Assembly (NCBI GenBank): GCA_025058835.1
Contig: JANXEI010000001.1
Location: forward strand, 190,561 to 254,560
Origin: Acidilobaceae archaeon
Lineage (GTDB): Archaea; Thermoproteota; Thermoprotei_A; Sulfolobales; Acidilobaceae
Reading direction: 5' to 3'
DNA: 64,000 bases
Part shown: positions 1 to 64,000 of the stretch, in pieces
Layout: each line of letters opens with the position of its first letter
How positions within the stretch are numbered: the first letter of the stretch is position 1
Made by a program: the position numbers and the translations under genes
The notes under the pieces: generated by a model
Told to the model about the DNA's origin: nothing
Database searches by the model: none
What the model saw: the letters and a program-made list of their open reading frames with translations, nothing else

Positions 1-1762
1 TCGGCGCTAGCTCCACCACGTGTCCCTTCGAGGGACCCTCCGGCATGGGCTCCTCCAGCAGCCTCTTGGGCAGAGTGTCGTACTCCTCCCCATCGCCAAA
101 GGCGAGGACGTTGAAGGCCCTCTCTGCGTTCCATATCCTCTCCCCAATCGTGTTGAACTCCTCCACCCCTATGTCCCATCCTGTTACGGCAGAGAGCTGC
201 TCTGCCAGCACGTCGTTCCAGTAGGAGAAGGTCACGAACTTGCAGACCACGAGGCTGTCGAGGGTGGCGAAGACCTCCTCTATGTGCTTGTTCATCTCTG
301 CCTTCCCCTCTATCGAGAGCCTGTCCATGAGCTTGGGCAACCCGATTATCTCGGGCGCTATCATGTATGACCTGAGGTGACATCCGCCCCTGTTGCTCAC
401 CGCGTAAGCAAGGCCCTGCCCTTTCGCTCCCCTAGGATCGTATGCTGGGAGCTCCTGGTGCCTGACCACCATGGCTACTTCGGGCGCTCCGTACTTTGCC
501 GCGAGCCTGGATGCGCCCTCTGCCAGCTCGTCTCCAATGCCAGACCTGTAGGCTGTCCTCCAGACTAGCTCCACCAGCGCCTCCGAGCTCCCCCACTTCA
601 CGTTAAGTCCCCTCAGCTTCTCAGCCGGCACCTTGCCCTTCTCCACCAGCTCAAAGAGGGTGGCTATGGTTGCGCCCATAGAGATGGTGTCCAGGCCGAG
701 CTCGTTGCAGAGGTAGTTTGCCTTGGTGACTGCCTCCAGATCTCCTACGCCGGTGGAGGCGCCGAGGGCCCACACTGTCTCGTACTCAGGCCCTCCTCCG
801 TAACCGCTCCACCTGCCGCTGATCTTAGTTCCCCTTGAACAGCCTATGAGGCATCCCCAACATATCTCCTCCTTCTGTATCTCAGGGTCTAGGATGGTCT
901 CAGCTATCCTCTCCCCGCTGATCTTCTCTGCCTCCGCAAAGACGCCGGTCTGGAAGTTCCTCGTTGGGAGCATGCCGTGGGAGTTGATGATGTTGACCAG
1001 CACCGGCGTGCCGTACTTGGGGAGGCCGTGGGCTGTAACGGGCGCCTCTCTCGCTAGCCTTATGGATTTCTGGGACACCTTCCTGTAGTCCTCCTCCCTA
1101 GCCACCTTGGGCCTCATGTGGCCTCTGACGGCTATGGCCTTCAGCTTCTTGGAGCCCCACACAGCTCCATGCCCTCCCCTCCCCGCTGCCCTGTTCTTGT
1201 CGTTCATTATGTTGGCTATCCTGACCAACCTCTCCCCTGCAGGGCCTATGGCAGCCACTTTGATCCTGTGGGCCTCGTCCTTCCCCACTACAGGGCTCTC
1301 CTCCTCTATTATGGCGTCAGTCGTGGCGTGGACGTCCTTGCCCCAGAGGTGGGCAGCATCCCTCAGCTCTGCCTTCCCGTCGTGTATCCAGAGGTAGACG
1401 GGCTTCTCGGAAGCGCCCTCGATAATGATCGCGTCAAACCCTGCAAACTTGAGCTCAGGCCCGAACTTGCCACCGCTATGTGCATCGTGTATGGTGCCGG
1501 TGAGGGGAGACTTGGTGATGGAGGCCCACCTGCCGGGAGAGACAAGGCCTGGGATGCCAGTGAGAGGTCCTGTGGCCACGATGGCCTTGTTCTCTGGGCT
1601 CAGCGGGTTAACCTTTGGATCAACTTCCTTCAGCATGATGTAAACTCCTAGCCCCCTACCCCCTATCCACGTCCTGAGGACCTCCTCGGGGAGCTCCTCA
1701 TGATAGAGCTTGCCGCTTGTCAGGTCGACCCTGAGAACTCTTCCTGCGTATCCGCCTGGCAT
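1..1762 (-). CDS. aor: Aldehyde ferredoxin oxidoreductase (tungsten), C-terminus cut by window edge
   Basis: Oxidises aldehydes to carboxylic acids with ferredoxin as acceptor, using a tungsten-bispterin cofactor and one 4Fe-4S cluster in the cytoplasm. The reading frame runs from the ATG at 1762 off the left edge, 587 codons visible against a usual length near 605-630. The N-terminus has the family's GRVLRVDL and GGRGLG elements. The cluster cysteines are C301, C304 and C308 (CWGCLIGC) with the fourth at C507 in DSLVVCKF. A GGTGA ribosome binding site lies just upstream of the ATG, and an AT-rich TATA-like box sits near 1795-1804. The gene is divergent from the CstA operon. Which aldehyde family member it is (AOR, FOR or GAPOR) is not certain; the N-terminal and cluster motifs suit AOR best. 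Confidence 0.93.
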   Translation of the reverse strand, partial: MPGGYAGRVLRVDLTSGKLYHEELPEEVLRTWIGGRGLGVYIMLKEVDPKVNPLSPENKAIVATGPLTGIPGLVSPGRWASITKSPLTGTIHDAHSGGKFGPELKFAGFDAIIIEGASEKPVYLWIHDGKAELRDAAHLWGKDVHATTDAIIEEESPVVGKDEAHRIKVAAIGPAGERLVRIANIMNDKNRAAGRGGHGAVWGSKKLKAIAVRGHMRPKVAREEDYRKVSQKSIRLAREAPVTAHGLPKYGTPVLVNIINSHGMLPTRNFQTGVFAEAEKISGERIAETILDPEIQKEEICWGCLIGCSRGTKISGRWSGYGGGPEYETVWALGASTGVGDLEAVTKANYLCNELGLDTISMGATIATLFELVEKGKVPAEKLRGLNVKWGSSEALVELVWRTAYRSGIGDELAEGASRLAAKYGAPEVAMVVRHQELPAYDPRGAKGQGLAYAVSNRGGCHLRSYMIAPEIIGLPKLMDRLSIEGKAEMNKHIEEVFATLDSLVVCKFVTFSYWNDVLAEQLSAVTGWDIGVEEFNTIGERIWNAERAFNVLAFGDGEEYDTLPKRLLEEPMPEGPSKGHVVELAP

Positions 1763-1794
1763 GATACAATCACCGCGATATGAGTATTTGAGAA

Positions 1795-1804
1795 AATATA
1801 TAAT
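1795..1804 (-). promoter_or_regulatory. TATA-like element of the aldehyde oxidoreductase gene
   Basis: An AT-only stretch reading TTATATATTT on the minus strand lies 33-42 bases upstream of the ATG at 1762, leaving room for a short leader that includes the GGTGA site. Placement by composition and spacing only. Confidence 0.5.
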
Positions 1805-1939
1805 TTAGTGCTAAAGTTAGAGTGAACTTTTACATAGGATATAGAAAACCAATATAAGAGAAGGAGAGATTTAAACTATATTTATTACCAGTAAAATTTC
1901 CTCTGAACAGTTGAGCTCTTAGTTTAATGAATACGTAAC

Positions 1940-1950
1940 AAAATATATTA
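1940..1950 (+). promoter_or_regulatory. TATA-like element of the small membrane protein-CstA operon
   Basis: AAATATATTAG lies about 40-48 bases before the ATG at 1988, which would place transcription start near 1970 and keep the GGTGA site in the leader. A second weaker candidate, ACTATAAT, lies near 1957. Confidence 0.4.
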
Positions 1951-1987
1951 GTTCCCACTATAATCTTAGCACCGACAGGTGAAAGGT

Positions 1988-2230
1988 ATGAATCAGAGAG
2001 AGTTGGTGGGAGCCGCGCTCACCCTTTTGGCCCTGCTCCTAATCGGCTACGAGCTCTTTGTCGTCGGCCTTCTCAACGGCAGCGTGGGGACAAAGGGTCA
2101 GGTAACGCTGGATGCTGTGCTCATATCGGCAGGCTTCCTCCTGATCCTCCTAGGCCCTTGGCTCTGGCTCGGCGAGGTGCCAGTAGCAGTGAAGAGGTTC
2201 GTGGAGGCCAAGACGGGGAGGAGGACGTGA
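1988..2230 (+). CDS. Small two-helix membrane protein upstream of CstA
   Basis: An 80-residue protein with two predicted membrane segments, about residues 6-28 and 43-62, separated by a short polar loop and followed by a basic tail. The ATG at 1988 is preferred over the in-frame GTG at 1979 because AGGTGA, a good ribosome binding site, lies just before the ATG and overlaps the GTG. It ends one base before the CstA start, so the two are surely cotranscribed. I do not recognise a family. The position suggests an accessory subunit or assembly partner of the transporter, which is an inference from context alone. Confidence 0.75.
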   Translation: MNQRELVGAALTLLALLLIGYELFVVGLLNGSVGTKGQVTLDAVLISAGFLLILLGPWLWLGEVPVAVKRFVEAKTGRRT

Positions 2231-2231
2231 G

Positions 2232-4037
2232 ATGCAGGCAATACTGTTCCTCCTAATGGTCCTTGCCATATATGCTATAGCGTACATTTTCTACGGCAGG
2301 GAGCTGCTCCAGAACAGGGTGGTGAAAGCCGATCCTAACAGGCCTACTCCTGCAGTGGAGAACTTCGACGGCATAGACTACGTCCCCGCCAATAAGTACG
2401 TGCTCTTCGGCCATCACTTTGCCTCCATAGCAGGGGCAGGACCCATAGTTGGGCCCGCCCTCGCCTTGGCCTGGGGCTGGTTCCTGCCGCTCCTCTGGGT
2501 TCTCTTCGGTAACATATTCATTGGCGCTGTTCACGACTACACGTCCATGATGGCCAGCGTGAGGCAGGGCGGCCTCTCCATCATGTCCATCTCGGAGAAC
2601 CTCATGGGCAGGAGGGCTAGGTACATATTCCTCCTCTACGTTTGGGCAGCCCTGATACTCGTGCTTGCTGCTTTCCTAAGCGTTGCCTCTGCCACCTTCG
2701 CTGCAGAGCCCACTGCTGCAACGCTCGCCATACTCTTCATGCCCCTCTCCCTTCTCTTCGGTATAATGGTCTACAAGTTCGGCGTGGACATCAGGCTTGC
2801 CACCGTCATAGCTCTGGTGCTCCTCCTCATAGGCCTCGTCTACTCTTTCAGCGTGCCGGTGCACTTGACTTATGAGGGATGGGTGGTTGTGCTCACCCTC
2901 TACTCCCTCATCGCGGCAGCGCTGCCCGTTTGGTACCTGCTCCAGCCAAGGGACTACCTTAACGCGTACGTGCTCTGGATCTTCGTAGGCCTAGCGCTCC
3001 TGGCACCGCTCTTCCTGCCCTTCATGGAGATCACAGGCCCTGCCATAACCTCCTTCGTGGCGAAGGGCGCCGTGGTGGGAGCGCCGAGAGGCACCCCTGC
3101 AGCAGGGCTTGACATTGCTTACTTCTGGCCCATGGTGCCCCTCACCATAGCCTGCGGAGCGCTGTCTGGCTTCCACTCCGTCGTAGCATCTGGCACGAGC
3201 TCAAAGCAGCTTGCCAACGAGCTCGATGCCCTCTTCGTGGGCTACGGCAGCATGCTTGCAGAGGGGGCCGTCGCTTCCCTCGCCGTGATACTGCCCGCAG
3301 CCCTCTTCTGGGACTTCTCTGCTGCAGCCCAGAAGGCCGGCATATCCCTCGAGACCCTCAAGGCAGCCGGGATAGACGTGGAGAAGACCAAGAACATCCT
3401 TGCCTTTGGCGCTGTGGACAGGTTCTACAACGCCTACGCCCTCGCCCAAGCCACGGCCTGGTCCAAGCTCTTTGGGCTGGACTTCGTGCCCCTCTTCAAG
3501 GGCTTCAAGACCTTTGCCGCCTGGGCCTTAACGGCCTTCGTGCTGACTACCCTCGACACGGCGAACAGGTTAGCGCGCTTTGCCTGGGTAGAGATGATGG
3601 ACTGGGTAAGGCCCATGAACAGGGACGCGTACAGAATCATAACGAACAGGTTCCTTGCCTCTCTCATCCCCATACTCATAGCGGCTGTCATGGCTTACCC
3701 GACCATAGAGGGCATTGGGAGGGCCTACCTGGTCATCTGGCCTGCCTTCGCCGGCACAAACCAGCTGCTCGCCGCGCTAGCTCTCCTGACGGCAACCCTC
3801 TGGGTCTACGCCGTGCTCAAGGTGAGGGGACCAGTGAGCCTCCTCATGCTCATCCCCGCCGCTTTCCTCTGGCTGACCGTGACCCTCGCGCTAGGTCTCT
3901 GGGTGCTCTTCATCCTGCCCAACGTCCCGCTGCTGTACCAGATAGGCGCTGGATCTCTCGTGGTGCTCTCCCTAGGCCTAGACATCCTGCTCATCTACCT
4001 CTTCGTGAGGGGACTGCTGAGGGCAAGAGCTATTTGA
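2232..4037 (+). CDS. cstA: CstA-family carbon starvation transporter
   Basis: A 601-residue polytopic membrane protein of the CstA/BtsT family, whose characterised bacterial members import pyruvate or peptides by proton symport. The family hallmark GHHFxSIAGAGPIxGP is at residues 60-75, preceded by the YGRELLQNRV and FDGIDYVPxNK elements, and a run of hydrophobic segments extends to the C-terminus. It is about 100 residues shorter than the E. coli proteins, as in other short CstA members. It follows the two-helix protein by one base. The substrate here is not known; location beside an aldehyde oxidoreductase fits growth on peptides or organic acids. Confidence 0.93.
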   Translation: MQAILFLLMVLAIYAIAYIFYGRELLQNRVVKADPNRPTPAVENFDGIDYVPANKYVLFGHHFASIAGAGPIVGPALALAWGWFLPLLWVLFGNIFIGAVHDYTSMMASVRQGGLSIMSISENLMGRRARYIFLLYVWAALILVLAAFLSVASATFAAEPTAATLAILFMPLSLLFGIMVYKFGVDIRLATVIALVLLLIGLVYSFSVPVHLTYEGWVVVLTLYSLIAAALPVWYLLQPRDYLNAYVLWIFVGLALLAPLFLPFMEITGPAITSFVAKGAVVGAPRGTPAAGLDIAYFWPMVPLTIACGALSGFHSVVASGTSSKQLANELDALFVGYGSMLAEGAVASLAVILPAALFWDFSAAAQKAGISLETLKAAGIDVEKTKNILAFGAVDRFYNAYALAQATAWSKLFGLDFVPLFKGFKTFAAWALTAFVLTTLDTANRLARFAWVEMMDWVRPMNRDAYRIITNRFLASLIPILIAAVMAYPTIEGIGRAYLVIWPAFAGTNQLLAALALLTATLWVYAVLKVRGPVSLLMLIPAAFLWLTVTLALGLWVLFILPNVPLLYQIGAGSLVVLSLGLDILLIYLFVRGLLRARAI

Positions 4038-4055
4038 GCTCCCCCACTCTCCTCC

Positions 4056-4061
4056 TTTTTT
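4056..4061 (+). terminator. Oligo-T run after cstA
   Basis: Six T residues, preceded by a pyrimidine-rich tract, follow the CstA stop codon by 18 bases. Archaeal termination works on such U-tracts without a hairpin. It abuts the next start codon, so it may only attenuate. Confidence 0.35.
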
Positions 4062-4362
4062 GGTGACTCCTTTGCGCATAGTTTCCTCCATAGCGAGAAA
4101 GATCGTTGCCTTTCTGAGAAGCGTCGAGAGGGCCATGAGGGAGGAGAGCGTTCACGCCATAGAGCAGGAGCTGAAGGAGCTGGAGAGCGCCTTCCTCCTC
4201 ATGATCCTCGGCAGCTTCGTGGGGGTTAGGACCATGACGCCTCTCCTCAGCCTGGAGCTCCTGGAGGGCCTGCAGGAGGAAGTTGAGCTACTCAGGGAGA
4301 GGGCGTTCAAGGGCGAGGACGTGATAGGGGAAGTAGCGTCAGCGCTGGGTGGAGGGACTTGA
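4060..4362 (+). CDS. Small helical protein, first gene of the ArsA-type triad
   Basis: A 100-residue protein of unknown family. It is predicted largely helical and amphipathic: an N-terminal hydrophobic and basic helix, a charged Glu-rich helix around residues 30-45, a hydrophobic stretch (LLMILGSFVG, about 48-57) and another charged helix. The start may be TTG at 4060 or GTG at 4063; no strong ribosome binding site is visible. Its stop codon TGA overlaps the TTG start of the ATPase gene (TTGA), so translation is coupled. The arrangement implies a subunit or regulator of the ATPase, which is inference. Confidence 0.65.
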   Translation: MVTPLRIVSSIARKIVAFLRSVERAMREESVHAIEQELKELESAFLLMILGSFVGVRTMTPLLSLELLEGLQEEVELLRERAFKGEDVIGEVASALGGGT

Positions 4363-5279
4363 TAGAGGCTCTAAAGCCAGTGGGCTGCTGCCCTCACGTC
4401 CTCCTAGTTATAGGTAAGGGGGGAGTCGGCAAAACTACCATCTCCCTCTACCTGGCAAGGCAGCTGAGCAAGAGGGGGAAGACCCTCCTCCTCAGCCTCG
4501 ACCCCGCGAGACACCTCCGAAAGTATCTCGCCGATGGAGCGCCAGGAATGGAGGTCTCCCTGATATCCCTGGAGAAGGAGATAGAGGAGATAGTGAGCAG
4601 GCACGCAGATCTCCTGCGCTCCCTCATGCCCTCGCTCTCCGCGTTCAACCTGGACGAAGTTATGGACATAGTTCGCTACTCGCCCGGAGCGGAGGAGGAG
4701 GTGTTCCTGAGGAAGCTGCTCAGCGCTTACAGGAGCAAGAACGAGTACGTCGTGATAGACACGCCTCCCACGGGAGTCACCCTGAGGACCCTGGCTCTTA
4801 GCAAGCTCTACGTGGCCTGGCTCGACAGGTTGATACAGGTAAGGGAGAGAATAGTTGCTCTGAGATACACCATTGCGAGGACCACGAGGGGAGAAGCAAC
4901 CATCAGGGACAAGGCGCTGGAGAGGCTGTACCAGATGAGGGAGGAGTACTCCTGGCTGGAGAGGAACCTGACCTCTGCTGAGAGCACCTCCTACGTGCTA
5001 GTCACCATACCTGAGCCCCTGCCCATGTACGAGATGGAGGAGAGCCTGAGGTTCCTGCGCGAGAGGATGAAGTTGAAGCCGAAGCTGGTCGTCCTCAACA
5101 GGGTGCTGCCAGAGGACGTGGCCATGAGGCTCGGCTTGCTTGAGGCTCAGAGGCGTTACCTGAAGCACATAGAGGCGCTGGAGATTAACCACGCGGTGGT
5201 GGAGCACCTGGAGAGGCCTTTGGAGGCGCTGGAGGACGTGGACGAGCTAGAGAGGAAGATTAAGGTGGTAGTGAAATGA
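4359..5279 (+). CDS. ArsA/Get3-family ATPase
   Basis: A 306-residue soluble ATPase of the deviant Walker A class. The P-loop GKGGVGKTT is at residues 19-27, a switch I-like LSLDPARHLRK follows near 46-56, and the switch II-like DTPPTGV lies near residue 130. The family includes bacterial arsenite pump ATPases and the tail-anchored protein targeting factor Get3. Here there is a single domain, shorter than most Get3, and I see no CxxC zinc motif. No arsenite permease is adjacent. GGAGGG precedes the TTG start at 4359; the gene overlaps both neighbours by four bases. The role is open: membrane protein targeting or ATPase coupling to the next gene's product. Confidence 0.85.
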   Translation: MIEALKPVGCCPHVLLVIGKGGVGKTTISLYLARQLSKRGKTLLLSLDPARHLRKYLADGAPGMEVSLISLEKEIEEIVSRHADLLRSLMPSLSAFNLDEVMDIVRYSPGAEEEVFLRKLLSAYRSKNEYVVIDTPPTGVTLRTLALSKLYVAWLDRLIQVRERIVALRYTIARTTRGEATIRDKALERLYQMREEYSWLERNLTSAESTSYVLVTIPEPLPMYEMEESLRFLRERMKLKPKLVVLNRVLPEDVAMRLGLLEAQRRYLKHIEALEINHAVVEHLERPLEALEDVDELERKIKVVVK

Positions 5280-5935
5280 CCCTCTTCGAGTACGCCATAC
5301 TTGCCCTCATATCACTGCTGGCAGTAGCTATGGTGATTTGGTACTTCAGGGTAAGGAAGGAGATGCTCCTCCTAACGAGGACTGTGGTCGTGGAGCTAGA
5401 GAAGCACTTCAAGCCTCGGGAGAAGAGCTATGTGCTCCTGGGCTACCTAGTTGGCTTCAAGGGCAAGTACGAGCTGAACAACGGCGACCAGGTTTTCATC
5501 CTCTTCACCACCATGCCCAGGATGTCCCTCCTCTACTACCCCATTGCCAAAATGCTCGGGAGGAAGGACAGGCTGGAGGTGGCCTTGAAGTACTCCAACA
5601 GATACGTGCTCCGCGACTTCCACCTCGTTAACGTTAGCGACAGCTGGGCCACGAGCACCTTCCTGAGGGACGTGGGGGAGAGGAGGGAGAAGATGCAGAG
5701 GAGGGAGCTGAGGGCGAACTATGTGGCCTTCCTCGAGGACCTGGAGGACGAAGGGTTAGCAAAGAAGCTTCTCGACATGAGCAAAGCGGAAATTCACAGG
5801 GTCTCAGCCTTCAGGGAGCACAACTTGGTGGAGGTAGCGGTCGAGGCTAGGCTGGGGGCTGTTGGGGAGATCCTGAAGATACTTGAGGAGATGAGGAAGA
5901 GGGTAACGAGGTCTCGGCACTCTGAGGAGGCCTGA
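5276..5935 (+). CDS. Single-pass membrane protein coupled to the ArsA-type ATPase
   Basis: A 219-residue protein with one N-terminal membrane segment (about residues 5-23), then a basic stop (FRVRKE) and a long soluble domain, predicted cytoplasmic. The C-terminal third is helical and charged. The start ATG overlaps the ATPase stop as ATGA. I do not recognise the family. The layout, a membrane anchor with a cytosolic domain next to a Get3/ArsA-like ATPase, suggests a receptor or effector for the ATPase at the membrane; this is inference. The last 89 bases overlap the convergent gene at 5847-6476, so the C-terminal 29 residues are constrained on both strands. Confidence 0.75.
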   Translation: MTLFEYAILALISLLAVAMVIWYFRVRKEMLLLTRTVVVELEKHFKPREKSYVLLGYLVGFKGKYELNNGDQVFILFTTMPRMSLLYYPIAKMLGRKDRLEVALKYSNRYVLRDFHLVNVSDSWATSTFLRDVGERREKMQRRELRANYVAFLEDLEDEGLAKKLLDMSKAEIHRVSAFREHNLVEVAVEARLGAVGEILKILEEMRKRVTRSRHSEEA

Positions 5936-6476
5936 GCCTGGAGAAGGCAACTGTCAAGACTATGAGAGAGGAGATGGTGAAAACCACGAACAGAGGGGCT
6001 GTGACTACGAGCGCAAGCGATAGGAAGGCCAGGAGGGAGAATATCGCAGCTGCTCTGAAGAGGGACTCGCCGGTTGTCTCCCTCACCGAGCCAAAGGTTC
6101 TGAACAGGAGGAACGCAGGGAGAATTCCCAAGAGGAAGGGAAGTGCTATGAGGAGCGTGCCAAGGAGCGCCAGGGAGAGGAGAGGGGAGAGGAAGAAGGA
6201 TACCATAGCATATATGGCGAGAGAGGGAGCGATCAGCAGGCCAAGGAGGGGAGACGTTAAGGCTACCGCAAAGTCCCTCACAAAGCCCCCTCTGCCGTAA
6301 CTTGTCGATATCAAGTAGAGGGAGACGAGGAGACCGCCTACCCCCAGTAACAGGAAGAGGAGGGAGGGGAGAAGGAGGGAGGGGAGGGCGAGGGAAAAGA
6401 GAACCCCTGTCATCCCCAAGAGGGCTAGGAACGCGCCTCCTGCCCCGAAAATCCTGATCTCGGTATGCTCCGACAT
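5847..6476 (-). CDS. Polytopic membrane protein, DUF996-like
   Basis: A 209-residue hydrophobic protein with about five or six membrane segments and a Ser/Pro/Gln-rich C-terminal tail. The N-terminal pair of glycine-rich helices and the LYLISTSYGRGGFVRDF loop resemble archaeal DUF996 proteins, but I assign this with low certainty. ATG start at 6476. The tail of about 30 residues is encoded antisense to the preceding plus-strand gene. No function is known for this kind of protein. Confidence 0.7.
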   Translation of the reverse strand: MSEHTEIRIFGAGGAFLALLGMTGVLFSLALPSLLLPSLLFLLLGVGGLLVSLYLISTSYGRGGFVRDFAVALTSPLLGLLIAPSLAIYAMVSFFLSPLLSLALLGTLLIALPFLLGILPAFLLFRTFGSVRETTGESLFRAAAIFSLLAFLSLALVVTAPLFVVFTISSLIVLTVAFSRLRPPQSAETSLPSSSSPQVSSGSPQQPPA

Positions 6477-6486
6477 CGCTCTTCCC

Positions 6487-7932
6487 TCAGGGAGTTACAG
6501 CCCTGTAGAAAGCCATAGTTCTAGACCTATAATAGCAATCGAGCATCATTCCGTAGACAGCCTCCTCGCTGAAGGCCTTAGCTCTCTCCCTGCTTCTCCT
6601 CCTGAGCTCCTGCTCCCCGATCCCCCTCATCCTATGCAGGGGAGCCTCGTGCGACCTATTGCTCATCGCTGCCGCCATGGACTCCATGGCAAGGCCCAGC
6701 TCATATGGATCGTCTGGCCTCACCAGCAACCCTGGGCCGCCCGCGCCCACGTCGACCACTATCTCCTTCAGCCCCCCCACGGCAGAGGCTATGACGGGCG
6801 TGCCCACAGAAAGGGACTCCACAGCTACAATGCCGAAGGGCTCGAAGCGGGAGGGAACCACTGTGGCTGCGGAGAGGGCCATGAGGGACAGCTTTAGCCC
6901 TGGCTCGAGCCTCCCCACCAGCTTCACCCTCCCCCTCCTCTCCTCCACCAGCCTGCGCAGGTGTTCCTCATATGCCCCGTCCCCCACCGAGAGGCCGGAG
7001 ACGAGGAGCCTCACGCTTGGGGCGTGATCGAGGGCGCGGATGGCAACGTCTAGGCCTTTCTGCCACACTGTCCTCCCTAACGTGAACATGGGGACGCCGT
7101 CCTCCCTCAGCTCCCCGAATCCCTCGAGCCCTCTCGCCAACTCCCACCACGTTCCCCTAGGCTGCACGCGGGGGGGCTCTACTATGTTATAAGACACGCA
7201 GGACTTCTCCTCCACTCCGTAGTACTTCCTCGCCAGCTCCTCCCTCAGGTAGGACCAGCTCACGGTGGCAACTAGGTCAGCCTCAGCGACGCCAAAGGCT
7301 TCCACGTTGCCGCCCACCCTGTCCCACACCTCCCTATACCTGGTCCACCTGTGGCCGCCGGGGTGCCACACCTTGTGGGGCAGGTCCTCGAGGCCGCTCC
7401 AGTCTGCAGAGGCATAGTGCCATGGGAAGCTCGGGGAGCCGGAGAGGTGAACAGTGTACTGCAAGGGGAGCGCATAATTGCTCTTCTCTGCCTCCTGCTT
7501 GATCGCCACGCCTGCCAGCACAGAATGCCAGTCGTGGGCCTCCACGAGCTCGGGCCAAGGGTTATGGCTAAAGTACGCTCTCATAGCTCGGGCAAAGAGG
7601 GATGCCTTCTCCTCCACCCACCCGTATATGGGCTCCTTTGAGAGAACCTCCCCGTCTCCCTCCCCCTTGAACATCACGATCCTCACTCCCTCCGCCAAAG
7701 CCTCGCAGGCTGAAACGCAGTACCACCTCTCCTCTCCCCACATGCCCTTCCGCATGCCGCAGGACCTGAAGGGCAGCTCCCTCTTCCCCCAGCACCTGCC
7801 GTGGGAGGGCATGAACACGGTAACCTCGTGACCCCTCTTTGCCAAAGCAACGGCCCTGCTCCTCACTGCCTCTCCCAGGCCCCCCAGGCTAGCTACCCCT
7901 GCAAACTCGAAGGAGAGCATCCACACCTTCAA
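6487..7932 (-). CDS. glgA: Glycogen synthase (GT5-type glycosyltransferase)
   Basis: A 481-residue GT-B fold enzyme that extends alpha-1,4-glucan from NDP-glucose. The N-terminal nucleotide-sugar loop reads SLGGLGE (residues 15-21), the acceptor-domain EAHDWHS is at 131-137, the C-terminal domain has LGRTVWQKGLD (285-295), and the retaining catalytic E-x7-E is E364-E372. Length and the GGLGE loop suit archaeal glycogen synthases. The TTG at 7932 is taken as start because it yields the usual MKVW N-terminus; an AT-rich box about 28 bases upstream suggests a nearly leaderless message. No branching or debranching enzyme gene lies in the window. Confidence 0.88.
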   Translation of the reverse strand: MKVWMLSFEFAGVASLGGLGEAVRSRAVALAKRGHEVTVFMPSHGRCWGKRELPFRSCGMRKGMWGEERWYCVSACEALAEGVRIVMFKGEGDGEVLSKEPIYGWVEEKASLFARAMRAYFSHNPWPELVEAHDWHSVLAGVAIKQEAEKSNYALPLQYTVHLSGSPSFPWHYASADWSGLEDLPHKVWHPGGHRWTRYREVWDRVGGNVEAFGVAEADLVATVSWSYLREELARKYYGVEEKSCVSYNIVEPPRVQPRGTWWELARGLEGFGELREDGVPMFTLGRTVWQKGLDVAIRALDHAPSVRLLVSGLSVGDGAYEEHLRRLVEERRGRVKLVGRLEPGLKLSLMALSAATVVPSRFEPFGIVAVESLSVGTPVIASAVGGLKEIVVDVGAGGPGLLVRPDDPYELGLAMESMAAAMSNRSHEAPLHRMRGIGEQELRRRSRERAKAFSEEAVYGMMLDCYYRSRTMAFYRAVTP

Positions 7933-7985
7933 CTTTGCCCAAGAACCGAAAGAAGTGGGAATAAAAAAGCTCTAGCGAAAACTGT

Positions 7986-9074
7986 CTAGGCCACAAACTT
8001 CCTGATCAGGGCATAGTAGGCCGCAACGGTGAAGACTACTAGCGAAAGGACGAGGAAGAGCAATATGACGACCACTGCTGGGAACACATCGCCTATGTTT
8101 ATGTAGTAGTTGAAGTACTCCTCGATCCTCTTGCCTCCAGAGTCAAGCACCACCATATATGGGTATCGGGAGCCAGAGTTTACGATCTCGCCCGCTACTG
8201 CCACGAAGATTGCCAGGAAACCGCCGTACTTTGCATATGGGTTAATGACGCCCTTCTTTGCGTCAGAATATATCTTCGTTCCGATCCAGAGGAGAGCAAG
8301 GGCAGAGATCACCTTGACGGCAAAGGCAGGCGTGAAGAGGCCGCCGCTCCCCTGCAGCAGCTGATCTACCCTCACTAGAGCGTTGAAGACGTAGGGGGCT
8401 TCGAAGTGGAGCTGGAGCAGATACAGAGGCCCTATGACGAACTGGAGCATTAGCGGAATGAAGGCATAGGGAGCAGCTATCTTCACTCCCTTTGCATCCC
8501 CATCTAACGCCATGATAGAGACCACCATGAAGCCGCCCACAGATATGACGGCAAGCACGGTGTGGAGGTAGAGGTTCCAGTATAGGCTGCTGAAGTATGC
8601 ATCAAAGGCCCCGAAAGGCCTGTTGTCTAGGAAAGAGCCTATCGCCGTGGGGACAGTTATGTCGCTCATGAGGGCCCTGAAGCCCAGAGGTATCATGAAG
8701 CCAGAGAGGGCCATCACGAAGCCAAGGATGCTGTGGCGGAAAGGATCGATCCTACCCCAGGTGTACCAGAAGGCTGCGATTGCTGGGATCCTGATCATGA
8801 TACCTATGAGGGCTATGACGATGGGGGTAAAGAGAACGTTAGCAAACATGGCGAACAGACCGGTGAAGAAGCCCGCCATCACCACTGTTATGACGGTTCC
8901 CCAAACTCCGGAGAAGAGCTCTGTAACGGCCAGCAGCCTGAAGGCCCTCCTCGCAAAGGTCTCCAGGTAGATGTCGTTGTTCTTGTAGGCAAGGTATCTG
9001 TATATGGCTGTTATGAGCCCAGTCCCCAGAGTTACTGAGACCAGGCCTACATGAACTATGAGGCTGATGCCCAT
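7986..9074 (-). CDS. Cytochrome bd oxidase second subunit, CydA'-type
   Basis: A 362-residue polytopic protein. Its first helix (residues 3-24, with H8 followed by VSVTLG) aligns with the first helix of the neighbouring CydA (H19 and VSITLG), so the two are paralogues; this is not a canonical CydB. H171 in LYLHTVLA sits where the second heme-ligand histidine of CydA falls. It lacks the GRxPW motif and the long quinol-binding loop. CydA paired with a CydA-derived subunit is the published CydAA' form of archaeal bd oxidase. The ATG at 9074 is the first possible canonical start; upstream in-frame codons still look protein-like, so the true N-terminus may differ. Cotranscribed after cydA with a 51-base gap. 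Confidence 0.8.
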   Translation of the reverse strand: MGISLIVHVGLVSVTLGTGLITAIYRYLAYKNNDIYLETFARRAFRLLAVTELFSGVWGTVITVVMAGFFTGLFAMFANVLFTPIVIALIGIMIRIPAIAAFWYTWGRIDPFRHSILGFVMALSGFMIPLGFRALMSDITVPTAIGSFLDNRPFGAFDAYFSSLYWNLYLHTVLAVISVGGFMVVSIMALDGDAKGVKIAAPYAFIPLMLQFVIGPLYLLQLHFEAPYVFNALVRVDQLLQGSGGLFTPAFAVKVISALALLWIGTKIYSDAKKGVINPYAKYGGFLAIFVAVAGEIVNSGSRYPYMVVLDSGGKRIEEYFNYYINIGDVFPAVVVILLFLVLSLVVFTVAAYYALIRKFVA

Positions 9075-9125
9075 GATAATGAAGGCGATGGTCTCATAGC
9101 TAGCTATTTTTCATCACCCTCTCTG

Positions 9126-10769
9126 CTATTCTGCCCCGCTCCTTATAGTCTCTATGATCTTCTTCACCGACTCTGATATCTCGTCAGCCCTGCTCGCCAC
9201 GAAGACGAGCGCGGCAACTCCGCTGAGGTTGATGGCTAGGATCAGGAACGCTGCGAAGGCCACGAAGGCCGGGGAGGTGGCGTAATCGACAACGCTTACG
9301 ACCTCCTCAGGGTAGACTAGCCCGTAGACTGTCCAGGGCTTCCTGCCTACTTCCCTCACGTACCAGCCCAGCACAGAGGTGGTTGCAAAGCCAAATGCTA
9401 TCAGGGCTGCAAGGAGCAACACGAGGGACCTCCTGTTCACGAAACTGAACAGCCTGTAGATTATGGACTCGGCAAAGGAGACTATGGGCGAGAGCACTGG
9501 GATCCTCACAAGCATTGCAGCAAGTGCCACCGTGGCGATTACTCCGGTCACAGCGCTCCCTATCTTGAGGTAGTAGGCGTAGTGGACCTTGTCCATCCTC
9601 TCCCTAGCCTTCTCCAGATCCGCTAGGCAGAGGTCCCTCACTTGCGTGTTGAGCACAGCGTCCAGCCTGCCGTCGAGCTGGAGGCCAAGCTTGGAGCCCA
9701 GGTCTCTCAGCATCTTCTCGTCCACGCCCACGCTAAGCGCTACTTCCCTCACGGTCACTTTGTACTCCTCGCACTGCTTTGCATAGTGATCTAGGCCATA
9801 GATCGGGTGGTTCGGATCTCCATAGGCAAGGAGGGCCTTTATGGGGCTGTACTTCGTCTTCTCAGCCCCCTCTATGAGAGCCCACTTTGTGGGGTTATAC
9901 TTTACCACCTGCACGGCCATCTCGTGCCCTACGATGGTAGGCTGGACGAGGGAGAGGGCTAGCAGCGGGACTATGATAGCAGCTAGTAGCTTGATGTAGT
10001 ACGGGTTGCCCGTCGCGTAGTACCGATAGGCCCAGCCGAGGAGCGCTATGGAGGCACCAACTATGATGGCAGCCAACAGGTTGTGAGCTATGGAGACCCA
10101 TGCGTAGGGGCTCTTCAGAATAATGAACGGATCGTTAAGAACAATGCCTATCGTTTCTGCCACTCCTGCACCTTGCAGGATGGCCTGGAGGCTCTCCCCG
10201 CTCGCGAGGGCTATGATCTTCAAGGCCACTAGCTTCTGGGCGTCCATCGCGAGTGGCCCGTACTCTGGCATGTATGGGTAGAGGGCCTTCGCTATGGGCC
10301 CCACGCCCCACGGGGCCTGCTGCCAAGAGTTAACGGCAGTGATCAGTATTCCGGAGAACAGCGCAAAGGCCCAGTAGGCAGCTAGGATGCCAATGCTCTT
10401 CCCGGCGCTGACCCTGCCGAGGGTGACTATGAAGAGGATGAGGAGTGCTACCTCCATGGTAAACGCGATCAGCTCCAGGGCTAGGGGGGCAAGGGCCGTC
10501 GAAGCAACCACCAGGAGGGTGCCAGGCCAAACTGTTAGGAGGCCGAACTCCACAAGGGTACCAGTTATGGCTCCGAGGGCAAAGTTTATGGAGAGAACGA
10601 CGGTGGCTAGCTTGGTCGCCTTCATGTAAGTCTCGTCTCCTGTCTTCATGTAGAGGTATAGGAAGGAGATCATGGCAAGCGGGAGACCTAGTGTGATGGA
10701 GACGAAGACTCCGTGCATGTAGACGCCGAGGGCTGACAGGTTCAAGATGGCTTGCATGGCATCTGCCAC
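9126..10769 (-). CDS. cydA: Cytochrome bd oxidase subunit I (CydA)
   Basis: A 547-residue membrane protein that oxidises quinol and reduces oxygen to water. H19 in the first helix matches the heme ligand, E99 and E106 in ELIAFTMEVALL match the proton-channel glutamates, GHEMAVQVVKYNPTKWA at 281-297 is the quinol-side motif, and GRKPW is at 475-479. The segment expected to supply the methionine ligand of heme b558 reads YYLKIGS near 399-405 and I cannot find an obvious Met there. The GTG start at 10769 follows GAGGTGG. Operon with the CydA'-like gene; no CydB, CydC or CydD is nearby. Confidence 0.88.
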   Translation of the reverse strand: MADAMQAILNLSALGVYMHGVFVSITLGLPLAMISFLYLYMKTGDETYMKATKLATVVLSINFALGAITGTLVEFGLLTVWPGTLLVVASTALAPLALELIAFTMEVALLILFIVTLGRVSAGKSIGILAAYWAFALFSGILITAVNSWQQAPWGVGPIAKALYPYMPEYGPLAMDAQKLVALKIIALASGESLQAILQGAGVAETIGIVLNDPFIILKSPYAWVSIAHNLLAAIIVGASIALLGWAYRYYATGNPYYIKLLAAIIVPLLALSLVQPTIVGHEMAVQVVKYNPTKWALIEGAEKTKYSPIKALLAYGDPNHPIYGLDHYAKQCEEYKVTVREVALSVGVDEKMLRDLGSKLGLQLDGRLDAVLNTQVRDLCLADLEKARERMDKVHYAYYLKIGSAVTGVIATVALAAMLVRIPVLSPIVSFAESIIYRLFSFVNRRSLVLLLAALIAFGFATTSVLGWYVREVGRKPWTVYGLVYPEEVVSVVDYATSPAFVAFAAFLILAINLSGVAALVFVASRADEISESVKKIIETIRSGAE

Positions 10770-10802
10770 CTACACCACCTCAATTCCGAAAGATATTAGG
10801 AA

Positions 10803-10820
10803 GCTAATAAAGTGTTATAC
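10803..10820 (-). promoter_or_regulatory. cydAA' promoter region
   Basis: On the minus strand this AT-rich stretch carries TATAAC and TTATTAG boxes 35-50 bases before the GTG start of cydA, leaving a short leader containing the GAGGTGG site. Exact box not resolved. Confidence 0.4.
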
Positions 10821-10836
10821 TTGTACAAATATATAT

Positions 10837-10844
10837 AAAAAAAA
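10837..10844 (-). terminator. Oligo-T terminator of the peroxiredoxin gene
   Basis: Eight consecutive T on the minus strand, 27 bases after the peroxiredoxin stop and followed by TATATAT. This is the strongest T-tract in the window and suits archaeal termination before the cydA promoter. Confidence 0.6.
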
Positions 10845-10870
10845 GAAACGAGTGGGACAAAAGTGGGAAA

Positions 10871-11572
10871 CTAGTCCAACGGCTTCCTTATGTTGAGGAG
10901 CCTCCTTGCCTCCTCCAGGTCCTCAGGCTTCACGTTCTCATCTATGCACATCCACCAGTCATAGCACTTGAACTTGGCCATCCTCTCCTGCGCCTCAGTC
11001 ACCGTGCTCGGCGGCGGCACTATGACGGCTCCTCCCATGATCTCGTTCTCAGGCCAGTCAGCTGGAATAGACCTCTTCATCTCATCGCTTACCTGGAAGG
11101 CCTTTATCACCCTCAAGATCTCGTTGATGTTCCTCCCGAGCTCCAACGGATAGTACAGGATGGCTCTAATGATCCCCCTCGGGTCCACGATGAAAACTGC
11201 CCTCACGGTCTTCACTCCGCCCTGCATGTGCATCAAGCCGAGGGCCTGGGAAACTTTCCCGGCAGGGTCGGCAATGATGGGGAAAGGTATCTTTATCTTG
11301 AAGGTGCTCTCTATCCACTCCACCCACTTTATGTGGGAATAGCTCTGATCTACGCTCAGCCCTATCAGCTCCGTGTTGAGCTTCTTGAACTCCTCATAGC
11401 GCAGGGCAAAGGAGACGAACTCTGTGGTGCACACTGGCGTGAAGTCGGCAGGGTGGGAGAACAGGACCAACCACCTGCCCTGGTAGTCCTGCGGGAGCCT
11501 CTTGACTCCATGTGTAGTCTCCACGAGTAGATCGGGGAACTCCTCGCCAATGCTCGGGATAGTTATGGGCAC
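10871..11572 (-). CDS. Peroxiredoxin (archaeal Prx6-type thioredoxin peroxidase)
   Basis: A 233-residue peroxidase that reduces hydrogen peroxide and alkyl peroxides. The peroxidatic cysteine is C48 in [12 protein letters not shown]. Two further cysteines, C203 and C209 (KCYDWWMC), occupy the positions of the resolving pair in the Aeropyrum pernix enzyme, which has C50, C207 and C213. Length is normal for this decameric archaeal group. GTG start at 11572. It lies upstream of the cydAA' genes on the same strand, separated by a T8 terminator, so the link with oxygen use is by neighbourhood rather than shared transcript. Confidence 0.94.
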
Positions 11573-11691
11573 GGCGAGACACCGCTCTCAGAGTTCGGAG
11601 AAGGCTAAAACCTTGAGCTATTATGGACCTCTATATTTCGTATATAGTTTGCGAATTTCTAGTTCTTGCCCCGTACCTTCTCGGATGCCGA

Positions 11692-12738
11692 ATGTCGCTG
11701 CTGGAGCTGAGGAGGGTGACCAAGCGTTTCGGAAAGGTTGTGGCCGTAAGCGAGGTGAGCCTCGCCGTAGGGAAGGGGGAGATACTCTCCCTCCTCGGTC
11801 CCAGCGGTTGCGGTAAGTCGACCACCTTGAGGATCATAGCAGGCCTAACGAAGCCCGACTCGGGCTCGGTGATACACGAGGGGAGGGACATCACCGAGCT
11901 CCCGCCGGAGAAGAGGAACTTCGGTATGGTCTTCCAGAACTATGCCCTTTGGCCCCACATGACCGTCTTCGACAACGTTGCTTTCGGTCTCAGGATGAGG
12001 GGATGGGCAAGGCAGGACATAGCCAGGAGGGTGAAGGAAGTTCTTGAGCTGGTGAAGCTCTCAGGGATGGAGAGCAGGTATCCTACCCAGCTCTCTGGGG
12101 GTCAGCAGCAGAGGGTAGCCCTCGCCAGGGCTCTAGCCCCCAGCCCAAGCGTGCTCCTCATGGACGAGCCCTTGAGCAACCTCGACGCAAAGCTGAGGGA
12201 GGAGCTGAGGCACGAGCTGAGGTCCATTCTCAGGTCCCTCAGGATTACAACGATATACGTTACCCACGACCAGGCGGAGGCCATGGCGCTGTCTGATAAG
12301 ATAGCAGTCATGAACGCCGGCAGGATCGTTCAGACTGGGACGCCAGCAGAGATCTACAGGGAACCTGCCGATCCCTTCGTGGCCACCTTCATAGGGGAGA
12401 GCATAGCCGTTCCAGGCTCCCTCCTCAGCGTGAACGGCTCCCTTGGGCTGATTAGGCTCCCCAACGGCGTCCAGCTAAAGGCAAGGATCTCCAAGGCCTC
12501 CCCGCCGTCAAAGGAGGCCCTCCTAGTGCTGAGGCCCGAGGCGGTGAGCCTTGGAGAGGGAGAGAACTCGCTGAAGTGCAGGGTGAGCAGGGAGACCTAC
12601 ATGGGGGAGAGGGTAGAGTATAGGTTGGAATGTGAGGGAGTGGAGCTGAAGCTGAGGAGCCTGGACCCAGTGCTCAGCGTAGGAGAGGAGGCTAGGGTAG
12701 TCATAGATCCCTCGAGGGCTATCATAGTGGGCAGGTGA
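11692..12738 (+). CDS. ABC transporter ATPase (sugar/polyamine/iron-type importer)
   Basis: A 348-residue ATPase with Walker A GPSGCGKST at residues 36-44, Q-loop FQNYALWPH, signature LSGGQQQR, Walker B LLMDEPLSNLD and a C-terminal TOBE-type domain, the layout of MalK, PotA and FbpC. The open frame extends upstream to 11623, but the extra 23 residues are hydrophobic and not family-like, and the region contains a TATATAG box near 11641, so the ATG at 11692 is chosen. The stop overlaps the next gene's GTG (GTGA). The substrate cannot be told from the ATPase. Confidence 0.92.
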   Translation: MSLLELRRVTKRFGKVVAVSEVSLAVGKGEILSLLGPSGCGKSTTLRIIAGLTKPDSGSVIHEGRDITELPPEKRNFGMVFQNYALWPHMTVFDNVAFGLRMRGWARQDIARRVKEVLELVKLSGMESRYPTQLSGGQQQRVALARALAPSPSVLLMDEPLSNLDAKLREELRHELRSILRSLRITTIYVTHDQAEAMALSDKIAVMNAGRIVQTGTPAEIYREPADPFVATFIGESIAVPGSLLSVNGSLGLIRLPNGVQLKARISKASPPSKEALLVLRPEAVSLGEGENSLKCRVSRETYMGERVEYRLECEGVELKLRSLDPVLSVGEEARVVIDPSRAIIVGR

Positions 12739-13556
12739 GGGGCTTGCTGGGCTCCCTGCTAGTGCTCCCAGCCCTGCTGGTCATAGTGCTCCTCTACCTC
12801 TACCCCTTCGGGCTAGCTGTGTGGATCAGCTTCAGCGGCGAGGACGGGTTCACGTTAGAGCACTACCAGAGGGTTTACGAGGTGTATTGGGAGGACGTCA
12901 TCTTTACTTTCTGGACCTCCTTCCTGAGCGCCGTGATCGCAGCGGTCCTGGGCATTCTCATTGCAGCCTACCTCAGGCTAGGCGCTGACGATCCGATAAA
13001 GTCCTTCATAAACCAGCTGTACAGGATCCCCATATTCCTCCCCATGGTAGTCGTAGCCCAGATGATGAGGGGCTTCCTTGCCCCCCACGGCACCCTCAAC
13101 ATGGCCCTCTTCAACCTGGGGCTCTCCCAGCCCATAGAGTTCTTCGACTGGAAGGGGCTGGTGATAGGCTTCGTGTGGAAGCAAGCTCCCTTCATGGCTC
13201 TCATCATCTTAAGCGGCTTTCTGATGGTCAAAGACGAGCACATAGAGGCCGCGAGGGTGGCTGGCGCGAGCGATCTCAGGGTGCTAACCGAGATACTGCT
13301 CCCCATGACTAGGAACACTGTGGCAATAGCGTTCGCCCTAGCCTATGCATCAAACGTCGCTACCTTCACCCTGCCCTACATGCTGATAGGGGGAGCGAAG
13401 CCCACAGCCATCACAGTTGACATAGCCCACAGGGTCACCTTCTTCGGCGACTGGGCTACAGCTAACGCGCTGGGCGTCGTCTCCTTCCTCCTGGTGAGCG
13501 TCTTCGCCGTGTTCTACTTGAGGGAGATGGTGAGGAGGGGTGTATACGAGCGTTAG
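12735..13556 (+). CDS. ABC transporter permease, first subunit
   Basis: A 273-residue permease with about six membrane segments. The cytoplasmic EAA loop that docks the ATPase reads EAARVAGASDLRVLTEILLP, with the conserved glycine. It resembles PotB and the first half of iron/thiamine/phosphonate permeases rather than the MalF type, which has a longer periplasmic loop. The GTG start overlaps the ATPase stop by four bases and the 3' end overlaps the next permease by 17 bases, so ATPase and both permeases form one operon. Confidence 0.88.
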   Translation: MRGLLGSLLVLPALLVIVLLYLYPFGLAVWISFSGEDGFTLEHYQRVYEVYWEDVIFTFWTSFLSAVIAAVLGILIAAYLRLGADDPIKSFINQLYRIPIFLPMVVVAQMMRGFLAPHGTLNMALFNLGLSQPIEFFDWKGLVIGFVWKQAPFMALIILSGFLMVKDEHIEAARVAGASDLRVLTEILLPMTRNTVAIAFALAYASNVATFTLPYMLIGGAKPTAITVDIAHRVTFFGDWATANALGVVSFLLVSVFAVFYLREMVRRGVYER

Positions 13557-14361
13557 GCTTGCTCTGAAGCTGGTCGTAGCAGTCGTGCTCTTCCTCTCGA
13601 TAGTCATGCCGCTGACCACCCTCTTCCTCTGGTCCTTTGCCATAAAGTGGTACTGGCCCAGCCCCATACCGCAGGAGTTGGGGACGGATTACTGGCTGGA
13701 GGCTCTCGGGCTCAGGAGGGGCCTTGCAATAGGCGCTGTTAGCGTGACGACTGCCCTCCGCTATAGCATAATTATTGCCCTCATAACCGTCATCGTAACC
13801 CAGCTCATATCCATCCCGGCCAGCTATGCGCTGGCCAGATACAGCGTGCCCTACAAGCCCCTCCTCCTGTTCCTGTTCTTCATGCCGCAGGTGTTCCCCC
13901 TACAGCCTGTGTACGTTAACCTCATGAGGCTCTTCTACACCTACGATCTAGTCGGCACCATCCCCGGCGTAGTTCTCGCGCACATGATGCCAGCCATGGT
14001 GTTCGCGATCTGGATAAACACTGCGACCTTCAAGGCTATCCCCCCCGAGCTCGAGGAGGCCGCGAGGGCGAGCGGAGCTGGAGCTCTCACCACCCTCCTG
14101 AGGATAACCCTCCCGCTAGCAGTGCCTGGCCTTCTGGCAAGCACAGTCTTCGTGTTCCTCTACTCCTTCGACGAGTTCACTGGCACCTTCTTCATAGGGC
14201 TCCCCTATATCCAGACCCTCCCCATGCTGCTCTACAGCGCAAGCGGTTACAACATGCAGTTCGCCTCTGCCTCAGCCATAGTGCTCCTCATAATAAGCGC
14301 TGCCTTCATGCTCCTCCTCGAGCGCTTCCTCAAGGCTGAGTACCTGGGGAGGATAGGATAA
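13540..14361 (+). CDS. ABC transporter permease, second subunit
   Basis: A 273-residue permease with about six membrane segments and an EAA loop (EEAARASGAGALTTLLRITL). The GTG start at 13540 lies inside the preceding gene. It completes the two-permease heterodimer. No solute-binding lipoprotein follows: the next genes are tRNA-Arg and a convergent riboflavin reductase. The binding protein must be encoded elsewhere or be absent, which prevents a substrate call. PotC-like is the nearest resemblance I can name. Confidence 0.88.
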   Translation: MYTSVRLALKLVVAVVLFLSIVMPLTTLFLWSFAIKWYWPSPIPQELGTDYWLEALGLRRGLAIGAVSVTTALRYSIIIALITVIVTQLISIPASYALARYSVPYKPLLLFLFFMPQVFPLQPVYVNLMRLFYTYDLVGTIPGVVLAHMMPAMVFAIWINTATFKAIPPELEEAARASGAGALTTLLRITLPLAVPGLLASTVFVFLYSFDEFTGTFFIGLPYIQTLPMLLYSASGYNMQFASASAIVLLIISAAFMLLLERFLKAEYLGRIG

Positions 14362-14386
14362 TAACGGCGCGTTGCTCCTCTTTCGA

Positions 14387-14462
14387 GGGCCCGTAGCTCA
14401 GCTAGGACTAGAGCGCCGGCCTTCGGAGCCGGAGGTCCCGGGTTCAAATCCCGGCGGGCCCG
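14387..14462 (+). tRNA. tRNA-Arg (anticodon TCG)
   Basis: A 76-base gene with a perfect seven-base-pair acceptor stem (GGGCCCG with CGGGCCC), D-arm GTAGCTCAGC, anticodon stem CCGGC/GCCGG enclosing CTTCGGA, and T-arm CCGGGTTCAAATCCCGG. Discriminator G; CCA is not encoded. A TATA-like GGATAATAAC near 14355 lies at the right distance upstream, inside the end of the permease gene. The convergent reductase gene reads antisense through most of it. Confidence 0.97.
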
Positions 14463-15105
14463 TCAGCCCTTTCTTGGGCCTCAGCACATGGTAAACGAGG
14501 TGAACCCAACCTGGACATATCTCGCGGAAGCCCTTCAGGGCCAGGCTAACCCTCAGCTCCTCCTCCTCGCAATGCGCAAAAGAGACGCCAGAGCCGAAGA
14601 CGAGGGGGGCAATGGTGACCCTTACCTCGTCGACGAGCCCCTCTGCTAGGAGGGAACAGTTAAGCCTCCCCCCTCCCTCCACCAACAGCCTCCTCACCCC
14701 CATCTCGTACAGGGTCTCCAGGGCCTTCCCCAGATCCAGCCTCTCCTTTCCCCCTTTTATGATCAAGATGCCTGCCTTCCTGTGCTCCGCAAGCCTCTCC
14801 TCCTCCCACTCCAGCGTTACGACGGCACTCTTCCCCGGCACGCTGAAGGCCCTGTGGCTAAGGGGGACCCTTAGCTTCGGGTCCACGATCACGCGGAGGG
14901 GAGAGCTGCCTCGAGCCTTCCTAACGGTGAGGAGGGGGTTGTCTAGCAGGGCTGTGTTCGCCCCCACCATAACCGCGTCGCTGATGCTCCTCATCCTGTG
15001 GAGCTCCCTCATTTCCCCCTCGCAGCCCACCTTGCTGTACCCAGACTTGCTTGCCAGCCTCCCGTCCAGAGTTGCAGCAGAAAATATGGTGACGTAAGGC
15101 CTCAT
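14398..15105 (-). CDS. Riboflavin-pathway reductase (RibD C-terminal / archaeal RIB7 type)
   Basis: A 235-residue NADPH-dependent reductase of the RibD_C family, in archaea reducing the ribosylamino pyrimidinone phosphate intermediate of riboflavin synthesis. The N-terminal SAATLDGRLAS, the GANTALLDNPLLTVR motif and the C-terminal LLVEGGGRLNCSLL with VDEVRVTIAPLVFGSG are all present. No deaminase domain is attached, as usual in archaea. The last 22 or so codons run antisense through tRNA-Arg, giving a GPPGFEPGT-type tail, and stop in the complement of the D-arm. The natural domain ends near residue 212, so the tail is probably a non-functional extension. ATG start at 15105. Confidence 0.88.
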   Translation of the reverse strand: MRPYVTIFSAATLDGRLASKSGYSKVGCEGEMRELHRMRSISDAVMVGANTALLDNPLLTVRKARGSSPLRVIVDPKLRVPLSHRAFSVPGKSAVVTLEWEEERLAEHRKAGILIIKGGKERLDLGKALETLYEMGVRRLLVEGGGRLNCSLLAEGLVDEVRVTIAPLVFGSGVSFAHCEEEELRVSLALKGFREICPGWVHLVYHVLRPKKGLTGPPGFEPGTSGSEGRRSSPS

Positions 15106-15120
15106 GTTTCCTCAACTTCT

Positions 15121-15750
15121 CTAGAGCTCCCTCTCCTCTACTCTGATCTCTCCTCCTAACGTGATTAGCATGTAGTAGCCTTCCTCAAGCGGCCCTGCAT
15201 TCACATAGGTAGTTTTGCCGATGACAAGATGGCCCCTCCTTTCGTGGGCGTGGCCGAAAAGGTGGAGTCGGGGAGAGGCCAACCCCACTAGCCTTTTCAC
15301 CTCCTCAAGTCCTATGTGCTTCCCCCTGTATATCTCGTCGAGAACTCCCTTCGGGGGGTGGTGAGAGACGAGCACATCTATGTTGCCATGCTCCTTTATC
15401 TCCCTCTCAAGCCTTGCCGTAGCGGTGGGGATGTCCACTCCGCCTAGTCCTCCCACCAGCAGTCCCTCAAAGTTCGCGACTCGGCCGTCGAGCAGGAAGC
15501 CCAAGGCCTTCAGTTTCCTGTAAACGGCAGGCCCGTCCATGTTGCCCGTCACCGCAAGGACGGGGGCTCTCGCGCGCGTGAGGGCCTCTGCCGTGTCTAC
15601 GCACTCAAAGTCCCCGCTGGCCACCACTATTTCATAGCTCTCCTTTTCTAAGACCTCTATCAGGTTGTCCGTCATGCAGTGAACGTCAGACACGTGGAGT
15701 ATCCTCAGGGACCCCCTCTTCGGCGGAGAGAGCTCCGCGGTGAGGCTCAT
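15121..15750 (-). CDS. Small metallophosphoesterase
   Basis: A calcineurin-like phosphoesterase of about 209 residues with the dimetal motifs in order: DVH, SGDFE, TGNMDG, SHHPPKG and GHAHERRG. Compact archaeal members of this group include phosphodiesterases with broad substrate use in vitro; the physiological substrate is unknown. The ATG at 15750 is preferred over TTG at 15762 because a TTTTAA box about 30 bases upstream would place the transcript start close to it. It lies 15 bases upstream of the riboflavin reductase on the same strand and may share its message. Confidence 0.85.
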   Translation of the reverse strand: MSLTAELSPPKRGSLRILHVSDVHCMTDNLIEVLEKESYEIVVASGDFECVDTAEALTRARAPVLAVTGNMDGPAVYRKLKALGFLLDGRVANFEGLLVGGLGGVDIPTATARLEREIKEHGNIDVLVSHHPPKGVLDEIYRGKHIGLEEVKRLVGLASPRLHLFGHAHERRGHLVIGKTTYVNAGPLEEGYYMLITLGGEIRVEEREL

Positions 15751-15789
15751 GAAGAACCCCAAAGAAGAGGTGATGCTGAGTTAAAATAG

Positions 15790-17472
15790 TTACTTAACGA
15801 TGAACCTGGAGAGCAGGGAGAGCGCTGCAGCTGCTCCGAGGGCCAGCGGAAGGCCTAGGAGCGTGAGGAACGCTTCCCTTATCAGCGACAGGAAGTAGAG
15901 GAAGGCATAGTTCCAGTTGGGGAACGGCATAGTTATTGTAGGGCCATAGGTGGCGTTGAAGAAGGCAGGCTGAACTAGGGAGAGGAGGGTCACGAAGGCC
16001 AGGGCGGTCAGCACCAGAGAGGCTGTGGCAACCACGCCCCTCCTGTAAGGAGTTAGCTCCCTCACGCCTGCTGCCAAGCCCATAGCCAGTGCTCCAAACA
16101 GAACGCTTGCTCTGACCTGCCCAAGGAAACCGCTGAAGGAGTAAACGTCTGATAGGCTAAAGGGACGACCCAGGAAGGAGTAGAAGCTCCAGAAGGAGAC
16201 CTCGTAGATCAGCGCTAGGCCGAGGCTCAACAGCAGGGCTCTGCCCAGGTTACCTTCCAGCTGGGCAGAGAGGTAGAGGGAGAAGAGGGCAATGGCAGCC
16301 ACAACTGCCAAGATGGCTAGGGAGAGGAACGTCCTCCAGGCGATCTCCCTACTGGGCAGGTTGCCGACTATCTCCTCGTAGCTCCTTGCACCGTTTACTA
16401 CTGCTAGGTCGAGGCCCGCCCCGTCAGCCAGCGCCCTGAGGGTTCTGGCTGCCTGCTCTGAGGCCATGAGAGCGTACTTGCTCCCCCTCTCCGCAGGGAG
16501 CGAGAGCCCCTCCGTTATCGGCTTGCCCAACGAGTTAGCCGGCAAGGGCCAGCCCATGATCATGGAGATGGTGGGCGCCACGTCCTTCTGGTCAAAGGAG
16601 GGCCTGTAGGTGCCAGGCTTTGCGAGGGGAGATATGATCATCATGTAAAAGGCGGTGACCTCCTCCTCAGGGCCTCCGTGGTGAGCCCCCTTCTTGAAGC
16701 CATGATCGTTTAGAACTACGAGCAACGTGTCCTTCAGGACTCCCCTCTCCTGGAGGGCCTCGACGAAAGTGGAGAGGAGGGCTATGACGTTGACGAGAGT
16801 AGCGTTGTACTCCTCAGTGAAAGGCCCTGCCTTGTGACCCATGGTGTCCACGTCGGTCAGCCCTATCCAGAGGAAGAGCCTCTCTCCCCTAGCAGTCCTC
16901 CTCTCCACGAGCTCCAGCGCCTCCTGAAGGGCCACGGCTGCCTGGCTCCCGCCCCTGTCCATGGGGTAGGACTCGTCGAGGAGGTGGCCGAAAACCTTGT
17001 GGATCCCGCTGTCGCCCACGCTTGCAGTCACGTAGCCCCTCTCCTTTGCTATCTTGAACAGGTTGTCCACCTCGATCTTCCTAGAGAAGAAGTTTGACGA
17101 TACCTCGTGAACCTCCGGCGGCGCGCCGCTGAGAATGGTGCCCCTCGTGGGGTAGGAGAAGGAAGGCAGCACTGTCTTTCCGTCCAAGTAGAGGGCTGTC
17201 TTAGACACGAAGGACCTCACAGTCTCGTTGTTCTGCATGTGGTAGAGGAGGGCAGACTGGCTCAGGCCGTCGAGGAGGACGATGATGACGTGCTTTGCTA
17301 GCGGCTCCCCGCCGCCGCTCGTCCTCTCTACCTTCACGACAGAGCTCAGGAAGGGGTTCCTGTAATTAGTCCAACTACTGACCGCTCCCATGGCAAAGTT
17401 CTGGGAAAGGTAGCCTACGATCAGGAGGAAAGCAACGACCATAGCCAGAGCCGCCAGGGTCCTCATGCCCAT
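15790..17472 (-). CDS. Membrane-bound type I phosphodiesterase / alkaline phosphatase superfamily protein
   Basis: A 560-residue protein with an N-terminal signal anchor (residues 4-28), a catalytic domain and a C-terminal bundle of about five or six membrane helices (from about 372). Catalytic elements are D68 (IVLLDGL), T109 as likely nucleophile in SYPTRGTILSG, TDVDTMGHKAG, and NDHGFKKGAHHGG. This order, signal anchor then metal-dependent phosphotransferase domain then helices, is that of eukaryotic GPI ethanolamine phosphate transferases. In an archaeon the natural substrate may be a lipid or glycan head group on the outer face, which is inference. Follows the ion transporter gene on the same strand after 65 bases. 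Confidence 0.85.
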   Translation of the reverse strand: MGMRTLAALAMVVAFLLIVGYLSQNFAMGAVSSWTNYRNPFLSSVVKVERTSGGGEPLAKHVIIVLLDGLSQSALLYHMQNNETVRSFVSKTALYLDGKTVLPSFSYPTRGTILSGAPPEVHEVSSNFFSRKIEVDNLFKIAKERGYVTASVGDSGIHKVFGHLLDESYPMDRGGSQAAVALQEALELVERRTARGERLFLWIGLTDVDTMGHKAGPFTEEYNATLVNVIALLSTFVEALQERGVLKDTLLVVLNDHGFKKGAHHGGPEEEVTAFYMMIISPLAKPGTYRPSFDQKDVAPTISMIMGWPLPANSLGKPITEGLSLPAERGSKYALMASEQAARTLRALADGAGLDLAVVNGARSYEEIVGNLPSREIAWRTFLSLAILAVVAAIALFSLYLSAQLEGNLGRALLLSLGLALIYEVSFWSFYSFLGRPFSLSDVYSFSGFLGQVRASVLFGALAMGLAAGVRELTPYRRGVVATASLVLTALAFVTLLSLVQPAFFNATYGPTITMPFPNWNYAFLYFLSLIREAFLTLLGLPLALGAAAALSLLSRFIVK

Positions 17473-17537
17473 CGCCAGGAGGCTCAGGAGCTGCCATACC
17501 TAAAGGCCGGAAATTGGGAGAGGAATATATCTATAGA

Positions 17538-19010
17538 TCACTCCGTTGCCAGAGGCGGCGGCTTGTAGTCTGCTGGGGCCCGGGGCTCTATCACGAGGTT
17601 TAGCCACAGCAAGGAGATCAGGACTTGCAGAGTAGCTATGGGTATGGCATACTTGATCCAGTAGCCGAAAGATATCTTCTTCCCCTTCTTCTCCATGAGG
17701 CCGAGGGCTATGATGTTGGCAGTAGAGCCAATGGGCGTGTAGTTGCCAGCCATGGTGCCGGAGAACAGTAGAGCCCAGAACATGGCGAAGACGTTCCACC
17801 CCTTGCTCTCGTAAAGGGAAAAAACGACGGGTATTAGTACTGCGATTGCAAGCACGTTGTCTAGGAATGCTGTGAGCACTCCCTGCGCCGCGAAGACCGT
17901 CAGGAGGGTCCCTGTCTCCACCGAGCCCACCGCGTTACCCACGAGGCTCCCTAGGCTCACAATGTACTCCCCCATCTTCACGCTAGCTCCAGTGTACTTC
18001 AGGGTGCCCACGGTGGAGAAGAGGAGGAGGAAGAACAGCAGCGTCCACCAGTCGACCCTTTGCGTCACTATCTCCCTTGCCCTGTGCCTCTCCAGCAAGA
18101 GGCCTATGCCCGACCACAGCATCGGCGTCGCCACTAGGAGCACGTTCTTCATGGAGCCCTTCTCCTTCCCCAGCAAGACCTCCAGCTGCTCCTCCAGGGG
18201 GTGGTGGAGGATCAGCATGCCTATAGTGCCTAAGAAGAGCAACCAGTTAACGAGCTGGAGCTTCCTGATCTCATCGCTGATCTCCAGCCTAATGCCAGCC
18301 TTGCCCACCTTTGCGTTCATCTCTGCCACGTAGTCCCTCCAGAGCACTAGGGAGGCCACTATCGATGCCAAGAGCACCAGGAGGGCGTTAGGAGCAGCCC
18401 ACGTCAGGAAGTCGGTAAAGGTGAAGCCTCCCCTTAGCGCAACTATCACGCCTATCGGGTTGCCGACAACGGTAGCGCTGCTGCCTACGTTAGTGGTGAA
18501 CACTGCGGCGAGGACTAGGGGGACGGGGTCCATCTTCAGCCTGTCTGCTATCTTGACTATGAAGAGGGTTATGAATATGATCGACGTTACTTCGTCCACC
18601 AGCGCAGCCATGAAGGCAGCCATGAAGAGGACCATAGCGTAGAGGACAGCCCCCGATCTGATCCTAGAGCCTATGGTGTCGAGGAGGTAGTCGAAGAAGT
18701 GCCTCTCCTCCAGGATGCCTATGACCGTCATCATGCCCACGAGGAACACTATCACGTCTAGCTGGGCGAAGAAGATGAAGTTCCTCAGATCGATAAGGCC
18801 TAGGAAGAACAGGGCAGCAACGCCGAGGAGGGCAAAGGCCACCCTGAACTGCCAATAGAGGAGGGTGGCGCTAATGAACAGCACGAGGATGCTCATAGCT
18901 ACCGTTTGCCTGAAGTCAAAGCCGCCGATGCTAGCAAGGAAGAACATAGCGGTTGGGTTGAAGACTATCAGGAACTCCTTAATTCCTACCATCAGGAGCA
19001 CCGTCCTCAT
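17538..19010 (-). CDS. ArsB/NhaD-type ion transporter (IT superfamily)
   Basis: A 490-residue protein with about eleven or twelve membrane segments. It shows the paired re-entrant signatures of the IT superfamily: TTNVGSSATVVGNPIGV in the first half and SGTMAGNYTPIGSTANII in the second, and the VDEVTSIIF element. Members transport arsenite, sodium/proton, citrate or other anions; the sequence does not decide among these. No ArsR-like regulator or arsenate reductase is adjacent. ATG start at 19010. The divergent spacer to the next gene holds a 12-base perfect palindrome. Confidence 0.88.
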   Translation of the reverse strand: MRTVLLMVGIKEFLIVFNPTAMFFLASIGGFDFRQTVAMSILVLFISATLLYWQFRVAFALLGVAALFFLGLIDLRNFIFFAQLDVIVFLVGMMTVIGILEERHFFDYLLDTIGSRIRSGAVLYAMVLFMAAFMAALVDEVTSIIFITLFIVKIADRLKMDPVPLVLAAVFTTNVGSSATVVGNPIGVIVALRGGFTFTDFLTWAAPNALLVLLASIVASLVLWRDYVAEMNAKVGKAGIRLEISDEIRKLQLVNWLLFLGTIGMLILHHPLEEQLEVLLGKEKGSMKNVLLVATPMLWSGIGLLLERHRAREIVTQRVDWWTLLFFLLLFSTVGTLKYTGASVKMGEYIVSLGSLVGNAVGSVETGTLLTVFAAQGVLTAFLDNVLAIAVLIPVVFSLYESKGWNVFAMFWALLFSGTMAGNYTPIGSTANIIALGLMEKKGKKISFGYWIKYAIPIATLQVLISLLWLNLVIEPRAPADYKPPPLATE

Positions 19011-19020
19011 GTCCCTCCTA

Positions 19021-19032
19021 ACTCTTAAGAGT
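19021..19032. promoter_or_regulatory. 12-base perfect palindrome in divergent spacer
   Basis: ACTCTTAAGAGT equals its own reverse complement and sits 11 bases upstream of the transporter ATG (19010) in a 59-base divergent spacer. It could be an operator for a dimeric regulator or simply contain a TATA-like TTAA core. A palindrome of this length can arise by chance. Confidence 0.3.
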
Positions 19033-19069
19033 TTTTAGAGCAAGCTATTGGCGAGGTGCTGGTGACAAG

Positions 19070-20128
19070 TTGGTAGAGGGTGCCCTCGTCAAAATCAGAG
19101 AGGAGGTGGGGGAGGGGATCGTGAACTTCTTCACTTCCTCCCCCGAGCTAGTCCTAGGAGAGGGAGCCACTGCTGTGAAGAGGGCAACTATCAAGTTACC
19201 GCCAATGGGGCCGCGGGGCTCACAGGTAAAGTTCAGCTACCTGACAGTAGGGGTGCTAGTTCCCCCTCATCTGAAGGCCCCGCTGAGGTGGAGGATGGAA
19301 CTAGAGGGGGTTACGGTATCGAGGGAGATGAAGCCCCAGATGGCAATAGAGCTGGACGACGGCTACCTCTACGGGGCTATGTACGATACCTCCCCCATCC
19401 TCTCTGCGAAGAAGAACTCTGCTTACGGCTGCCTGCTGAGGTTCTCCTACGACTCTGCCCATCCCATAACGGTCGTGGAGGCTAGCATGGTTAACGGCTT
19501 CCAGACGCAGAAGGCCTCTTACTCCATGGCCTACCTCTCCGGCTACCTCGCTCTAGAGCCGGGCGAGAGCGTCACGATACCCGTGAGCCTCCCTAAGATG
19601 GTCGGGAACGACACGAGGATCACGGTAACAGCACTGGTAAGATCGCCTAGAGCTGGACTAAGGGTTGTGGCAGGAGAGAGGGCCGAGATCTCGGGGCCCG
19701 GGCTAAAGGCCGTAGAGCTGTCGGTGAAGGAGGTCTCAGAGGTGAGGATCGAATACCCTCCCCAAGAGGTGAAGATATACCCAAAGAGGGCCGTGGTGAC
19801 GGGAATGATAGTGCTGAACAGATCTCTCCCCACCCCCTTGGACGTTGAGGTTGTAGATGTGAGGAGGGAGGGGAGCGAGAGAACTGTAAGCCTCCTCCTT
19901 CACAACCCCGGCAGGGAGGTGGCAGAGGAGGTGGCAGTGGTGATCAAGCAATCAACGATTGTCATAAAAGAGATGAGGGTGGACTCCATTCGGCCCGGAG
20001 AGAGCACCACTCTGAGCGTCTCTCTAGACGTTGCTCGCCTCCCCTCCAGGATACCTCGCCTGATCGTGGAAGTAAGGTGGAACAAGGAGGGGATCCCCTC
20101 CTCAAAGACAGTAGATGTGGACATCTAG
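19070..20128 (+). CDS. Beta-rich protein of unknown function
   Basis: A 352-residue protein I cannot assign. Secondary structure looks almost wholly beta: several modules of alternating strands, and a C-terminal segment (about 255-352) that resembles CARDB/immunoglobulin-like domains (VVDVRREGSERTVSLLLHN, then RPGESTTLSVSLD). There is no signal peptide or membrane segment, which is odd for such modules. TTG start at 19070 is preceded by GGTGA. Its stop codon shares a CTAG with that of the convergent Cas4-like gene. Divergent from the ion transporter. Confidence 0.7.
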   Translation: MVEGALVKIREEVGEGIVNFFTSSPELVLGEGATAVKRATIKLPPMGPRGSQVKFSYLTVGVLVPPHLKAPLRWRMELEGVTVSREMKPQMAIELDDGYLYGAMYDTSPILSAKKNSAYGCLLRFSYDSAHPITVVEASMVNGFQTQKASYSMAYLSGYLALEPGESVTIPVSLPKMVGNDTRITVTALVRSPRAGLRVVAGERAEISGPGLKAVELSVKEVSEVRIEYPPQEVKIYPKRAVVTGMIVLNRSLPTPLDVEVVDVRREGSERTVSLLLHNPGREVAEEVAVVIKQSTIVIKEMRVDSIRPGESTTLSVSLDVARLPSRIPRLIVEVRWNKEGIPSSKTVDVDI

Positions 20129-20736
20129 AAAATGGACCTGTCCCTGGTAACCCACTCTCCCATCTCGCCGGGCTCATCGCCTAGATCCAGGCACTCCTCC
20201 CTAAAGGGACACCTAGCGCATCTCCTTTCAGATCTATTGGCAAAGGGCACTATGCCCTCCTTCACCGCCAGCACCTCCTCCGCGGCGAACTTCACTAGCT
20301 GGAGGTGCTCCTCCCTCACCTGGACTCTTGCGCTCCTGTCGAGGTACCTCACCTCTACCCAGGCCTCTTTTGCTCCTGCTTTGTGCATCAGGATCATGGC
20401 ATATGCTGCCCCCTGGAGGTAGTCGCCTAGCCAAGCCCCCTCCCTAGGCGCTCTCGTCGTCTTGATCTCTACTACCAGAACTTTCCCGTCCTCCACGAGG
20501 TATTCATCTGGCCTCCCCTTTAGCACATAGCTCCCCATGTCGAGCTCTATGGGCTCCTCCGTCCTGAACCCTCTAGCTCTCGCAAGGGCTTGAAGAACGA
20601 GGTGGTAAAGGCTCCTGAGGAAGAGGTTCAGCCTCTCCAGCAACCCCCTCCTCCTGCCAAAGTGGAGCTCGAAGAAGAGGAGGCGGGGGCAGTAGTGATA
20701 GGAGCGGAGCTCGCTAGGGTAAACGCGGGGCTTCAT
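20125..20736 (-). CDS. Cas4/RecB-like PD-(D/E)XK nuclease with Fe-S cysteines
   Basis: A 203-residue protein with the Cas4 arrangement: C16 in SYHYCPR, the nuclease core D77 (GRPDEYL), E90 and K92 (VVEIKTT), Q108 in the YLQGAAYA motif, and C173, C176 and C182 ([12 protein letters not shown]), which together would bind a 4Fe-4S cluster. The ATG at 20736 overlaps the IleRS stop as ATGA; the longer frame to 20781 lies inside ileS and is not used. No other cas gene or repeat array is in the window, so this is a solo Cas4-like nuclease, perhaps a DNA repair enzyme. Confidence 0.87.
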
Positions 20737-23700
20737 GCCCTCTTTATGCCTAGGAGGAACTTCTTGTCGTCCACTTCCCACTCCTCACTGAAGGCCCCCT
20801 CCTCCGGCGCGCTATAACGGATCTCTACGGCCCTCACCTCGTTCTTCACGAAGTCCTCTAGCCTCCTGACAGCGCTCACCATCTCCTCGTCCCCCTGGAC
20901 CCAGAGGATCACCTTGTCCTCTATGTTAAGCCTTGCCTCCTTCCTCATGTGCTGAGCCCTCCTGATCACCTCCCTCGCATAGCCCTCTACCTCTTCCTCC
21001 TCCCGTATCCTCTTGTCGAGGGCCACTACTGCCAGCTCTGAGTCCTTCACTACTAGCCACTCTGGGTATTCAGCAAGGAGCTCTACATGTCTCCTCTCCA
21101 ACCTCACCCTCTCCCCGTTGAGCTCCAGCTCGTAGTAGCCCACAGTTGCGAGAGCTCTAGCTATTTCTGCCCCTCTGGCCTCCAGAACCTTCACCACCTC
21201 TCGCGAGAGCTTCTTGAAGTCCTTCCCTATCTCCCCGAGCACAGGCTTCACCGAATAGGCTTTCAGGCTCTCTAGGAAAGCTTCGGACTCCAGCTCGACC
21301 CTCTTGGCGTTCACCAGCTCCCCGAAGAGCTCCGGCAGGGCTCGAAGGGCCGAGGCCACTTCTTCTCTCTTCGGCACCACTATAACCCTGCTCACGGGCC
21401 TCCTCAGCTTTATCCCTGCCGTTGCCCTGAGCGCCAGCACCTCCTCTGCGAGCTCCCTCAGGAGGGCCACGCTCCTCTCCAGCTCCTCGTCAGCCACGCC
21501 CTCTGGAGCAGGTAGGGGGAGCATGTGGACGCTGAGCGGAGCGTCCTTCTCTGCGATCTTCACAAAACGCTGGTAGATGTACTCGGTGAAGAAGGGAATA
21601 AAGGGGGCAGCAAGGAGGAGCCAGGCGCGCAAGGCGTAATAGAGCGTTGCATATGCAGCCCTCTTGCTCGGCGTGTCCCTCTCCTCCCAAACTCTCCTCC
21701 TGATCAGCCTCACGTAGAACCTGCTCACGTCTTCGAGAAGGAACGCCCTGAGCGCCCTAGCAGCGTCGTGTAGCCTAAGGGCATTCATGGCCTTGTGGTA
21801 CTCCGCCACGAGCCTCCTCGTCCTCGATATGAGCCAGCGATCTAGGGGCTCGAGGTAGGCCTCAACGCTCTCCAGGCTGCTCTCCTCTGGATCGAAAGAG
21901 TCAAGGCTCATGTAGGTGGAGGCGAAGACGAAGGTGTTCCAGAACACCGTGAAGTCTTTCGCTGTATGCTCTAGCCCCTTCCAGGAGAACCTCAGGTCCT
22001 CCCACACCGTGGAGCTCATGAGCCACAGCCTCACCACGTCCCTCGGCACCTTGGAGATGAGCTCCTCGAAGTCCACGTAGTTCCCCAGGCTCTTGTGCAT
22101 CTCCCTCCCCTGCTCGTCCAGCGCAAAGCCGTGAACCAGCACTCTCCTGTAGGGGGACTTGCCGAAGCCTATGATGCCGCTCCTGAGGAGGCTGAAGAAC
22201 CACCCCCGCGTCTGGTCGTGGCCCTCCACAATGAAGTCCACTGGCTCCAGCCTCTCGTATAGCTCCCTGTTCCTGGGATAGCCGAGGCTGGCATAGAAGG
22301 CTACGCCGCTGTCGAACCAAACGTCTAGCACATCTGGAACCCTCTCAGCTTCGCCTTCGCAGTGCGGGCAGCGGATCTTCACCCTGTCGATCCAGGGCCT
22401 GTGGAGGTCCTGAGGTACCTCGCCGCCGAGCTCCTCCAGCTCCCTAACGCTCCCCACTACGTGATACTTCTTGCACCTCTTGCAGACCCAGATGGGGAGG
22501 GGGATGCCCCAGAACCTCTGCCTGCTTATCGCCCAGTCCCTCACCTCCTCTACCATGTTCATGAACCTGGTCCTCGCCCAATCCGGCACCCACTCTACTT
22601 TGCTCGCCTCCTCCACGAGCTCCTTCTTTAGCCGCGTCACCGCAATGAACCACTGCTCCGTTGCCCTAAGCGCGAGGGGCGTCTTACACCTCCAGCAGAC
22701 GGGATACCTGTGGACTATGCGGGCTGCATGGAAAAGGGAGCCCCTCTGCCTGAGGTCATCGACAATTACCCTGTTGGCCTCATCCCTGAAGTGCATGCCC
22801 GAATACTTGCCGGCCTCCCGCGTCATTCTGCCCACTTCGTCTACCAAGGAGACTATGGGGATCCCCAACCTTGCTGCCACTTCCGAGTCCACGCTGCCAT
22901 GGCCAGATGCGGCATGGACAAGCCCTGTTCCCTCATATGCAGTCACTCCCTCAGGAGCCATGACTACCTTGTGGTACTGCCTTAGCTCTCTCTGCGCCTC
23001 CACCAGGTCCTCGAGGGGGTGATCGTACTCTACTCCCTCCAGCGCCCTCCCTGGAAGTACCTCCAGCACCTCGTAGCTCTCTATGCCAGCCTCCTTCATC
23101 ACCTCCTCTAGCCTGGCCTTTGCAATTATGAGGACCTCCTCTCCCACCTTCACCCTTGCGTACTCCAGCTCTGGGTGGGCCATGACGAACACGTTTGCAG
23201 GGATAGTCCAAGGCGTGGTGGTCCAAATGAGCAGGTGCTCTCCCCTCCTCCCCCTCAAGGGGAACTTCACGTATATGGAGGGATCTTCTAGGTCCCTGTA
23301 CTCCGAGACCTCGTAGTCTGCTAGCACCGTTTCACAGCGGGGACACCAGTGGAGAACTCTATACCCCTTGTAGAGCAACCCCCTCTCGTGGGCCCTCTTT
23401 ATGAGCCACCAGCCCGACTCTATGTAGGAGTTCTCGTAAGTCACATATGGCTCACTCCAGTCCAGGGAGGCCCCTATCTCGGAGAACTGCCTGCTCATCG
23501 CCTCCATGTTGTCCCTGACGAAGGCCTTGCATGCCTCCACAAACTTGTCTATGCCAACCTTTTCCTGTATCTCCTTCTTACTCTTAATTCCGAGAGACTG
23601 CTCTATCTTGACCTCTATGGGTAGGCCGTGCGTGTCAAACCCTGGCTTGTCCCAAACGCTGTGACCCGTCATCCGGTGATATCTGATCACCACGTCCTTG

Positions 23701-23906
23701 ATGACCTTGTTCCAGGCCGTGCCTATGTGGATGGACTTGGCTGAAGCGTAAGGGGGACCGTCGAGGAAATAGAACTTCCTCCCCGACCTTTTCCGTAACT
23801 GCTCATAGACCTTCTCCCTCTCCCAAAACTCCTTTACCTCTTTTTCTACAGAGAACTGATCGTACTTCTCCTTAGAGAGGAGGTCCTTTAGCCTCACATG
23901 CCTCAC
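20733..23906 (-). CDS. ileS: Isoleucyl-tRNA synthetase
   Basis: A 1057-residue class I synthetase, normal for the archaeal/eukaryotic type. The HIGH motif reads HIGT at residues 60-63 and the KMSKS-like loop reads MHKSLGN near 602. An editing domain lies between, zinc-binding pairs CPRC and CxxC (for example CKRCKKYH) are visible, and a [14 protein letters not shown] segment is typical for IleRS. GTG start at 23906 overlaps the stop of the small upstream gene (GTGA); the 3' end overlaps the Cas4-like gene. All three form one operon from a promoter near 24200. Confidence 0.97.
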
Positions 23907-24142
23907 CTGCTCGCATCTACCCAGTCTACTTTGACCCTCTCCCCCACTATGCTCGACACCAGGGCCTTTATCTCCTCTTCCTTGCCCGGCTCCGCCAGCC
24001 TGAGCTCTACGAACCTGAACTCTGGGACCACCTGGGACCTCACCTCGACTACCTCTGCATTGAATTTCCTAAGCTCCTGGAGGACCCTTGAGTGCTCCTC
24101 CTCTGAGTAGGTGGTGTAGTAGATTCTGTACAACCTTCGCAC
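23903..24142 (-). CDS. Small protein, predicted ferredoxin-like fold, first gene of the ileS operon
   Basis: A 79-residue protein starting at GTG 24142, chosen because GGTGG lies six bases before it; an alternative GTG is at 24151. Predicted order is strand, helix, strand, strand, helix, strand ([58 protein letters not shown]), the pattern of ACT and other ferredoxin-like small-molecule binding domains. I do not recognise a named family. It overlaps ileS by four bases, so expression is coupled to the synthetase. Confidence 0.7.
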
Positions 24143-24196
24143 GCAGCCCACCAGGGGGAGTCAACGATATGAGCCTTATAGCTTATGCGTGCCCAC

Positions 24197-24205
24197 TATA
24201 TAAAA
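24197..24205. promoter_or_regulatory. Shared bidirectional TATA box, ileS operon and AbrB-ACT gene
   Basis: TATATAAAA reads as a strong TATA box on plus, about 30 bases before a TTG at 24228, and its complement TTTTATATA serves the small protein-ileS-cas4 operon on minus, with expected start near 24175. No second box is visible in the 103-base spacer. Confidence 0.6.
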
Positions 24206-24245
24206 TCTCTGGAAAAGGTTCGTTTTATTGGTGGCAACTTTGAGG

Positions 24246-24656
24246 ATGTCAGAGATTATTAAAGTGGATTTGAAAGGTAGGATCACCATCCCTCAGACCA
24301 TGAGAGAGGCGCTGGAGATCAGGCCGGGAATGCTCATGGTGTTGATAGCGGATGCTGAGAAACGAGAGATCATAATGAACCCTGTCATGACGAGCGGGGA
24401 GACCATGTACGAGTTCGACATCCTCCTCGCCGACAGGCCTGGATCTCTTGCCTCTGTCACCAACGTCTTTGCAGAACATAAAGCGGATATCGTTGCATCT
24501 AAGTGTGCCAGCATAACGAGAGGTGAGGAGGCGAACTGTATCATAGTTGCTGACATGAGCCTGTCCTCCTCCTCGCCCGAGAAGATCAGGGAGGACCTTG
24601 AGGCCCTGGAAACTGTGATCCAGGTCAAGATGAGAAGGTTCGAGAGCAGGCTCTAA
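24246..24656 (+). CDS. AbrB-type DNA-binding domain fused to an ACT domain
   Basis: A 136-residue putative transcription regulator. Residues 1-45 form a SpoVT/AbrB swapped-hairpin domain (IIKVDLKGRITIPQTMRE, then a DxxKREI-type strand). Residues 55-135 form an ACT domain (FDILLADRPGSLASVTNVFAEHKA), the fold that binds amino acids in regulators. The ATG at 24246 gives the AbrB domain a natural start; TTG at 24228 could be a leaderless start. It is divergent from the ileS operon over a shared TATA box, suggesting it may sense an amino acid and control one or both sides; that is inference. Confidence 0.85.
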   Translation: MSEIIKVDLKGRITIPQTMREALEIRPGMLMVLIADAEKREIIMNPVMTSGETMYEFDILLADRPGSLASVTNVFAEHKADIVASKCASITRGEEANCIIVADMSLSSSSPEKIREDLEALETVIQVKMRRFESRL

Positions 24657-25393
24657 CGCTTGGCGAGCCTCATCAGGAAGAGCAGGACCGCGACGAGCAG
24701 AACCACGAGAGATATGATCCTTGAGGTGGTCAGCGAGAGGGCAAAGAGCGCCAACTCCCTCTCGTACTTTATCCCCCACACCGCCCAGGCTAGCACTGCG
24801 GGGAACGTGAAGTCTCTCTGCCGCAGGCCTGCTGTTGCAGAGATGGCCGTGACAACGAGGAGAACGAGCGCTGCCCACGCCTCTTCCGATATCCCAAAGC
24901 CGTCCCATCCGATAGACTTGAGGAACACGGCTACGTTTGCAACGACCGCCACCATCAGCCACGACAGGTAAAGGCTAAAGGGGAACACGTTCACGACCCA
25001 CCCCTTTAGGTTGAGCGCAGGCAACCTCCTGTCCTGCTCCAGGTACACAAGCGTCACCGCTATCATAAGCGCAGCGTTTACGAGGGTAGAGAGGAGGAGC
25101 TGCTCGTAATGCCAGAGGAAGATCCAGGCAACGTTAAGCAAGTTGGAGAGGATGAAGAAGCGCAGGACGCGGGAGCTCACCTCTCCCCCTCTCAACACCG
25201 ATATCACGAATAGGCCGAGGAAGAGGTAGATGAGGAGCCAGATAGAGAACACGTAGCCTCGAGGAGTGATCAGTGTGGGATACTTCTCTGATATCTCCTG
25301 GGTCAGAACGCCGCCTATCAGCTCTGTGCTTGCTGCCAGGAAATTAACGCTCACCACCAGCAGAAACGTGAGGGCTGCCGCTAGCCTTTCCAT
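24653..25393 (-). CDS. TspO/MBR-related membrane protein
   Basis: A 246-residue protein with about six or seven membrane segments and many Trp and Tyr. The N-terminal half has the TspO-like elements ELIGG, a Thr-Pro-Gly-like TPRGYVFSIWLLIYLFLG and NVAWIFLWHYEQL. It is longer than classic TspO (about 160 residues), as in the family branch with extra helices. TspO proteins bind tetrapyrroles in bacteria and mitochondria; the archaeal role is unknown. ATG start at 25393. Its stop overlaps that of the AbrB-ACT gene in a CTAA. Confidence 0.78.
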   Translation of the reverse strand: MERLAAALTFLLVVSVNFLAASTELIGGVLTQEISEKYPTLITPRGYVFSIWLLIYLFLGLFVISVLRGGEVSSRVLRFFILSNLLNVAWIFLWHYEQLLLSTLVNAALMIAVTLVYLEQDRRLPALNLKGWVVNVFPFSLYLSWLMVAVVANVAVFLKSIGWDGFGISEEAWAALVLLVVTAISATAGLRQRDFTFPAVLAWAVWGIKYERELALFALSLTTSRIISLVVLLVAVLLFLMRLAKR

Positions 25394-25438
25394 GAGCGTA
25401 TCACATCACAGACAGCGGGAGGGCAGAGGTTATAGAGG

Positions 25439-25521
25439 CGCCGGGGGTGGGATTCGAACCCACGCGGGGTTTCCCCCATCGGCTTAGCAGGCCGACGCCT
25501 TGACCGCTCGGCCACCCCGGC
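25439..25521 (-). tRNA. tRNA-Ser (anticodon GCT)
   Basis: An 83-base class II tRNA with acceptor GCCGGGG/CCCCGGC, anticodon stem TCGGC/GCCGA around CTGCTAA, a long GC-rich variable arm (GGGG/CCCC paired) and T-arm GTGGGTTCGAATCCCAC. Discriminator G; CCA is not encoded. A TATA-like box near 25548-25554 on the minus strand stands 27 bases before the 5' end. Confidence 0.97.
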
Positions 25522-25547
25522 TCCTCTGCTGGGAGGAAAGTCCTCCC

Positions 25548-25554
25548 TTTTATG
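25548..25554 (-). promoter_or_regulatory. tRNA-Ser promoter
   Basis: On minus this reads CATAAAA, 27-33 bases upstream of the tRNA 5' end. It is followed by a 17-base hairpin sequence (25531-25547, GGGAGGA stem with a three-base loop) that lies between box and gene. Confidence 0.55.
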
Positions 25555-25612
25555 CTTTAGGCTCGCGGTTATTATTTAGGAGCTCCCACCCTAAGCTCAC
25601 TGAGGTGACCCC

Positions 25613-27298
25613 ATGTCCAGCGCCTGGCAAATCTACTCTTCCAGGCCCTGGCTAAAGCACTACGATCCTGGCGTTCCTCACGACATAGAGGTTCCCGACG
25701 TTCCCCTGTACAAATTACTGGACGACTCAGCCGCTGCCTATCCCGACAACGTCGCTTTTCACTTCTTAGGGAGGGACGTGAAGTACAGGGAGTTCCATAG
25801 CTCAGCCCTGCGCTTCGCCTCCTACCTCAGGTCAAAGAACATAGGCAAGGGCGATCGCGTTGCCCTATTCCTCCCCAACTCCCCCCAGTTCGCCATAGCA
25901 TACTATGGTAGCTTGTACGCAGGAGCTACCGTAACGCCCGTCAACCCTCTGTACACCGCCCGGGAGCTGAGGTTCCAGCTGGAGGACAGCGAGGCCAGGA
26001 TCCTCGTAGCCCTGGATTTGTTCATGGACAAGGTCAAGGAGGGATTGCCCAAAGGCGTCGAAACGGTGGTGTGGACGGGCATTCAGGACTACCTGCCCTT
26101 CCTGAAGGCCATAGGTTATAGGCTAAAGTTCAAGCCTCCCAGCACCCCTCAGGATGCGAGGAACGTTAAGTTTACCAAGATCATTTCGGAGAGCAGGCCC
26201 CTAGAGGAGAAGGCTAAGGTCGCCCCAGCAGAGGACCTGGCAGCCCTCATGTATACGGGCGGCACCACGGGCTCGCCGAAGGGGGTCATGCTCACTCACC
26301 GGAACATAGTTGCCAACGTCCTCCAGATAGATGCCTGGTGGTTCAGGGGCAAGAAAGGGCTCACCTACATAGGCCTGCTCCCCTGGTTCCACATCTATGG
26401 CCAGACTGCCGTCCTCCACCACGCGATATACACAGCCTCTAGGATCATAACGTATCCAAGGCCTGACATAGAGGCCACTATGAAGGACATTGCAAAGTTC
26501 AAGGCTGACATATTCCACGGCGTGCCTACTGCTTACGTGGCAATAATCAATCACCCCAAGGTAAAGGAGTTCGACCTCAGGAGCCTCAAGGCCTGCATAA
26601 GCGGTGCTGCGCCGCTCCCTGTGGCAGTGCTAGAGGCCTTCGAGAAGCTCACTGGAGCTAAGCTGAGGGAGGGCTACGGTCTAACCGAGACGAGCCCTGT
26701 GACCCACATAAATCCCATAGAGGGCAAGTACCGTCCTGGGAGCATAGGTCTCCCCGTGCCCAGCACCTACGTGGCTGTCGCTGACATAACGAGCAACGAG
26801 TTCCTCCCGCCTGGGCAGACGGGGGAGATAGTGGTCAGCGGCCCCCAGGTCATGATGGGCTATTTCAAGAGGCCTGAGGAGAACTCCCTAGCCTTCTTCG
26901 AGGCCTACGGGCGGAGATGGTTCAGGACGGGTGACATGGGCTACATGGACGAGGACGGCTACTTCTACATAGTGGACAGGAAGAAAGACCTCATAAAGTA
27001 CAAGGGCTACAGCGTCTTCCCGCGGGAGGTGGAGGAGGTCCTCTACAAGCACCCTTGCGTGAAGGAGGTAGCAGTAGTAGGGAAGCCTGACCCGGAGGCG
27101 GGAGAGATACCTAAGGCCTTCATAGCCCTGAAGCCCGAGTGCAAGGGCAAGACCACTGCGGAAGAGATCATAGAGTACTCCAAGAAGAACCTGGCCCCGT
27201 TCAAGGTGCCGAGAGAGGTAGAGTTTAGGGAGGAGCTGCCCAAGACAGCGGTAGGGAAGGTGCTAAGGAGAGTGCTGAGGGAGGAGATGAAGCGCTAG
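25613..27298 (+). CDS. Acyl-CoA synthetase (AMP-forming), long-chain fatty acid type
   Basis: A 561-residue adenylate-forming enzyme that activates a carboxylic acid to its CoA thioester with ATP. The P-loop LMYTGGTTGSPKG is near 211-223, the A5 motif EGYGLTETSP is near 350, A7/A8 are FRTGDMGYMDEDGYFYIVDRKKD, and the C-terminal catalytic lysine is in LPKTAVGKVLRR. It has the broad substrate type of FadD/feruloyl ligases; the exact acid is not determinable. ATG at 25613 follows GAGGTGACC. No other beta-oxidation gene is in the window. Stop shared as CTAG with the convergent protease. Confidence 0.93.
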   Translation: MSSAWQIYSSRPWLKHYDPGVPHDIEVPDVPLYKLLDDSAAAYPDNVAFHFLGRDVKYREFHSSALRFASYLRSKNIGKGDRVALFLPNSPQFAIAYYGSLYAGATVTPVNPLYTARELRFQLEDSEARILVALDLFMDKVKEGLPKGVETVVWTGIQDYLPFLKAIGYRLKFKPPSTPQDARNVKFTKIISESRPLEEKAKVAPAEDLAALMYTGGTTGSPKGVMLTHRNIVANVLQIDAWWFRGKKGLTYIGLLPWFHIYGQTAVLHHAIYTASRIITYPRPDIEATMKDIAKFKADIFHGVPTAYVAIINHPKVKEFDLRSLKACISGAAPLPVAVLEAFEKLTGAKLREGYGLTETSPVTHINPIEGKYRPGSIGLPVPSTYVAVADITSNEFLPPGQTGEIVVSGPQVMMGYFKRPEENSLAFFEAYGRRWFRTGDMGYMDEDGYFYIVDRKKDLIKYKGYSVFPREVEEVLYKHPCVKEVAVVGKPDPEAGEIPKAFIALKPECKGKTTAEEIIEYSKKNLAPFKVPREVEFREELPKTAVGKVLRRVLREEMKR

Positions 27299-28236
27299 CT
27301 TATCTCCTCCAGGAGCACTGGCACGCAGTCCTCCATCTTTCTCTGTCCCCTCAGTATCTCTAGCTTCACGCACCCTTCCCCAGCGCTGTCCTCCACTGCC
27401 TCCCTCAGGTCCCTTACCCTCTTCACCTGCCTCCCTCTTGCCCTTACTATCACGTCCCCCTCTCTCAACCCTCTCCGATACGCGGGGGTTCCCGGCACCA
27501 CCCTCGCTATCACGACCCCCTCTTTGACTGGAACGCCAAGGGATGAGGAGAGCTCGGGCGTTAGGGCGGCAACGTAAACCCCTATCCAGGCCCTCACCGG
27601 CCTCCCGAACCTCTGGAGCATAAGGATGAACCTCCTCACTGAGTTCACGGGGATGGCGAAGCCTATGTTTTGAGCCCTCGCTATTATTGCCGTCGTCACG
27701 CCCACCACCTCCCCTTTCATGTTCACTATGGGCCCGCCGCTGTTCCCCGGGTTTATGGCAGCGTCCGTTTGGATCAGGTCCTCCAGGAAAACGCCCGAGG
27801 GTTCGTCAATTATGCTGCGACCAACAGCGCTCACCACGCCGAGCGAGATGGAAGGCCCCACTAGCCCTAGCGGTGAGCCGATCGCCAGCACCAGCTCCCC
27901 GGGGCTGAGCTTGTCTGAATCGCCAAGCCTCAGGGGGCTCATGATCCTGCGGGAGGAGAGGAGGGCTATGTCCCTGCTCGGATCATATGCCAAGATCTCT
28001 GCGCTCTCCCTCACCCCATCGCTGTAGACCAGCTCCACCCTGCCAGCGTTCCTCACTACGTGATAGTTCGTTACCACGAGCCCCTCGCCGATGACGAACC
28101 CTGAGCCCGAGCCTGCGATAGCTCCGCCGCCGAAGAATATGTCGAGGGTCGGCGCCACAGTGTATATGGTTACCACGCCCTTTGCGACTTCCCTCACTAT
28201 CCCTGCCAGAGAGCTACTGAGCTCTGCGAGGTCCAA
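27295..28236 (-). CDS. HtrA/DegP-like serine protease with PDZ domain, apparently cytosolic
   Basis: A 313-residue trypsin-fold protease with the triad H59 (TNYHVV), D89 (DPSRDIALL) and S166 (GNSGGP), followed by one PDZ domain (about 215-305, with GTPAYRRGLREGDVIV). HtrA proteins degrade or hold misfolded proteins. Unlike bacterial DegP there is no signal peptide or membrane anchor, so action inside the cell is inferred. Start is TTG at 28236 behind GAGGAGG. Convergent with the acyl-CoA synthetase and divergent from a radical SAM gene. Confidence 0.92.
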   Translation of the reverse strand: MDLAELSSSLAGIVREVAKGVVTIYTVAPTLDIFFGGGAIAGSGSGFVIGEGLVVTNYHVVRNAGRVELVYSDGVRESAEILAYDPSRDIALLSSRRIMSPLRLGDSDKLSPGELVLAIGSPLGLVGPSISLGVVSAVGRSIIDEPSGVFLEDLIQTDAAINPGNSGGPIVNMKGEVVGVTTAIIARAQNIGFAIPVNSVRRFILMLQRFGRPVRAWIGVYVAALTPELSSSLGVPVKEGVVIARVVPGTPAYRRGLREGDVIVRARGRQVKRVRDLREAVEDSAGEGCVKLEILRGQRKMEDCVPVLLEEIS

Positions 28237-28303
28237 GGCCTATCCTCCTCTGCTATCTCGCAAGGGAATATATGCGTCGGCTGTAATAACTGATGGGGAG
28301 AGC

Positions 28304-29401
28304 ATGAGGTGTCCCCTCTGCGGAGGGGAGGCGAGCAGCTCCGTAGGCCTTTGTCGGGGCTGCCTCATAAGGGGGAACAGATATGAGGGGCAGAACGAGC
28401 GGTCCAAGTGGAGGCTTCGACTAGGCCTTCCTCCTACGCCGCCGAGAGGGGGGAAGAAGTGCTCTATTTGCGTTAACGAGTGCGAGATTGCTGAGGGAGG
28501 GATGGGCTATTGCGGGTTCTGGATCGGAGGGAGGACTCTGGAGCCAAGAGGGGGCATGGACACTCTAATATACAGCTCCTACCTTGACCCCCTCCCTACG
28601 AACTGCGTGGCCACGCCCGTCTGCCCCGCAACGGGGAGAGGAGGCCCTCGGTTTTCCGCAGGAGAGGAAGAAAGGAACTATTGCAACCTTGCCGTGTTCT
28701 TGGGGGGTTGTCCTCTTCACTGCCTCTTCTGCCAGAACTGGGAGCACAAGCTCCTCGTTGCAAGGGAGTGGAAGGCTAACGTTCGCAGGATCGAGGAGCT
28801 GGTAGAGGAGGCCCTGGATCCGAGGGTAGCCTGCATCTGTTACTTCGGCGGAGATCCCACGCCTCAGATGCCTATGCTCTTGCGTGCCTCGAAGGAGGTG
28901 CTGAGGAGGAGCAGGGAGAGGGGGCAGAGGTTCAAGCGCATATGCTGGGAAACGAGCGGCCTTGCCAACCCTGCTCTCATGACCGAAGCTGCTCGATTGA
29001 GCTTGGAGAGCGGCGGGATAGTGAAGATAGACTGGAAGGCCTGGTCCCCGCCTGTATATGAGGCTCTCACGGGCGTGGACGGGGAGAAAGCGCAGAGGAG
29101 GCTGAAGGAGAACGTAAAGAGGATAGCTGAAATGGGGAGGGGGAGAGAGCCCCCTCTGCTAGTGGTGAGCGTCCTCCTCGTGCCACATTACGTCACCCCT
29201 GAAGAGGTGCAGAGGATAGCCGAGTTCCTTGCAAGTCTGGATGCAAAGGTTCCCATGGTGCTCCTCGCCTTCCACCCAGATCACCTCATGGGCGATGTAG
29301 GCTTCACGAGCTACCGCCACGCCATAGAGGCGGTCAAGGCGGCAAGGACAGCTGGCGTGGAGGAAGTTTACCTGGGGAACGAATGGCTGTTAAGGTTATA
29401 A
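28304..29401 (+). CDS. Radical SAM protein, PflA-like, with N-terminal zinc-ribbon cysteines
   Basis: A 366-residue radical SAM enzyme. The cluster motif CPLHCLFC supplies C136, C140 and C143. Before it are two cysteine clusters, C3/C6/C17/C20 and C53/C56/C60/C70, suggesting zinc or extra Fe-S binding. The barrel region has CYFGGDPTPQ and IDWKAWSPPVYEALTG as in pyruvate formate-lyase activating enzyme relatives. The ATG at 28304 is used; the frame extends upstream to 28091, but that is antisense to the protease gene. A TATA-like GGAATATATG lies near 28266. Substrate unknown; no glycyl radical enzyme gene is nearby. Confidence 0.83.
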   Translation: MRCPLCGGEASSSVGLCRGCLIRGNRYEGQNERSKWRLRLGLPPTPPRGGKKCSICVNECEIAEGGMGYCGFWIGGRTLEPRGGMDTLIYSSYLDPLPTNCVATPVCPATGRGGPRFSAGEEERNYCNLAVFLGGCPLHCLFCQNWEHKLLVAREWKANVRRIEELVEEALDPRVACICYFGGDPTPQMPMLLRASKEVLRRSRERGQRFKRICWETSGLANPALMTEAARLSLESGGIVKIDWKAWSPPVYEALTGVDGEKAQRRLKENVKRIAEMGRGREPPLLVVSVLLVPHYVTPEEVQRIAEFLASLDAKVPMVLLAFHPDHLMGDVGFTSYRHAIEAVKAARTAGVEEVYLGNEWLLRL

Positions 29402-29402
29402 G
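29396..29402 (+). promoter_or_regulatory. tRNA-Thr promoter overlapping a stop codon
   Basis: TTATAAG lies 26-32 bases before the tRNA-Thr 5' end and contains the TAA stop codon of the radical SAM gene, so the tRNA promoter is embedded in the end of the upstream gene. Confidence 0.55.
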
Positions 29403-29427
29403 CCTCTTAGGAGCGCTTCATGAAGGT

Positions 29428-29502
<75 letters not shown>

Positions 29503-29542
29503 TCTATATATAGCCTTGACCGATCCCGCTTGACGGTGAGCC

Positions 29543-30034
29543 TTGAGCAAGCTGAGCCGTAGACACCACTTGTCCAAGAGGGACGTTAGGGCCCTCAGGG
29601 AGGAACTGACGGCCTCCTTCCCTGCCCTCCAGCTCCAGCTGGAGGAGGCGGAGCAGGCCAAGCTGGGGGAGAGGGAAGTGTACATCATAAACGGCATCTT
29701 GGCGTTCTTCAGGGAGGGCAGCAGGCTGGTCCCTAGCCTCAGGCTCCTGTTAAAGCTGGGCTTCTCCTGGCTCCCGGCAGTGGGAGTGGACAGGGGTGCC
29801 ACCAAGGCCGTCATTAGGGGGGCAGACCTCATGGCTCCTGGCATAAAGGCCGTGGAGGGGAGCTTTGAGAGGGGGAGCTTCGTCGTCATTTTCGACCTCG
29901 AGAGCAGAGCTCCCATAGCTGTAGGGGAAGCCCTGATCAGCGCTCCAGAGCTCGCCGGCATGCAGAAAGGGAAGGCCTTGAGAGTTGTTCACAGGGTAGG
30001 GGACGAGATCTGGGAGGCCTCACAGGTAGTCTAG
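29543..30034 (+). CDS. PUA-domain RNA-binding protein (MCT-1-like)
   Basis: A 163-residue protein with an N-terminal alpha/beta region and a C-terminal PUA domain (about 80-155; VDRGATKAVIRGADLMAPGI and GVAxGxAL-type strand). This is the layout of archaeal MCT-1/DUF1947 proteins, whose eukaryotic relatives act in translation re-initiation and ribosome recycling. The TTG at 29543 gives a natural N-terminus (MSKLSRRHHLSKRD). The gene sits just after tRNA-Thr and its last 15 bases overlap the convergent fttA gene. Confidence 0.85.
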   Translation: MSKLSRRHHLSKRDVRALREELTASFPALQLQLEEAEQAKLGEREVYIINGILAFFREGSRLVPSLRLLLKLGFSWLPAVGVDRGATKAVIRGADLMAPGIKAVEGSFERGSFVVIFDLESRAPIAVGEALISAPELAGMQKGKALRVVHRVGDEIWEASQVV

Positions 30035-32029
30035 CGCTACCTTCACTTTCTGGCTCCGCGGGAAGAGCCTTATGGACTCTGCGTTCTCTGGCATCATGAT
30101 TTCCGGCGGGGCATCGAAGCCCATCTTCTGCCAGGACTCCTTTATGCTCTTGCCCAGGCTCAGCAGCGCAGAGGGCTCGCCGTGGTTCAGAATGATGGTC
30201 CTAGGCTTAGGCCTGAGGTGTCTCAGGAAGAGGAGGAGCTCGCTTCTCGTAGCATGGCCTGTAAAGCCCTCCACCGAGGTGACCTCCATGTTCACCTTCA
30301 GCGTCTTCAGCGTTCCATCCACGGGCACCTCCACCTCTTTCTCCCCCTCTGCCAGCCTTCTCGCAAGAGTGCCAGGCGCCTGGTAGCTCACGAAGGCGAG
30401 CACGTTGTTCTCGTTCTCAGCAAAGTTGGCGAAGTACTCGATAACGGGGCCTCCTGTCATCATGCCGCTCGTGGAGATGACTATGGCAGGCCCTTCCGAG
30501 TTTATGGCCTCCTGCCTCGTGTCCTCGTCGTTCACGAACACGAAGTTAGGCGCAACGAAGGGGTTCTCGCCCTGGTACATCATGAGGTCCCTCACAGGCT
30601 TGGCCAACAGTTCTGGGTACTCTGTGTAGAGGGCTGTGACCTCGTATATCATGCCATCAACGTAGACCGGTATCTCCGGGATCTTCTTTTCCTTCATGAG
30701 GTTGTAGAGCACATACATCATGTCCTGCCCCCTTCCTACGGCCATGACGGGCAGGAGGAGCTTGCCCTTGTTCGCTACTATCTTGTTGGCGAGGTTTACC
30801 AGGTCCTCCTCTGCCTTCTCCCTTGGCTGGGGCTCCTTAGCTCCGTAGGTGCCCTCCAGGATGAGCGCCTCCACCCTGTGGAACTCCTCCACTGCAGGCG
30901 GTAGGAGCCTCCTCGCCCTGTCAGCCTTGAGCCTGTAGTACTTGAAGTCAGCAGAATACAGTATGTTGTAGAGCCCTTGTCCTATGTGGAGGTGAACCAT
31001 AGCAGAGCCCAGGATGTGGCCCGCGTTCACGAAGGTCAGCTTCACATCTGGCGCGACGTCCACCACTGTGTCATAGTTCACTGTGATCACTCTGGTCATC
31101 ATCTGGGATATCTCCTTCATGGTGTAGAGGGGCTCTCCCCCCTCCCTCTTGGAGAGCTCCACGAAGTCGGCCAGCATGAGAAGCATTATGTCCCTCGTGG
31201 GGGGAGTGATGAAAACGGGGCCTCTGTAGCCGTACTTGTAGAGCAGGGGTAGAGATGCTATGTGGTCTATGTGGGCATGGCTAATTATCACGGCATCCAG
31301 CTCCTCCACCCTGAACTCGGGTATCCAGAAGTGGGGCATCGCATCGAGCCCCGTGCCGGAGGGCGACATGCCGGAATCGAGGAGGACTTTGCTCTCCCCC
31401 GTGTCGACTAGTATTGCAGACCTGCCGACCTCTGAGAAGCTGCCTAGGCCTATGATCCTCACATGCCTTGTGCCTACCACGACGTCTCTGTAAATCCTAT
31501 CTCCTATCTCCATGAGAGCCCTCCTACGCCTCTCTGAAGTGACCGTCATGTGCCTCAGTATCGAGTCGAGCACCTTGCTAGCCATGGGAGGCTTCCTGTA
31601 GACTTCCAGCCTCCAGCCCGTCTCTGCCAGCACCTGCGACCTCAGAGCAGCACCTCTTCCTAGGAGCTTGCCTGGCTTGTCTGCCAGAACTCTGACCTCT
31701 CCGAGCACCTCGTCAAACTGTATGTCCCTCGGGTCTACGTTCACGTCCTCTGGAATGAGGCTGAGGAGGAACTGTAGAGTTGCCTCTTTTGCCTTCCTCA
31801 CCCTCGGATCAGTTCTCACCACTACCCTCTTTTTAAGTATCTTTGCGAGCTCCCTGACTTTCTCCTCTCCCTCAAGGATGAACTTGGGGTTTTTCACGTA
31901 TATGGCTATTTCCGGTCCTTCGAACTCGATGCTCGAGACCTCGGCTCCTTCCATCTGCCTCAGTATCTCCCTTATAGCACGGTTGCGCAACTCTCTACCT
32001 GTCTCGAGCGGCTCTCCCACCCATACCAC
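30020..32029 (-). CDS. fttA: FttA/aCPSF1, beta-CASP ribonuclease and transcription termination factor
   Basis: A 669-residue protein with two N-terminal KH-type domains (about 1-190), a metallo-beta-lactamase domain (from about 195, GLGSFSEVGRSA, with the metal motif SHAHIDHIA near 250) and an inserted beta-CASP domain with later motifs GTYGAKEPQPREKAE, SxSGMMTGGP and GFTGHATRSELL. This is the conserved archaeal aCPSF1, which cleaves nascent RNA after U-tracts and dislodges RNA polymerase. GTG start at 32029; GTG at 32020 is possible. Proteasome beta lies upstream on the same strand. Confidence 0.96.
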   Translation of the reverse strand: MVWVGEPLETGRELRNRAIREILRQMEGAEVSSIEFEGPEIAIYVKNPKFILEGEEKVRELAKILKKRVVVRTDPRVRKAKEATLQFLLSLIPEDVNVDPRDIQFDEVLGEVRVLADKPGKLLGRGAALRSQVLAETGWRLEVYRKPPMASKVLDSILRHMTVTSERRRRALMEIGDRIYRDVVVGTRHVRIIGLGSFSEVGRSAILVDTGESKVLLDSGMSPSGTGLDAMPHFWIPEFRVEELDAVIISHAHIDHIASLPLLYKYGYRGPVFITPPTRDIMLLMLADFVELSKREGGEPLYTMKEISQMMTRVITVNYDTVVDVAPDVKLTFVNAGHILGSAMVHLHIGQGLYNILYSADFKYYRLKADRARRLLPPAVEEFHRVEALILEGTYGAKEPQPREKAEEDLVNLANKIVANKGKLLLPVMAVGRGQDMMYVLYNLMKEKKIPEIPVYVDGMIYEVTALYTEYPELLAKPVRDLMMYQGENPFVAPNFVFVNDEDTRQEAINSEGPAIVISTSGMMTGGPVIEYFANFAENENNVLAFVSYQAPGTLARRLAEGEKEVEVPVDGTLKTLKVNMEVTSVEGFTGHATRSELLLFLRHLRPKPRTIILNHGEPSALLSLGKSIKESWQKMGFDAPPEIMMPENAESIRLFPRSQKVKVALDYL

Positions 32030-32056
32030 CTAGGAACAGCCGGAGGCTGCATTTAG

Positions 32057-32668
32057 CTATAGGAGGGAACTAAAGGGTATAAATCTTTCCTCATATGAGC
32101 CTTTCTTTATGATCACCACGTCCACTCCGTCGCCCGAAGCCACGTCTCTCATCATGGCCGATCTCACCGCTGAAACTACAACCTTGACGGCCTCGTCCAA
32201 AGTGAGGTCCTCCCGATAGTTCTCCTCGAGGACGCCGTAGGCAACGGGGGATCCAGAGCCCGTAGACGCAAACCTCTCCTCCGTCAGCCCCCCGTAAGGA
32301 TCTAGCGCGTAGAGCCTGGGCCTGTCGTCATATCCCCCCACCAGGACCTGCACCAAGAAGGGGAAGAACTTGTACGAGAAGAGAATGTTTGAGAGGAGAG
32401 TGGCTATGCTCTTCACGCTCATCTTGCTCCCCGTCTCAAGCTCATACAGCCTCGCTTCCTCCCTCAAGAAGTCAACCAACGCCTGCGCATCTGCCACCAG
32501 CCCTGCCATGGTCATTGCAGAGTAGTCGGTGATCTTCGCTATCTTCCTAACCCTCTTGCTTGCTATTAGGTATCCAGCAGTAGCCCTCTTGTCTGCGCCG
32601 AGTATTACAGCATCCCCCACTATTAGCCCCACGGTGGTGGTGCCTGTAGCCACAGGCCTTGGATGCAA
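32057..32668 (-). CDS. psmB: Proteasome beta subunit
   Basis: A 203-residue N-terminal nucleophile hydrolase of the 20S core. A nine-residue propeptide ends in TG before TTTVGL, so mature Thr1 is residue 10. Counting from it, D17 (GADKRA) and K33 complete the active site, and the GSGSP turn is present. Archaeal crenarchaeota often carry two beta genes; only one is here, and the retained Thr1/D17/K33 indicate an active type. ATG at 32668, 27 bases upstream of the fttA start. Confidence 0.96.
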   Translation of the reverse strand: MHPRPVATGTTTVGLIVGDAVILGADKRATAGYLIASKRVRKIAKITDYSAMTMAGLVADAQALVDFLREEARLYELETGSKMSVKSIATLLSNILFSYKFFPFLVQVLVGGYDDRPRLYALDPYGGLTEERFASTGSGSPVAYGVLEENYREDLTLDEAVKVVVSAVRSAMMRDVASGDGVDVVIIKKGSYEERFIPFSSLL

Positions 32669-32739
32669 CCTTCCTCCCTTTACCAGCGCATCACTAGAGC
32701 TTTAATACTATCCTCGGAGTAGGCTCAAAGGAGAGAGGC

Positions 32740-33792
32740 TTGGGCATCCACATCATCGACCTGCCGAGGAAGATAGTGGTAGGGAGCGGCGTGATTGCTC
32801 GAGTAGGGGAGCACCTGAGGGAGCTCTACCCAAAGGGCGGGGGAGTTCTAGTAGTCACTGGCCCTAACGTGAGGAAAGTTGCATATGAGGAGCTGTCACA
32901 GAGCCTCGAGGGCAACGGTTTCTCCCCCTGGAGCAAGGTAGTAGAGGAGGCCTCCCTCGAGGTCGCCAACGCCATCGCAGAGGAGGCCCTCCAGGACAAG
33001 GTGGAGGTAATTGTGGGGCTCGGCGGCGGGAAGTCTATAGATGTGGCCAAGTTCGCGGCAAAGGTCGCGGGAAAAGCGTTCGTGAGCGTCCCCACTGCTG
33101 CGAGCCACGACGGGATCTCCTCCCCATATGCCAGCCTCAAGGGCTTCGAGAGGCCCATATCTAAGCTGGCAAAGCCTCCGGACGCGATAATAGTTGACAT
33201 AGCCATAGTCTCCTCGGCTCCCCGCAGGTACAACGCAGCGGGCTTCGGCGACCTCTTGGGCAAGTTCACAGCGGTGAGGGACTGGAAACTTGCGCACTTG
33301 CTGAAGGGGGAGTACTTCGGAGACTACGCGGCCAGCCTGGCACTGATGAGCGCTGAGCACGTGAGCTCCTACCATGAGGAGATCGCAGCCGGCACTCCCA
33401 ATGGCTACCGGGTCTTGCTGGAGGCCCTGGTCAGCAGCGGCGTTGCCATGTGCATAGCAGGGAGCACCAGGCCCGCCAGCGGTTCAGAGCACCTCTTCGC
33501 CCACGCCCTCAGCATGATAGCCAAGAACCCCCCGCTCCACGGCGAGGCAGTGGGGGTAGGCACGATCATCATGGCAGAGCTCCACAGGCTTAACTGGAGA
33601 AGGATCAGGGCCCTCCTGAAGGCCGTGGGAGCTCCCACAAACGCTAAGGAGCTGGGAGTGAAGGAGGAGGAGGTGGTAGAGGCCCTCATGATGGCTCCCA
33701 CCATTAGGCCAGAGAGGTATACCATACTGGGCGACAAGATGCTGGAAGAAAGGGTGGCTAGGAGGCTGGCAGAGAGGGTCGAGGTGATCTAG
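32740..33792 (+). CDS. egsA: Glycerol-1-phosphate dehydrogenase
   Basis: A 350-residue NAD(P)-dependent, zinc-binding enzyme that makes sn-glycerol-1-phosphate, the backbone of archaeal membrane lipids, from dihydroxyacetone phosphate. GGGKSIDVAK (about 91-100), SVPTAASHDGISSPYAS, SGSEHLFAHAL and LHGEAVGVG carry the cofactor and metal-binding residues. Start is TTG at 32740 behind AAAGGAGAG. It is convergent with a metallo-beta-lactamase fold gene through a shared CTAG stop. Confidence 0.96.
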   Translation: MGIHIIDLPRKIVVGSGVIARVGEHLRELYPKGGGVLVVTGPNVRKVAYEELSQSLEGNGFSPWSKVVEEASLEVANAIAEEALQDKVEVIVGLGGGKSIDVAKFAAKVAGKAFVSVPTAASHDGISSPYASLKGFERPISKLAKPPDAIIVDIAIVSSAPRRYNAAGFGDLLGKFTAVRDWKLAHLLKGEYFGDYAASLALMSAEHVSSYHEEIAAGTPNGYRVLLEALVSSGVAMCIAGSTRPASGSEHLFAHALSMIAKNPPLHGEAVGVGTIIMAELHRLNWRRIRALLKAVGAPTNAKELGVKEEEVVEALMMAPTIRPERYTILGDKMLEERVARRLAERVEVI

Positions 33793-34625
33793 CTGAGGAA
33801 CTTAGGGGCCCTGGGGTGCTTCTCCCACAAGTGAGGGTCGTGGCCGAGGATTGCCTGAGTCCGAGGCCTCCTCAGCATCAGCTTTAGCATTTTCATGCCC
33901 GACAGGAACTCCTCAAAGTCTCCCAGGAGCCAGCCCTTGCTCTCTAGCTCTATCTCCTGGGGTATGTGCGTGAAGTCGCCGGTGAAAACGTAGGTGTTAC
34001 CCTCGTCAGTGGTCACCTTCATCATCATGCTCCCAGGCGTGTGCGCCCCGACCCATATGAGCTCCACGCCGGGCAGGAGCTCAAAGCGCGGGAGGTCCAG
34101 GGGGAACCAGTTTGCGCCCTTGAGGGCTTCTAGGTCCACTGGCTGGTAGCCGCCCACTTTGCCCATCCAGTAGAGGTATAGGGCGTGCTGCAGCTCTTTC
34201 TTGTGAACCACGAGCGGCACCCCTGCCTCCTTGAAGAGGTATGCTTGACCTATGTGGTCTAGGTGCATGTGGGAGAAGACCACGTACGTTATGTCCTCCG
34301 GCCTTAGCCCCACGAGCTTGAGCTGGTTCTCTAGCCTGTTGTTCTCCGTGAACTTGACGACCGGGAAGGCGTTGAAAGTGGCCTGTGTCCACACTTTAGA
34401 GGCCTCTGGGTGACCTCCCGTGTCGTAAAGCACGTAGCCGTCCTTATGCTCTACTAGCGCTCCAGAGACCGGTATCTCTATCCACTTATGCTTCCTCTCA
34501 AGCTCCTGTACGTTGCCCATCTCAACGTATAGCATAGGGTTTGGAACAAACCAACCGGGCTCCCCAGCTAATATGCCGAAGTCTAGGAGGTATATGCGCC
34601 TCACGCCGGTCTCCAAAGAACTCAC
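33789..34625 (-). CDS. Metallo-beta-lactamase fold hydrolase, lactonase-like
   Basis: A 278-residue protein with the dimetal motif SHMHLDHIG near 118-126, further ligands in GAHTPGSM and TGDFTH, and a C-terminal ILGHDPHLWEKHP. The overall order resembles N-acyl homoserine lactonases of the AiiA/AttM type, but many enzymes share it and the substrate is open. Start could be GTG at 34625 or a TTG at 34616 that sits behind GAGGTGAG. A strong TATA box at 34655-34662 lies about 30 bases upstream. No quorum-sensing synthase is visible. Confidence 0.82.
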   Translation of the reverse strand: MSSLETGVRRIYLLDFGILAGEPGWFVPNPMLYVEMGNVQELERKHKWIEIPVSGALVEHKDGYVLYDTGGHPEASKVWTQATFNAFPVVKFTENNRLENQLKLVGLRPEDITYVVFSHMHLDHIGQAYLFKEAGVPLVVHKKELQHALYLYWMGKVGGYQPVDLEALKGANWFPLDLPRFELLPGVELIWVGAHTPGSMMMKVTTDEGNTYVFTGDFTHIPQEIELESKGWLLGDFEEFLSGMKMLKLMLRRPRTQAILGHDPHLWEKHPRAPKFLS

Positions 34626-34654
34626 CTCTCGCTTCCTCTGTGCTACGAGAGAAG

Positions 34655-34662
34655 TTTATATA
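34655..34662 (-). promoter_or_regulatory. TATA box of the lactonase-like gene
   Basis: TATATAAA on the minus strand, 30-37 bases before the GTG at 34625, predicts a leaderless or nearly leaderless transcript. Confidence 0.55.
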
Positions 34663-34794
34663 GTGCTTTGCCAAGGGAAAGCAGCGATGGCAGTTCGCGG
34701 GAGGCCTCGGCAGGCGACGCCAGGGCCCAGAACTACCTCCTCATGAGCTCTTAAGCTGTAAGAATACTAAGCTGCGCAGAGAAGGGGGGAGCAG

Positions 34795-35574
34795 GTGATA
34801 GCGCTCATAACGGACTACGGGAACACCCACTACGCAGGTGTCCTAAAGGCCGTCATAAAGAGCATAGCGCCCAGCGCAGAGGTGATCGATATTGAGCACG
34901 GCAGTTGGAGCTTCAGCGCAGAGGCAGGGGCATATGTGCTCCTCTCCTCCTACGGCTGGTTCCCGCGGGGCACAGTGTTCGTAGTGGTGGTAGATCCTGG
35001 AGTAGGATCTCGCAGAAGAGCTCTAGCGGTCGAGGCGGGGGATTACTTCTTCGTAGGCCCCGACAACGGCGTCCTCTACCCTGCTGTCAAGGAGGAGGGG
35101 CTGAAGAGAGCTGTGGAGCTCTCCTTCGAGAAAGTCTCTGCCCTAGCCAAGCCTCTGATGAAGAGCAAGAGGGAGCTCTTCCTGAGCCACACCTTCCACG
35201 GCAGAGATCTCTTCGCGCCCGCGGCAGCCCTCATCCACGAGGGCACATCTCTAGAGATGTTGGGCGACCCTGTGCAGGAGATAACGACGCTCTCGCTAGA
35301 GGAGGGGAGCAAGGTGATCTACGTCGACAAGTTCGGCAACGTAGCGCTGAGCCTTAGGACGCTCCCGCATGCTGATGAGTGGAGAGTGATCACTGAGGAG
35401 GGCATATTTCGGGTCAAGAGAGGTAGGACGTTCTCAGACGTCCCTCCGGGCAAGCTCGTGATCTACGTGAACAGCGCAGGTTTTGTTGAGATTGCAGTTA
35501 ACCAGGGGAGCGCTGCGAGAACGCTTGGGGTAAAGATAGGGGATCACGTAGCACTGGAGCCTATGCAGCCCTAA
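34795..35574 (+). CDS. S-adenosylmethionine hydrolase (adenosine-forming; SAM hydroxide adenosyltransferase, DUF62)
   Basis: A 259-residue enzyme of the duf-62/fluorinase-like family, which hydrolyses SAM to adenosine and methionine. Motifs are ITDYGNTHYAGV at the N-terminus, DPGVGSRRRALAV, FVGPDNGVL and HTFHGRDLFAPAAA. The domain split (N-terminal SAM site, C-terminal beta barrel) is as in the archaeal enzymes. GTG start at 34795 behind AAGGGGGGAG. The final 14 bases overlap the convergent gene. Confidence 0.92.
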   Translation: MIALITDYGNTHYAGVLKAVIKSIAPSAEVIDIEHGSWSFSAEAGAYVLLSSYGWFPRGTVFVVVVDPGVGSRRRALAVEAGDYFFVGPDNGVLYPAVKEEGLKRAVELSFEKVSALAKPLMKSKRELFLSHTFHGRDLFAPAAALIHEGTSLEMLGDPVQEITTLSLEEGSKVIYVDKFGNVALSLRTLPHADEWRVITEEGIFRVKRGRTFSDVPPGKLVIYVNSAGFVEIAVNQGSAARTLGVKIGDHVALEPMQP

Positions 35575-35953
35575 CCTCGAGCCCTACGAAGAACTGCCTA
35601 AACTTGTCGTATAGCTCGCACCTTATTATGAGGTCGTCCTCCTCTCTTATCACCGAGAGCCCTGCAAGGGGGTTCTTCGGCGGATCAGGCAGCCCTCGCG
35701 GCGTCTCAGTGCCCACATACCTGAAGCGCCTCCCCTCCACCCTGTACCAATACCTCCCGTAATATTCGTAAGTCCTCCTAGTCCCGCCTACGTGTTTGTA
35801 CACCTTGTGCACCGGCTTGAGGTAGTACCTCGTGCCCCTCACAGCCCTGTTGTACTCGTAGAACCTCACCTTCACTTCAGCCAGCACCTCGTCCAGGGCT
35901 CTTCCTCCCTTCAGCACCCTAACCCAGCAAGGGGGCTCGATCGGCTCTTCCAT
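35561..35953 (-). CDS. Small basic, tyrosine-rich protein of unknown function
   Basis: A 130-residue protein rich in Tyr and Arg, with the central stretch YEYYGRYWYRVEGRRF flanked by predicted beta strands. It has no signal peptide or membrane segment. I do not recognise a family; the composition would suit nucleic acid binding. A likely promoter box (TTATTTTAGG on minus) lies near 35989-35998. ATG start at 35953. It overlaps the SAM hydrolase by 14 bases at the 3' end and is divergent from the PhoH-KH gene. Confidence 0.7.
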   Translation of the reverse strand: MEEPIEPPCWVRVLKGGRALDEVLAEVKVRFYEYNRAVRGTRYYLKPVHKVYKHVGGTRRTYEYYGRYWYRVEGRRFRYVGTETPRGLPDPPKNPLAGLSVIREEDDLIIRCELYDKFRQFFVGLEVRAA

Positions 35954-36047
35954 CTCACCGCTCGACTCGTCGCAGTTCTCTCATAGCCCTAAAATAATGC
36001 GAAAGCAGTCCAAGCTATAAGCTCAGGAGGGCTCTAGGTAGGGGATC

Positions 36048-37166
36048 ATGGTGCTCGCAGATCTATTCGACAGCCTAGAGCCGAGGACGGCAGGCCAGAG
36101 GGAGCTGAAGAAGGCCCTCCTCTCCCAGAAGGACCTAGTAGGCGCTTTCGGGCCCACTGGGACGGGGAAGAGCCTTTTCGCCCTGAGCTACGGCCTCGCC
36201 GCAGTGGAGAGGGGGAAGTTCAGGAGGCTCGTCATCTCGCGGCCCATAGTAGATGTGGTTACGGGCAAGGAGATAACCCTCTTCAGCGAGCCAAAGAGCT
36301 ATGTGGAGCACTCCTCCCAATATCTAGCAGATATAATATCCGGCCTCGCCGAACCCTCCTCCCTCCACCAGCTCCTCTCCTCTGGGAAACTGCTGCTAGC
36401 GGATCCTCACTTCCTGAGGGGGAGGACATTTGATGAAGCGATCATAGTGCTCGACGATGCCCAGAGCGTGCCCGCGGAGACCATCGTAGAGATCATAACT
36501 AGGATGGGGAGGAACAGTAGGCTGATCGTAGCAGGAGATCCAGTGTTTCAGAGGCCTGCAGAGGGGAGAGATGGCGCTACGCTTGCAAGAGAGATCTTGC
36601 TGGGGGAGGAGACGGCTGTAGTGGTGGACCTGGGGCTGAAGGACATGGTGAGGCCTGGAGCCCAGCGGGGGGCGAAGCTGCTGCTGGAGCTGATCATGAG
36701 GAAGAGGGCACTTAATGAGGAGGAGAGGAGGGTAAAGGAGATCGTGCAGGTCCACGCTCCCGACGCGGACGTGATAACCGTCTTGAGCCTGAAAGAGGCA
36801 AAGCGCAAGTGGGAGGTAGAGGGAGCGCCAGATGTCCTCATAGTCGCAAAGGAGGGCTACTTGGGGAGGCTGATAGGCTCAGGAGGGGAGAGGATACAAG
36901 CCATAGAGAGGGAAGCAGGTGCGAGGGTGAGAGCAGTCCAGCTCACCCTCGACTTCAAGGAGTTCATTAGAGCCCTTCATCCCGTGAGCTGGATACACAA
37001 GCACATAGTTGACGCTGACATAGCCGGCAACTCCCTGGTCGTCACGGTAAGCAAGGGCAACGTGGGGCCCATGGTGGGTCAGAGGGGAAACTACGCCAGG
37101 TTCCTCTCGGATGCCTTCTCCAAGCTCATGGGGCTTGAGGTGAAGGTCGAGGAGAGGGGCCGCTAG
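36048..37166 (+). CDS. PhoH-type ATPase fused to C-terminal KH domains
   Basis: A 372-residue protein. The N-terminal 220 residues form a PhoH P-loop ATPase: Walker A GPTGTGKS at 35-42, SRPIVDV, and a Walker B-like VLDDAQ (D136-D137-A138-Q139) where the usual PhoH signature is DEAQN. The rest holds two KH-like units with GxxG loops (YLGRLIGSGGERI near 270-283 and VGPMVGQRGNYAR near 342), in tandem as in NusA. A role as RNA-dependent ATPase or helicase in RNA metabolism follows from the domains; the precise task is unknown. ATG at 36048. Confidence 0.87.
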   Translation: MVLADLFDSLEPRTAGQRELKKALLSQKDLVGAFGPTGTGKSLFALSYGLAAVERGKFRRLVISRPIVDVVTGKEITLFSEPKSYVEHSSQYLADIISGLAEPSSLHQLLSSGKLLLADPHFLRGRTFDEAIIVLDDAQSVPAETIVEIITRMGRNSRLIVAGDPVFQRPAEGRDGATLAREILLGEETAVVVDLGLKDMVRPGAQRGAKLLLELIMRKRALNEEERRVKEIVQVHAPDADVITVLSLKEAKRKWEVEGAPDVLIVAKEGYLGRLIGSGGERIQAIEREAGARVRAVQLTLDFKEFIRALHPVSWIHKHIVDADIAGNSLVVTVSKGNVGPMVGQRGNYARFLSDAFSKLMGLEVKVEERGR

Positions 37167-37483
37167 TCCTCTTCGTAGAGCTCTACGACTATCCTTGCTT
37201 TTATCTTCTCCGCAGAGAAGGGAGGCACGCTCGGGCCGAGATCTACTGCAAAGACGATAGTGTTCCCCATGTCGTCGTTGAACCTCACCTCTGCCATGTA
37301 GGTGTGCTGAGGGCCGCCGGACTCCATCATCCTCATCATGGACTCGTATATTCTAGATATGGCCATCTGGAAGGACACAGGGCTGGAGAAGTCCTCTGGC
37401 TTGAGGGTTACGGCAGCAAAGCTCTTCATTACTCTACCCACCCGCGCGCTCCCCTCGTAACTCCTCGTCACTTCCTCGCCCAT
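37163..37483 (-). CDS. Small conserved-looking protein divergent from leuS
   Basis: A 106-residue alpha/beta protein of unknown family, with a Met-rich helix (AISRIYESMMRMMES, about 42-56) followed by strands and an acidic tail. ATG at 37483 is preceded by GCGAGG. The stop shares a CTAG with the PhoH-KH gene. It is divergent from leuS across a 78-base spacer with one TATA-like element. Confidence 0.7.
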   Translation of the reverse strand: MGEEVTRSYEGSARVGRVMKSFAAVTLKPEDFSSPVSFQMAISRIYESMMRMMESGGPQHTYMAEVRFNDDMGNTIVFAVDLGPSVPPFSAEKIKARIVVELYEED

Positions 37484-37522
37484 CTCGATCCTCGCTGTAA
37501 CTAGTTCTCCACGCCTTATTTC

Positions 37523-37531
37523 AATATAAGC
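37523..37531. promoter_or_regulatory. Shared TATA-like element, leuS and the small divergent gene
   Basis: AATATAAGC on plus lies 31-39 bases before the leuS GTG; its complement GCTTATATT lies 40-48 bases before the ATG at 37483. A second AT cluster (TTTTTAGA) follows on the plus side at 37532-37539. Confidence 0.45.
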
Positions 37532-37561
37532 TTTTTAGATGAGCCTTGAGCGGAGAGGAAG

Positions 37562-40441
37562 GTGGAGCGAGTTGGAATTGACAGAACAGTTTATGGCCCC
37601 AAGGTCGATCCTTCCCTCGTCGAGAGGCTGAAGAGAGTAGAGGCTAAGTGGCGCGAGAGGTGGAGCTCTGCAAAGCTCTTCCAGGCCGATCCTGATGACA
37701 GGCCCAAGTTCTTCGTCACCTTCCCCTACCCCTACGTTAACGCATACCCTCACCTGGGGAGCGCCTTCACCATCCTGAGGGTGGACGTAACTGCTAGGTA
37801 CAAGAGGATGAGGGGCTATAACGTGCTCTTCGCTCAGGGCTGGCACGCCACGGGAGGCCCCATAGTCTCCGCAGCCCTGAGGGTGAAGGAGAGAGATCCA
37901 AAGGTGCTGAGGGATCTGAAGCTAATGGGGGTAGAGGACATAGAGAAGTTCGAGAACCCTGAGCACTGGGTTAGGTACTTCAAGGAGGGGTGGAAGAGGG
38001 ATCTCCAGCTCTTCGGCATGAGCATAGACTGGAGGAGGGAGTTCTTCACCACCTACCTCAACCCCTACTACAGCAAGTTCATAGAGTGGCAGTACTTCAA
38101 GCTCAGGGAGAAGGGCCTTGTGGCCATCGGAGAGCACCCCGTCGTTTGGTGTCCCAGGGAGCAGAAGGTAGTCGGAGATCACGACAGGCCTGACGAGTAT
38201 GCAGGCATAAGCCCCACGGAGGCTACCATAATAAAGTTCTACTCTGAAGAGGGGCTCGTGATCCCTGCCCTCACCTACCGGCCTGAGACCGTCCTGGGCG
38301 CTACCAACGTTTGGGTTCACCCTCAGGCGACCTACCTGATCGCGAGGGTGGGAGGGGAGAGGTGGGTGGTGGGAGAGCATGGCGCAAAGGAGCTGGCGGA
38401 CCAGGGGATGGAAGTAGTAATAGAAGGGAAGATCTCTGGCAGAGAGCTCCTCTGGAAGAGGGTGAAGAGCCCCGCAGATGGGAGGCTGCTCCCCATCCTG
38501 CCGGCCACTTTCGTGGAACCCGACATGGGCACTGGCATAGTCATGAGCGTGCCAGCCCACGCTCCCTATGACTACGTTGCCCTGAGGGACCTGCAGGAGA
38601 GCTGCGAGCAGAGGTGCGAGGAGATCAGAGCTATAGAGCCCATAGTGATCATAACCTCTCCCTCGTTCAAGGGGGTGCCGGCCAAGGAGGCAGTCGAGGC
38701 AAAGGGGGCGAAGAACCAGCAGGACAGAGAGGCGCTTGAGGAGGCCACAAAGCTAGTTTACGGCGAGGAGTTCTACAAAGGAGTCATGAGCGTTCCTCCC
38801 TGGACGGGCAGGCCAGTTAGGGAGGCAAAAGAAGAAATAGCAAGCTGGCTGGCAGCGAAGGGGGCAGCGCTCCAAGTCCATACGCTCCCCCAGCGCGTCT
38901 ACTGCAGGTGCGGAGCTAGGACTCATGTAAAGAAGGTAAGGGACCAGTGGTTCCTCCTGTACAGCTCCCCCAACTGGAAGGAGATGGCTCTCGAGGCCTT
39001 CAAGAACATGAACATCTGGCCAGAGGAGGCCAGGAGGGAGATGGTAAGGATAGTCGAGTGGTTCAGGGACTGGGCCTTCACTCACAAGGGGGAGCTGGGG
39101 ACGAGGCTACCCTGGAGCCCAGAGTGGGTCATAGAGAGCCTAAGTGACTCCACCATTTACATGGCCTACTACACCATCGCCAAATACCTAGAACACCCTC
39201 AGGACTATGGCATCACTCCTGAGAGCCTGAGGCCAGAGCTGTTCGACTACGTCTTCCTGGGCAAGGGGAGCGCTGAGGAGGTCTCCAGGCTGACAGGGCT
39301 GAGGAGGGAGCTCATAGAGGAGATGAGGAGGGAGTTCCTGTACTGGTACCCTGTTGACCTGAGGGTAAGCGGGAAGGACCTCATGTACAACCACCTCGTG
39401 TTCTTCGTCTTCCACCACGTTGCCATTTTCCCGAAGGAGCTCTGGCCGCGGGGGATTAGCGTTAACGGCTGGATAAACGTGGGAGGGGAGAAGATGAGCA
39501 AGAGCAAGGGCAACTTCATCCTGCTGAGGGAGGCAATAGACTGGTGGGGCACAGATGCCACGAGGTGGGCAGAGATCATGGCTGGGGCTGACTCGACCCT
39601 CGATGACCCCAACTTTGATCCCGTTGCCGCCGACGCTGCCGTGAAGGAGCTGAACGCCTGGCTGGACTTTGTGGCTGAGAACTACGGCAAGGGGAGGGAG
39701 GAGAGGAAGAGGATAGACGACTGGTTCGAGAGCGTCCTGAACGAGAAGGTGGAGAGGGCTACTAGGCTCATGGAGGAGACCATGTACAAGAGCGCCCTCC
39801 TGGAGGGCTATTACGACCTCCAGGCAAGGTTCAAGTGGTATCTGAGGAGGGCAGGGAGCCCCCATAAGGAGGTGCTTAAGAAATACATAGAGGTCCAGAC
39901 GCTGCTCATTGCTCCCTTTGCCCCCCACGTTGCAGATGAGGCTTGGGAGATCATGGGCAAGGAGGGCTTTGCATCCGTTGCCCCCTGGCCCCAGGCAGAG
40001 AGGGCCAAGATCAGGGAGGAGCTCCACAGGGCGGAGGAGATAGTGAGGAGAGTCCTCGAGGACGCGAGGGAGGTGCTGAGGCTGGTCAGGAAGGCAGAGA
40101 GGCTAAGGGTAACGGTGGCAGCAGCGTGGAAGTACGAGCTCTGCTCTGCCATAGCCCAGGAGCTCCCTGCGGGCCAGTCGGAGGCTATCAGGAGGGCCAT
40201 AAAGAAGGTCCCTGGCGTAGAGCCTAGGCAGCTAGCCCAGGCAGCGCAGAGGATAGCGGCGAACGCAGAGCTCCTCCAGCTGCTCGTCCCCAGGCCTCTG
40301 GAGTTCGAGACGCTGAGGGAGGCAGAGGAGTTCCTCTCGAGGGAGCTTGGCGTACAGGTGATGGTAGAGCTGGAGGAGGAGAGCAGCTCGCCCAAGCGCG
40401 GCCAGGCCCTCCCTGCAAAGCCAGCCCTTTACGCAGAATAG
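37562..40441 (+). CDS. leuS: Leucyl-tRNA synthetase
   Basis: A 959-residue class I synthetase of the archaeal/eukaryotic LeuRS type. The HIGH motif reads HLGS near 64-67, KMSKSKGN is near 644, and the editing domain lies between (TYRPETVLGATNVWVHP and VPAHAPYDYVALRD). GWHATGGP and the C-terminal domain typical of archaeal LeuRS are present. GTG start at 37562 behind GAGAGGAAGG. Followed by the FEN1 gene on the same strand after 30 bases. Confidence 0.97.
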   Translation: MERVGIDRTVYGPKVDPSLVERLKRVEAKWRERWSSAKLFQADPDDRPKFFVTFPYPYVNAYPHLGSAFTILRVDVTARYKRMRGYNVLFAQGWHATGGPIVSAALRVKERDPKVLRDLKLMGVEDIEKFENPEHWVRYFKEGWKRDLQLFGMSIDWRREFFTTYLNPYYSKFIEWQYFKLREKGLVAIGEHPVVWCPREQKVVGDHDRPDEYAGISPTEATIIKFYSEEGLVIPALTYRPETVLGATNVWVHPQATYLIARVGGERWVVGEHGAKELADQGMEVVIEGKISGRELLWKRVKSPADGRLLPILPATFVEPDMGTGIVMSVPAHAPYDYVALRDLQESCEQRCEEIRAIEPIVIITSPSFKGVPAKEAVEAKGAKNQQDREALEEATKLVYGEEFYKGVMSVPPWTGRPVREAKEEIASWLAAKGAALQVHTLPQRVYCRCGARTHVKKVRDQWFLLYSSPNWKEMALEAFKNMNIWPEEARREMVRIVEWFRDWAFTHKGELGTRLPWSPEWVIESLSDSTIYMAYYTIAKYLEHPQDYGITPESLRPELFDYVFLGKGSAEEVSRLTGLRRELIEEMRREFLYWYPVDLRVSGKDLMYNHLVFFVFHHVAIFPKELWPRGISVNGWINVGGEKMSKSKGNFILLREAIDWWGTDATRWAEIMAGADSTLDDPNFDPVAADAAVKELNAWLDFVAENYGKGREERKRIDDWFESVLNEKVERATRLMEETMYKSALLEGYYDLQARFKWYLRRAGSPHKEVLKKYIEVQTLLIAPFAPHVADEAWEIMGKEGFASVAPWPQAERAKIREELHRAEEIVRRVLEDAREVLRLVRKAERLRVTVAAAWKYELCSAIAQELPAGQSEAIRRAIKKVPGVEPRQLAQAAQRIAANAELLQLLVPRPLEFETLREAEEFLSRELGVQVMVELEEESSSPKRGQALPAKPALYAE

Positions 40442-40471
40442 CCTTCTCCCCCTATTTCTTGTGGGGAGAGC

Positions 40472-41509
40472 ATGGGCCTAGACCTAGGGGACATTGTGCC
40501 CGAGGCCGCGAGGAGGGAGGTAGAGATCTCGGCCCTCAAGGGCGAGGTAATAGCGCTCGATGCCTACAACGCCCTCTACCAGTTCCTGGCAGCCATCAGG
40601 CAGCCCGACGGTACCCCCCTCGTGGACAGGCAGGGGAGGATCACGAGCCACCTCAGCGGCCTCTTCTACAGGACCATAAGTCTGTTGGAGGAGGGAGTCA
40701 AGCCTGTGTACGTTTTCGACGGGAGGCCCCCGGAGATGAAGAGGAGGGAGCTAGAGGAGAGGCAGAGGAGGAAGGCTGAGGCAGAGAAGAGGTTGAAAGA
40801 GGCAAGGGAGGCTGGGCTAGTGGAGGAGGCAAGGAGGTCAGCTCAAGCTGCTGCCAGGCTCACCCAGAGCATGGCGACGGAGGCAAAGGAGCTGCTCAGC
40901 GCCATGGGTCTCCCGTGGGTGCAAGCTCCCGAGGAGGGGGAAGCTCAGGCCGCCTTCATGACTAGGAGAGACGCGTTCGCCGCGGGGAGCCAGGACTACG
41001 ACAGCCTGCTCTTCGGAGCAAGGAGGCTCGTGAGGAACCTCACTTTCAGCGGGAAGAGGAAGCTGCCAGGGAGGGAGGAATACGTAGAGGTGAAACCTGA
41101 GGTGATAGACGCTGAGGCCTTGCTCAGATCCCTAGGCGTGTCGAGGGAACAGCTGATAGCCGTAGGGGTCATTATGGGCACAGATTACAACGAGGGCATC
41201 AGGGGCTATGGGGCTCTCCGGGCGCTGAAGCACGTGAGGGCTGTGGGAGATCCTCTGAAGGCCCTCCAGCTCCTGGAGGGGTGGGAAGAGGATCCCCTTA
41301 AGGTCTACGAGTACTTCCTTAACCCCCCAGTTAACGAGGCCTACACCATAGCCTTCGGCGCTCCTGATGAGAGGAAGATAAAGGAGATCTTGATATACCA
41401 GCACGACTTCAGCCCAGACAGGGTGGAGAAGGGGCTGGAGAGGCTGAGGAAGGCGATGAAGGAGCTGAAGGGAAAGCAGAGGAGGCTCGACAGCTGGTTC
41501 CAAGGCTAA
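40472..41509 (+). CDS. fen: Flap endonuclease 1
   Basis: A 345-residue structure-specific nuclease that removes 5' flaps in Okazaki fragment maturation and base excision repair. N-region acidic residues are in IALDAYNALYQFL and VFDGRPPEMKRRE; the I-region carries APEEGEAQAAFM, SQDYDSLLFG and GVIMGTDYNEGIRGYG. The C-terminus has a PCNA-interacting box QRRLDSWF (336-343), so it should act on the sliding clamp. ATG at 40472 behind GGGGAGAGC. Confidence 0.97.
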   Translation: MGLDLGDIVPEAARREVEISALKGEVIALDAYNALYQFLAAIRQPDGTPLVDRQGRITSHLSGLFYRTISLLEEGVKPVYVFDGRPPEMKRRELEERQRRKAEAEKRLKEAREAGLVEEARRSAQAAARLTQSMATEAKELLSAMGLPWVQAPEEGEAQAAFMTRRDAFAAGSQDYDSLLFGARRLVRNLTFSGKRKLPGREEYVEVKPEVIDAEALLRSLGVSREQLIAVGVIMGTDYNEGIRGYGALRALKHVRAVGDPLKALQLLEGWEEDPLKVYEYFLNPPVNEAYTIAFGAPDERKIKEILIYQHDFSPDRVEKGLERLRKAMKELKGKQRRLDSWFQG

Positions 41510-41550
41510 CGAGCTGCGAGAACTCCCCAGCCCTGCCGGCCTCTCTGCAC

Positions 41551-41559
41551 AAATATAAG
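41551..41559 (+). promoter_or_regulatory. tRNA-Pro promoter
   Basis: AAATATAAG, 23-31 bases before the tRNA-Pro 5' end, in the short spacer after fen. Confidence 0.55.
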
Positions 41560-41581
41560 TATTGCTCCCCCCTCTCGCCGC

Positions 41582-41659
41582 GGGGCCGTCGTCTAGCCTG
41601 GCTAGGATGCCAGCCTGGGGCGCTGGTGGTCCCGGGTTCAAATCCCGGCGGCCCCACCA
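41582..41659 (+). tRNA. tRNA-Pro (anticodon GGG), CCA encoded
   Basis: Acceptor GGGGCCG/CGGCCCC, anticodon stem CCAGC/GCTGG around CTGGGGC, T-arm CCGGGTTCAAATCCCGG, discriminator A at 41656, then CCA at 41657-41659. It is the only one of the four tRNAs here with encoded CCA, which may be chance. The convergent nucleotidyltransferase gene runs antisense into its 3' half and stops in the complement of the T-loop. Confidence 0.97.
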
Positions 41660-42360
41660 GCCCTCTCAGCCAGCTCCTTCGGTATCTCCTCCAGATCTTT
41701 CGGCGAGTCCACGCTCCTCCAGTAGTAAGGCGGTGTGTCGAACTTGATGGCCCCCAACGCCCCCCTTGCTGCGAGGAGGGGGAACGTCGTTTTCTCTATA
41801 TCACCTTTCGCAGGCAGGTGCTCCAGCACCTCCCTCCTCATCGCGTAAACCCCAGCGTTTATCCAGTAGTCCCTCAGCACCGGCTTCTCCCTAAAGCTCC
41901 TAGCTAGGTTACCCTCCACCTCCACCACCCCGTAGGGGCTCTTGAGGGGGACGAGCGCTATGCTGGCAACGATGTTCCCCTCTAGAGATCGGAGGAGGGG
42001 CCTCGGGTCTATGTCTGTCACAATGTCCCCGTTCACCACTATGACGGGCTCCATCTTGCTGATTATGTGGGCAGCGTTCCTCAAGGCCCCTCCTGTGCCG
42101 AGGGGTTCGTCCTCAACTACGTAGGAGATGAAAACGCCGTGCTTTGCCCCGCTGCCCAGAGCTTCTATTATCTTCTCCTTTAGGTAGCCCACGAGCATGA
42201 AGATCTCAGAGATGCCATAGCTCCTGAGCCACTCTATCTGGTGCTCTATTATGGTCTTAGATCCTATGGGAAGGAGCACTTTTGGCGTCTCGAGGGTCAG
42301 GGGCCTCAGCCTCTTGCCGAAGCCCCCGGCTAACACGAGCGCCACTCCCACCCCTTTCAC
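41638..42360 (-). CDS. Sugar-phosphate nucleotidyltransferase
   Basis: A 240-residue enzyme that activates a sugar phosphate to an NDP-sugar. LAGGFGKRLRPLT (11-23) is the nucleotide-binding signature, followed by PKVLLPIGSKTIIEHQIE, EPLGTGGALRNA, VNGDIVTDID and INAGVYAMRREVLE. It lacks the C-terminal beta helix found in GlmU or AglF-type fusions, fitting a mannose-1- or glucose-1-phosphate type. The last six or so residues (GGAAGI) are encoded antisense to the tRNA-Pro acceptor and T-stem. Start at 42360; the giant membrane protein gene lies 54 bases upstream on the same strand, so a role in its glycosylation is conceivable but not shown. Confidence 0.9.
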   Translation of the reverse strand: MKGVGVALVLAGGFGKRLRPLTLETPKVLLPIGSKTIIEHQIEWLRSYGISEIFMLVGYLKEKIIEALGSGAKHGVFISYVVEDEPLGTGGALRNAAHIISKMEPVIVVNGDIVTDIDPRPLLRSLEGNIVASIALVPLKSPYGVVEVEGNLARSFREKPVLRDYWINAGVYAMRREVLEHLPAKGDIEKTTFPLLAARGALGAIKFDTPPYYWRSVDSPKDLEEIPKELAERAGGAAGI

Positions 42361-42414
42361 CAGGAGGGGGAGGACTTCGAAGATAATTAAGCATGAAAAG
42401 AGGAGGTTGGGGGG

Positions 42415-45400
42415 CTACCTCCTCCTCCTTAGCACCAGGGCCGCCCCCACGAGGGCTGCGAGGAGCGCTGCGAGGAGGAGCGGGAGGAGGGGCACTCCCC
42501 CGACAGAGGGCAGGCTTGCCAGAGGGTCTGCGCCGCTGGCCGCTATGGCGAATATGGGGTCTCCTGGCGTGAGCGTGAGGATCACCTTGCCCTCCATAGC
42601 GGTGAAGGGCACCTCCTTGTACTTGCGCTCATTAGCGTCGTACTTGTAGACCTTGAGCTCCCGGTAGCCCCCTATGCCCAGCTTGGAGAGCTCCACCTCC
42701 ACGTTCACGCTCCCAGCACCAGCCCACAGGACGTCTATGGCAAGGAACTTGACCCTCTCTCCCTCCACGGGGGTGCTCACGGGGTTCTGGTCCATGAGGC
42801 TAACCCGCAAGCGGTAGTCTCCATCTGAGCTTGCCGTCACGCCCTGGGCTACCTCGGTCCTCCCGCTCCCCTCAACGTACTTCACCTCCTGCTTCACGCT
42901 CCTCAAGGCAACGGTGCCCTGGAACTCCTTGGGCAGCAGCACGCCCACCACGACCATCTCTCCTGACCTCAGCTCGCCGCTCCTCAGCAAGTAGCCCTGC
43001 GAGGTTGCCACGTACCTCTGGGGCTCTGCCTTGTCTATGATGACCTGGAGCAGGGAGGCTCCGCTCACCCTTATGCCCTGCTCACCTATCTCCACAGGCG
43101 CGTCGCTGATCACGAGCATGTTGCCGGCCCTTGCCTCGTAGAGCCTGGGCGGGCGATCCAGCAGGACCCTTTCAGCTGTCATGCCTCCTCTCCAGCTGGC
43201 AACGACGTCCACAATGGCTCCCTTCGCTGCTGGACCAGATCTGAGCTCCACTGTAGCGCTGCCCCTTGCAGGCACCCTCACCTCCTTGGGGGAGAACTGG
43301 AGGCCTGGGGCAACTGCAGAGACGGTGACCTGCGCATCCTCATCGCCTATGTTGTGTAGGGTTACCGCGATCCTAGCCCCAGCCTCGCTGCTCTCAGCAT
43401 AGAGGTCCGTGTTCCTCATGACGATTAGAGCTGGCAGCCTGCTGGCTAGCTCCCCCCTGCTCAGCTGCTCTGCAGCCCTCAGCCTGGCGGAGGAGCGGGA
43501 GATCAGTCCCTTGAAGCTCTCCATGACGACAGGGCTTGGCTCCCACTCGGGATGAGCGACCAGGAAGCTCACCAACTCTGCCATCTGCAGGTAATCGTGG
43601 TAGTGCTCGCTCTGGATTATCGAGAGGTTGGCTGAGGCAGCTCCCCTGCTGCGGGCAACGAGCCTCCTGAGCTGCAGATCTGTGGAGTCCATGAGCGTCA
43701 GCAGCTCCTCGATCTCCTCTGCCCTGAAGGAGTTGCTCTTCATGCTCCCCAGCAAAGATGAGCCCAACCTCTCCATCCTGTTGGCAGCAGTGCTCAACTC
43801 CCCTCCAGCGGAGAGGCCGAGGCCTTCGAGGCCCTCGGCCCAGGCAGCGCTGGGCCTTATGGGCACGCTGGCAGTAACGAAGAAGGTGATCGCGGGCAGG
43901 AAGAGCTGGAGGGTGAGGGCAGAGGAGGTCAAGAGATCTGGCTGGGATCTCACCATCATGTTCTTGAAGCCTGGGAGCCAGAGGAACTTAACGGCAAAGT
44001 TGGCAGTCATCATGGCAACCAGGGCAATGTAGAGCTTGGGTACCACGTCCGAGAGCCCTACCGTCACGAGCCTGTCTTTCACCATAACCTTGACGGGCAT
44101 GTTCAGGAACTCAAGCAGCTTGGTGTACAAGACGTGATCAAAGGCCATGGAGGTCTTCATCAACTTGCCAATGATTCCATCTAGCCCGCGAATTATGGAG
44201 AGGGCCAACGATGTAATGGTCTCTGCTAGCATGTAACTGTCAGCGGTCTTGAAGAAGGTCTCCTCTATGGGCTCTGCGGCTGAGGCAGAGACAAGGACAC
44301 CGTGCCTCTCTTGCCTTGTGAGCCAGAACTCCTCAGGGCTCTTGTCCCTCAGGACTCCGAAGAGCTCTCCCATAGCTTGCTCGAAGGAAGGCATCCGCCA
44401 GGAGAACTCGAGGTACTTCCTAAACATCATTACGAACGTAGCAGGGCTTGCGGCAGCGGCTATCTGCTTCCAGGGGACCTCGGGGACCTTCAACATGATC
44501 TCTCCCAGCAGGACTGCGCTCATCAGGAGGTTGAACAGGAAGTTCAACAAGTGGGCTACGAAGTAGGAGATTAGCAGGAAAAGCACCTCGAAGATGGCCT
44601 CTGAAACTCTGTCTGCAGTGAAGATCGCTACTGCAAACCTTGTCACCTTGAAGATCAAGGCGACCAAGGCCTGGGCTGTGACCTCATCTATGCCCGGTAT
44701 AGCCTCCTTGATCGTGTTCAGCACCAAGTTGTTCCCAAAGAGGCCGAGGATGGTAATGGCGCTCCCCTCTGTCACCAGCGCGCCTATCTTAATGGCTGAG
44801 AGTATCTGGGTGGTGCGCTCGGAGAAGGTGTTTTTGGTGGAGTACTTGACGAAGAGGTTCTGCTTGTTCCAGAACTTCTTGAAGCTGAAGAGGCCCTTGA
44901 AGGTCTCCAGCACTGCCAGCAAGGACACCAGCCTCGAGACAGCCAGCGCCGAGCCGCTGGTGTACTTGAAAGTCCTGATTGCCTCTGCCTGGAGGATCAC
45001 GAACTTGGTCAGCTTGCTCCAATAGTTGTTGGGGTTGTCTAGCGCAGAGAGGCTGAAGTTAAACCTGGGATCGTTGAAGTTCATGATCCTCTTCAAGGTC
45101 TCGAGCTCCGACCCCTCTTGCCCCAAGCTCGGGAGGAAGACTTGAGGCCTGAGAGTTACAACGCCCCTCTCCATTGCCCTCAAGACGTCGCTCAAGCCCG
45201 TGTCGCCCATCACCTGGCCGGCGAACAGCGATGCGACCGACCTAGCTAAGCTCGTGAGGAGGGCCTGATCTGCCAGCACCCTAGCGTACTTGATGTCCTC
45301 CCCTCTGAGTATCTGGGCATAGCTCTCGTACTTCCTGAGGAGGTCTGCTGGCACGTAGAACTTAGCGCTGATTACCTTGAGCCCCTCCCCCCTGACCTCG

Positions 45401-48183
45401 GGCACCTCTATGGTGATCCCTGCATCCCTCACCCTCAACTCGAAGTAATTACCGGAGGGGAGCCTGAGGGTGACGTTGTAGGCCAGCCTGTACCTGCCTG
45501 GCTCGATGTCCTCCAAGGGTTTCAAAATCGGGTCAAGCTCGTCTCCCCCAAAGTAGCCCAACCTCTTCACTCTCTTCCCTTTTTCGTCCAGCAGGTCCAC
45601 ATACATGCTGAGCACGCTAGAGGAGGTCAGGGGTTGTTCCAGGCTAGCCCTGGCGAGCTCTCGCGTCGTCATCCTCTTCAGCACGTTCTCCTGCCAAGGA
45701 TCGTCTGGCAGGGGTATCTTCAGGTCCCTCGGATAGAGGGCGAGGTAATGACCGCTCACATAGACCGGCAGCCCGACAGTGGCCTTCTCCCCCCTGCTGT
45801 CCGTAGCGTTAACGAGGAGCAACACTTGCTTGACGTGCCTTCCGAAGACGTTGGCTATCTGTGAGAAGGAGGGCAAAACTACCTTCGCAAAGCCGTTGCC
45901 CGCCTCGTCCAGCTTCACCTCCGCTGGGATCACCTTCACTGCAATCCTGTTCCGAGACAGGAGCTCTGCGCTGAGCTTCACGCTAGCCCCGCCAGCCCTG
46001 GGGCCGTAAGCAGAGATCGTGAGAGTTATGTTCTCGCCGGCAAAGGCGAGTCCCTGGGAGGGCATCAAGAAGAGCGAGGGCCTCTCCTCTAGCTGCCCCG
46101 CCTCTCTGCCTTCTCCTCTCTCATATATGCGATGGTATAGTTCTCGGAGGAATTCTCTCCGCCATACTCCTACGTCAGACCAGCTATAGGATTCTGTTCT
46201 AAAACGCGTGTAACTGCCATCAGTGTATACTATGACTTCAGCGATCACCGTGGTATTCGTGACAATATCACGGACGGGGACACGCGCCGAATAGATCCTA
46301 CCGCCTATAAACTGTATTTCTTCCACATCTACACTGTATCTCCAACCGTGTCTCTCAGTTCTACTCTCTCCCAGCAACGGGTAGAATTCGACGGCCTTTG
46401 AGAGGCTTAGCAGGCTAAGCTCGATGGTATTGGTACTTCTCTGGTTCTCACGCCTATCTCGCGGTAAAATAAATTCCGCCTCATTGTAATGACTGATACT
46501 ACCACATATCGACTTAATATTCTCACGGTCGTCAGCGTATTCTTCACCGTTTAGCAAATGAAGATTGTAATAGCGGCAATCCATACTTGATAATACTACT
46601 CTCACTTTCCGTCTGTCTATCTCAGATTCTTCTTCCCTTTCCGTCATTCTGTAATCATTCATTATGATCAGACCGTTAGGGGGTAGGGGATTCAGGAGGA
46701 GCCCGCCAATGCTTACCTCGCCCTCTCCCCGGGCGTGACTGCTATATCGGTTCTCTTGGAAACCTAGGTCCTCTCTGATAACAAAATGTACCGCTTTACT
46801 ATAATATAAGTAATCGTCAGTGGTGCTGACCTTGAGCCTGTAAGAGCCGTAGTCTCCCTCACCGCTCTCCTTGACCCTTATGCTCATTGTCCTTTCACTC
46901 TCGAACTCGATTATGCGAGGGTTGAGGGGACGTTGGTCCTCCCTATAACCGTGTGCTACAACGTTCAGCCCCCCGTACCTATCTTGACCTACCGTTACCG
47001 TCAGCTGAAGCGTGAGAAGAGTTCCCCCCCTAGCGTCGCTCACCTTCACCTTGACCTTTACCTGTCCCGTTGCCTTGGGCTCTAAGTACAACCCTACGAG
47101 AGAACTAGCGAGGAGAGCTCTGGGACTCCCGGGATAGACGTCCACCTCCTTCAAGAGCTTCTTGCTCCCCTCCCCCTCGGGGGCTAAGATCCTAGTAGTG
47201 AAGTTCGTGCAGAATTTGAAAAGTCCCCTAGACAGTTTCCCTTCGGCCTCCTCCTTGACCCTGCCTACGTCCTCCAGTGTCCGCACGCCGGGGCTATATC
47301 TGAGGAGGTAGTAGCCACATGGAGCAGGGAGTCTCTGGGACCTTATCACCGCATCAGTCAGATAGGCTGGGCCCTCCACCTCCCACTCCAGGCGTAAGGA
47401 AGAGGCCAGCGGGTCTTCCCTCAGAGCCCTCTCGAAGATCCCCTTTAGCTCAGGGTTGACCGCAACCCTGCTGTCCTTCAGGAGAACGCGAAGGACGTCG
47501 AGGGGACTGATCTCCCTTAGACCCAACACAAAGTACACGCCCTCTCCCCGGGGCAAGGTGAAGGAGGAGAGGTTCGTGAGCTGGAGGTAGGAGTAGAGGT
47601 ACTCCGGGTTGTCGTAGAAGAAAGGCCTCGTCAGCTCGAAGTTATAGTCGTATGTATCCGCCACAGAGTCTGAGCGCCGGATGGGTTCTATGCTTGAGTA
47701 TGAGATGTAGGTCCCTACACCGAATATGCCTGGGGAGATGTAGGTCCCTCCAGTGAAAAGGAGTTGAGTCCAGGAGAAGGTCGCGCTTACAGAAAGCGAC
47801 CTGACCTCGCGCGTGGTCCCTCTAGGCCCTTGCACTTCCACATAAAAAGAGAAGTCCAGAGGTCCCAGTTTAAGCTCTCCGCTCTGGACCTTCTTCAGGT
47901 ACTCTCCGAACTTCATGCTTCGCACTATGCGTGTCCTGCTCTCTGGGTCAAACTGCTCTACCCGGATCTCCGGCTCCTCGTATTTGCCGATCACAGGATA
48001 GTCCACTCCTCGGTAAGGGAAGAAGGCGTTGATGACCAAGTTGGAGATTAGCCATTTCCTCAACTGCTCCTGCGGAGAGGGCATGGCCTCTGCAACGTAT
48101 GGCAAGGCAGTGGGGAGGAGGATGAGGAGTACTAGGAGTGAAGATATGAAGAGCCTTAGTAAGGCCAATATCAACACCGTCAT
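42415..48183 (-). CDS. Giant secreted/membrane protein of unknown function (1922 residues)
   Basis: The largest gene here; I recognise no family. The N-terminus has a signal peptide or anchor (residues 3-30). Residues 35-1000 are mostly beta-rich modules, predicted outside the cell, with Asn-X-Ser/Thr sites. A middle block (about 1130-1450) holds several hydrophobic helices (for example EVLFLLISYFVAHLLNFLFN and LYIALVAMMTANFAVKF), so the chain likely crosses the membrane several times. A helical segment follows (about 1480-1600), then CARDB-like beta domains (for example IAVTLHNIGDEDAQVTVSA). It ends in a Pro/Gly stretch, one hydrophobic helix and RRRR. Residues about 441-681 lie in DNA of clearly lower GC. 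Frame is open throughout, so it looks intact. Confidence 0.85.
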   Translation of the reverse strand: MTVLILALLRLFISSLLVLLILLPTALPYVAEAMPSPQEQLRKWLISNLVINAFFPYRGVDYPVIGKYEEPEIRVEQFDPESRTRIVRSMKFGEYLKKVQSGELKLGPLDFSFYVEVQGPRGTTREVRSLSVSATFSWTQLLFTGGTYISPGIFGVGTYISYSSIEPIRRSDSVADTYDYNFELTRPFFYDNPEYLYSYLQLTNLSSFTLPRGEGVYFVLGLREISPLDVLRVLLKDSRVAVNPELKGIFERALREDPLASSLRLEWEVEGPAYLTDAVIRSQRLPAPCGYYLLRYSPGVRTLEDVGRVKEEAEGKLSRGLFKFCTNFTTRILAPEGEGSKKLLKEVDVYPGSPRALLASSLVGLYLEPKATGQVKVKVKVSDARGGTLLTLQLTVTVGQDRYGGLNVVAHGYREDQRPLNPRIIEFESERTMSIRVKESGEGDYGSYRLKVSTTDDYLYYSKAVHFVIREDLGFQENRYSSHARGEGEVSIGGLLLNPLPPNGLIIMNDYRMTEREEESEIDRRKVRVVLSSMDCRYYNLHLLNGEEYADDRENIKSICGSISHYNEAEFILPRDRRENQRSTNTIELSLLSLSKAVEFYPLLGESRTERHGWRYSVDVEEIQFIGGRIYSARVPVRDIVTNTTVIAEVIVYTDGSYTRFRTESYSWSDVGVWRREFLRELYHRIYERGEGREAGQLEERPSLFLMPSQGLAFAGENITLTISAYGPRAGGASVKLSAELLSRNRIAVKVIPAEVKLDEAGNGFAKVVLPSFSQIANVFGRHVKQVLLLVNATDSRGEKATVGLPVYVSGHYLALYPRDLKIPLPDDPWQENVLKRMTTRELARASLEQPLTSSSVLSMYVDLLDEKGKRVKRLGYFGGDELDPILKPLEDIEPGRYRLAYNVTLRLPSGNYFELRVRDAGITIEVPEVRGEGLKVISAKFYVPADLLRKYESYAQILRGEDIKYARVLADQALLTSLARSVASLFAGQVMGDTGLSDVLRAMERGVVTLRPQVFLPSLGQEGSELETLKRIMNFNDPRFNFSLSALDNPNNYWSKLTKFVILQAEAIRTFKYTSGSALAVSRLVSLLAVLETFKGLFSFKKFWNKQNLFVKYSTKNTFSERTTQILSAIKIGALVTEGSAITILGLFGNNLVLNTIKEAIPGIDEVTAQALVALIFKVTRFAVAIFTADRVSEAIFEVLFLLISYFVAHLLNFLFNLLMSAVLLGEIMLKVPEVPWKQIAAAASPATFVMMFRKYLEFSWRMPSFEQAMGELFGVLRDKSPEEFWLTRQERHGVLVSASAAEPIEETFFKTADSYMLAETITSLALSIIRGLDGIIGKLMKTSMAFDHVLYTKLLEFLNMPVKVMVKDRLVTVGLSDVVPKLYIALVAMMTANFAVKFLWLPGFKNMMVRSQPDLLTSSALTLQLFLPAITFFVTASVPIRPSAAWAEGLEGLGLSAGGELSTAANRMERLGSSLLGSMKSNSFRAEEIEELLTLMDSTDLQLRRLVARSRGAASANLSIIQSEHYHDYLQMAELVSFLVAHPEWEPSPVVMESFKGLISRSSARLRAAEQLSRGELASRLPALIVMRNTDLYAESSEAGARIAVTLHNIGDEDAQVTVSAVAPGLQFSPKEVRVPARGSATVELRSGPAAKGAIVDVVASWRGGMTAERVLLDRPPRLYEARAGNMLVISDAPVEIGEQGIRVSGASLLQVIIDKAEPQRYVATSQGYLLRSGELRSGEMVVVGVLLPKEFQGTVALRSVKQEVKYVEGSGRTEVAQGVTASSDGDYRLRVSLMDQNPVSTPVEGERVKFLAIDVLWAGAGSVNVEVELSKLGIGGYRELKVYKYDANERKYKEVPFTAMEGKVILTLTPGDPIFAIAASGADPLASLPSVGGVPLLPLLLAALLAALVGAALVLRRRR
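46110..46870. other. AT-rich segment inside the giant gene
   Basis: Hand counts of 60-base lines give 37-50 percent GC from about 46141 to 46860 (for example 22 of 60 at 46561-46620) against roughly 55-60 percent around it. Arginine codons switch from mostly AGG to CGT, CGC, CGG and CGA. The reading frame is unbroken. This suggests a segment acquired from another source or evolving under different selection. Confidence 0.7.
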
Positions 48184-48275
48184 ACAGCGTATTAGGTTAT
48201 TATACCTTACGGTCGATTAGCTAGAGCTCCGAAGAATTTCTTAGGGTTTCGACAGCAGCAACCTCTGGAGCTAGA

Positions 48276-49412
48276 GTGAGGAGGAACGTAGCTAGTCTCA
48301 TGGTATACAACCTGTTCAGGGGGTTCTCCACGGGAGGATACATGGCCCTCTTCTCAGCCTACATGGCAAGGCAGGGCTTCAGCGTGAGCGAGATAGGGCT
48401 AGCTGTGTCCCTCTCCGGCATAGCCAGCGCCATAGCTTCTCCCCTCGTGGGCTACCTGCTCGAGGTGAGGAGCAGCAAGTCCATATCGGTGCTCACGGGC
48501 CTTATGCTCTTCGCCTCCCTCCTCCTCATGCTCCCCCGGCCCTCCCTCCCTCTCATGACCCTCAGCTACTCCCTCTTCCTCATCTCCTTCTTCTTCAGCC
48601 AGCCCGCCAGGATGACCTACATAGCTAGGAACGTGGAGAGGGAAAAGCTGGGGAGCGCCGTAGGCCTAACCGCTTCTGCCTTCACAGCTGCCAGAACGGC
48701 AGGGCCTCCGGTTGCGGGTTACATAGCTGTTAGCTACGGCTACGGGAGCTCCTTCTCCCTCCTTGCCCTCTCTGCCCTGCTGGGCGCCCTCCTGTTCCAG
48801 CTCACCTCCACAGAGGACAAGGTGGAGCGGAGGGGCTCCTACGGCATCCTGGACTCTTACAAGAACACCGTCAAGCCCCCGAGGGAGGTCCTCCCGTTCT
48901 ACCTCTTCGTGGTGCTCGATCGGGCGGGGTGGATGCTCTGGTTCCCTATGTTGAGCGCCTACCTGGTCCTGGCAGGCCTGGACGAGGCCGTCATTGGGGC
49001 CCTCTATGCTGGGGCTAACCTGGTGGAGGCAGTGGCTATGCCCCTCACGGGAAAGGTAGTGGACAGACTCGGGGCTGCCTTCGCGCTGGCGGCCTCTGAG
49101 CTCCTCGCCGCTTCAGCAGCCATCTCCCTTGCCCTGGGAGTGCTCGGGGCCCCCCTGTCCTTCCTCCTCATGGGCTTAAGCCTCTCCTTCTGGATACCCG
49201 GCTACAACGTTTACGTTGCCAGGAGATATGCAAGGATGGGAGAGGTCTTTGCCTCTACCAACGCAATGCGGAGCCTGGCAGGGGCGCCCTCCTCGTATGT
49301 GGGCGGAGTGCTCTATAATGCCGTTGCCCCCGCGGCCCCGCTCCTCCTCTCCTCCCTCATGCTGGTGGCTGCCGCGGCGCTGATGCTGAACATGAGGGAG
49401 AACAACTCTTAA
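48276..49412 (+). CDS. MFS transporter
   Basis: A 378-residue major facilitator with about twelve hydrophobic helices. The loop between helices 2 and 3 reads GYLLEVRSSKS and its second-half equivalent GKVVDRLGAAF keeps the GxxxDRxG pattern. The first helix region (FRGFSTGGYMALFSAYM) and PARMTYIARNVEREKLGSAVGL resemble archaeal drug or sugar efflux members. The substrate is unknown. GTG at 48276 is the start. Divergent from the giant membrane protein gene over 92 bases. Confidence 0.87.
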   Translation: MRRNVASLMVYNLFRGFSTGGYMALFSAYMARQGFSVSEIGLAVSLSGIASAIASPLVGYLLEVRSSKSISVLTGLMLFASLLLMLPRPSLPLMTLSYSLFLISFFFSQPARMTYIARNVEREKLGSAVGLTASAFTAARTAGPPVAGYIAVSYGYGSSFSLLALSALLGALLFQLTSTEDKVERRGSYGILDSYKNTVKPPREVLPFYLFVVLDRAGWMLWFPMLSAYLVLAGLDEAVIGALYAGANLVEAVAMPLTGKVVDRLGAAFALAASELLAASAAISLALGVLGAPLSFLLMGLSLSFWIPGYNVYVARRYARMGEVFASTNAMRSLAGAPSSYVGGVLYNAVAPAAPLLLSSLMLVAAAALMLNMRENNS

Positions 49413-49503
49413 GGCTCAGATGAGCAATAAGAGCAGGATGGGGAGTCCACGGGCCTGAGGCAACTATGAGGACACCTGTCTCACCCGACATGGTGGCGAT
49501 GAA

Positions 49504-49929
49504 GTGACCCATCGGTCGAGCGGTGAGACTGAACCCACGCCTCGAGCCGCCTGCTTGGAGGAGCTCGGGCTTCTGCCTGAAGAGGAAGTGAGGGAGCTGG
49601 AGGCAAGAGCATACCTCTCCCCTGCAACCCACATAGACGTCCTGATACGTTCAGAGGAGCGCCTGGAGGCCTTCCTGAGGCTCCTCTCCAGTCCAGAGTG
49701 CTTAGAAGCGCGAGAGCTCGTGATCAGCGCATGTGAGGAGAGGGGCGCGGAGTTCCTAAAGTACGCTGAGCTCCCCGAGGTGGCGAGGATAGCGCTAGAG
49801 GGGGAGTGCGTTGAGCTGCACGTCCCAGCCGATCCCCCTCAGAGGATAAAGGAAGCGCTGAGGAAGATGGGGTTGGGGGAGGCGAAGGCCATAGCATATC
49901 GAGAGGTTTACCTAGGGGAGGGAGCATGA
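49504..49929 (+). CDS. Small protein coupled to XPB helicase
   Basis: A protein of up to 141 residues; start uncertain (GTG 49504, or TTG 49555, which would begin at LEELGLLPEEEVRELE). It is acidic and alpha/beta, with no membrane segment. I do not recognise the family. Its stop overlaps the XPB ATG as ATGA, so the two are translated together. In other archaea the usual XPB partner is the nuclease Bax1, encoded next to it; no Bax1-like gene is present here. A role with XPB in DNA repair is inferred from coupling. Confidence 0.72.
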   Translation: MTHRSSGETEPTPRAACLEELGLLPEEEVRELEARAYLSPATHIDVLIRSEERLEAFLRLLSSPECLEARELVISACEERGAEFLKYAELPEVARIALEGECVELHVPADPPQRIKEALRKMGLGEAKAIAYREVYLGEGA

Positions 49930-51515
49930 AGCTGAGGTTTAGGGTGAAGGGATGGATGAGCAGGGAGACTTACGAGGAGCTCACAGAGTTCTCCCGCTAC
50001 CTGGGGAGGGAGGGAGACAGGGCGCTCTTCGAGCTAGATGCGGAGAAGATGAAGGCCTCGGGCTACACTTTGAGGGACGTGTACCTCAAGCTCTCCTCCC
50101 TGGAGGTGGAGGAGGACGACCTGAAGCAGATCTGGGAGACCTACAGAAGGGAGCATAGCGTAGAGCTCTCCCTCGAGGAGGGCACCATAAAGGTCAGGAG
50201 TAGGGTATATCTGAAGGACTTCCTCTCCTCCCTCAAGGGCCTCTCCTATGACTCGCCAGAGAGAGCATACTTAGCCCCCCCTCACATGTACAGCGATCTG
50301 GTGAGGCTCCTCTCCTCTGCAGGCCTCTTCGTGGAGGACAGGGTGGGACTGCTCGGGGCAAGGCTCCCCAGAGAGATCCAGTTCAAGGGGGAGCTAAGGC
50401 CCTATCAGCTCGAGGCCTTGAGGGCATGGGAAAAGAACTACTACCGCGGCGTTATAGCCCTCCCTACCGGCGCGGGCAAGACGGTAGTAGCAATCAAGGC
50501 CACGGCTCTGCTGAGCGTCCCCACGCTGGTCATAGTGTACACCAGAGACCACGTGAGGCAGTGGGCTGAGGCATATGCGAAGTTCACAGACGCTGCAGGC
50601 CTTGTGGGCAAGTATTACGGAGATGAGAAGACCCTAGGGCCCATAACCATCTCCACCTACCAGAGCGCCCGCATGATGCTGAACAAGTTCTCCTCCCGCT
50701 ACTCCTTCGTGATCTTCGACGAGGCCCACCACCTCCCTGCAGAGAAGTTCAAGACACTTGCCTACTACCTCGCCGCTCCCTACAGGATGGCCCTCTCTGC
50801 CACGCCGGAGAGGGAGGATGGGAAGCATGCAGAAATCTTCCCGCTCGTGGGGGGAGTGGTGTACCACAAGAGCCCGCAGGAGCTCTCTGAACAGGGCTAT
50901 CTAGCTCCCTTCGTGCTGAAGAGGGTCAGGGTGGAGCTCTCGAGGGCTGAGATGGAGAGGTACGAGAAGCTAAGGGAGAGGTTCCACGAGTTGATAGGGG
51001 AGCAGAGCTTCCAGCAGCTAGTGGAGGCAGCGAAGAGGGGAGACAGGAGGGCCATAGAGGCCCTGAGGATCCACGCAGAGATGAGGGCTATAGTGCAGTA
51101 CAGCGAGTCTAAGCTGAAGGCTGCAGAGGAGATAGCGAGGAGGGAGCTGGAGAAGGGTAACAAGATCATAATTTTCACCCAGCTGAAGGAGCAGGCAGAG
51201 GAGATGGCAAGGCGCCTGAACGCCCTCCTCCTCCACGGGGACTTAGGTGCAAGGGAGAGGGAGGAAGCCCTCAGGCTCTTCAAGTCCCAGAGCTCAGGGG
51301 TGCTCGTGGTCACGACAGTAGGGGACGAGGGGCTCGACATACCGGATGCCAGAGTAGGTATATTGCTCTCTGGCACAGGGTCGAGGAGGCAGTTCGTTCA
51401 GAGGCTCGGGAGGCTGCTCAGGCCCCAGCAGGGGAAGAGCGCCATACTTTACGAGATCATAGCTAGGGGAACCAGCGAGGAGTTCCAGTCGAGGAGGAGG
51501 AGGGAGTCCCTCTAG
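49926..51515 (+). CDS. xpb: XPB/Rad25-type DNA helicase
   Basis: A 529-residue superfamily 2 helicase. An N-terminal damage-recognition-like domain (1-150) precedes the helicase core: LRPYQLEALRAW Q-like motif, Walker A LPTGAGKT near 181-188, DEAHH near 265, SATPERED with the RED element, and motif VI QRLGRLLRP. Archaeal XPB acts in DNA repair, or in transcription-linked processes, with Bax1. ATG at 49926 overlaps the upstream stop. Its own stop shares a CTAG with the convergent dehydrogenase. Confidence 0.95.
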   Translation: MKLRFRVKGWMSRETYEELTEFSRYLGREGDRALFELDAEKMKASGYTLRDVYLKLSSLEVEEDDLKQIWETYRREHSVELSLEEGTIKVRSRVYLKDFLSSLKGLSYDSPERAYLAPPHMYSDLVRLLSSAGLFVEDRVGLLGARLPREIQFKGELRPYQLEALRAWEKNYYRGVIALPTGAGKTVVAIKATALLSVPTLVIVYTRDHVRQWAEAYAKFTDAAGLVGKYYGDEKTLGPITISTYQSARMMLNKFSSRYSFVIFDEAHHLPAEKFKTLAYYLAAPYRMALSATPEREDGKHAEIFPLVGGVVYHKSPQELSEQGYLAPFVLKRVRVELSRAEMERYEKLRERFHELIGEQSFQQLVEAAKRGDRRAIEALRIHAEMRAIVQYSESKLKAAEEIARRELEKGNKIIIFTQLKEQAEEMARRLNALLLHGDLGAREREEALRLFKSQSSGVLVVTTVGDEGLDIPDARVGILLSGTGSRRQFVQRLGRLLRPQQGKSAILYEIIARGTSEEFQSRRRRESL

Positions 51516-52381
51516 CCTCTTACCCCCACGCTCTTGAGGAACTTGTAAACGGCAGTGTAGTCCCTCTCAGCTAGACCTGCCTTGCTGGCCAGCTTGAGGA
51601 TTTGAGCAACGCTAGCTGCTACTGGAGACGCTACTCCTTTCTCAGAGGAGGCGTGGCAGAAGTACTCCATGTCCTTAGCTGCGAGCGCCAGCCTGAAGCC
51701 CGTAGGCGCGTCCTCCGTCATCCTGTCATAGTATCTCTCAGCGAGCTCGCGAAAGGCCGTCCTGAGCAGGAGCTCCTTGAGGAGCTTCTGATCAACGCCG
51801 TAAGACTCGGAAAGAGTCATGGACTCTGCCAGGGCTGCAACAAAAGATATGAGTAGGTTGTTGTATGCTAACTTGAGGGCCGCGGCCTTGCCTATCTCTT
51901 CTGACACATAGATCACCTCACTGGAGAGGACATCCACCGCAGCCCTAGCTAACCTGAGACACCTCTGGGGGCCTGAAACGATGGTTATTGCTTTCCCCTC
52001 CCTGAGGACCCTGGGACCGCCTAGCACAGGGGTCTCGAGGTAACAGATGCCCTTCCCCTCGAGCACCTTCGCGGCTGCAGCGCTGCTCCTGGGGGTTACC
52101 GTAGAATAGTTTGCTAGCACCAGCCCATCAGCCCTGGGGAGAGCTGAGACCACCTGGAGAAGGGCCTCGTCGTCGGCAAGGAAGGCGAGCGCTACCTCCG
52201 CCCTCCCCACGGCCTCTGCGAGGTTTGCGTAGAAGTTCAGCCCCAGCTCTTTTGCCACCCTCTCTCCCCTCTCCACGCTCCTGTTCCACAAGGAGACGTC
52301 GAAGCCCACCGCCTTCAGCCGAAAGGCTGCAGCGCTCCCCATGAGCCCTGAGCCAAGTACTGCTACCCTCATCCCCTGCAC
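51512..52381 (-). CDS. Beta-hydroxyacid dehydrogenase (3-hydroxyisobutyrate dehydrogenase family)
   Basis: A 289-residue NAD(P)-dependent enzyme. The Rossmann motif VLGSGLMGSAAAFRL is at 8-22, the substrate motif region is ETPVLGGPRVLREGKAI, and the catalytic lysine lies in GKAAALKLAYNNLL. Family members oxidise 3-hydroxyisobutyrate, tartronate semialdehyde or glyoxylate/succinic semialdehyde; I cannot pick one. Start GTG 52381 or ATG 52372. Convergent with XPB and divergent from the NMD3 operon. Confidence 0.88.
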   Translation of the reverse strand: MQGMRVAVLGSGLMGSAAAFRLKAVGFDVSLWNRSVERGERVAKELGLNFYANLAEAVGRAEVALAFLADDEALLQVVSALPRADGLVLANYSTVTPRSSAAAAKVLEGKGICYLETPVLGGPRVLREGKAITIVSGPQRCLRLARAAVDVLSSEVIYVSEEIGKAAALKLAYNNLLISFVAALAESMTLSESYGVDQKLLKELLLRTAFRELAERYYDRMTEDAPTGFRLALAAKDMEYFCHASSEKGVASPVAASVAQILKLASKAGLAERDYTAVYKFLKSVGVRG

Positions 52382-52415
52382 CTCTAGAAAGGGGCTTCGA
52401 AAACCTTTAACCTAG

Positions 52416-52424
52416 AAATATAAT
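52416..52424 (+). promoter_or_regulatory. TATA box of the NMD3-aIF1A-RIO1-Dim2 operon
   Basis: AAATATAAT lies 28-36 bases before the ATG at 52452, and a GGGGTGGGG site sits within the short leader. Confidence 0.5.
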
Positions 52425-52451
52425 GTAAAAACGCTCAGAAGGGGTGGGGAA

Positions 52452-53525
52452 ATGGGCAGGATCTGCCCGAGGTGTGGGAGCGAGAGGGGACCCTTCATCG
52501 GCCCCCTCTGCTCACGCTGTTTCAGCGAAGTGTACAGAGTTGCGGAGCTGCCAGAGGAGCTAGAGCTGAGATATTGTCGTTCCTGCGGCGCCTACAAGCT
52601 CCTCGGCGAGTGGGTCTCTGGGCCCGGCGAGGAGGGGGAAGCGGTGAGAGAGTACGCGATACTGGTCCTCGGGCAGAAGGCAAAGCCTTCTGTGCACCTC
52701 GACGAGGTCTCTGTGAGGGACGCTGTAACTAGGTACGAGGGCCATGGCGCGTACACGGTCCTAGTAAAGGTGAGGGGGAGGAGGGGGGACGCGGAGGTAG
52801 AGGAGGAGAGGAAAGTGCGGGTGAAGGTGCTGGCACAGCTCTGTCCCTCCTGCCTAAAGCGCAAGTCCGGCACAGGCCACCAAGCAGTCATTCAGATCAG
52901 GCCTCTCATAGGGAGGCTCAGCGAGGAGTACAGGAGAGAGATAGAGGCCCTGCTGGGGACCTCGGAGGAGAGGCTGAGGAGCGCCGTGATCTCGTTGGAG
53001 ACCCTCAAGGAGGGGATAGACGTGACGGTGGAGGACCAGAGCGCTGCGAGGATATTAGCAAACAAGATCAAGGGGAGGTTTGGGGGCTTTGTGAGCGAGT
53101 CCTTCAAGCTAAAGAGCATAAGAGGGGGGGAGAGGAGGGGCGTGCTGAGTATATCCACCAGGATCGTGAACGCAGAGCCCGGGAGCCTCCTTGCATATGG
53201 AAGTCAGAGGGTCTTGTTTGCCGGCATAGGCAGGGGGAGAGTCATCTTGCTCGACGCGTACAGCGGGGAGGTCATGGAGAGAGATTTGGAGGAAGTGAGC
53301 AAGTACAAGTTCGCAGAGGAGAGCCCTCCTGGGGAGCTCATGAGGCTAAGGTACTTGGGGGAGGGAGAGGGCGAGCTCCTCTTCCAGGACGAGGAGGGGA
53401 GGGTTCTGGAGTTCTCGAGAGAGGCAGTGAGGATGATCTCCGGAAGGTTGAGACAGGGGCAGAACTATATGGCTTATTTACTTGAGAACGCCCTCTATCT
53501 TATGGGCGAGGGCTTTGAAGGATAA
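52452..53525 (+). CDS. nmd3: NMD3, 60S/50S subunit maturation or export adaptor homologue
   Basis: A 357-residue archaeal NMD3. The N-terminal zinc-binding region holds C5, C8, C20 and C23 (CPRCGS, CSRCF), CRSCGAYK and CPSCLKRKSG; the rest is the NMD3 beta-barrel region with SFKLKSIRGGERRGVLSISTRI. In eukaryotes NMD3 escorts the large subunit; the archaeal protein is a ribosome biogenesis or quality factor. First gene of a run with aIF1A, RIO1 and a Dim2-type protein, which strengthens a ribosome role. Confidence 0.93.
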   Translation: MGRICPRCGSERGPFIGPLCSRCFSEVYRVAELPEELELRYCRSCGAYKLLGEWVSGPGEEGEAVREYAILVLGQKAKPSVHLDEVSVRDAVTRYEGHGAYTVLVKVRGRRGDAEVEEERKVRVKVLAQLCPSCLKRKSGTGHQAVIQIRPLIGRLSEEYRREIEALLGTSEERLRSAVISLETLKEGIDVTVEDQSAARILANKIKGRFGGFVSESFKLKSIRGGERRGVLSISTRIVNAEPGSLLAYGSQRVLFAGIGRGRVILLDAYSGEVMERDLEEVSKYKFAEESPPGELMRLRYLGEGEGELLFQDEEGRVLEFSREAVRMISGRLRQGQNYMAYLLENALYLMGEGFEG

Positions 53526-53844
53526 GGAGGGAGGGGAGAGCAGAAGGCACGACATGCCCCTACCTAGCGCGGAGGAGGGCACCATAATCTGCGTAGTCCA
53601 GAGGCTGGTGGGAGCTGGTTTCGTGGAGGCCCTTTGCACAGATGGAGACTTGTACATGGCTAGGATCCCGGGGAAAATGAGGAGAAAGGTGTGGATCAAG
53701 GAGGGGGACGTGATACTCCTCCTCCCCTGGGGCACGAAGGACAAGAAGGGAGACATAGAGTACAAGTACGAGAAGGACGAGGTAAGAAGGTTACTTGAAG
53801 CAGGACTCATCACAGAGGAGCTCCTCGAGAGCGCAGGTGCGTGA
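53515..53844 (+). CDS. eif1A: Translation initiation factor aIF1A
   Basis: A 109-residue S1-like OB-fold protein that binds the small subunit A site during initiation. LPSAEEGTIICVVQ, DGDLYMARIPGKMRRKVWIKEGDVILLLPW and KGDIEYKY match the family. TTG at 53515 is chosen: it gives the usual charged N-terminal tail (KDKEGGESRRHDMPLP) and follows CGAGGGC; ATG at 53554 would remove that tail. It overlaps the NMD3 end by 11 bases and the RIO1 start by four (GTGA). Confidence 0.92.
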   Translation: MKDKEGGESRRHDMPLPSAEEGTIICVVQRLVGAGFVEALCTDGDLYMARIPGKMRRKVWIKEGDVILLLPWGTKDKKGDIEYKYEKDEVRRLLEAGLITEELLESAGA

Positions 53845-54614
53845 AGCTGAGAAGGAAGGTAAGACACATAAGCAGGGAAAAGGAGAGGAGGCTGAAGGAC
53901 GAGGACCTTTTCGAGGTAGTAGAGGAGGTCTTCGACTCCCTTACAATGGGAATAATCTATAGGTTGTACAACAAGGGGATCATAAAGGACCTGAAGGGAG
54001 TGGTGAGCTCTGGCAAGGAGGCGAGGGTGTACTGGGCAAAGGGGGAGGGCGGCAAGGACATTGCAGTAAAGATCTACCTGGTGAGCACCTCTGACTTCAG
54101 GAGGAGCATAAAGAAGTACATAGAGGGCGACCCGCGCTTCGAGTCCATACCCGAGAACAACTTCCGCTTCCTCATATATGAGTGGGCAAAGAAGGAGTTC
54201 AGGAACCTTAAGAGGATGAAGGAGGCAGGGGTGAGGGTGCCGAGCCCCATAGCCGTTATGGGGAACGTGCTCGTGATGGAGTTCTTGGGGGAGGAGGGAT
54301 ACAGGGCCCCGCTCCTCTACGAGGCCGAGGAGAACCTGGAGCACATCTACGAGGACTTGATGAACCAGCTGAGGCTTATGGTGTGTAGAGCAGAGCTCGT
54401 GCATGCAGATCTCAGCGAGTACAACGTAATGGTCTGGAGAGGAGAGCCTTGGATAATAGATGTGTCGCAAGCCGTGGAGCTGAGCCACCCTCGTGCGCTA
54501 GAGTTCCTCAGGAGGGATATAGAGAACTTATCCCTCTTCTTCTCCAAGAAGTTGGGGAGGGAGTTCCCGCAGGAGTTCAGAGGTGAGGTAGAGGAGTGCG
54601 TGATGAAGGCATAA
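53841..54614 (+). CDS. rio1: RIO1-type serine kinase/ATPase
   Basis: A 257-residue atypical kinase in small-subunit maturation. The nucleotide loop is SSGKEARVYWA (about 56-66), the lysine is in AVKIY, the catalytic loop is HADLSEYN and the metal loop is IDVSQAVE; this order and the N-terminal helix mark RIO1 rather than RIO2, which has a winged helix. GTG start overlaps the aIF1A stop; the 3' end overlaps the Dim2-type gene by 19 bases. Confidence 0.95.
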   Translation: MKLRRKVRHISREKERRLKDEDLFEVVEEVFDSLTMGIIYRLYNKGIIKDLKGVVSSGKEARVYWAKGEGGKDIAVKIYLVSTSDFRRSIKKYIEGDPRFESIPENNFRFLIYEWAKKEFRNLKRMKEAGVRVPSPIAVMGNVLVMEFLGEEGYRAPLLYEAEENLEHIYEDLMNQLRLMVCRAELVHADLSEYNVMVWRGEPWIIDVSQAVELSHPRALEFLRRDIENLSLFFSKKLGREFPQEFRGEVEECVMKA

Positions 54615-55162
54615 GGCAGAGGCTCTATGTGAAGATACCTCCGGAGAGGCTGGGGGCAGTCATAGGAGAGGAGGGGAGGGTGAAGAGGGAGATCGAGGAG
54701 AGGCTGGACGTGAGCATAAAGGTGGACAGCGAGAACTCGATGGCCATAATCGAGGGGAGGGAGGGCTCGCAGCCCATAAACGTGATGAAGGCTGGAGAGA
54801 TCATCAAGGCCATATCCTATGGCTTTCCTCCCGAGAAGGCCATGGCTCTCCTGATGGACGACCAGGTGCTAATCTATGTGGACCTGAGGGAGAAGTTGGG
54901 AGACAAGCCGAACCACATAAGGAGGGTGAAGGCAAGGATCATAGGAGAGGAGGGGAGGGCTCGGCGGACTCTGGAGCAGCTCAGCGGAACGTATATCCAG
55001 ATAGGGGAGGACTTCGTAGCCATAGTCGGGGAATACGAGAGGGCGATGGCAGCAAAGGAGGCAGTGGAGATGCTGATAGATGGGAGGGCTCATTCGACGG
55101 TTTACAGGCATCTGGAGAGCCTGATGAGAAGTATTAAGAAGAGGGAGAAGTTCAAACTATAG
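54596..55162 (+). CDS. Dim2/Pno1-type KH-domain protein
   Basis: A 188-residue protein with two KH domains, GxxG loops at GAVIGEEGRVK and ARIIGEEGRARR. This is the archaeal counterpart of Pno1/Dim2, which binds the 3' region of small-subunit rRNA and links initiation factors to late 40S maturation. The GTG at 54596 lies inside rio1. The order aIF1A, RIO1, Dim2-type KH is widely kept in archaea and supports a joint role. Confidence 0.93.
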   Translation: MRDEGIRQRLYVKIPPERLGAVIGEEGRVKREIEERLDVSIKVDSENSMAIIEGREGSQPINVMKAGEIIKAISYGFPPEKAMALLMDDQVLIYVDLREKLGDKPNHIRRVKARIIGEEGRARRTLEQLSGTYIQIGEDFVAIVGEYERAMAAKEAVEMLIDGRAHSTVYRHLESLMRSIKKREKFKL

Positions 55163-55169
55163 GGTCAGG

Positions 55170-56075
55170 ATGTACAGAGAGGCTTACGTGATCAGCTCCC
55201 CCCTCCGCTTTGGCGGGATGGAGAAGAGCAGGCAGAAGGCTCTCATATCTATACTCGGCGTTCCCCTTGACAGCACCGCCTCTTTCAGGCCAGGCCAAAG
55301 GTTCGGCCCGCTCCACGTGAGAGCCGTCTCCCCTGAGCTCGAGTCGAATGCCTACGCAGCTGATGGATACCTGGAGGAGGTGCCCTTCTTTGACGAGGGC
55401 GACATCGCTGTGTCCCACGGCGACGTGGCGGAGACGCTGGAGAGGATATCGAGGGTCGTGCAGGAGCTGCTCGCGGAAGGGAAAAGGATAGCCCTCGTCG
55501 GAGGAGAGCACACAATAACAGTAGGGGCGCTCAAGGGCGCGAAGGCTTTCGGCCTGAGGCCCTGTCTTGTGGTGCTAGACGCGCACCTAGACCTGAGGGA
55601 CGACTACCTCGGCGTTAGGTTCGGGCATGCCAGCACCTTCCGCCGCGCCCTCGAGCTGCTGGGAGAGGTGCCCATAGTGTACATAGGCTCGAGAGCATTC
55701 GTGAGGGAAGAAATAGCTCTGGCGAAGTCGAGGCCTAACATAATGCTGCTCACCCCTCGGAGCATTGAGAGCCTCGGGCTAGCCAACGTGATCGGTAGCG
55801 CCAGGAGGGCTCTTTCGGAGTGCAAGAAAGTGTACTTCTCCATAGACATGGACGTTTACGATCCCGCATATGCGCCTGGCGTAGGCAACCCGGAACCGTC
55901 AGGGCTATCGCCTAGAGAGGTGCTCCCCCTCCTCTCGAGCCTAGTGGACGAGAGGTTCATAGGGGTTGACGTAGTAGAGCTCTCCCCTCCTTACGATGCC
56001 GGAGGAGTAACGGCAGTGCTCGCTGCTAAGACCCTCCAGGAAGTCCTCATATCTTTCTCCATTAAAGCCCGCTAG
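55170..56075 (+). CDS. speB: Agmatinase/arginase-family ureohydrolase
   Basis: A 301-residue dimanganese hydrolase. Metal ligands are in GGEHTIT, DAHLDLRD and SIDMDVYDPAYAPG, and VVELSPPYD follows; these fit agmatinase, giving putrescine and urea from agmatine for polyamine synthesis. Arginase or formiminoglutamase activity cannot be excluded by eye. ATG at 55170, seven bases after the Dim2-type gene, probably the last gene of that operon. Stop shared in CTAG with Rpo12. Confidence 0.92.
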   Translation: MYREAYVISSPLRFGGMEKSRQKALISILGVPLDSTASFRPGQRFGPLHVRAVSPELESNAYAADGYLEEVPFFDEGDIAVSHGDVAETLERISRVVQELLAEGKRIALVGGEHTITVGALKGAKAFGLRPCLVVLDAHLDLRDDYLGVRFGHASTFRRALELLGEVPIVYIGSRAFVREEIALAKSRPNIMLLTPRSIESLGLANVIGSARRALSECKKVYFSIDMDVYDPAYAPGVGNPEPSGLSPREVLPLLSSLVDERFIGVDVVELSPPYDAGGVTAVLAAKTLQEVLISFSIKAR

Positions 56076-56314
56076 ATAGCCCTGACCTTCTTCAGGTGAC
56101 CAGAGGCGCGCGGGGCCCTCAGCTTAGAGAATATTCTCTGACCGCAGTTAGGGCACATGAGGTTGGGGAGAGCAACGAGCTCGTCCATAGAGACTATCTT
56201 TCCGCAGTTCACGCAAACGTAATGGACTGGGACTGGCTTTATGCCGTAGGGGAGAGCCTCAAGGCTTTCCTCCTCGACCTCCTCCTCCCTCTCCTTTCTC
56301 CTCGACATTCGCAT
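56072..56314 (-). CDS. rpo12: RNA polymerase subunit Rpo12 (RpoP)
   Basis: An 80-residue protein whose C-terminal half, VCVNCGKIVSMDEL and MCPNCGQRIFSKLRAP, is the zinc-ribbon of archaeal Rpo12/eukaryotic Rpb12, which ties together the Rpo3-Rpo10-Rpo11 assembly platform. The acidic/basic N-terminal extension of about 30 residues is longer than usual. ATG at 56314 or 56308. Divergent from aIF1. Confidence 0.9.
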   Translation of the reverse strand: MRMSRRKEREEEVEEESLEALPYGIKPVPVHYVCVNCGKIVSMDELVALPNLMCPNCGQRIFSKLRAPRASGHLKKVRAI

Positions 56315-56393
56315 CCCCTAGCTCACAAAAGATAAAGCTTAAATACATAGGAAGGGTTAGTAAAGGCGAGTAAGTAGGGTGGTCAAATCAGTT

Positions 56394-56693
56394 ATGCCGG
56401 GCGAGTGCAGCGGTCTCCCCCCGGAGATATGTGAACAGCTTGGGATGGAAGAACAAGTAGTGAAGGTAAGGCTCGAGAAGAGGAGGTTCGGGAGGGAGGT
56501 CACCATTGTGGAAGGGTTGGAGGGAAGCGGCTACGACCTCGAGGAGCTCGCCTCTAAACTCAAGTCGAAGCTTGCAGTGGGCGGCACAGCAAAAGACGGG
56601 AGAATAGAGCTACAGGGAGACCACAGGATGAGGGTTAAGAAGATACTTGTAGAGATAGGCGTGCCAGAGGAGAACATCATCGTTATTTACTAG
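56394..56693 (+). CDS. Translation initiation factor aIF1 (SUI1)
   Basis: A 99-residue SUI1-fold factor that guards start-codon selection. [10 protein letters not shown], the basic loop [41 protein letters not shown] and the terminal strand match aIF1. ATG 56394 gives the standard N-terminus and has GGGTGGT upstream; GTG at 56379 is an alternative. A TATA-like CTTAAATA lies near 56338-56345. Shares a CTAG stop with the convergent gene. Confidence 0.94.
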
Positions 56694-57850
56694 GCTCTCT
56701 CAGGAACGGGTTTTTTGAGCCTCCTCTTGTAGATAGCGACGGCTAGGGCTGCAATAGCAAGGATCAGCAAGAAGGTGGGCAACAGCTGTATAAGGGAGAG
56801 GCCTCCCTGTGGGGCCTCTAACTCCATCGCTAGGATCAGTGCCCTTCCCCCCCTCTCCCCTCCTATAACGATCCCAGTCGCAGCCGCAGCGGAGGACGTC
56901 GGGCCCAGCCCTTTAGCCACTTCAGTGAGGTTATAGGATCTAATCAAGCGAGGATCTGGGCCTTGCATATCGTAGAGCGCTAGGACTGGGCCCTTGGGAG
57001 AGGCAAGGGAGACGGCGACTCCTCCGGGGATGGAAGTCACGCTAGTGGCAACTCCAGGGAGGTCAGGGAGGAGAGAGTAGGAGACCTGGAGGAGATCAGT
57101 GGAGGAAAAGAGGAGCTTCATGACCATGGGCACGCCGTCGAGCCTGCCTACGACGGCATAGATACCCCTACTCGCTTCTACGCAGTCGAGAACCTCTGGC
57201 TGTACCCCCTCGAAGTCCAGGCTGTAGTTGCCGACCACATCCCCCAGCTGGCTCACTAGGGTGACGACGACGCTCCTCTCCCCGACGCCTACTGCAAGGA
57301 GCCTGTCCTCGGGGGCCCGGAGAAGGCACCTATACCCCTGATCTCCGCTCCCCCCTCTTTCCTCAAGGGACCAGGACGTTGCTCCGTCGACTCTCGCTAT
57401 GAGGTAATCGAGGTCCGTTAGGAACGAGTAGGAAGCTCCTGCAATGTACATAGCTCCGCCGATCTCCACCACATCGTAGGGGTAGAAGCGAGGGAAGAGG
57501 GAGGTCCTTCTCTCTACAACGATCTCTCCCCTCTCCCCTACTGTCAGCTTCACAAGGCTGTTGTTCATCCCCTTCCTCACGTTCACCACTACAGAGATCC
57601 CTTTCTCTCCAGCCCAAGCGCTGAGGACGCTCACGTTGCCCTTGAGGTCCACGCTGTTGAACCATATCCTGGAGCCCCCAGGGCCATATTTACCTACGGT
57701 AAGGTAGCTCCCTCTTTTCCCTACTGCATACACTCCGTCGGAAACGACCACCGCTTCAAGCCTCCCTAGCTCTGCGTCCTCCCTCTGCCAGTTGAGTATG
57801 AGGGTGAGCTGAGCTAAGGAGATGAGGAGGAGGGCTAGGACAGCCTTCAT
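56690..57850 (-). CDS. Membrane-anchored beta-propeller-like protein
   Basis: A 386-residue protein with an N-terminal signal peptide or anchor (1-18), a long repetitive beta domain facing outward (recurring GGxYxAGxS or GVxVxLxS-type strands consistent with a propeller) and a C-terminal membrane helix (about 358-376) followed by a basic tail. I do not recognise a specific family. The ATG start overlaps the stop of the AbrB-PhoU gene as ATGA. Coupling to a regulator of phosphate type might point to an outer-surface sensor; that is speculation. Confidence 0.75.
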
Positions 57851-58746
57851 CTACCCCTCTCCTCTGCTATGCTAACGCAGATCAGGCTATGTCCCATTAT
57901 CTGATAGAGCTTGACCACGTCGAGAAGGCGGGCAGCAAGCGGATCGTTGCTCTCTCCCCTGAGCTCCTCCTCCAACTTCCCAGCCTTTTCCACTAGCTCC
58001 TCAGCCCTCTTTATGTTAGGGATGGTGCTGGCCGCTAGCGCTGCAAGATCTGCAAAGTCGATGGCTATCCTTGCCAACTTGAGACTCCTGACCCTCTCTC
58101 TGATAGCCCTCTCGGCAACATCTAGCATTATCCAGTCGGCAAACAAGAACAGGGTGAGCAGAGAGAGCGAAAGGAACGAGACGGAGTTCCTCTCGCTAGC
58201 CAGATGGACATAGAGGAACCTCTCTGATAGAGAACGGAGGGCATGAGATTGGGAGCTTATGTCCTCCAGCTCCCTCAGCTCTGCGGCTCCCTCGAAGGCT
58301 CGGGAGAGGAGAAGAGCGATTTGGGAGGAGAGGTAGGAGACCTTGTTCAGTAGATCTCTCAAGCTGATCTTGTTGATGTCGAGAACCACCTTCACTTCCA
58401 CCTGACCCTTCTCGTTCACGCCTACGATGGCGCCCGGCAGCCTTTCGACGCTCCTCTGGAGCTCTGCGGGCAGAGTCCCCTCATGAAATAGGATCCTGTC
58501 GTAGCCGAGGATGTAGGCGCAGGGGAGCACGTATCTGCTCATCGCCCTCCTCCCCTCAATCCTTATGTCGTTGTCCTCCTTCCTCACGAGCGGCTTGATC
58601 CTGAGGCTCTCCCCCTCTGGGAGCACAAGAACGGCATCGCCCGGCTTGAGCCCCATCTTTTCCGTCCACTTCTTTGGGAGGCTAACTACAAGGCTGCTCT
58701 GACCCAGCCTTAGAACTCTCCTCTCCTCCGCGTCCCCGCGCTCCAA
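57847..58746 (-). CDS. AbrB domain fused to PhoU-like domain
   Basis: A 299-residue protein with an N-terminal SpoVT/AbrB-type domain (about 8-52; RVLRLGQSSLVVSLPKKWTEKMGLKPGD) and PhoU-like helical bundle repeats (about 115-297). Such archaeal fusions are annotated as phosphate uptake regulators; no phosphate transporter is adjacent. Start TTG at 58746 lies close to a TATA-like element (58761-58768) shared with the divergent radical SAM gene, suggesting a nearly leaderless message. Operon with the membrane-anchored protein. Confidence 0.87.
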   Translation of the reverse strand: MERGDAEERRVLRLGQSSLVVSLPKKWTEKMGLKPGDAVLVLPEGESLRIKPLVRKEDNDIRIEGRRAMSRYVLPCAYILGYDRILFHEGTLPAELQRSVERLPGAIVGVNEKGQVEVKVVLDINKISLRDLLNKVSYLSSQIALLLSRAFEGAAELRELEDISSQSHALRSLSERFLYVHLASERNSVSFLSLSLLTLFLFADWIMLDVAERAIRERVRSLKLARIAIDFADLAALAASTIPNIKRAEELVEKAGKLEEELRGESNDPLAARLLDVVKLYQIMGHSLICVSIAEERGR

Positions 58747-58760
58747 ATCCTATGCCTGAA

Positions 58761-58768
58761 TTTATATG
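58761..58768. promoter_or_regulatory. Shared TATA-like element between AbrB-PhoU and radical SAM genes
   Basis: TTTATATG reads as a box in both directions: about 34-41 bases before the ATG at 58802 on plus and 15-22 before the TTG at 58746 on minus. The minus spacing is short, so its use there is less sure. Confidence 0.4.
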
Positions 58769-58801
58769 CCCTTGGTAGGAGTTAAAAAGCAGAGGCAATT
58801 G

Positions 58802-59728
58802 ATGAGGGGGGACGAGAGGAAAGGGCTGTTCATAGGAGAGCTAGCGAGGGGGTGCCAGCTCTGCTTCCCCGGCGCAAAGGCAGTCATATTTGTTACGGGA
58901 ACCTGCGACGACGCGTGCTTCTACTGCCCTGTAAGCAGGGAAAGACTATACCGCGACGTCATGTGGGTGAACGAGGAGCCCGTGAGCTCCCTGGAGGAGC
59001 TGGTGATAGAGGTACAGAGAATGGGGGCGAGGGGGGCTAGCATCACCGGCGGTGATCCGCTAACTGCCCTCGACAGAGTGGTGGGGGTGTTGATGGCTCT
59101 GAAGGAGAACCTGGGGGAGGACTTCCATGTGCACCTGTACACCACCGGGAGGCAGGCGACACATGAGGCCTTGAGGGCCCTCAGAAGGGCAGGGCTAGAC
59201 GAGATAAGGTTCCACCCCACTAGCCCAGCTTTTGTGAAGGCCGTGGGGAGGGCAAGGGAAGTGGGCCTTCAAGCTGGGGTAGAGATCCCCATAGCCCCTC
59301 GCATGGAGGAGTGGGCAAAGGGGATCATCGAGCGGGCGATGAAGCTCGGGGCCTCTTTCGTTAACTTGAACGAGATGGAGATAGCCGAGCCAAACGCCAG
59401 AGCCCTCTTGGCGAGGGGGTACAGGGAGAGCAGGAGGAGGCCCTTCGTTGTAGAGGGGGCTTACGAAGCAGCGCTGAGGGTGCTCGAGTGGGCGCAGGAG
59501 AAGGGTTATCCTGTACACTTCTGCCCAGCCAGCTTCAAGGACTCAGTCCAGACCAGAAACCGCTTCAGGAGGCTGGCGGAGCTGGACAGGCGTTGGTACG
59601 AGGAGCCGACTCCGGAGGGGACGCTCAGGTGGACAGAGGAGATAGGGGGGAAGAGGGTGGTAGTGGAGGCCCACCCGACGCGGGAGAGGACTAGGGTGGA
59701 GCTAGGAGAGGAACCTCCTTACGACTAA
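58802..59728 (+). CDS. Radical SAM protein of unknown substrate
   Basis: A 308-residue radical SAM enzyme with cluster motif CDDACFYC and downstream SITGGDPLTALDR (SAM-binding GGDP). An additional pair, GCQLCFPGAKAV, precedes the core and is typical of an archaeal subgroup with no assigned reaction. ATG at 58802 is preferred over 58766, which lies within the probable TATA box. The last 27 bases overlap the convergent hisS. The FCPASFKDSVQ segment near the C-terminus supplies a further cysteine. Confidence 0.83.
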   Translation: MRGDERKGLFIGELARGCQLCFPGAKAVIFVTGTCDDACFYCPVSRERLYRDVMWVNEEPVSSLEELVIEVQRMGARGASITGGDPLTALDRVVGVLMALKENLGEDFHVHLYTTGRQATHEALRALRRAGLDEIRFHPTSPAFVKAVGRAREVGLQAGVEIPIAPRMEEWAKGIIERAMKLGASFVNLNEMEIAEPNARALLARGYRESRRRPFVVEGAYEAALRVLEWAQEKGYPVHFCPASFKDSVQTRNRFRRLAELDRRWYEEPTPEGTLRWTEEIGGKRVVVEAHPTRERTRVELGEEPPYD

Positions 59729-60988
59729 CGGCGCTTCCTCTAGCTTAACAACGGCCCTCTCCCCCTTTGCCGGAGAGTACAGGGTTAGCGAGTTGGTCTC
59801 AGCCTCCGACATCCCCACGAAGGCAATGACGGGCACGCCCAGCCTCCTCGCCCTCTTCCTCTGCGACTCCTCGCTTGCCCTAGCGGGATCTATCCTCACG
59901 TTCAAGCCGCTCCTCCTAAGCTCTTTAGCTGCCCTCCATGCATAGCTGAGAAAGCTCCAGTCCACCACGACCAGGTACACGTCCGTTACGGTGCTCCTTG
60001 ACGCCTTGAGTATGCCAAGCTCTACCCCTGCATCGATTAGCCTCTCTATCCCGAGGCTCGCTCCCGTTGCGGGGATGTCCTTGCCCGTAAACGTGCCTAT
60101 GAGCTTGTCGTACCTTCCGCCTCCTGCCACGCTCCCGATCTTGGGCTGATCCAGCACCACCTCCAAGATGGGACCGGTATAGTAGTCTAGCCCCCTCACC
60201 AGGCTAAGGTCAAAGGTCACCTCCCCTGCTAAACTTGTCAGCTGTTCTAGGTGATCGCATGCCTCCTTGGCCTTGGCGTTGTGTGAGTACCTAGAACATA
60301 TTGCCCTCATGGAATCTGCTCCCCCGCCGAGAGATATCAGGCTCATGATCTTCTCCGCAAGGCTCTCCCCTACGGTCCTAGTGAGCTCCTTCCTTACTCC
60401 CTCAGCTCCTATCTTGTCCAGCTTGTCTATTGACCTGTACACAGGGAGAGGGTCTTTGAGGCCGAGCTCCTCCTCGAAGACGGCCGAGAGGAGCCTCCTG
60501 TCGTTGAGCCTGATCCTGAAGCCGCTGAAGCCGAGCTCCCTGAGGGACTCCCCCACCACGTCCACTATCTCTGCATCTGCCTCAGGATAAGGGCTACCCA
60601 CAATGTCCACATCGCACTGATAGAACTCCCTATAGCGCCCCCTCTGCGGCTCCTCGTGCCTCCACACCGGGGCTATGTGGTACCTCTTGAAGGGGAGCGG
60701 GATGTCCATGTTGTTTGAGATGAAACGCGCTAGAGGGACAGTGAGGTCGTAGCGAAGCGCATACTCTTTTTTACTCCACGGATCGGTGAAGCGCCACATT
60801 AGCTTGCCCTCCGCCTCCTCCCCATACTTGCCAGCAAGCGTCTCCCAGTTCTCTACTGCCGGCGTGTCGAGGGGCTCGTAGCCGTAGCGCTCGAAGACCC
60901 TCACGATCTTTCCGATGACCTCCCTCCTCAAGAGCATGACCTCGGGAGGGAAGTCCCTGAAGCCCCTCGGAGGCCTGTATTCTCTCAT
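59702..60988 (-). CDS. hisS: Histidyl-tRNA synthetase
   Basis: A 428-residue class II synthetase. Motif 1 lies around GYEPLDTPAVENWETL, motif 2 is APVWRHEEPQRGRYREFYQCDVD, the histidine-specific RGLDYYTGPILEV is present, and motif 3 is GASLGIERLI. An anticodon-binding domain follows. ATG at 60988. Divergent from PEP synthase with a shared TATA-like element. Confidence 0.96.
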   Translation of the reverse strand: MREYRPPRGFRDFPPEVMLLRREVIGKIVRVFERYGYEPLDTPAVENWETLAGKYGEEAEGKLMWRFTDPWSKKEYALRYDLTVPLARFISNNMDIPLPFKRYHIAPVWRHEEPQRGRYREFYQCDVDIVGSPYPEADAEIVDVVGESLRELGFSGFRIRLNDRRLLSAVFEEELGLKDPLPVYRSIDKLDKIGAEGVRKELTRTVGESLAEKIMSLISLGGGADSMRAICSRYSHNAKAKEACDHLEQLTSLAGEVTFDLSLVRGLDYYTGPILEVVLDQPKIGSVAGGGRYDKLIGTFTGKDIPATGASLGIERLIDAGVELGILKASRSTVTDVYLVVVDWSFLSYAWRAAKELRRSGLNVRIDPARASEESQRKRARRLGVPVIAFVGMSEAETNSLTLYSPAKGERAVVKLEEAPLVVRRFLS

Positions 60989-61021
60989 GACCTAACGCCT
61001 GCAGGAGAGGGCTGGGGAAAG

Positions 61022-61029
61022 TATAAATA
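61022..61029. promoter_or_regulatory. Shared bidirectional TATA box, hisS and ppsA
   Basis: TATAAATA on plus is 34-41 bases before the ppsA TTG; its complement TATTTATA is 34-41 bases before the hisS ATG. It is the only AT-rich box in the 74-base spacer and lies midway. Confidence 0.55.
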
Positions 61030-61062
61030 TGTAGAATGGTTGAAAAAACCAGGTGAGCACTT

Positions 61063-63477
61063 TTGGAGAGACCGCTTATTTTGAGACTCTCTGATGCCAC
61101 GCCACAACACAAAAACCTCATCGGCGGAAAGGCCATGGGCCTTTCTGAGATGTTGAGAGCGGGCATACCGGTACCGCCGGGCTTCGTGGTCACCACTGAG
61201 GCGTATAGGCAGTTCGTGCTCGAGACCGGCATTGCGGGCTACATCAGCTATGTGCTTGAGGACACCATAACGAGCGGGAAGCCTAGCGAATATGAGAAGG
61301 CAAGCGAGCTGATTAGAGCCAAGTTCGCAAGGACTCCCATGCCCCATAGCATCAGGGCTGAGATAGAGAGAGCATACCTTGCCCTCTCTGAGTCGCTAGG
61401 AGTGCAGGAACCGCTCGTAGCGGTTAGGAGCAGCGCCACCGTAGAGGATCTTCCTGAGGCCAGCTTTGCAGGCCAGCAGGAGACGTACCTGAACGTGAAG
61501 GGCGTAGACAACGTGGTGGAGATGGTGAAGAGGGCATGGAGCAGCCTCTGGACTGCAAGAGCCATGAGTTACAGGGACAGCCTTAACGTGGATCACGAGA
61601 CTGCCCTCATGGCAGTGATAGTGCAGAAGATGGTGAACAGTAGGACCAGCGGCGTGGCCTTCACCATTCACCCAGTAACGGGAGAGGAGGACAAGATAGT
61701 TATCGAGGCCATCTGGGGGCTAGGGGAGTACATTGTGGGGGGCAAGGTGACCCCCGACAGGTTCGTCCTCTCCAAGCCGAGCCTTGAGTTAGTGGAGAAG
61801 AGGATAAGCGAGAAGAGGAGGGGACTCTTCTACGATCCTAGGCTTAGGGCCAACGTGGAAATAGAGATCCCCTCCAGCGAAGAGGAGCTCAAGGTGCTTA
61901 TGGAGAAACATCCTGCTGTGGCAGAGCTCTTCTCAAAACACGGGATCAGGCCAGAGAGGCAGGCCCTCAGCGATGAGGAGGTCAGGGCTCTCGCTAGGCT
62001 GGCGCTGAAGGTGGAATCGTATTTCGGCAAGCCCATGGACATAGAGTGGGCAATAGATGCAGACATGACTGACGGCAATCTGTTCCTCGTGCAGGCCAGG
62101 CCTGAGACGGTTTGGAGCAAGAAGAGGGAGGAGAGGCCGAGAGAGGCTGGGATCGAGATAGGGAAGGTGTTGGTGAAAGGAGTGCCTGCCAGCCCAGGCA
62201 TGGCCTTTGGAGAGGTGAAGGTAGCCCTCACAGTGGAGGAGGCTGCCAGGAAGATGACGAAGGGAGATGTGCTAGTCACTAGAATGACCGACCCCGACTG
62301 GGTGCCCTACATGAAGATGGCCTCTGCAATAGTCACTGACGAGGGCGGCATGACCGCCCATGCAGCCATAGTGTCCAGAGAGCTGGGCATTCCTGCTGTG
62401 GTAGGTACAGGCAACGCAACGAAGACCCTAGCTGATGGGATGAAGGTCACGGTAGACGGGAGCAAGGGCGTGGTGTATTACGGGTTCCTAGAGGAGGCAA
62501 AGCCCAAGGTGACAAAAGAGGAGAGGCCAAAGGCCGAGCTCGTCGTGACGGCTCATCCCGTGACGGCTACAAAGATCTACATGAATCTAGGAGAGCCCGA
62601 GGAGATAGAAAGGTATGTAGATCTGCCCTTTGACGGCATAGGGCTCATGAGGGTAGAGTTCATAATAGCCAGCTGGATCCAGTATCACCCCCTCTACCTG
62701 ATAGAGCAGGGGAGGGGCGTCTACTTTGTGGACAAGCTAGCCGAAGGGATCGCCAAAGTTGCTGGCGCAATATACCCGCGGCCTGTTGTGGTCAGGTTCA
62801 GCGACTTCAAGACCAACGAGTACGCCAAGCTGAAAGGAGGGGAGAAATACGAGCAGGTTAACGAGAGGAACCCCATGATGGGATGGAGGGGCGTTTCCCG
62901 TTACATAAGCCCCCAGTACGAGCCTGCCTTCAGGCTCGAGGTCAGGGCAATAAAGAAGGTCAGGGATGAGTGGGGGCTGAAGAACGTCTGGGTCATGTTC
63001 CCCTTCGTGAGGACCACTTGGGAGCTAGAGAGAGCGCTGAAGATCATGGATGAGGAGGGCCTCAGCAGGGGAAGGGACTTCAAGGTCTGGATAATGGTGG
63101 AGGTGCCCAGCACTGTGTTCCTCGCAGAAGAGTTCGCTGACATGGTGGACGGTTTCAGCATTGGGAGCAACGACCTCACGCAGCTGGTGCTCGGAGCTGA
63201 CAGGGACAGCGGCCTGTTAGCGAGGATGGGATACTTCGACGAGAGAGATCCGGCAGTCCTCAAGGCTATGCGAAGGATCATAAGGGTTGCGAGGAAGAAG
63301 GGAGTTACGAGCAGCATCTGCGGTCAGGCGCCGAGCGTTTACCCTGAGATCGTGGAGTTCCTCGTGAAGGAGGGAGTGACCTCCATAAGCGTGAACCCTG
63401 ATGCAGTAGTTGCCACGAGGAGGCTGGTAGCTAGTATAGAGAACATGATAATCTTAGAAAAAGCTAGGAGAAAGTAG
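61063..63477 (+). CDS. ppsA: Phosphoenolpyruvate synthase
   Basis: An 804-residue pyruvate, water dikinase that makes PEP from pyruvate and ATP in gluconeogenesis. The N-terminal ATP-grasp domain has KNLIGGKAMGLSEML and AVRSSATVEDLPEASFAGQQETYLNV; the swivelling domain holds the phosphorylated H433 in GGMTAHAAIVSRELGIP; the C-terminal PEP/pyruvate barrel has GFSIGSNDLTQLVLGADRD and the catalytic cysteine in SICGQAPS. TTG at 61063 follows AGGTGAGC. Length is usual for archaeal enzymes. Confidence 0.97.
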   Translation: MERPLILRLSDATPQHKNLIGGKAMGLSEMLRAGIPVPPGFVVTTEAYRQFVLETGIAGYISYVLEDTITSGKPSEYEKASELIRAKFARTPMPHSIRAEIERAYLALSESLGVQEPLVAVRSSATVEDLPEASFAGQQETYLNVKGVDNVVEMVKRAWSSLWTARAMSYRDSLNVDHETALMAVIVQKMVNSRTSGVAFTIHPVTGEEDKIVIEAIWGLGEYIVGGKVTPDRFVLSKPSLELVEKRISEKRRGLFYDPRLRANVEIEIPSSEEELKVLMEKHPAVAELFSKHGIRPERQALSDEEVRALARLALKVESYFGKPMDIEWAIDADMTDGNLFLVQARPETVWSKKREERPREAGIEIGKVLVKGVPASPGMAFGEVKVALTVEEAARKMTKGDVLVTRMTDPDWVPYMKMASAIVTDEGGMTAHAAIVSRELGIPAVVGTGNATKTLADGMKVTVDGSKGVVYYGFLEEAKPKVTKEERPKAELVVTAHPVTATKIYMNLGEPEEIERYVDLPFDGIGLMRVEFIIASWIQYHPLYLIEQGRGVYFVDKLAEGIAKVAGAIYPRPVVVRFSDFKTNEYAKLKGGEKYEQVNERNPMMGWRGVSRYISPQYEPAFRLEVRAIKKVRDEWGLKNVWVMFPFVRTTWELERALKIMDEEGLSRGRDFKVWIMVEVPSTVFLAEEFADMVDGFSIGSNDLTQLVLGADRDSGLLARMGYFDERDPAVLKAMRRIIRVARKKGVTSSICGQAPSVYPEIVEFLVKEGVTSISVNPDAVVATRRLVASIENMIILEKARRK

Positions 63478-63482
63478 AGGCG

Positions 63483-64000
63483 CTAGCTCACCCTGATGGG
63501 CACGGGCAACAGCAGGAGCCCGTGCTCCTTGTACACGACTGTCTTTGCTCCCCCTACCACATATCCTATGTCTATGGTCGGGACTGTGTTGATCTTCAGC
63601 ACGAAGAGGAGAGAGCCATCGCTGCTAGCCCTCACGGTAGTCCTCAGAGTGAAGCTATCGCCAAAGCCTAGCCTTGCGGGCGTGACGCTCAGCTCCGACG
63701 CGTCATCCTCCGTTATCATGACTGCAAAGGAATCAGCAAATGACAGAGCATAGCTGCCGTGCACCCTTATTGAGACCTCCGTCGGAACGTTCCTCCTGAC
63801 GCTGAGCGGGCTAGGTCCGTCCATCCTTATCGGCTTCACGAGCACCTGGAAGGGCTCTGGGAAGCCTGCCTCCGGCGAGGCGTCAACCATGACTCCCTTT
63901 ATTATTAGCCAGACGGGGACGTCTGTTGCTCCGAACACGCCGGCATAGTGAGGCACGAAGATAGAGGAGAGCTTCGGGAGCGGAGAGTCGTAGAAAGCCT
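63483..64000 (-). CDS. Beta-rich protein, N-terminus cut by window edge
   Basis: The frame is open from the right edge (codons read through 64000) to a TAG at 63483, giving at least 172 residues; a GTG at 63956 is unlikely to be the start because protein-like sequence (FYDSPLPKLSSIF) continues upstream. The visible part is alternating beta strands with an immunoglobulin-like flavour (VRRNVPTEVSIRVHGSYAL, then LRTTVRASSDGSLLFVLKI). No membrane helix is visible at the C-terminus. Family unknown; convergent with ppsA with a five-base gap. Confidence 0.7.
   Translation of the reverse strand, partial: AFYDSPLPKLSSIFVPHYAGVFGATDVPVWLIIKGVMVDASPEAGFPEPFQVLVKPIRMDGPSPLSVRRNVPTEVSIRVHGSYALSFADSFAVMITEDDASELSVTPARLGFGDSFTLRTTVRASSDGSLLFVLKINTVPTIDIGYVVGGAKTVVYKEHGLLLLPVPIRVS

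Follow-up and report, generated by a model that had tools for sequence, protein, structure and literature searches.

The window analysed here is a stretch of 64,000 nucleotides from an Acidilobaceae archaeon. Two genes of a cytochrome bd-type oxidase, cydA and cydA', lie head to tail on its minus strand. The cydA gene has a GTG start and encodes 547 amino acids, while cydA' encodes 362. The cydA' frame is open for 12 codons 5' of the ATG at 9074, and the true start may be there. CydA matched the Pfam family PF01654 with an E value of 7.5e-59 and covered most of the profile. CydA' matched the same family with an E value of 1.7e-8 (33.9 bits, cut-off 26.2), and no other Pfam family matched either protein up to an E value of 1. 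A first-pass annotation, made from the letters alone, had read the locus as two CydA paralogues without a CydB gene, in the published archaeal CydAA' arrangement. This reading holds. Both proteins match PF01654, both carry the first-helix histidine (H19 in CydA, H8 in CydA'), and the locus is the known archaeal CydAA' arrangement.

Table 1. Genes and codons of the CydAA' locus, in positions of the window.
Feature	Position	Strand	Remark
cydA	9126..10769	-	catalytic and quinol-binding subunit; sole Pfam match PF01654
cydA'	7986..9074	-	second CydA paralogue, occupies the place of CydB
peroxiredoxin (AhpC-TSA)	10871..11572	-	upstream of cydA, same strand
CydA H19 codon	10713..10715	-	active-site heme ligand position
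CydA E99 codon	10473..10475	-	
CydA E106 codon	10452..10454	-	E. coli E107
CydA H229 codon	10083..10085	-	His186 in E. coli, second axial ligand of b558
CydA K295 codon	9885..9887	-	E. coli K252, quinol loop
CydA E300 codon	9870..9872	-	E. coli E257, quinol loop
CydA K402 codon	9564..9566	-	Met393 in E. coli, an axial ligand of heme b558 in known structures
CydA E473 codon	9351..9353	-	E. coli E445, active-site heme ligand position
CydA K477 codon	9339..9341	-	Q449 in E. coli; the GRKPW lysine, co-varying with K402
CydA' H8 codon	9051..9053	-	H19 position; His in 120/120 CydA' rows
CydA' H171 codon	8562..8564	-	H186 position
CydA' K254 codon	8313..8315	-	Met393 position; Lys or Met in 70/70 partners of Lys-type CydA
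CydA' E296 codon	8187..8189	-	Glu in 119/119 rows with a letter; aligns with W469 of CydA (hhalign)

Related and competing enzymes were sought in the genome of the host, a Thermoproteota archaeon; this genome comprises 1.19 Mb in 29 contigs and is 92.65% complete. At this completeness it gave no PF01654 match beyond cydA and cydA', no CydB (PF02322), and no heme-copper oxidase subunit I. The control searches found CydB in 10/14 named genomes and heme-copper oxidase subunit I in 8/14. CydB was present in 0/4 archaeal CydAA' genomes versus 6/6 bacterial CydA genomes. Since further PF01654 proteins, CydB and a heme-copper oxidase were all missing from the search results, CydAA' may be the only membrane oxygen reductase of the host. 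The heme supply protein AhbD gave a weak match below the cut-off; it matched in 14/14 control genomes, and exceeded the cut-off in 1/14, so the match carries little information.

The smaller subunit was compared with both CydA and CydB. The CydA' profile aligned to the CydA profile with a probability of 99.9 (E value 7e-33, hhalign) and to CydB with a probability of 96.6 (E value 6e-10), which is a clear second similarity. CydA and CydB profiles gave nothing credible with each other (probability 5.2, E value 0.0075). The AlphaFold2 model of CydA' (pLDDT 93.7) matched CydA chains in Foldseek at 7e-10 to 1e-6 and CydB chains at 1e-5 to 5e-4, and its VIA-align Z scores with CydA chains were 35 to 39. 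The CydA model (pLDDT 92.7) gave Z scores of 35-43 with CydA chains. Better alignment of the smaller subunit to CydB had been named beforehand as the result that would overturn the two-paralogue reading, and the outcome was the opposite in both hhalign and Foldseek. CydB was thus ruled out as the identity of the smaller subunit, though the similarity to CydB is clear. With CydA as its nearest relative and CydB as the next, CydA' looks like a CydA that has shifted toward a CydB-like role.

CydA keeps the residues expected of a catalytic subunit. The active-site His19, Glu99, Glu107 and Glu445 of E. coli correspond to H19, E99, E106 and E473, the quinol-loop Lys252 and Glu257 to K295 and E300, and His186 and Arg448 to H229 and R476. 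The glutamates and the GRxPW motif reported in the first-pass annotation are present (E99, E106, E300 and E473), and the motif reads GRKPW. Arg391 of E. coli is replaced by Tyr in the alignment with E. coli CydA. The annotation had also remarked that the methionine ligand of heme b558 was not obvious. By sequence, the canonical His186/Met393 pair is not kept: the histidine is retained and the methionine column holds Lys402. Passages of three papers give His186 and Met393 as the heme b558 ligands, and Met325 in G. thermodenitrificans (PMC6853902, PMC8585947, PMC8324918); Met325 and Met346 are named for other species in a passage of the last (PMC8324918).

As the argument turns on a single column, its alignment was examined by several routes. 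Four MAFFT alignments placed K402 in the Met393 column. With a profile of 20 relatives, the Lys column matched the methionine of both 5doq and 9r2g without gaps. The profile alignment to E. coli bd-I introduced a one-residue insertion, so that the Lys column fell on R391, and in the profile alignment to bd-II the whole helix was displaced, a much larger shift. A single-sequence phmmer alignment set a Pro on Met393 and the stretch around M411 near it. These E. coli profile and phmmer alignments, in which no Lys falls on Met393, count as evidence against Lys402 as a ligand. We explain them as pairwise slips in a stretch that the variable Q-loop borders. The MAFFT result was preferred because bacterial CydA rows reading VHYAFQIMVGCG link E. 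coli LYFAFRIMVACG to the window VHYAYYLKIGSA with no gaps. E. coli residues 388-400 were ungapped in 190/196 rows, the other six being four actinobacterial and two truncated rows. Since the MAFFT alignments with relatives agree with the 5doq and 9r2g profile alignments, we consider an alignment artefact unlikely.

The distribution of the lysine was followed in CydA rows that are a sample among the matches listed, plus 29 places added by choice. An earlier alignment reduced 251 CydA frames to 196 rows by collapsing on the last 150 residues. It included the window and E. coli and excluded frames shorter than 300 amino acids or at 60 bits or less. The final alignment held 223 CydA rows, including the four actinobacterial rows with Leu393 and the two truncated rows. 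Residues 186/393 were His/Lys in 70 rows, His/Met in 140, Met/His in 7 and His/Leu in 4, and were unreadable in 2. All 70 His/Lys rows are of the CydAA' type. Among the 123 sampled CydAA'-type CydA, position 393 is Lys in 70 and Met in 53 and nothing else, and His186 is retained in 123/123. A proper alignment, which the first-pass annotation thought might recover the methionine, thus places no Met at this site in the window, and Lys occupies it in 70/123 CydAA'-type CydA. The CydAB rows are His/Met with Gln449 in 57/57.

A second lysine accompanies the first. Lys449, the Lys of GRKPW, was found in 70/70 Lys forms versus 1/53 Met forms of the sampled CydAA', counts that cover related sequences and correspond to about four independent switches. 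The 53 Met forms vary at residue 449, with His (15), Gln (13), Tyr (11), Leu (7), Val (4), Asn (2) and Lys (1). An unsupervised scan of all window columns ranked 393 first and 449 second; it preceded the addition of the last 27 rows and compared 62 Lys-type with 34 Met-type and 57 CydAB rows. The third-ranked column, E. coli 183 (Ser versus Thr), separated the groups clearly less well.

A tree of 135 rows was built with the trait columns removed, 3 short rows dropped and 8/57 CydAB rows as outgroup. It required at least four Met/Lys switches among CydAA' rows, and also four for Lys449; the trees were quick LG+G4 trees in which long branches were flagged. A paired sign test on a smaller tree comprised 3 independent pairs, a number with which significance is out of reach. 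One Met group, consisting of Caldisphaera, Hestiella and Acidilobaceae rows including locus L121, is nested inside a Lys clade. L121 combines Met393 with Lys449 and looks like the half-way state of a reversal. That Met forms might go with acidophiles (Caldisphaera, Hestiella, Vulcanisaeta, Thermoplasmata) and Lys forms with neutrophiles is, given about four switches, only an idea suggested by the habitats of these groups. Two further groups lie outside this pattern. In family f4 of the same order, seven CydA-like rows have the inverted pair Met186/His393, and the four actinobacterial CydA-like rows have His186 and Leu393 and are without the quinol-loop Lys and Glu.

Taken from these sequences, the reading we prefer is that the heme at the b558 site is probably held by His229 and Lys402, in place of His and Met, in those CydAA' branches where Lys402 always occurs with Lys477. 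Because the Met to Lys change recurs across many archaea and a second lysine comes with it, this may be a natural His/Lys membrane heme. Three ligand-capable pairs (His/Met, Met/His and His/Lys) occur at the two positions, which is most easily explained if both bind iron. The pattern favours ligation by His229 and Lys402 over a lost heme. The effect on heme content that the first-pass annotation expected stays a conjecture, and a change of ligand fits the pattern better.

In known bd oxidases, electrons pass from quinol at the Q-loop to the low-spin heme and then to the two active-site hemes. We infer that in the Lys form Lys402 would act as an axial ligand, that the heme would stay low-spin and that electrons would flow in the same direction. 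Quinol would be oxidised by CydA at the Q-loop (K295/E300), its electrons would enter the low-spin heme at the b558 site and move on to the two hemes at the H19/E99/E473 site, and O2 would be reduced at that di-heme site, with CydA' standing in for CydB as partner. Replacing Met by Lys should shift the potential of the entry heme, and the accompanying Lys449 might compensate for a propionate or an altered helix packing. Excerpts from a study of transmembrane cytochrome bc1 describe an engineered His-Lys heme b that is low-spin and functional, with a potential raised by 50 to almost 160 mV upon the change from His to Lys (PMC4807273). An excerpt on one TsdA places the His/Lys form about 400 mV below the His/Met form (PMC6879331). 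From the bc1 rise and the TsdA difference taken together, a fall in the potential of the entry heme appears the more likely effect of going from His/Met to His/Lys.

The most serious alternative is that Lys402 is no ligand at all. The heme would then be five-coordinate through His229 or water-bound, and Lys402 and Lys477 would retune it by salt bridges to propionates or acids; a buried Lys could indeed be paired with a heme propionate or an acid instead of iron. The paired appearance of the two lysines suits such an electrostatic role. CydA' also has a Lys at the matching fold position, in 35/70 cases as Lys/Lys with no His opposite, so a Lys can occupy this place in the fold without an obvious His-bound heme. 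Against this, none of the 123 CydAA' and 57 CydAB rows has a non-ligand such as Leu, Ala or Gln at residue 393, and the seven rows with the inverted Met/His pair suggest that 186 and 393 switch as a ligand pair. The actinobacterial Leu393 rows show that a non-ligand residue at 393 does occur in the superfamily. On balance we regard a purely electrostatic lysine as unlikely, while giving it real weight.

It is slightly less probable still that this is an ordinary CydAA' with nothing new about it, the Lys form being either functionally silent or already covered by the CydAA' publication or the alignments in it. The arrangement itself has indeed been published (Murali 2021). Against a prior description, no report of a Lys form at the Met393 position was found among the matches listed when the open literature was searched by titles and abstract openings, a scope that Murali 2021 lies outside. 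A different side chain replacing Met as axial ligand, such as H282, M284 or M411, is very improbable: H282 and M284 are common in Lys-type CydA (frequencies 0.90 and 0.87) and phmmer sets the M411 stretch beside E. coli Met393, but Met-type rows often have H282 and M284 too (0.47 and 0.68), so that neither is tied to the switch, and M411 lies outside the H/M/C/K/Y columns conserved in the Lys type.

The His229/Lys402 reading of CydA raises the matter of the second subunit. In hhalign, CydA K402 pairs with CydA' K254 and CydA H229 with CydA' H171. The E99 and E107 positions hold A88 and R95 in CydA'. E296 was considered as the equivalent of E445 and dropped, as hhalign sets it on W469, one helix turn before E473, and not on E473 itself. 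CydA' residue 254 was compared in 120 rows; an earlier, smaller comparison had left out 7 CydA' frames without a classified partner. In the 70 partners of Lys-type CydA it is Lys in 60 and Met in 10. The 50 CydA' paired with Met-type CydA are mixed at this residue, with Ala (10), Asp (9), Phe (8), Ser (7), Asn (6), His (5), Ile (2), Gly (1), Thr (1) and Lys (1), and this sole Lys254 comes from the Met393/Lys449 operon. The 171/254 pairs of the Lys types are His/Lys in 25, His/Met in 10 and Lys/Lys in 35. The ten His/Met rows are candidates for a second heme in relatives, in place of the His/Lys of the window. A His/Lys or His/Met CydA' would permit a second heme, and the Lys/Lys cases argue against this as a general rule. 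A pseudo-symmetric enzyme with two low-spin His/Lys hemes (H229/K402 in CydA, H171/K254 in CydA') is a doubtful proposition. If true, it would mean four hemes per heterodimer and a CydA' that carries electrons and is not a mere stand-in for CydB.

CydAA' itself is already known; computed here were the subunits, the absence of CydB, the conservation of catalytic and quinol residues, and the Met to Lys change with its co-variation and repeated switching. According to excerpts of the 2016 bc1 study, its authors knew of no natural Met or Lys axial ligand in integral membrane hemes and expected natural His-Lys and His-Met membrane cases to turn up (PMC4807273). The His/Met case has since been provided by bd oxidases. 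A candidate for the natural His/Lys case would be the Lys-type CydAA', seen in 70 sampled archaeal CydA, for which the related His/Met forms serve as internal controls. Swaps of one or two residues make it possible to test ligand choice, heme potential and perhaps pH adaptation.

Among known systems the closest is CydAA' of Caldivirga maquilingensis, reportedly described by Murali, Gennis and Hemp in 2021; their abstract is said to give it quinol oxidase activity with b-type hemes only. The two share an archaeal origin, adjoining cydA and cydA' genes, and retained quinol-loop Lys and Glu and active-site His and Glu in CydA. Locus L264 is, we presume, a Caldivirga-like CydAA', and the comparison with Caldivirga proposed in the first-pass annotation was run on it. 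L264 is a Met form and the window a Lys form: CydA of L264 has His/Met and GRVPF, whereas CydA of the window has His/Lys and GRKPW, and CydA' residues 171/254 are Ala/Asn in L264 and His/Lys in the window. As L264 is a Met form, biochemistry on the Caldivirga enzyme would have missed a Lys ligand. The characterised CydAA', of the Met type if L264 is Caldivirga, may thus not represent the larger part of the sample (Lys in 70/123).

E. coli bd-I and bd-II (CydAB and AppCB) share with the window the CydA fold (Z 39-43), K252/E257, H19, E99, E107, E445 and R448. In contrast to them, the window has CydA' for CydB, Lys for Met393, Lys for Q449 and Tyr for R391. The Rhodobacter capsulatus bc1 mutants, as excerpted, offer a His-Lys heme b between transmembrane helices, which is what is predicted here; there a His of a bis-His site was replaced in the laboratory, whereas the change in the window is natural and replaces Met (PMC4807273). 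Heme 2 of TsdA, again from an excerpt, resembles the present case in having His/Met and His/Lys as alternatives within one family with a large difference in potential, but TsdA is a di-heme thiosulfate dehydrogenase and no bd oxidase, and its ligand switch is redox-driven and takes place within one enzyme (PMC6879331).

The CydA' profile matched that of CydA with an E value of 7e-33 and that of CydB with an E value of 6e-10 (alignments A3, A4 and A5). In the same kind of profile comparison, the CydA and CydB profiles gave no credible match to each other. Judged by these profiles, CydA' may be a bridging form in the way CydB originated.

The near relative L038 and four other loci show the same order of peroxiredoxin and cydA genes as the window. 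Because the frame upstream of the cydA' ATG at 9074 stays open for 12 codons that lack a usual start codon, and 8/12 of these codons match L038, a rare upstream start codon for cydA' is possible.

Genes, regions and loci of relatives bearing CydA-like genes
Feature	Position	Strand	Remark
Peroxiredoxin gene	10871-11572	-	directly upstream of cydA in the window
cydA' start region	9030-9125	-	open frame upstream of ATG
cydA'	7986-9074	-	used in profile comparison
L075, L077, L080, L081			Terraquivivens, Aigarchaeota, Geocrenenecus records; peroxiredoxin upstream of cydA
L017-L021, L023, L024, L026-L030			quinol-loop Glu257 lost in CydAA'-type CydA

The quinol-loop residue Glu257 (E. coli numbering) was lost in 28/96 CydAA'-type CydA rows, among forms with Lys and with Met at the position of heme b558 ligand Met393 alike, and was replaced by Val, Thr, Ala, Leu or Ser. 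Six further rows had Ile in place of Lys252. The CydA-like proteins of four loci in actinobacterial genomes (L220, L225, L226 and L228) lack both the quinol-loop Lys and Glu and have Leu at position 393; therefore, they are probably not quinol oxidases.

Lys-type and Met-type CydAA' operons were found together in one genome (L007 in G065; L073/L155), where the Lys-type cydA match contains one internal TGA. In the host genome of the window, heme-copper oxidase subunit I was not found and the heme b synthase AhbD gave only a weak match.

An inverted b558 ligand pair, Met186/His393, was observed in the CydA-like proteins of L143-L146 and L148-L150. No CydA' or CydB was recognised within 400 bases of these genes. 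The seven loci belong to family f4, from the same order as the window host, and are probably from Sulfolobaceae.

Follow-up and report, generated by a model that had tools for sequence, protein, structure and literature searches.

A candidate hypervariable domain with unselected-looking codons in a giant predicted surface protein of an Acidilobaceae archaeon

The low-GC, codon-anomalous block within the giant gene described here is best explained, with slightly better than even confidence, as a chronically hypervariable extracellular module (approximately residues 457-698, with its core at 509-697) lying between conserved parts of a giant surface protein. Under this explanation, the amino-acid sequence of the domain would turn over, in each lineage, faster than host codon preference can be restored, so that its codons would remain like those of unselected DNA, approximately at the genome's own mutational composition; in a GC-rich, AGG-using host such a composition would show as a "foreign" block of low GC. 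The change would be driven by rapid substitution in situ and/or by exchange of alleles within the population, and turnover may proceed by point change, by allelic exchange or by both. Selection would be diversifying and would act on an exposed binding surface facing viruses, other cells or partners. That viral exposure lies behind the variability is our guess, made because of the surface location and by analogy with other archaeal systems (PMC8416519, PMC4535781).

The gene was found in a window of 64,000 nucleotides, the whole stretch of DNA analysed, from a metagenome-assembled genome (G000; 1.19 Mb in 29 contigs, 92.65% complete) that was assigned to the genus of a genome matching "Desulfurococcaceae archaeon isolate Bin S29". 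It lies at 42415..48183 on the minus strand, reading from 48183 to 42415, and its open reading frame translates to 1922 aa. The predicted order of parts is an N-terminal signal or transmembrane helix, a long ectodomain, a helical middle, and a C-terminal transmembrane helix followed by RRRR, suggesting a membrane-anchored archaeal cell-surface protein. The N-terminal hydrophobic signal/anchor segment (residues 1-33; 48085..48183, minus strand) was recognized in the sequence and is a helix in the structural model, and the C-terminal helix with its basic tail (residues 1890-1922; 42418..42516, minus strand) is laid out alike in homologues. Searches of Pfam and NCBIfam, and a sequence search of the PDB, returned nothing above cut-off for the protein. 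A putative Ig/macroglobulin-like beta domain with host-like codons (approximately residues 700-810; 45754..46086, minus strand) abuts the variable domain on its C-terminal side; it was modelled with a local pLDDT of approximately 70-88 and matched Fab and complement C4/C5 domains in Foldseek (E approximately 1e-5), with low overall TM-scores. Over the block itself, the AlphaFold model has a pLDDT below 35, and its structure was set aside for that low confidence. By eye, the listed ORFs next to the giant gene resemble a sugar nucleotidyltransferase, FEN1 and an MFS transporter, and an island of Ig-domain genes is not apparent.

The original prediction of a low-GC block with its frame kept was confirmed by measurement: windows of 250 bases over approximately 46125-47000 have a GC of 0.43-0.49 vs. 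0.55-0.61 around them, residues 441-681 have a GC of 0.466 vs. 0.580 in the remaining gene, and the block is open throughout. The GC3 of these residues is 0.49, whereas 0.76 is expected from their amino acids and 0.76 is found in the remaining gene; the maximal GC3-deficit segment scored 44.1, and the highest score among 1000 simulations was 12.7. Likelihood segmentation of the gene placed the anomaly at residues 457-698 (46090..46815, minus strand; GC 0.45-0.47), where synonymous usage is nearly uniform, with an LLR of 94.5 vs. a null maximum of 11.7. The predicted shift in arginine codons from AGG to CGN was partly right: CGN accounts for 46% vs. 13-15% in the background and AGG drops to 15% vs. 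69%, but the commonest codon is AGA (in residues 441-681, AGA 10, CGT 5, AGG 4, CGA 3, CGG 3 and CGC 1). The right edge of the block is sharp (codons 692-698) and the left one is gradual. Codon usage is mildly atypical across residues 1-456 as well (mean deviation -0.10 vs. +0.06 for residues 699-1922), a feature that suits mosaicism and counts against the hypervariability explanation. A compensated frameshift was rejected, as the alternative frames of the block contain 10-25 stops. Across the 355 ORFs tested (approximately 464 kb of genome), the block was the top codon outlier. The second was a separate gene, a restriction-modification type N6 DNA-methylase of 1,053 aa (L034 14180-17341; G000 contig C11, approximately 74180-77341), whose residues 443-1051 are atypical and might fit a laterally exchanged specificity region.

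Five homologues were detected in Thermoproteota, comprising four full-length proteins and a distant one of 1,978 aa (G110). The full-length proteins come from a genome of the same genus (G002), two of the same order (G042 and G049, the latter matching Desulfurococcaceae archaeon AG1), and one of another class (G414, here CEN, matching Centralia_MAG_457). Homologues share a common layout of N-terminal hydrophobic segment, beta-rich ectodomain, helical middle, and C-terminal transmembrane helix with basic tail. Outside residues 441-697, pairwise identity among full-length homologues is 25-32%, and the tree of the flanks is nearly a star with weak support. The family is patchy, with four full-length members and one distant homologue across 214 genomes from the order, which argues against the giant protein being an essential S-layer protein. 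The closest relative examined (G003, with neighbouring genes 75-86% identical) lacks the giant gene both at the locus and in the family search. At that locus (L129 1354-10073) the gap between the MFS and FEN1 genes is 45 bp; in the window (41509-48276) the nucleotidyltransferase and the giant gene lie between them, and the G003 nucleotidyltransferase sits at the opposite end of the cluster. Therefore, a gain, loss or rearrangement has affected the nucleotidyltransferase/giant gene segment since the two lineages diverged. Additionally, contig C22 of G002 carries, near its start (L087, approximately 422-830), part of another copy of the C-terminal region of the giant protein, in which an in-frame TAG is reported; this is likely a decayed paralogue. 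The G042 gene (L011, contig C1, 618500-632000) lies where GC is 44-54%, within a genome mostly of 33-45% GC, which suggests a compositionally distinct region.

The hypervariable domain proper, residues 509-697 (46093..46659, minus strand), shows no similarity that could be detected in any pairing of the five proteins compared (G000, G002, G042, G049 and CEN), and leave-one-out profiles of this region, built from four members and run against the fifth, scored no better than shuffles for every member. The expectation that a surface protein, here a predicted one, would contain a domain varying far more than the sequence around it was therefore borne out: the flanks of the closest four homologues align at 25-30% identity, and conservation of the segment at the level of those flanks was not seen. 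Directly before the domain lies a conserved motif, E-x-x-I-G-G-x-L-x-N-P-x-P-P (residues 489-502; 46678..46719, minus strand); as this motif is inside the codon-anomalous block, the block was not wholly swapped for unrelated sequence. In all five proteins the domain follows this motif (xIGGxLxNPxPPxG) at a fixed position, with a size of 180-234 residues and an open frame. Of the 27 cysteines in the five proteins, 18 lie in the variable domain, which makes up 10.6% of residues (p=5e-12); those of the host are residues 536 and 560. The extracellular module is probably disulphide-bonded. The shared position, similar size and retained cysteines point to one homologous domain whose sequence similarity has been lost; alternatively, the variable domains may be unrelated replacements at one position. 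In the distant G110 (L069 residues 588-721), eight cysteines occur in a short stretch at approximately the position of the variable domain.

The codon anomaly was also sought blindly in each gene, taking the best anomalous segment by likelihood (null maxima 9.8-14.6). In host coordinates, this returned 457-698 for G000, 506-697 for G002 (LLR 31.4), 415-736 for G042 (36.1) and, marginally, 638-735 for G049 (10.2), with the right edges of G000 and G002 coinciding at residues 697-698. No significant segment was returned for CEN or the distant G110; this, like the marginal value for G049, counts against the hypervariability explanation. When the four other homologues were pooled, CGN made up 15 of 34 arginine codons in the domain vs. 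33 of 238 elsewhere (p=1e-4). Using non-coding base composition estimated from short gaps between genes, the intergenic-composition model outperformed host codon usage for the domain in five of five genomes, by wide margins in G000 and G002 and by narrow ones in G049, G042 and CEN, whereas host codon usage won in all 15 control segments. For G000, G002 and G042, the domain codons were fitted better by the genome's own non-coding composition than by any other host tested, and the coding frame resembled host usage no more closely than the five non-coding frames did together; for the G049 domain, one other host fitted slightly better than its own non-coding composition. The fitted domain GC of G042 (0.41) lies above its intergenic GC (0.28) and the 95% interval for G000 (0.41-0.51) lies just below its intergenic 0.53, both of which count against the hypervariability explanation; a fitted GC far above intergenic GC holds for G042 only. 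Usage of two archaeal viruses, SIRV1 and APOV1, fitted the block worse than uniform usage and was rejected as a codon source. Because non-coding composition fits better than the host, other hosts or these viruses, the domain codons look unselected rather than borrowed. A general rule that poorly conserved sites have poor codons was also rejected, failing outside the domain; since such sites elsewhere keep host codons, turnover of the domain must be recent.

Import of a foreign domain by recombination, as originally predicted, was not upheld, given that the anomaly recurs in other lineages, the genome's own non-coding composition fits, positional homology and cysteines are retained, and viral, phage and plasmid collections yielded no donor. 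A replacement of the segment in the host lineage, from a lower-GC organism or virus and through a homologous or unrelated gene, is accordingly judged unlikely, though it has several features in its favour: the sharp right edge, the compactness of the block within an otherwise host-like gene, the near-zero similarity of the domain to its homologues, a graded mosaic of three codon classes, and the precedent of archaeal surface genes that recombine in this manner (VARTIG, PMC8416519; Haloquadratum islands, PMC4535781). These have to be set against a conserved motif and cysteine pattern within the block, codon usage unlike that of four other hosts and the two viruses, and the anomaly of the same domain in other lineages, where a single foreign import would have to have recurred independently. 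Viral, phage and plasmid collections gave no match to the block, the whole protein or the family, and neither a second copy nor silent cassettes were found in the 92.65%-complete genome. Repeats flanking the block are short and chance-like. The block also lacks the template repeat expected of a diversity-generating retroelement target, as far as the 92.65%-complete host genome shows: a search of it (DNA 45500-47500 and protein residues 371-760, E<=10) recovered the gene itself and nothing else.

A weakly constrained spacer, drifting freely under relaxed codon selection and needing neither an arms race nor any special mechanism, would account for the lack of conserved sequence, the low pLDDT and the codons at non-coding composition; it is nevertheless quite improbable, because the frame is open in all members, the size stays at approximately 180-234 residues, cysteines are concentrated there, and other poorly conserved parts retain host codons. 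Selection for non-preferred codons that slow translation during export and folding of a disulphide domain agrees with the recurrence of the anomaly in this domain across several homologues, but is very improbable, as the G042 domain is nearer to genome-typical codons than its remaining gene, usage is nearly uniform rather than rich in rare codons, and CEN shows nothing. We give hardly any credence to an assembly chimera of strains; an assembly of 29 contigs at 92.65% completeness and the poor assembly of hypervariable loci would permit one, but the block is in frame and correctly placed, the motif and the putative Ig-like domain stand where expected, and independent assemblies carry similar anomalies.

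Among known systems, VARTIG of Thermococcales (arCOG07710; PMC8416519) comes closest, but the giant protein is not a member, being set apart by layout and motif. Both are large archaeal surface proteins, predicted as such here, with Ig-type domains (putative in the giant protein), in which one segment of approximately 200 aa, with cysteines inside, is far more variable than the remainder. VARTIG proteins, for which a conflict or self/nonself role has been proposed, have a variable C-terminal Ig domain and a shuffled multi-gene island with evidence of inter-species exchange, and in their islands the Ig-domain genes lie next to an RNase III homologue (PMC8416519). In contrast, the variable domain here is internal (509-697 of 1922), the gene appears to stand alone, and the exchange evidence belongs to VARTIG. 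The VARTIG end motif D[ND]NxxxG[GD] (DNNxxxGG) is absent from the giant protein, whose C-terminus is ...LAALVGAALVLRRRR, a transmembrane helix and RRRR. Outside Thermococcales, PMC8416519 describes no archaeal Ig domain that is similarly variable. In the cell-wall island of Haloquadratum walsbyi (PMC4535781), S-layer and surface glycoprotein genes are similarly diversified, with short exchanges (approximately 250 bp) within an S-layer gene, but those alleles are approximately 85% similar with detected breakpoints, whereas the giant-protein domain is unalignable. Atypically low GC also marks variable surface-related DNA in metagenomic islands of Salinibacter ruber (PMC2800850); there, entire gene islands are involved that have a low coding density and contain pseudogenes, unlike the single in-frame domain of a host-like gene seen here.

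Overall, a "foreign-looking" low-GC block can mark fast turnover instead of import, and the two may be distinguished by asking whether non-coding-like composition, or host or donor usage, is the better fit to the codons. This test is cheap and could reveal other conflict-driven domains in genomes without close relatives. For archaea outside Thermococcales, the results point to a previously undescribed family of giant surface proteins with a position-fixed hypervariable domain. It is improbable that a single internal domain of this giant Thermoproteota family is subject to dedicated diversification, whether by targeted mutation or by shuffling from a pool in the community; if it were, archaea outside Thermococcales would have a recognition surface under rapid renewal, and its missing codon bias would tell how old that surface is.
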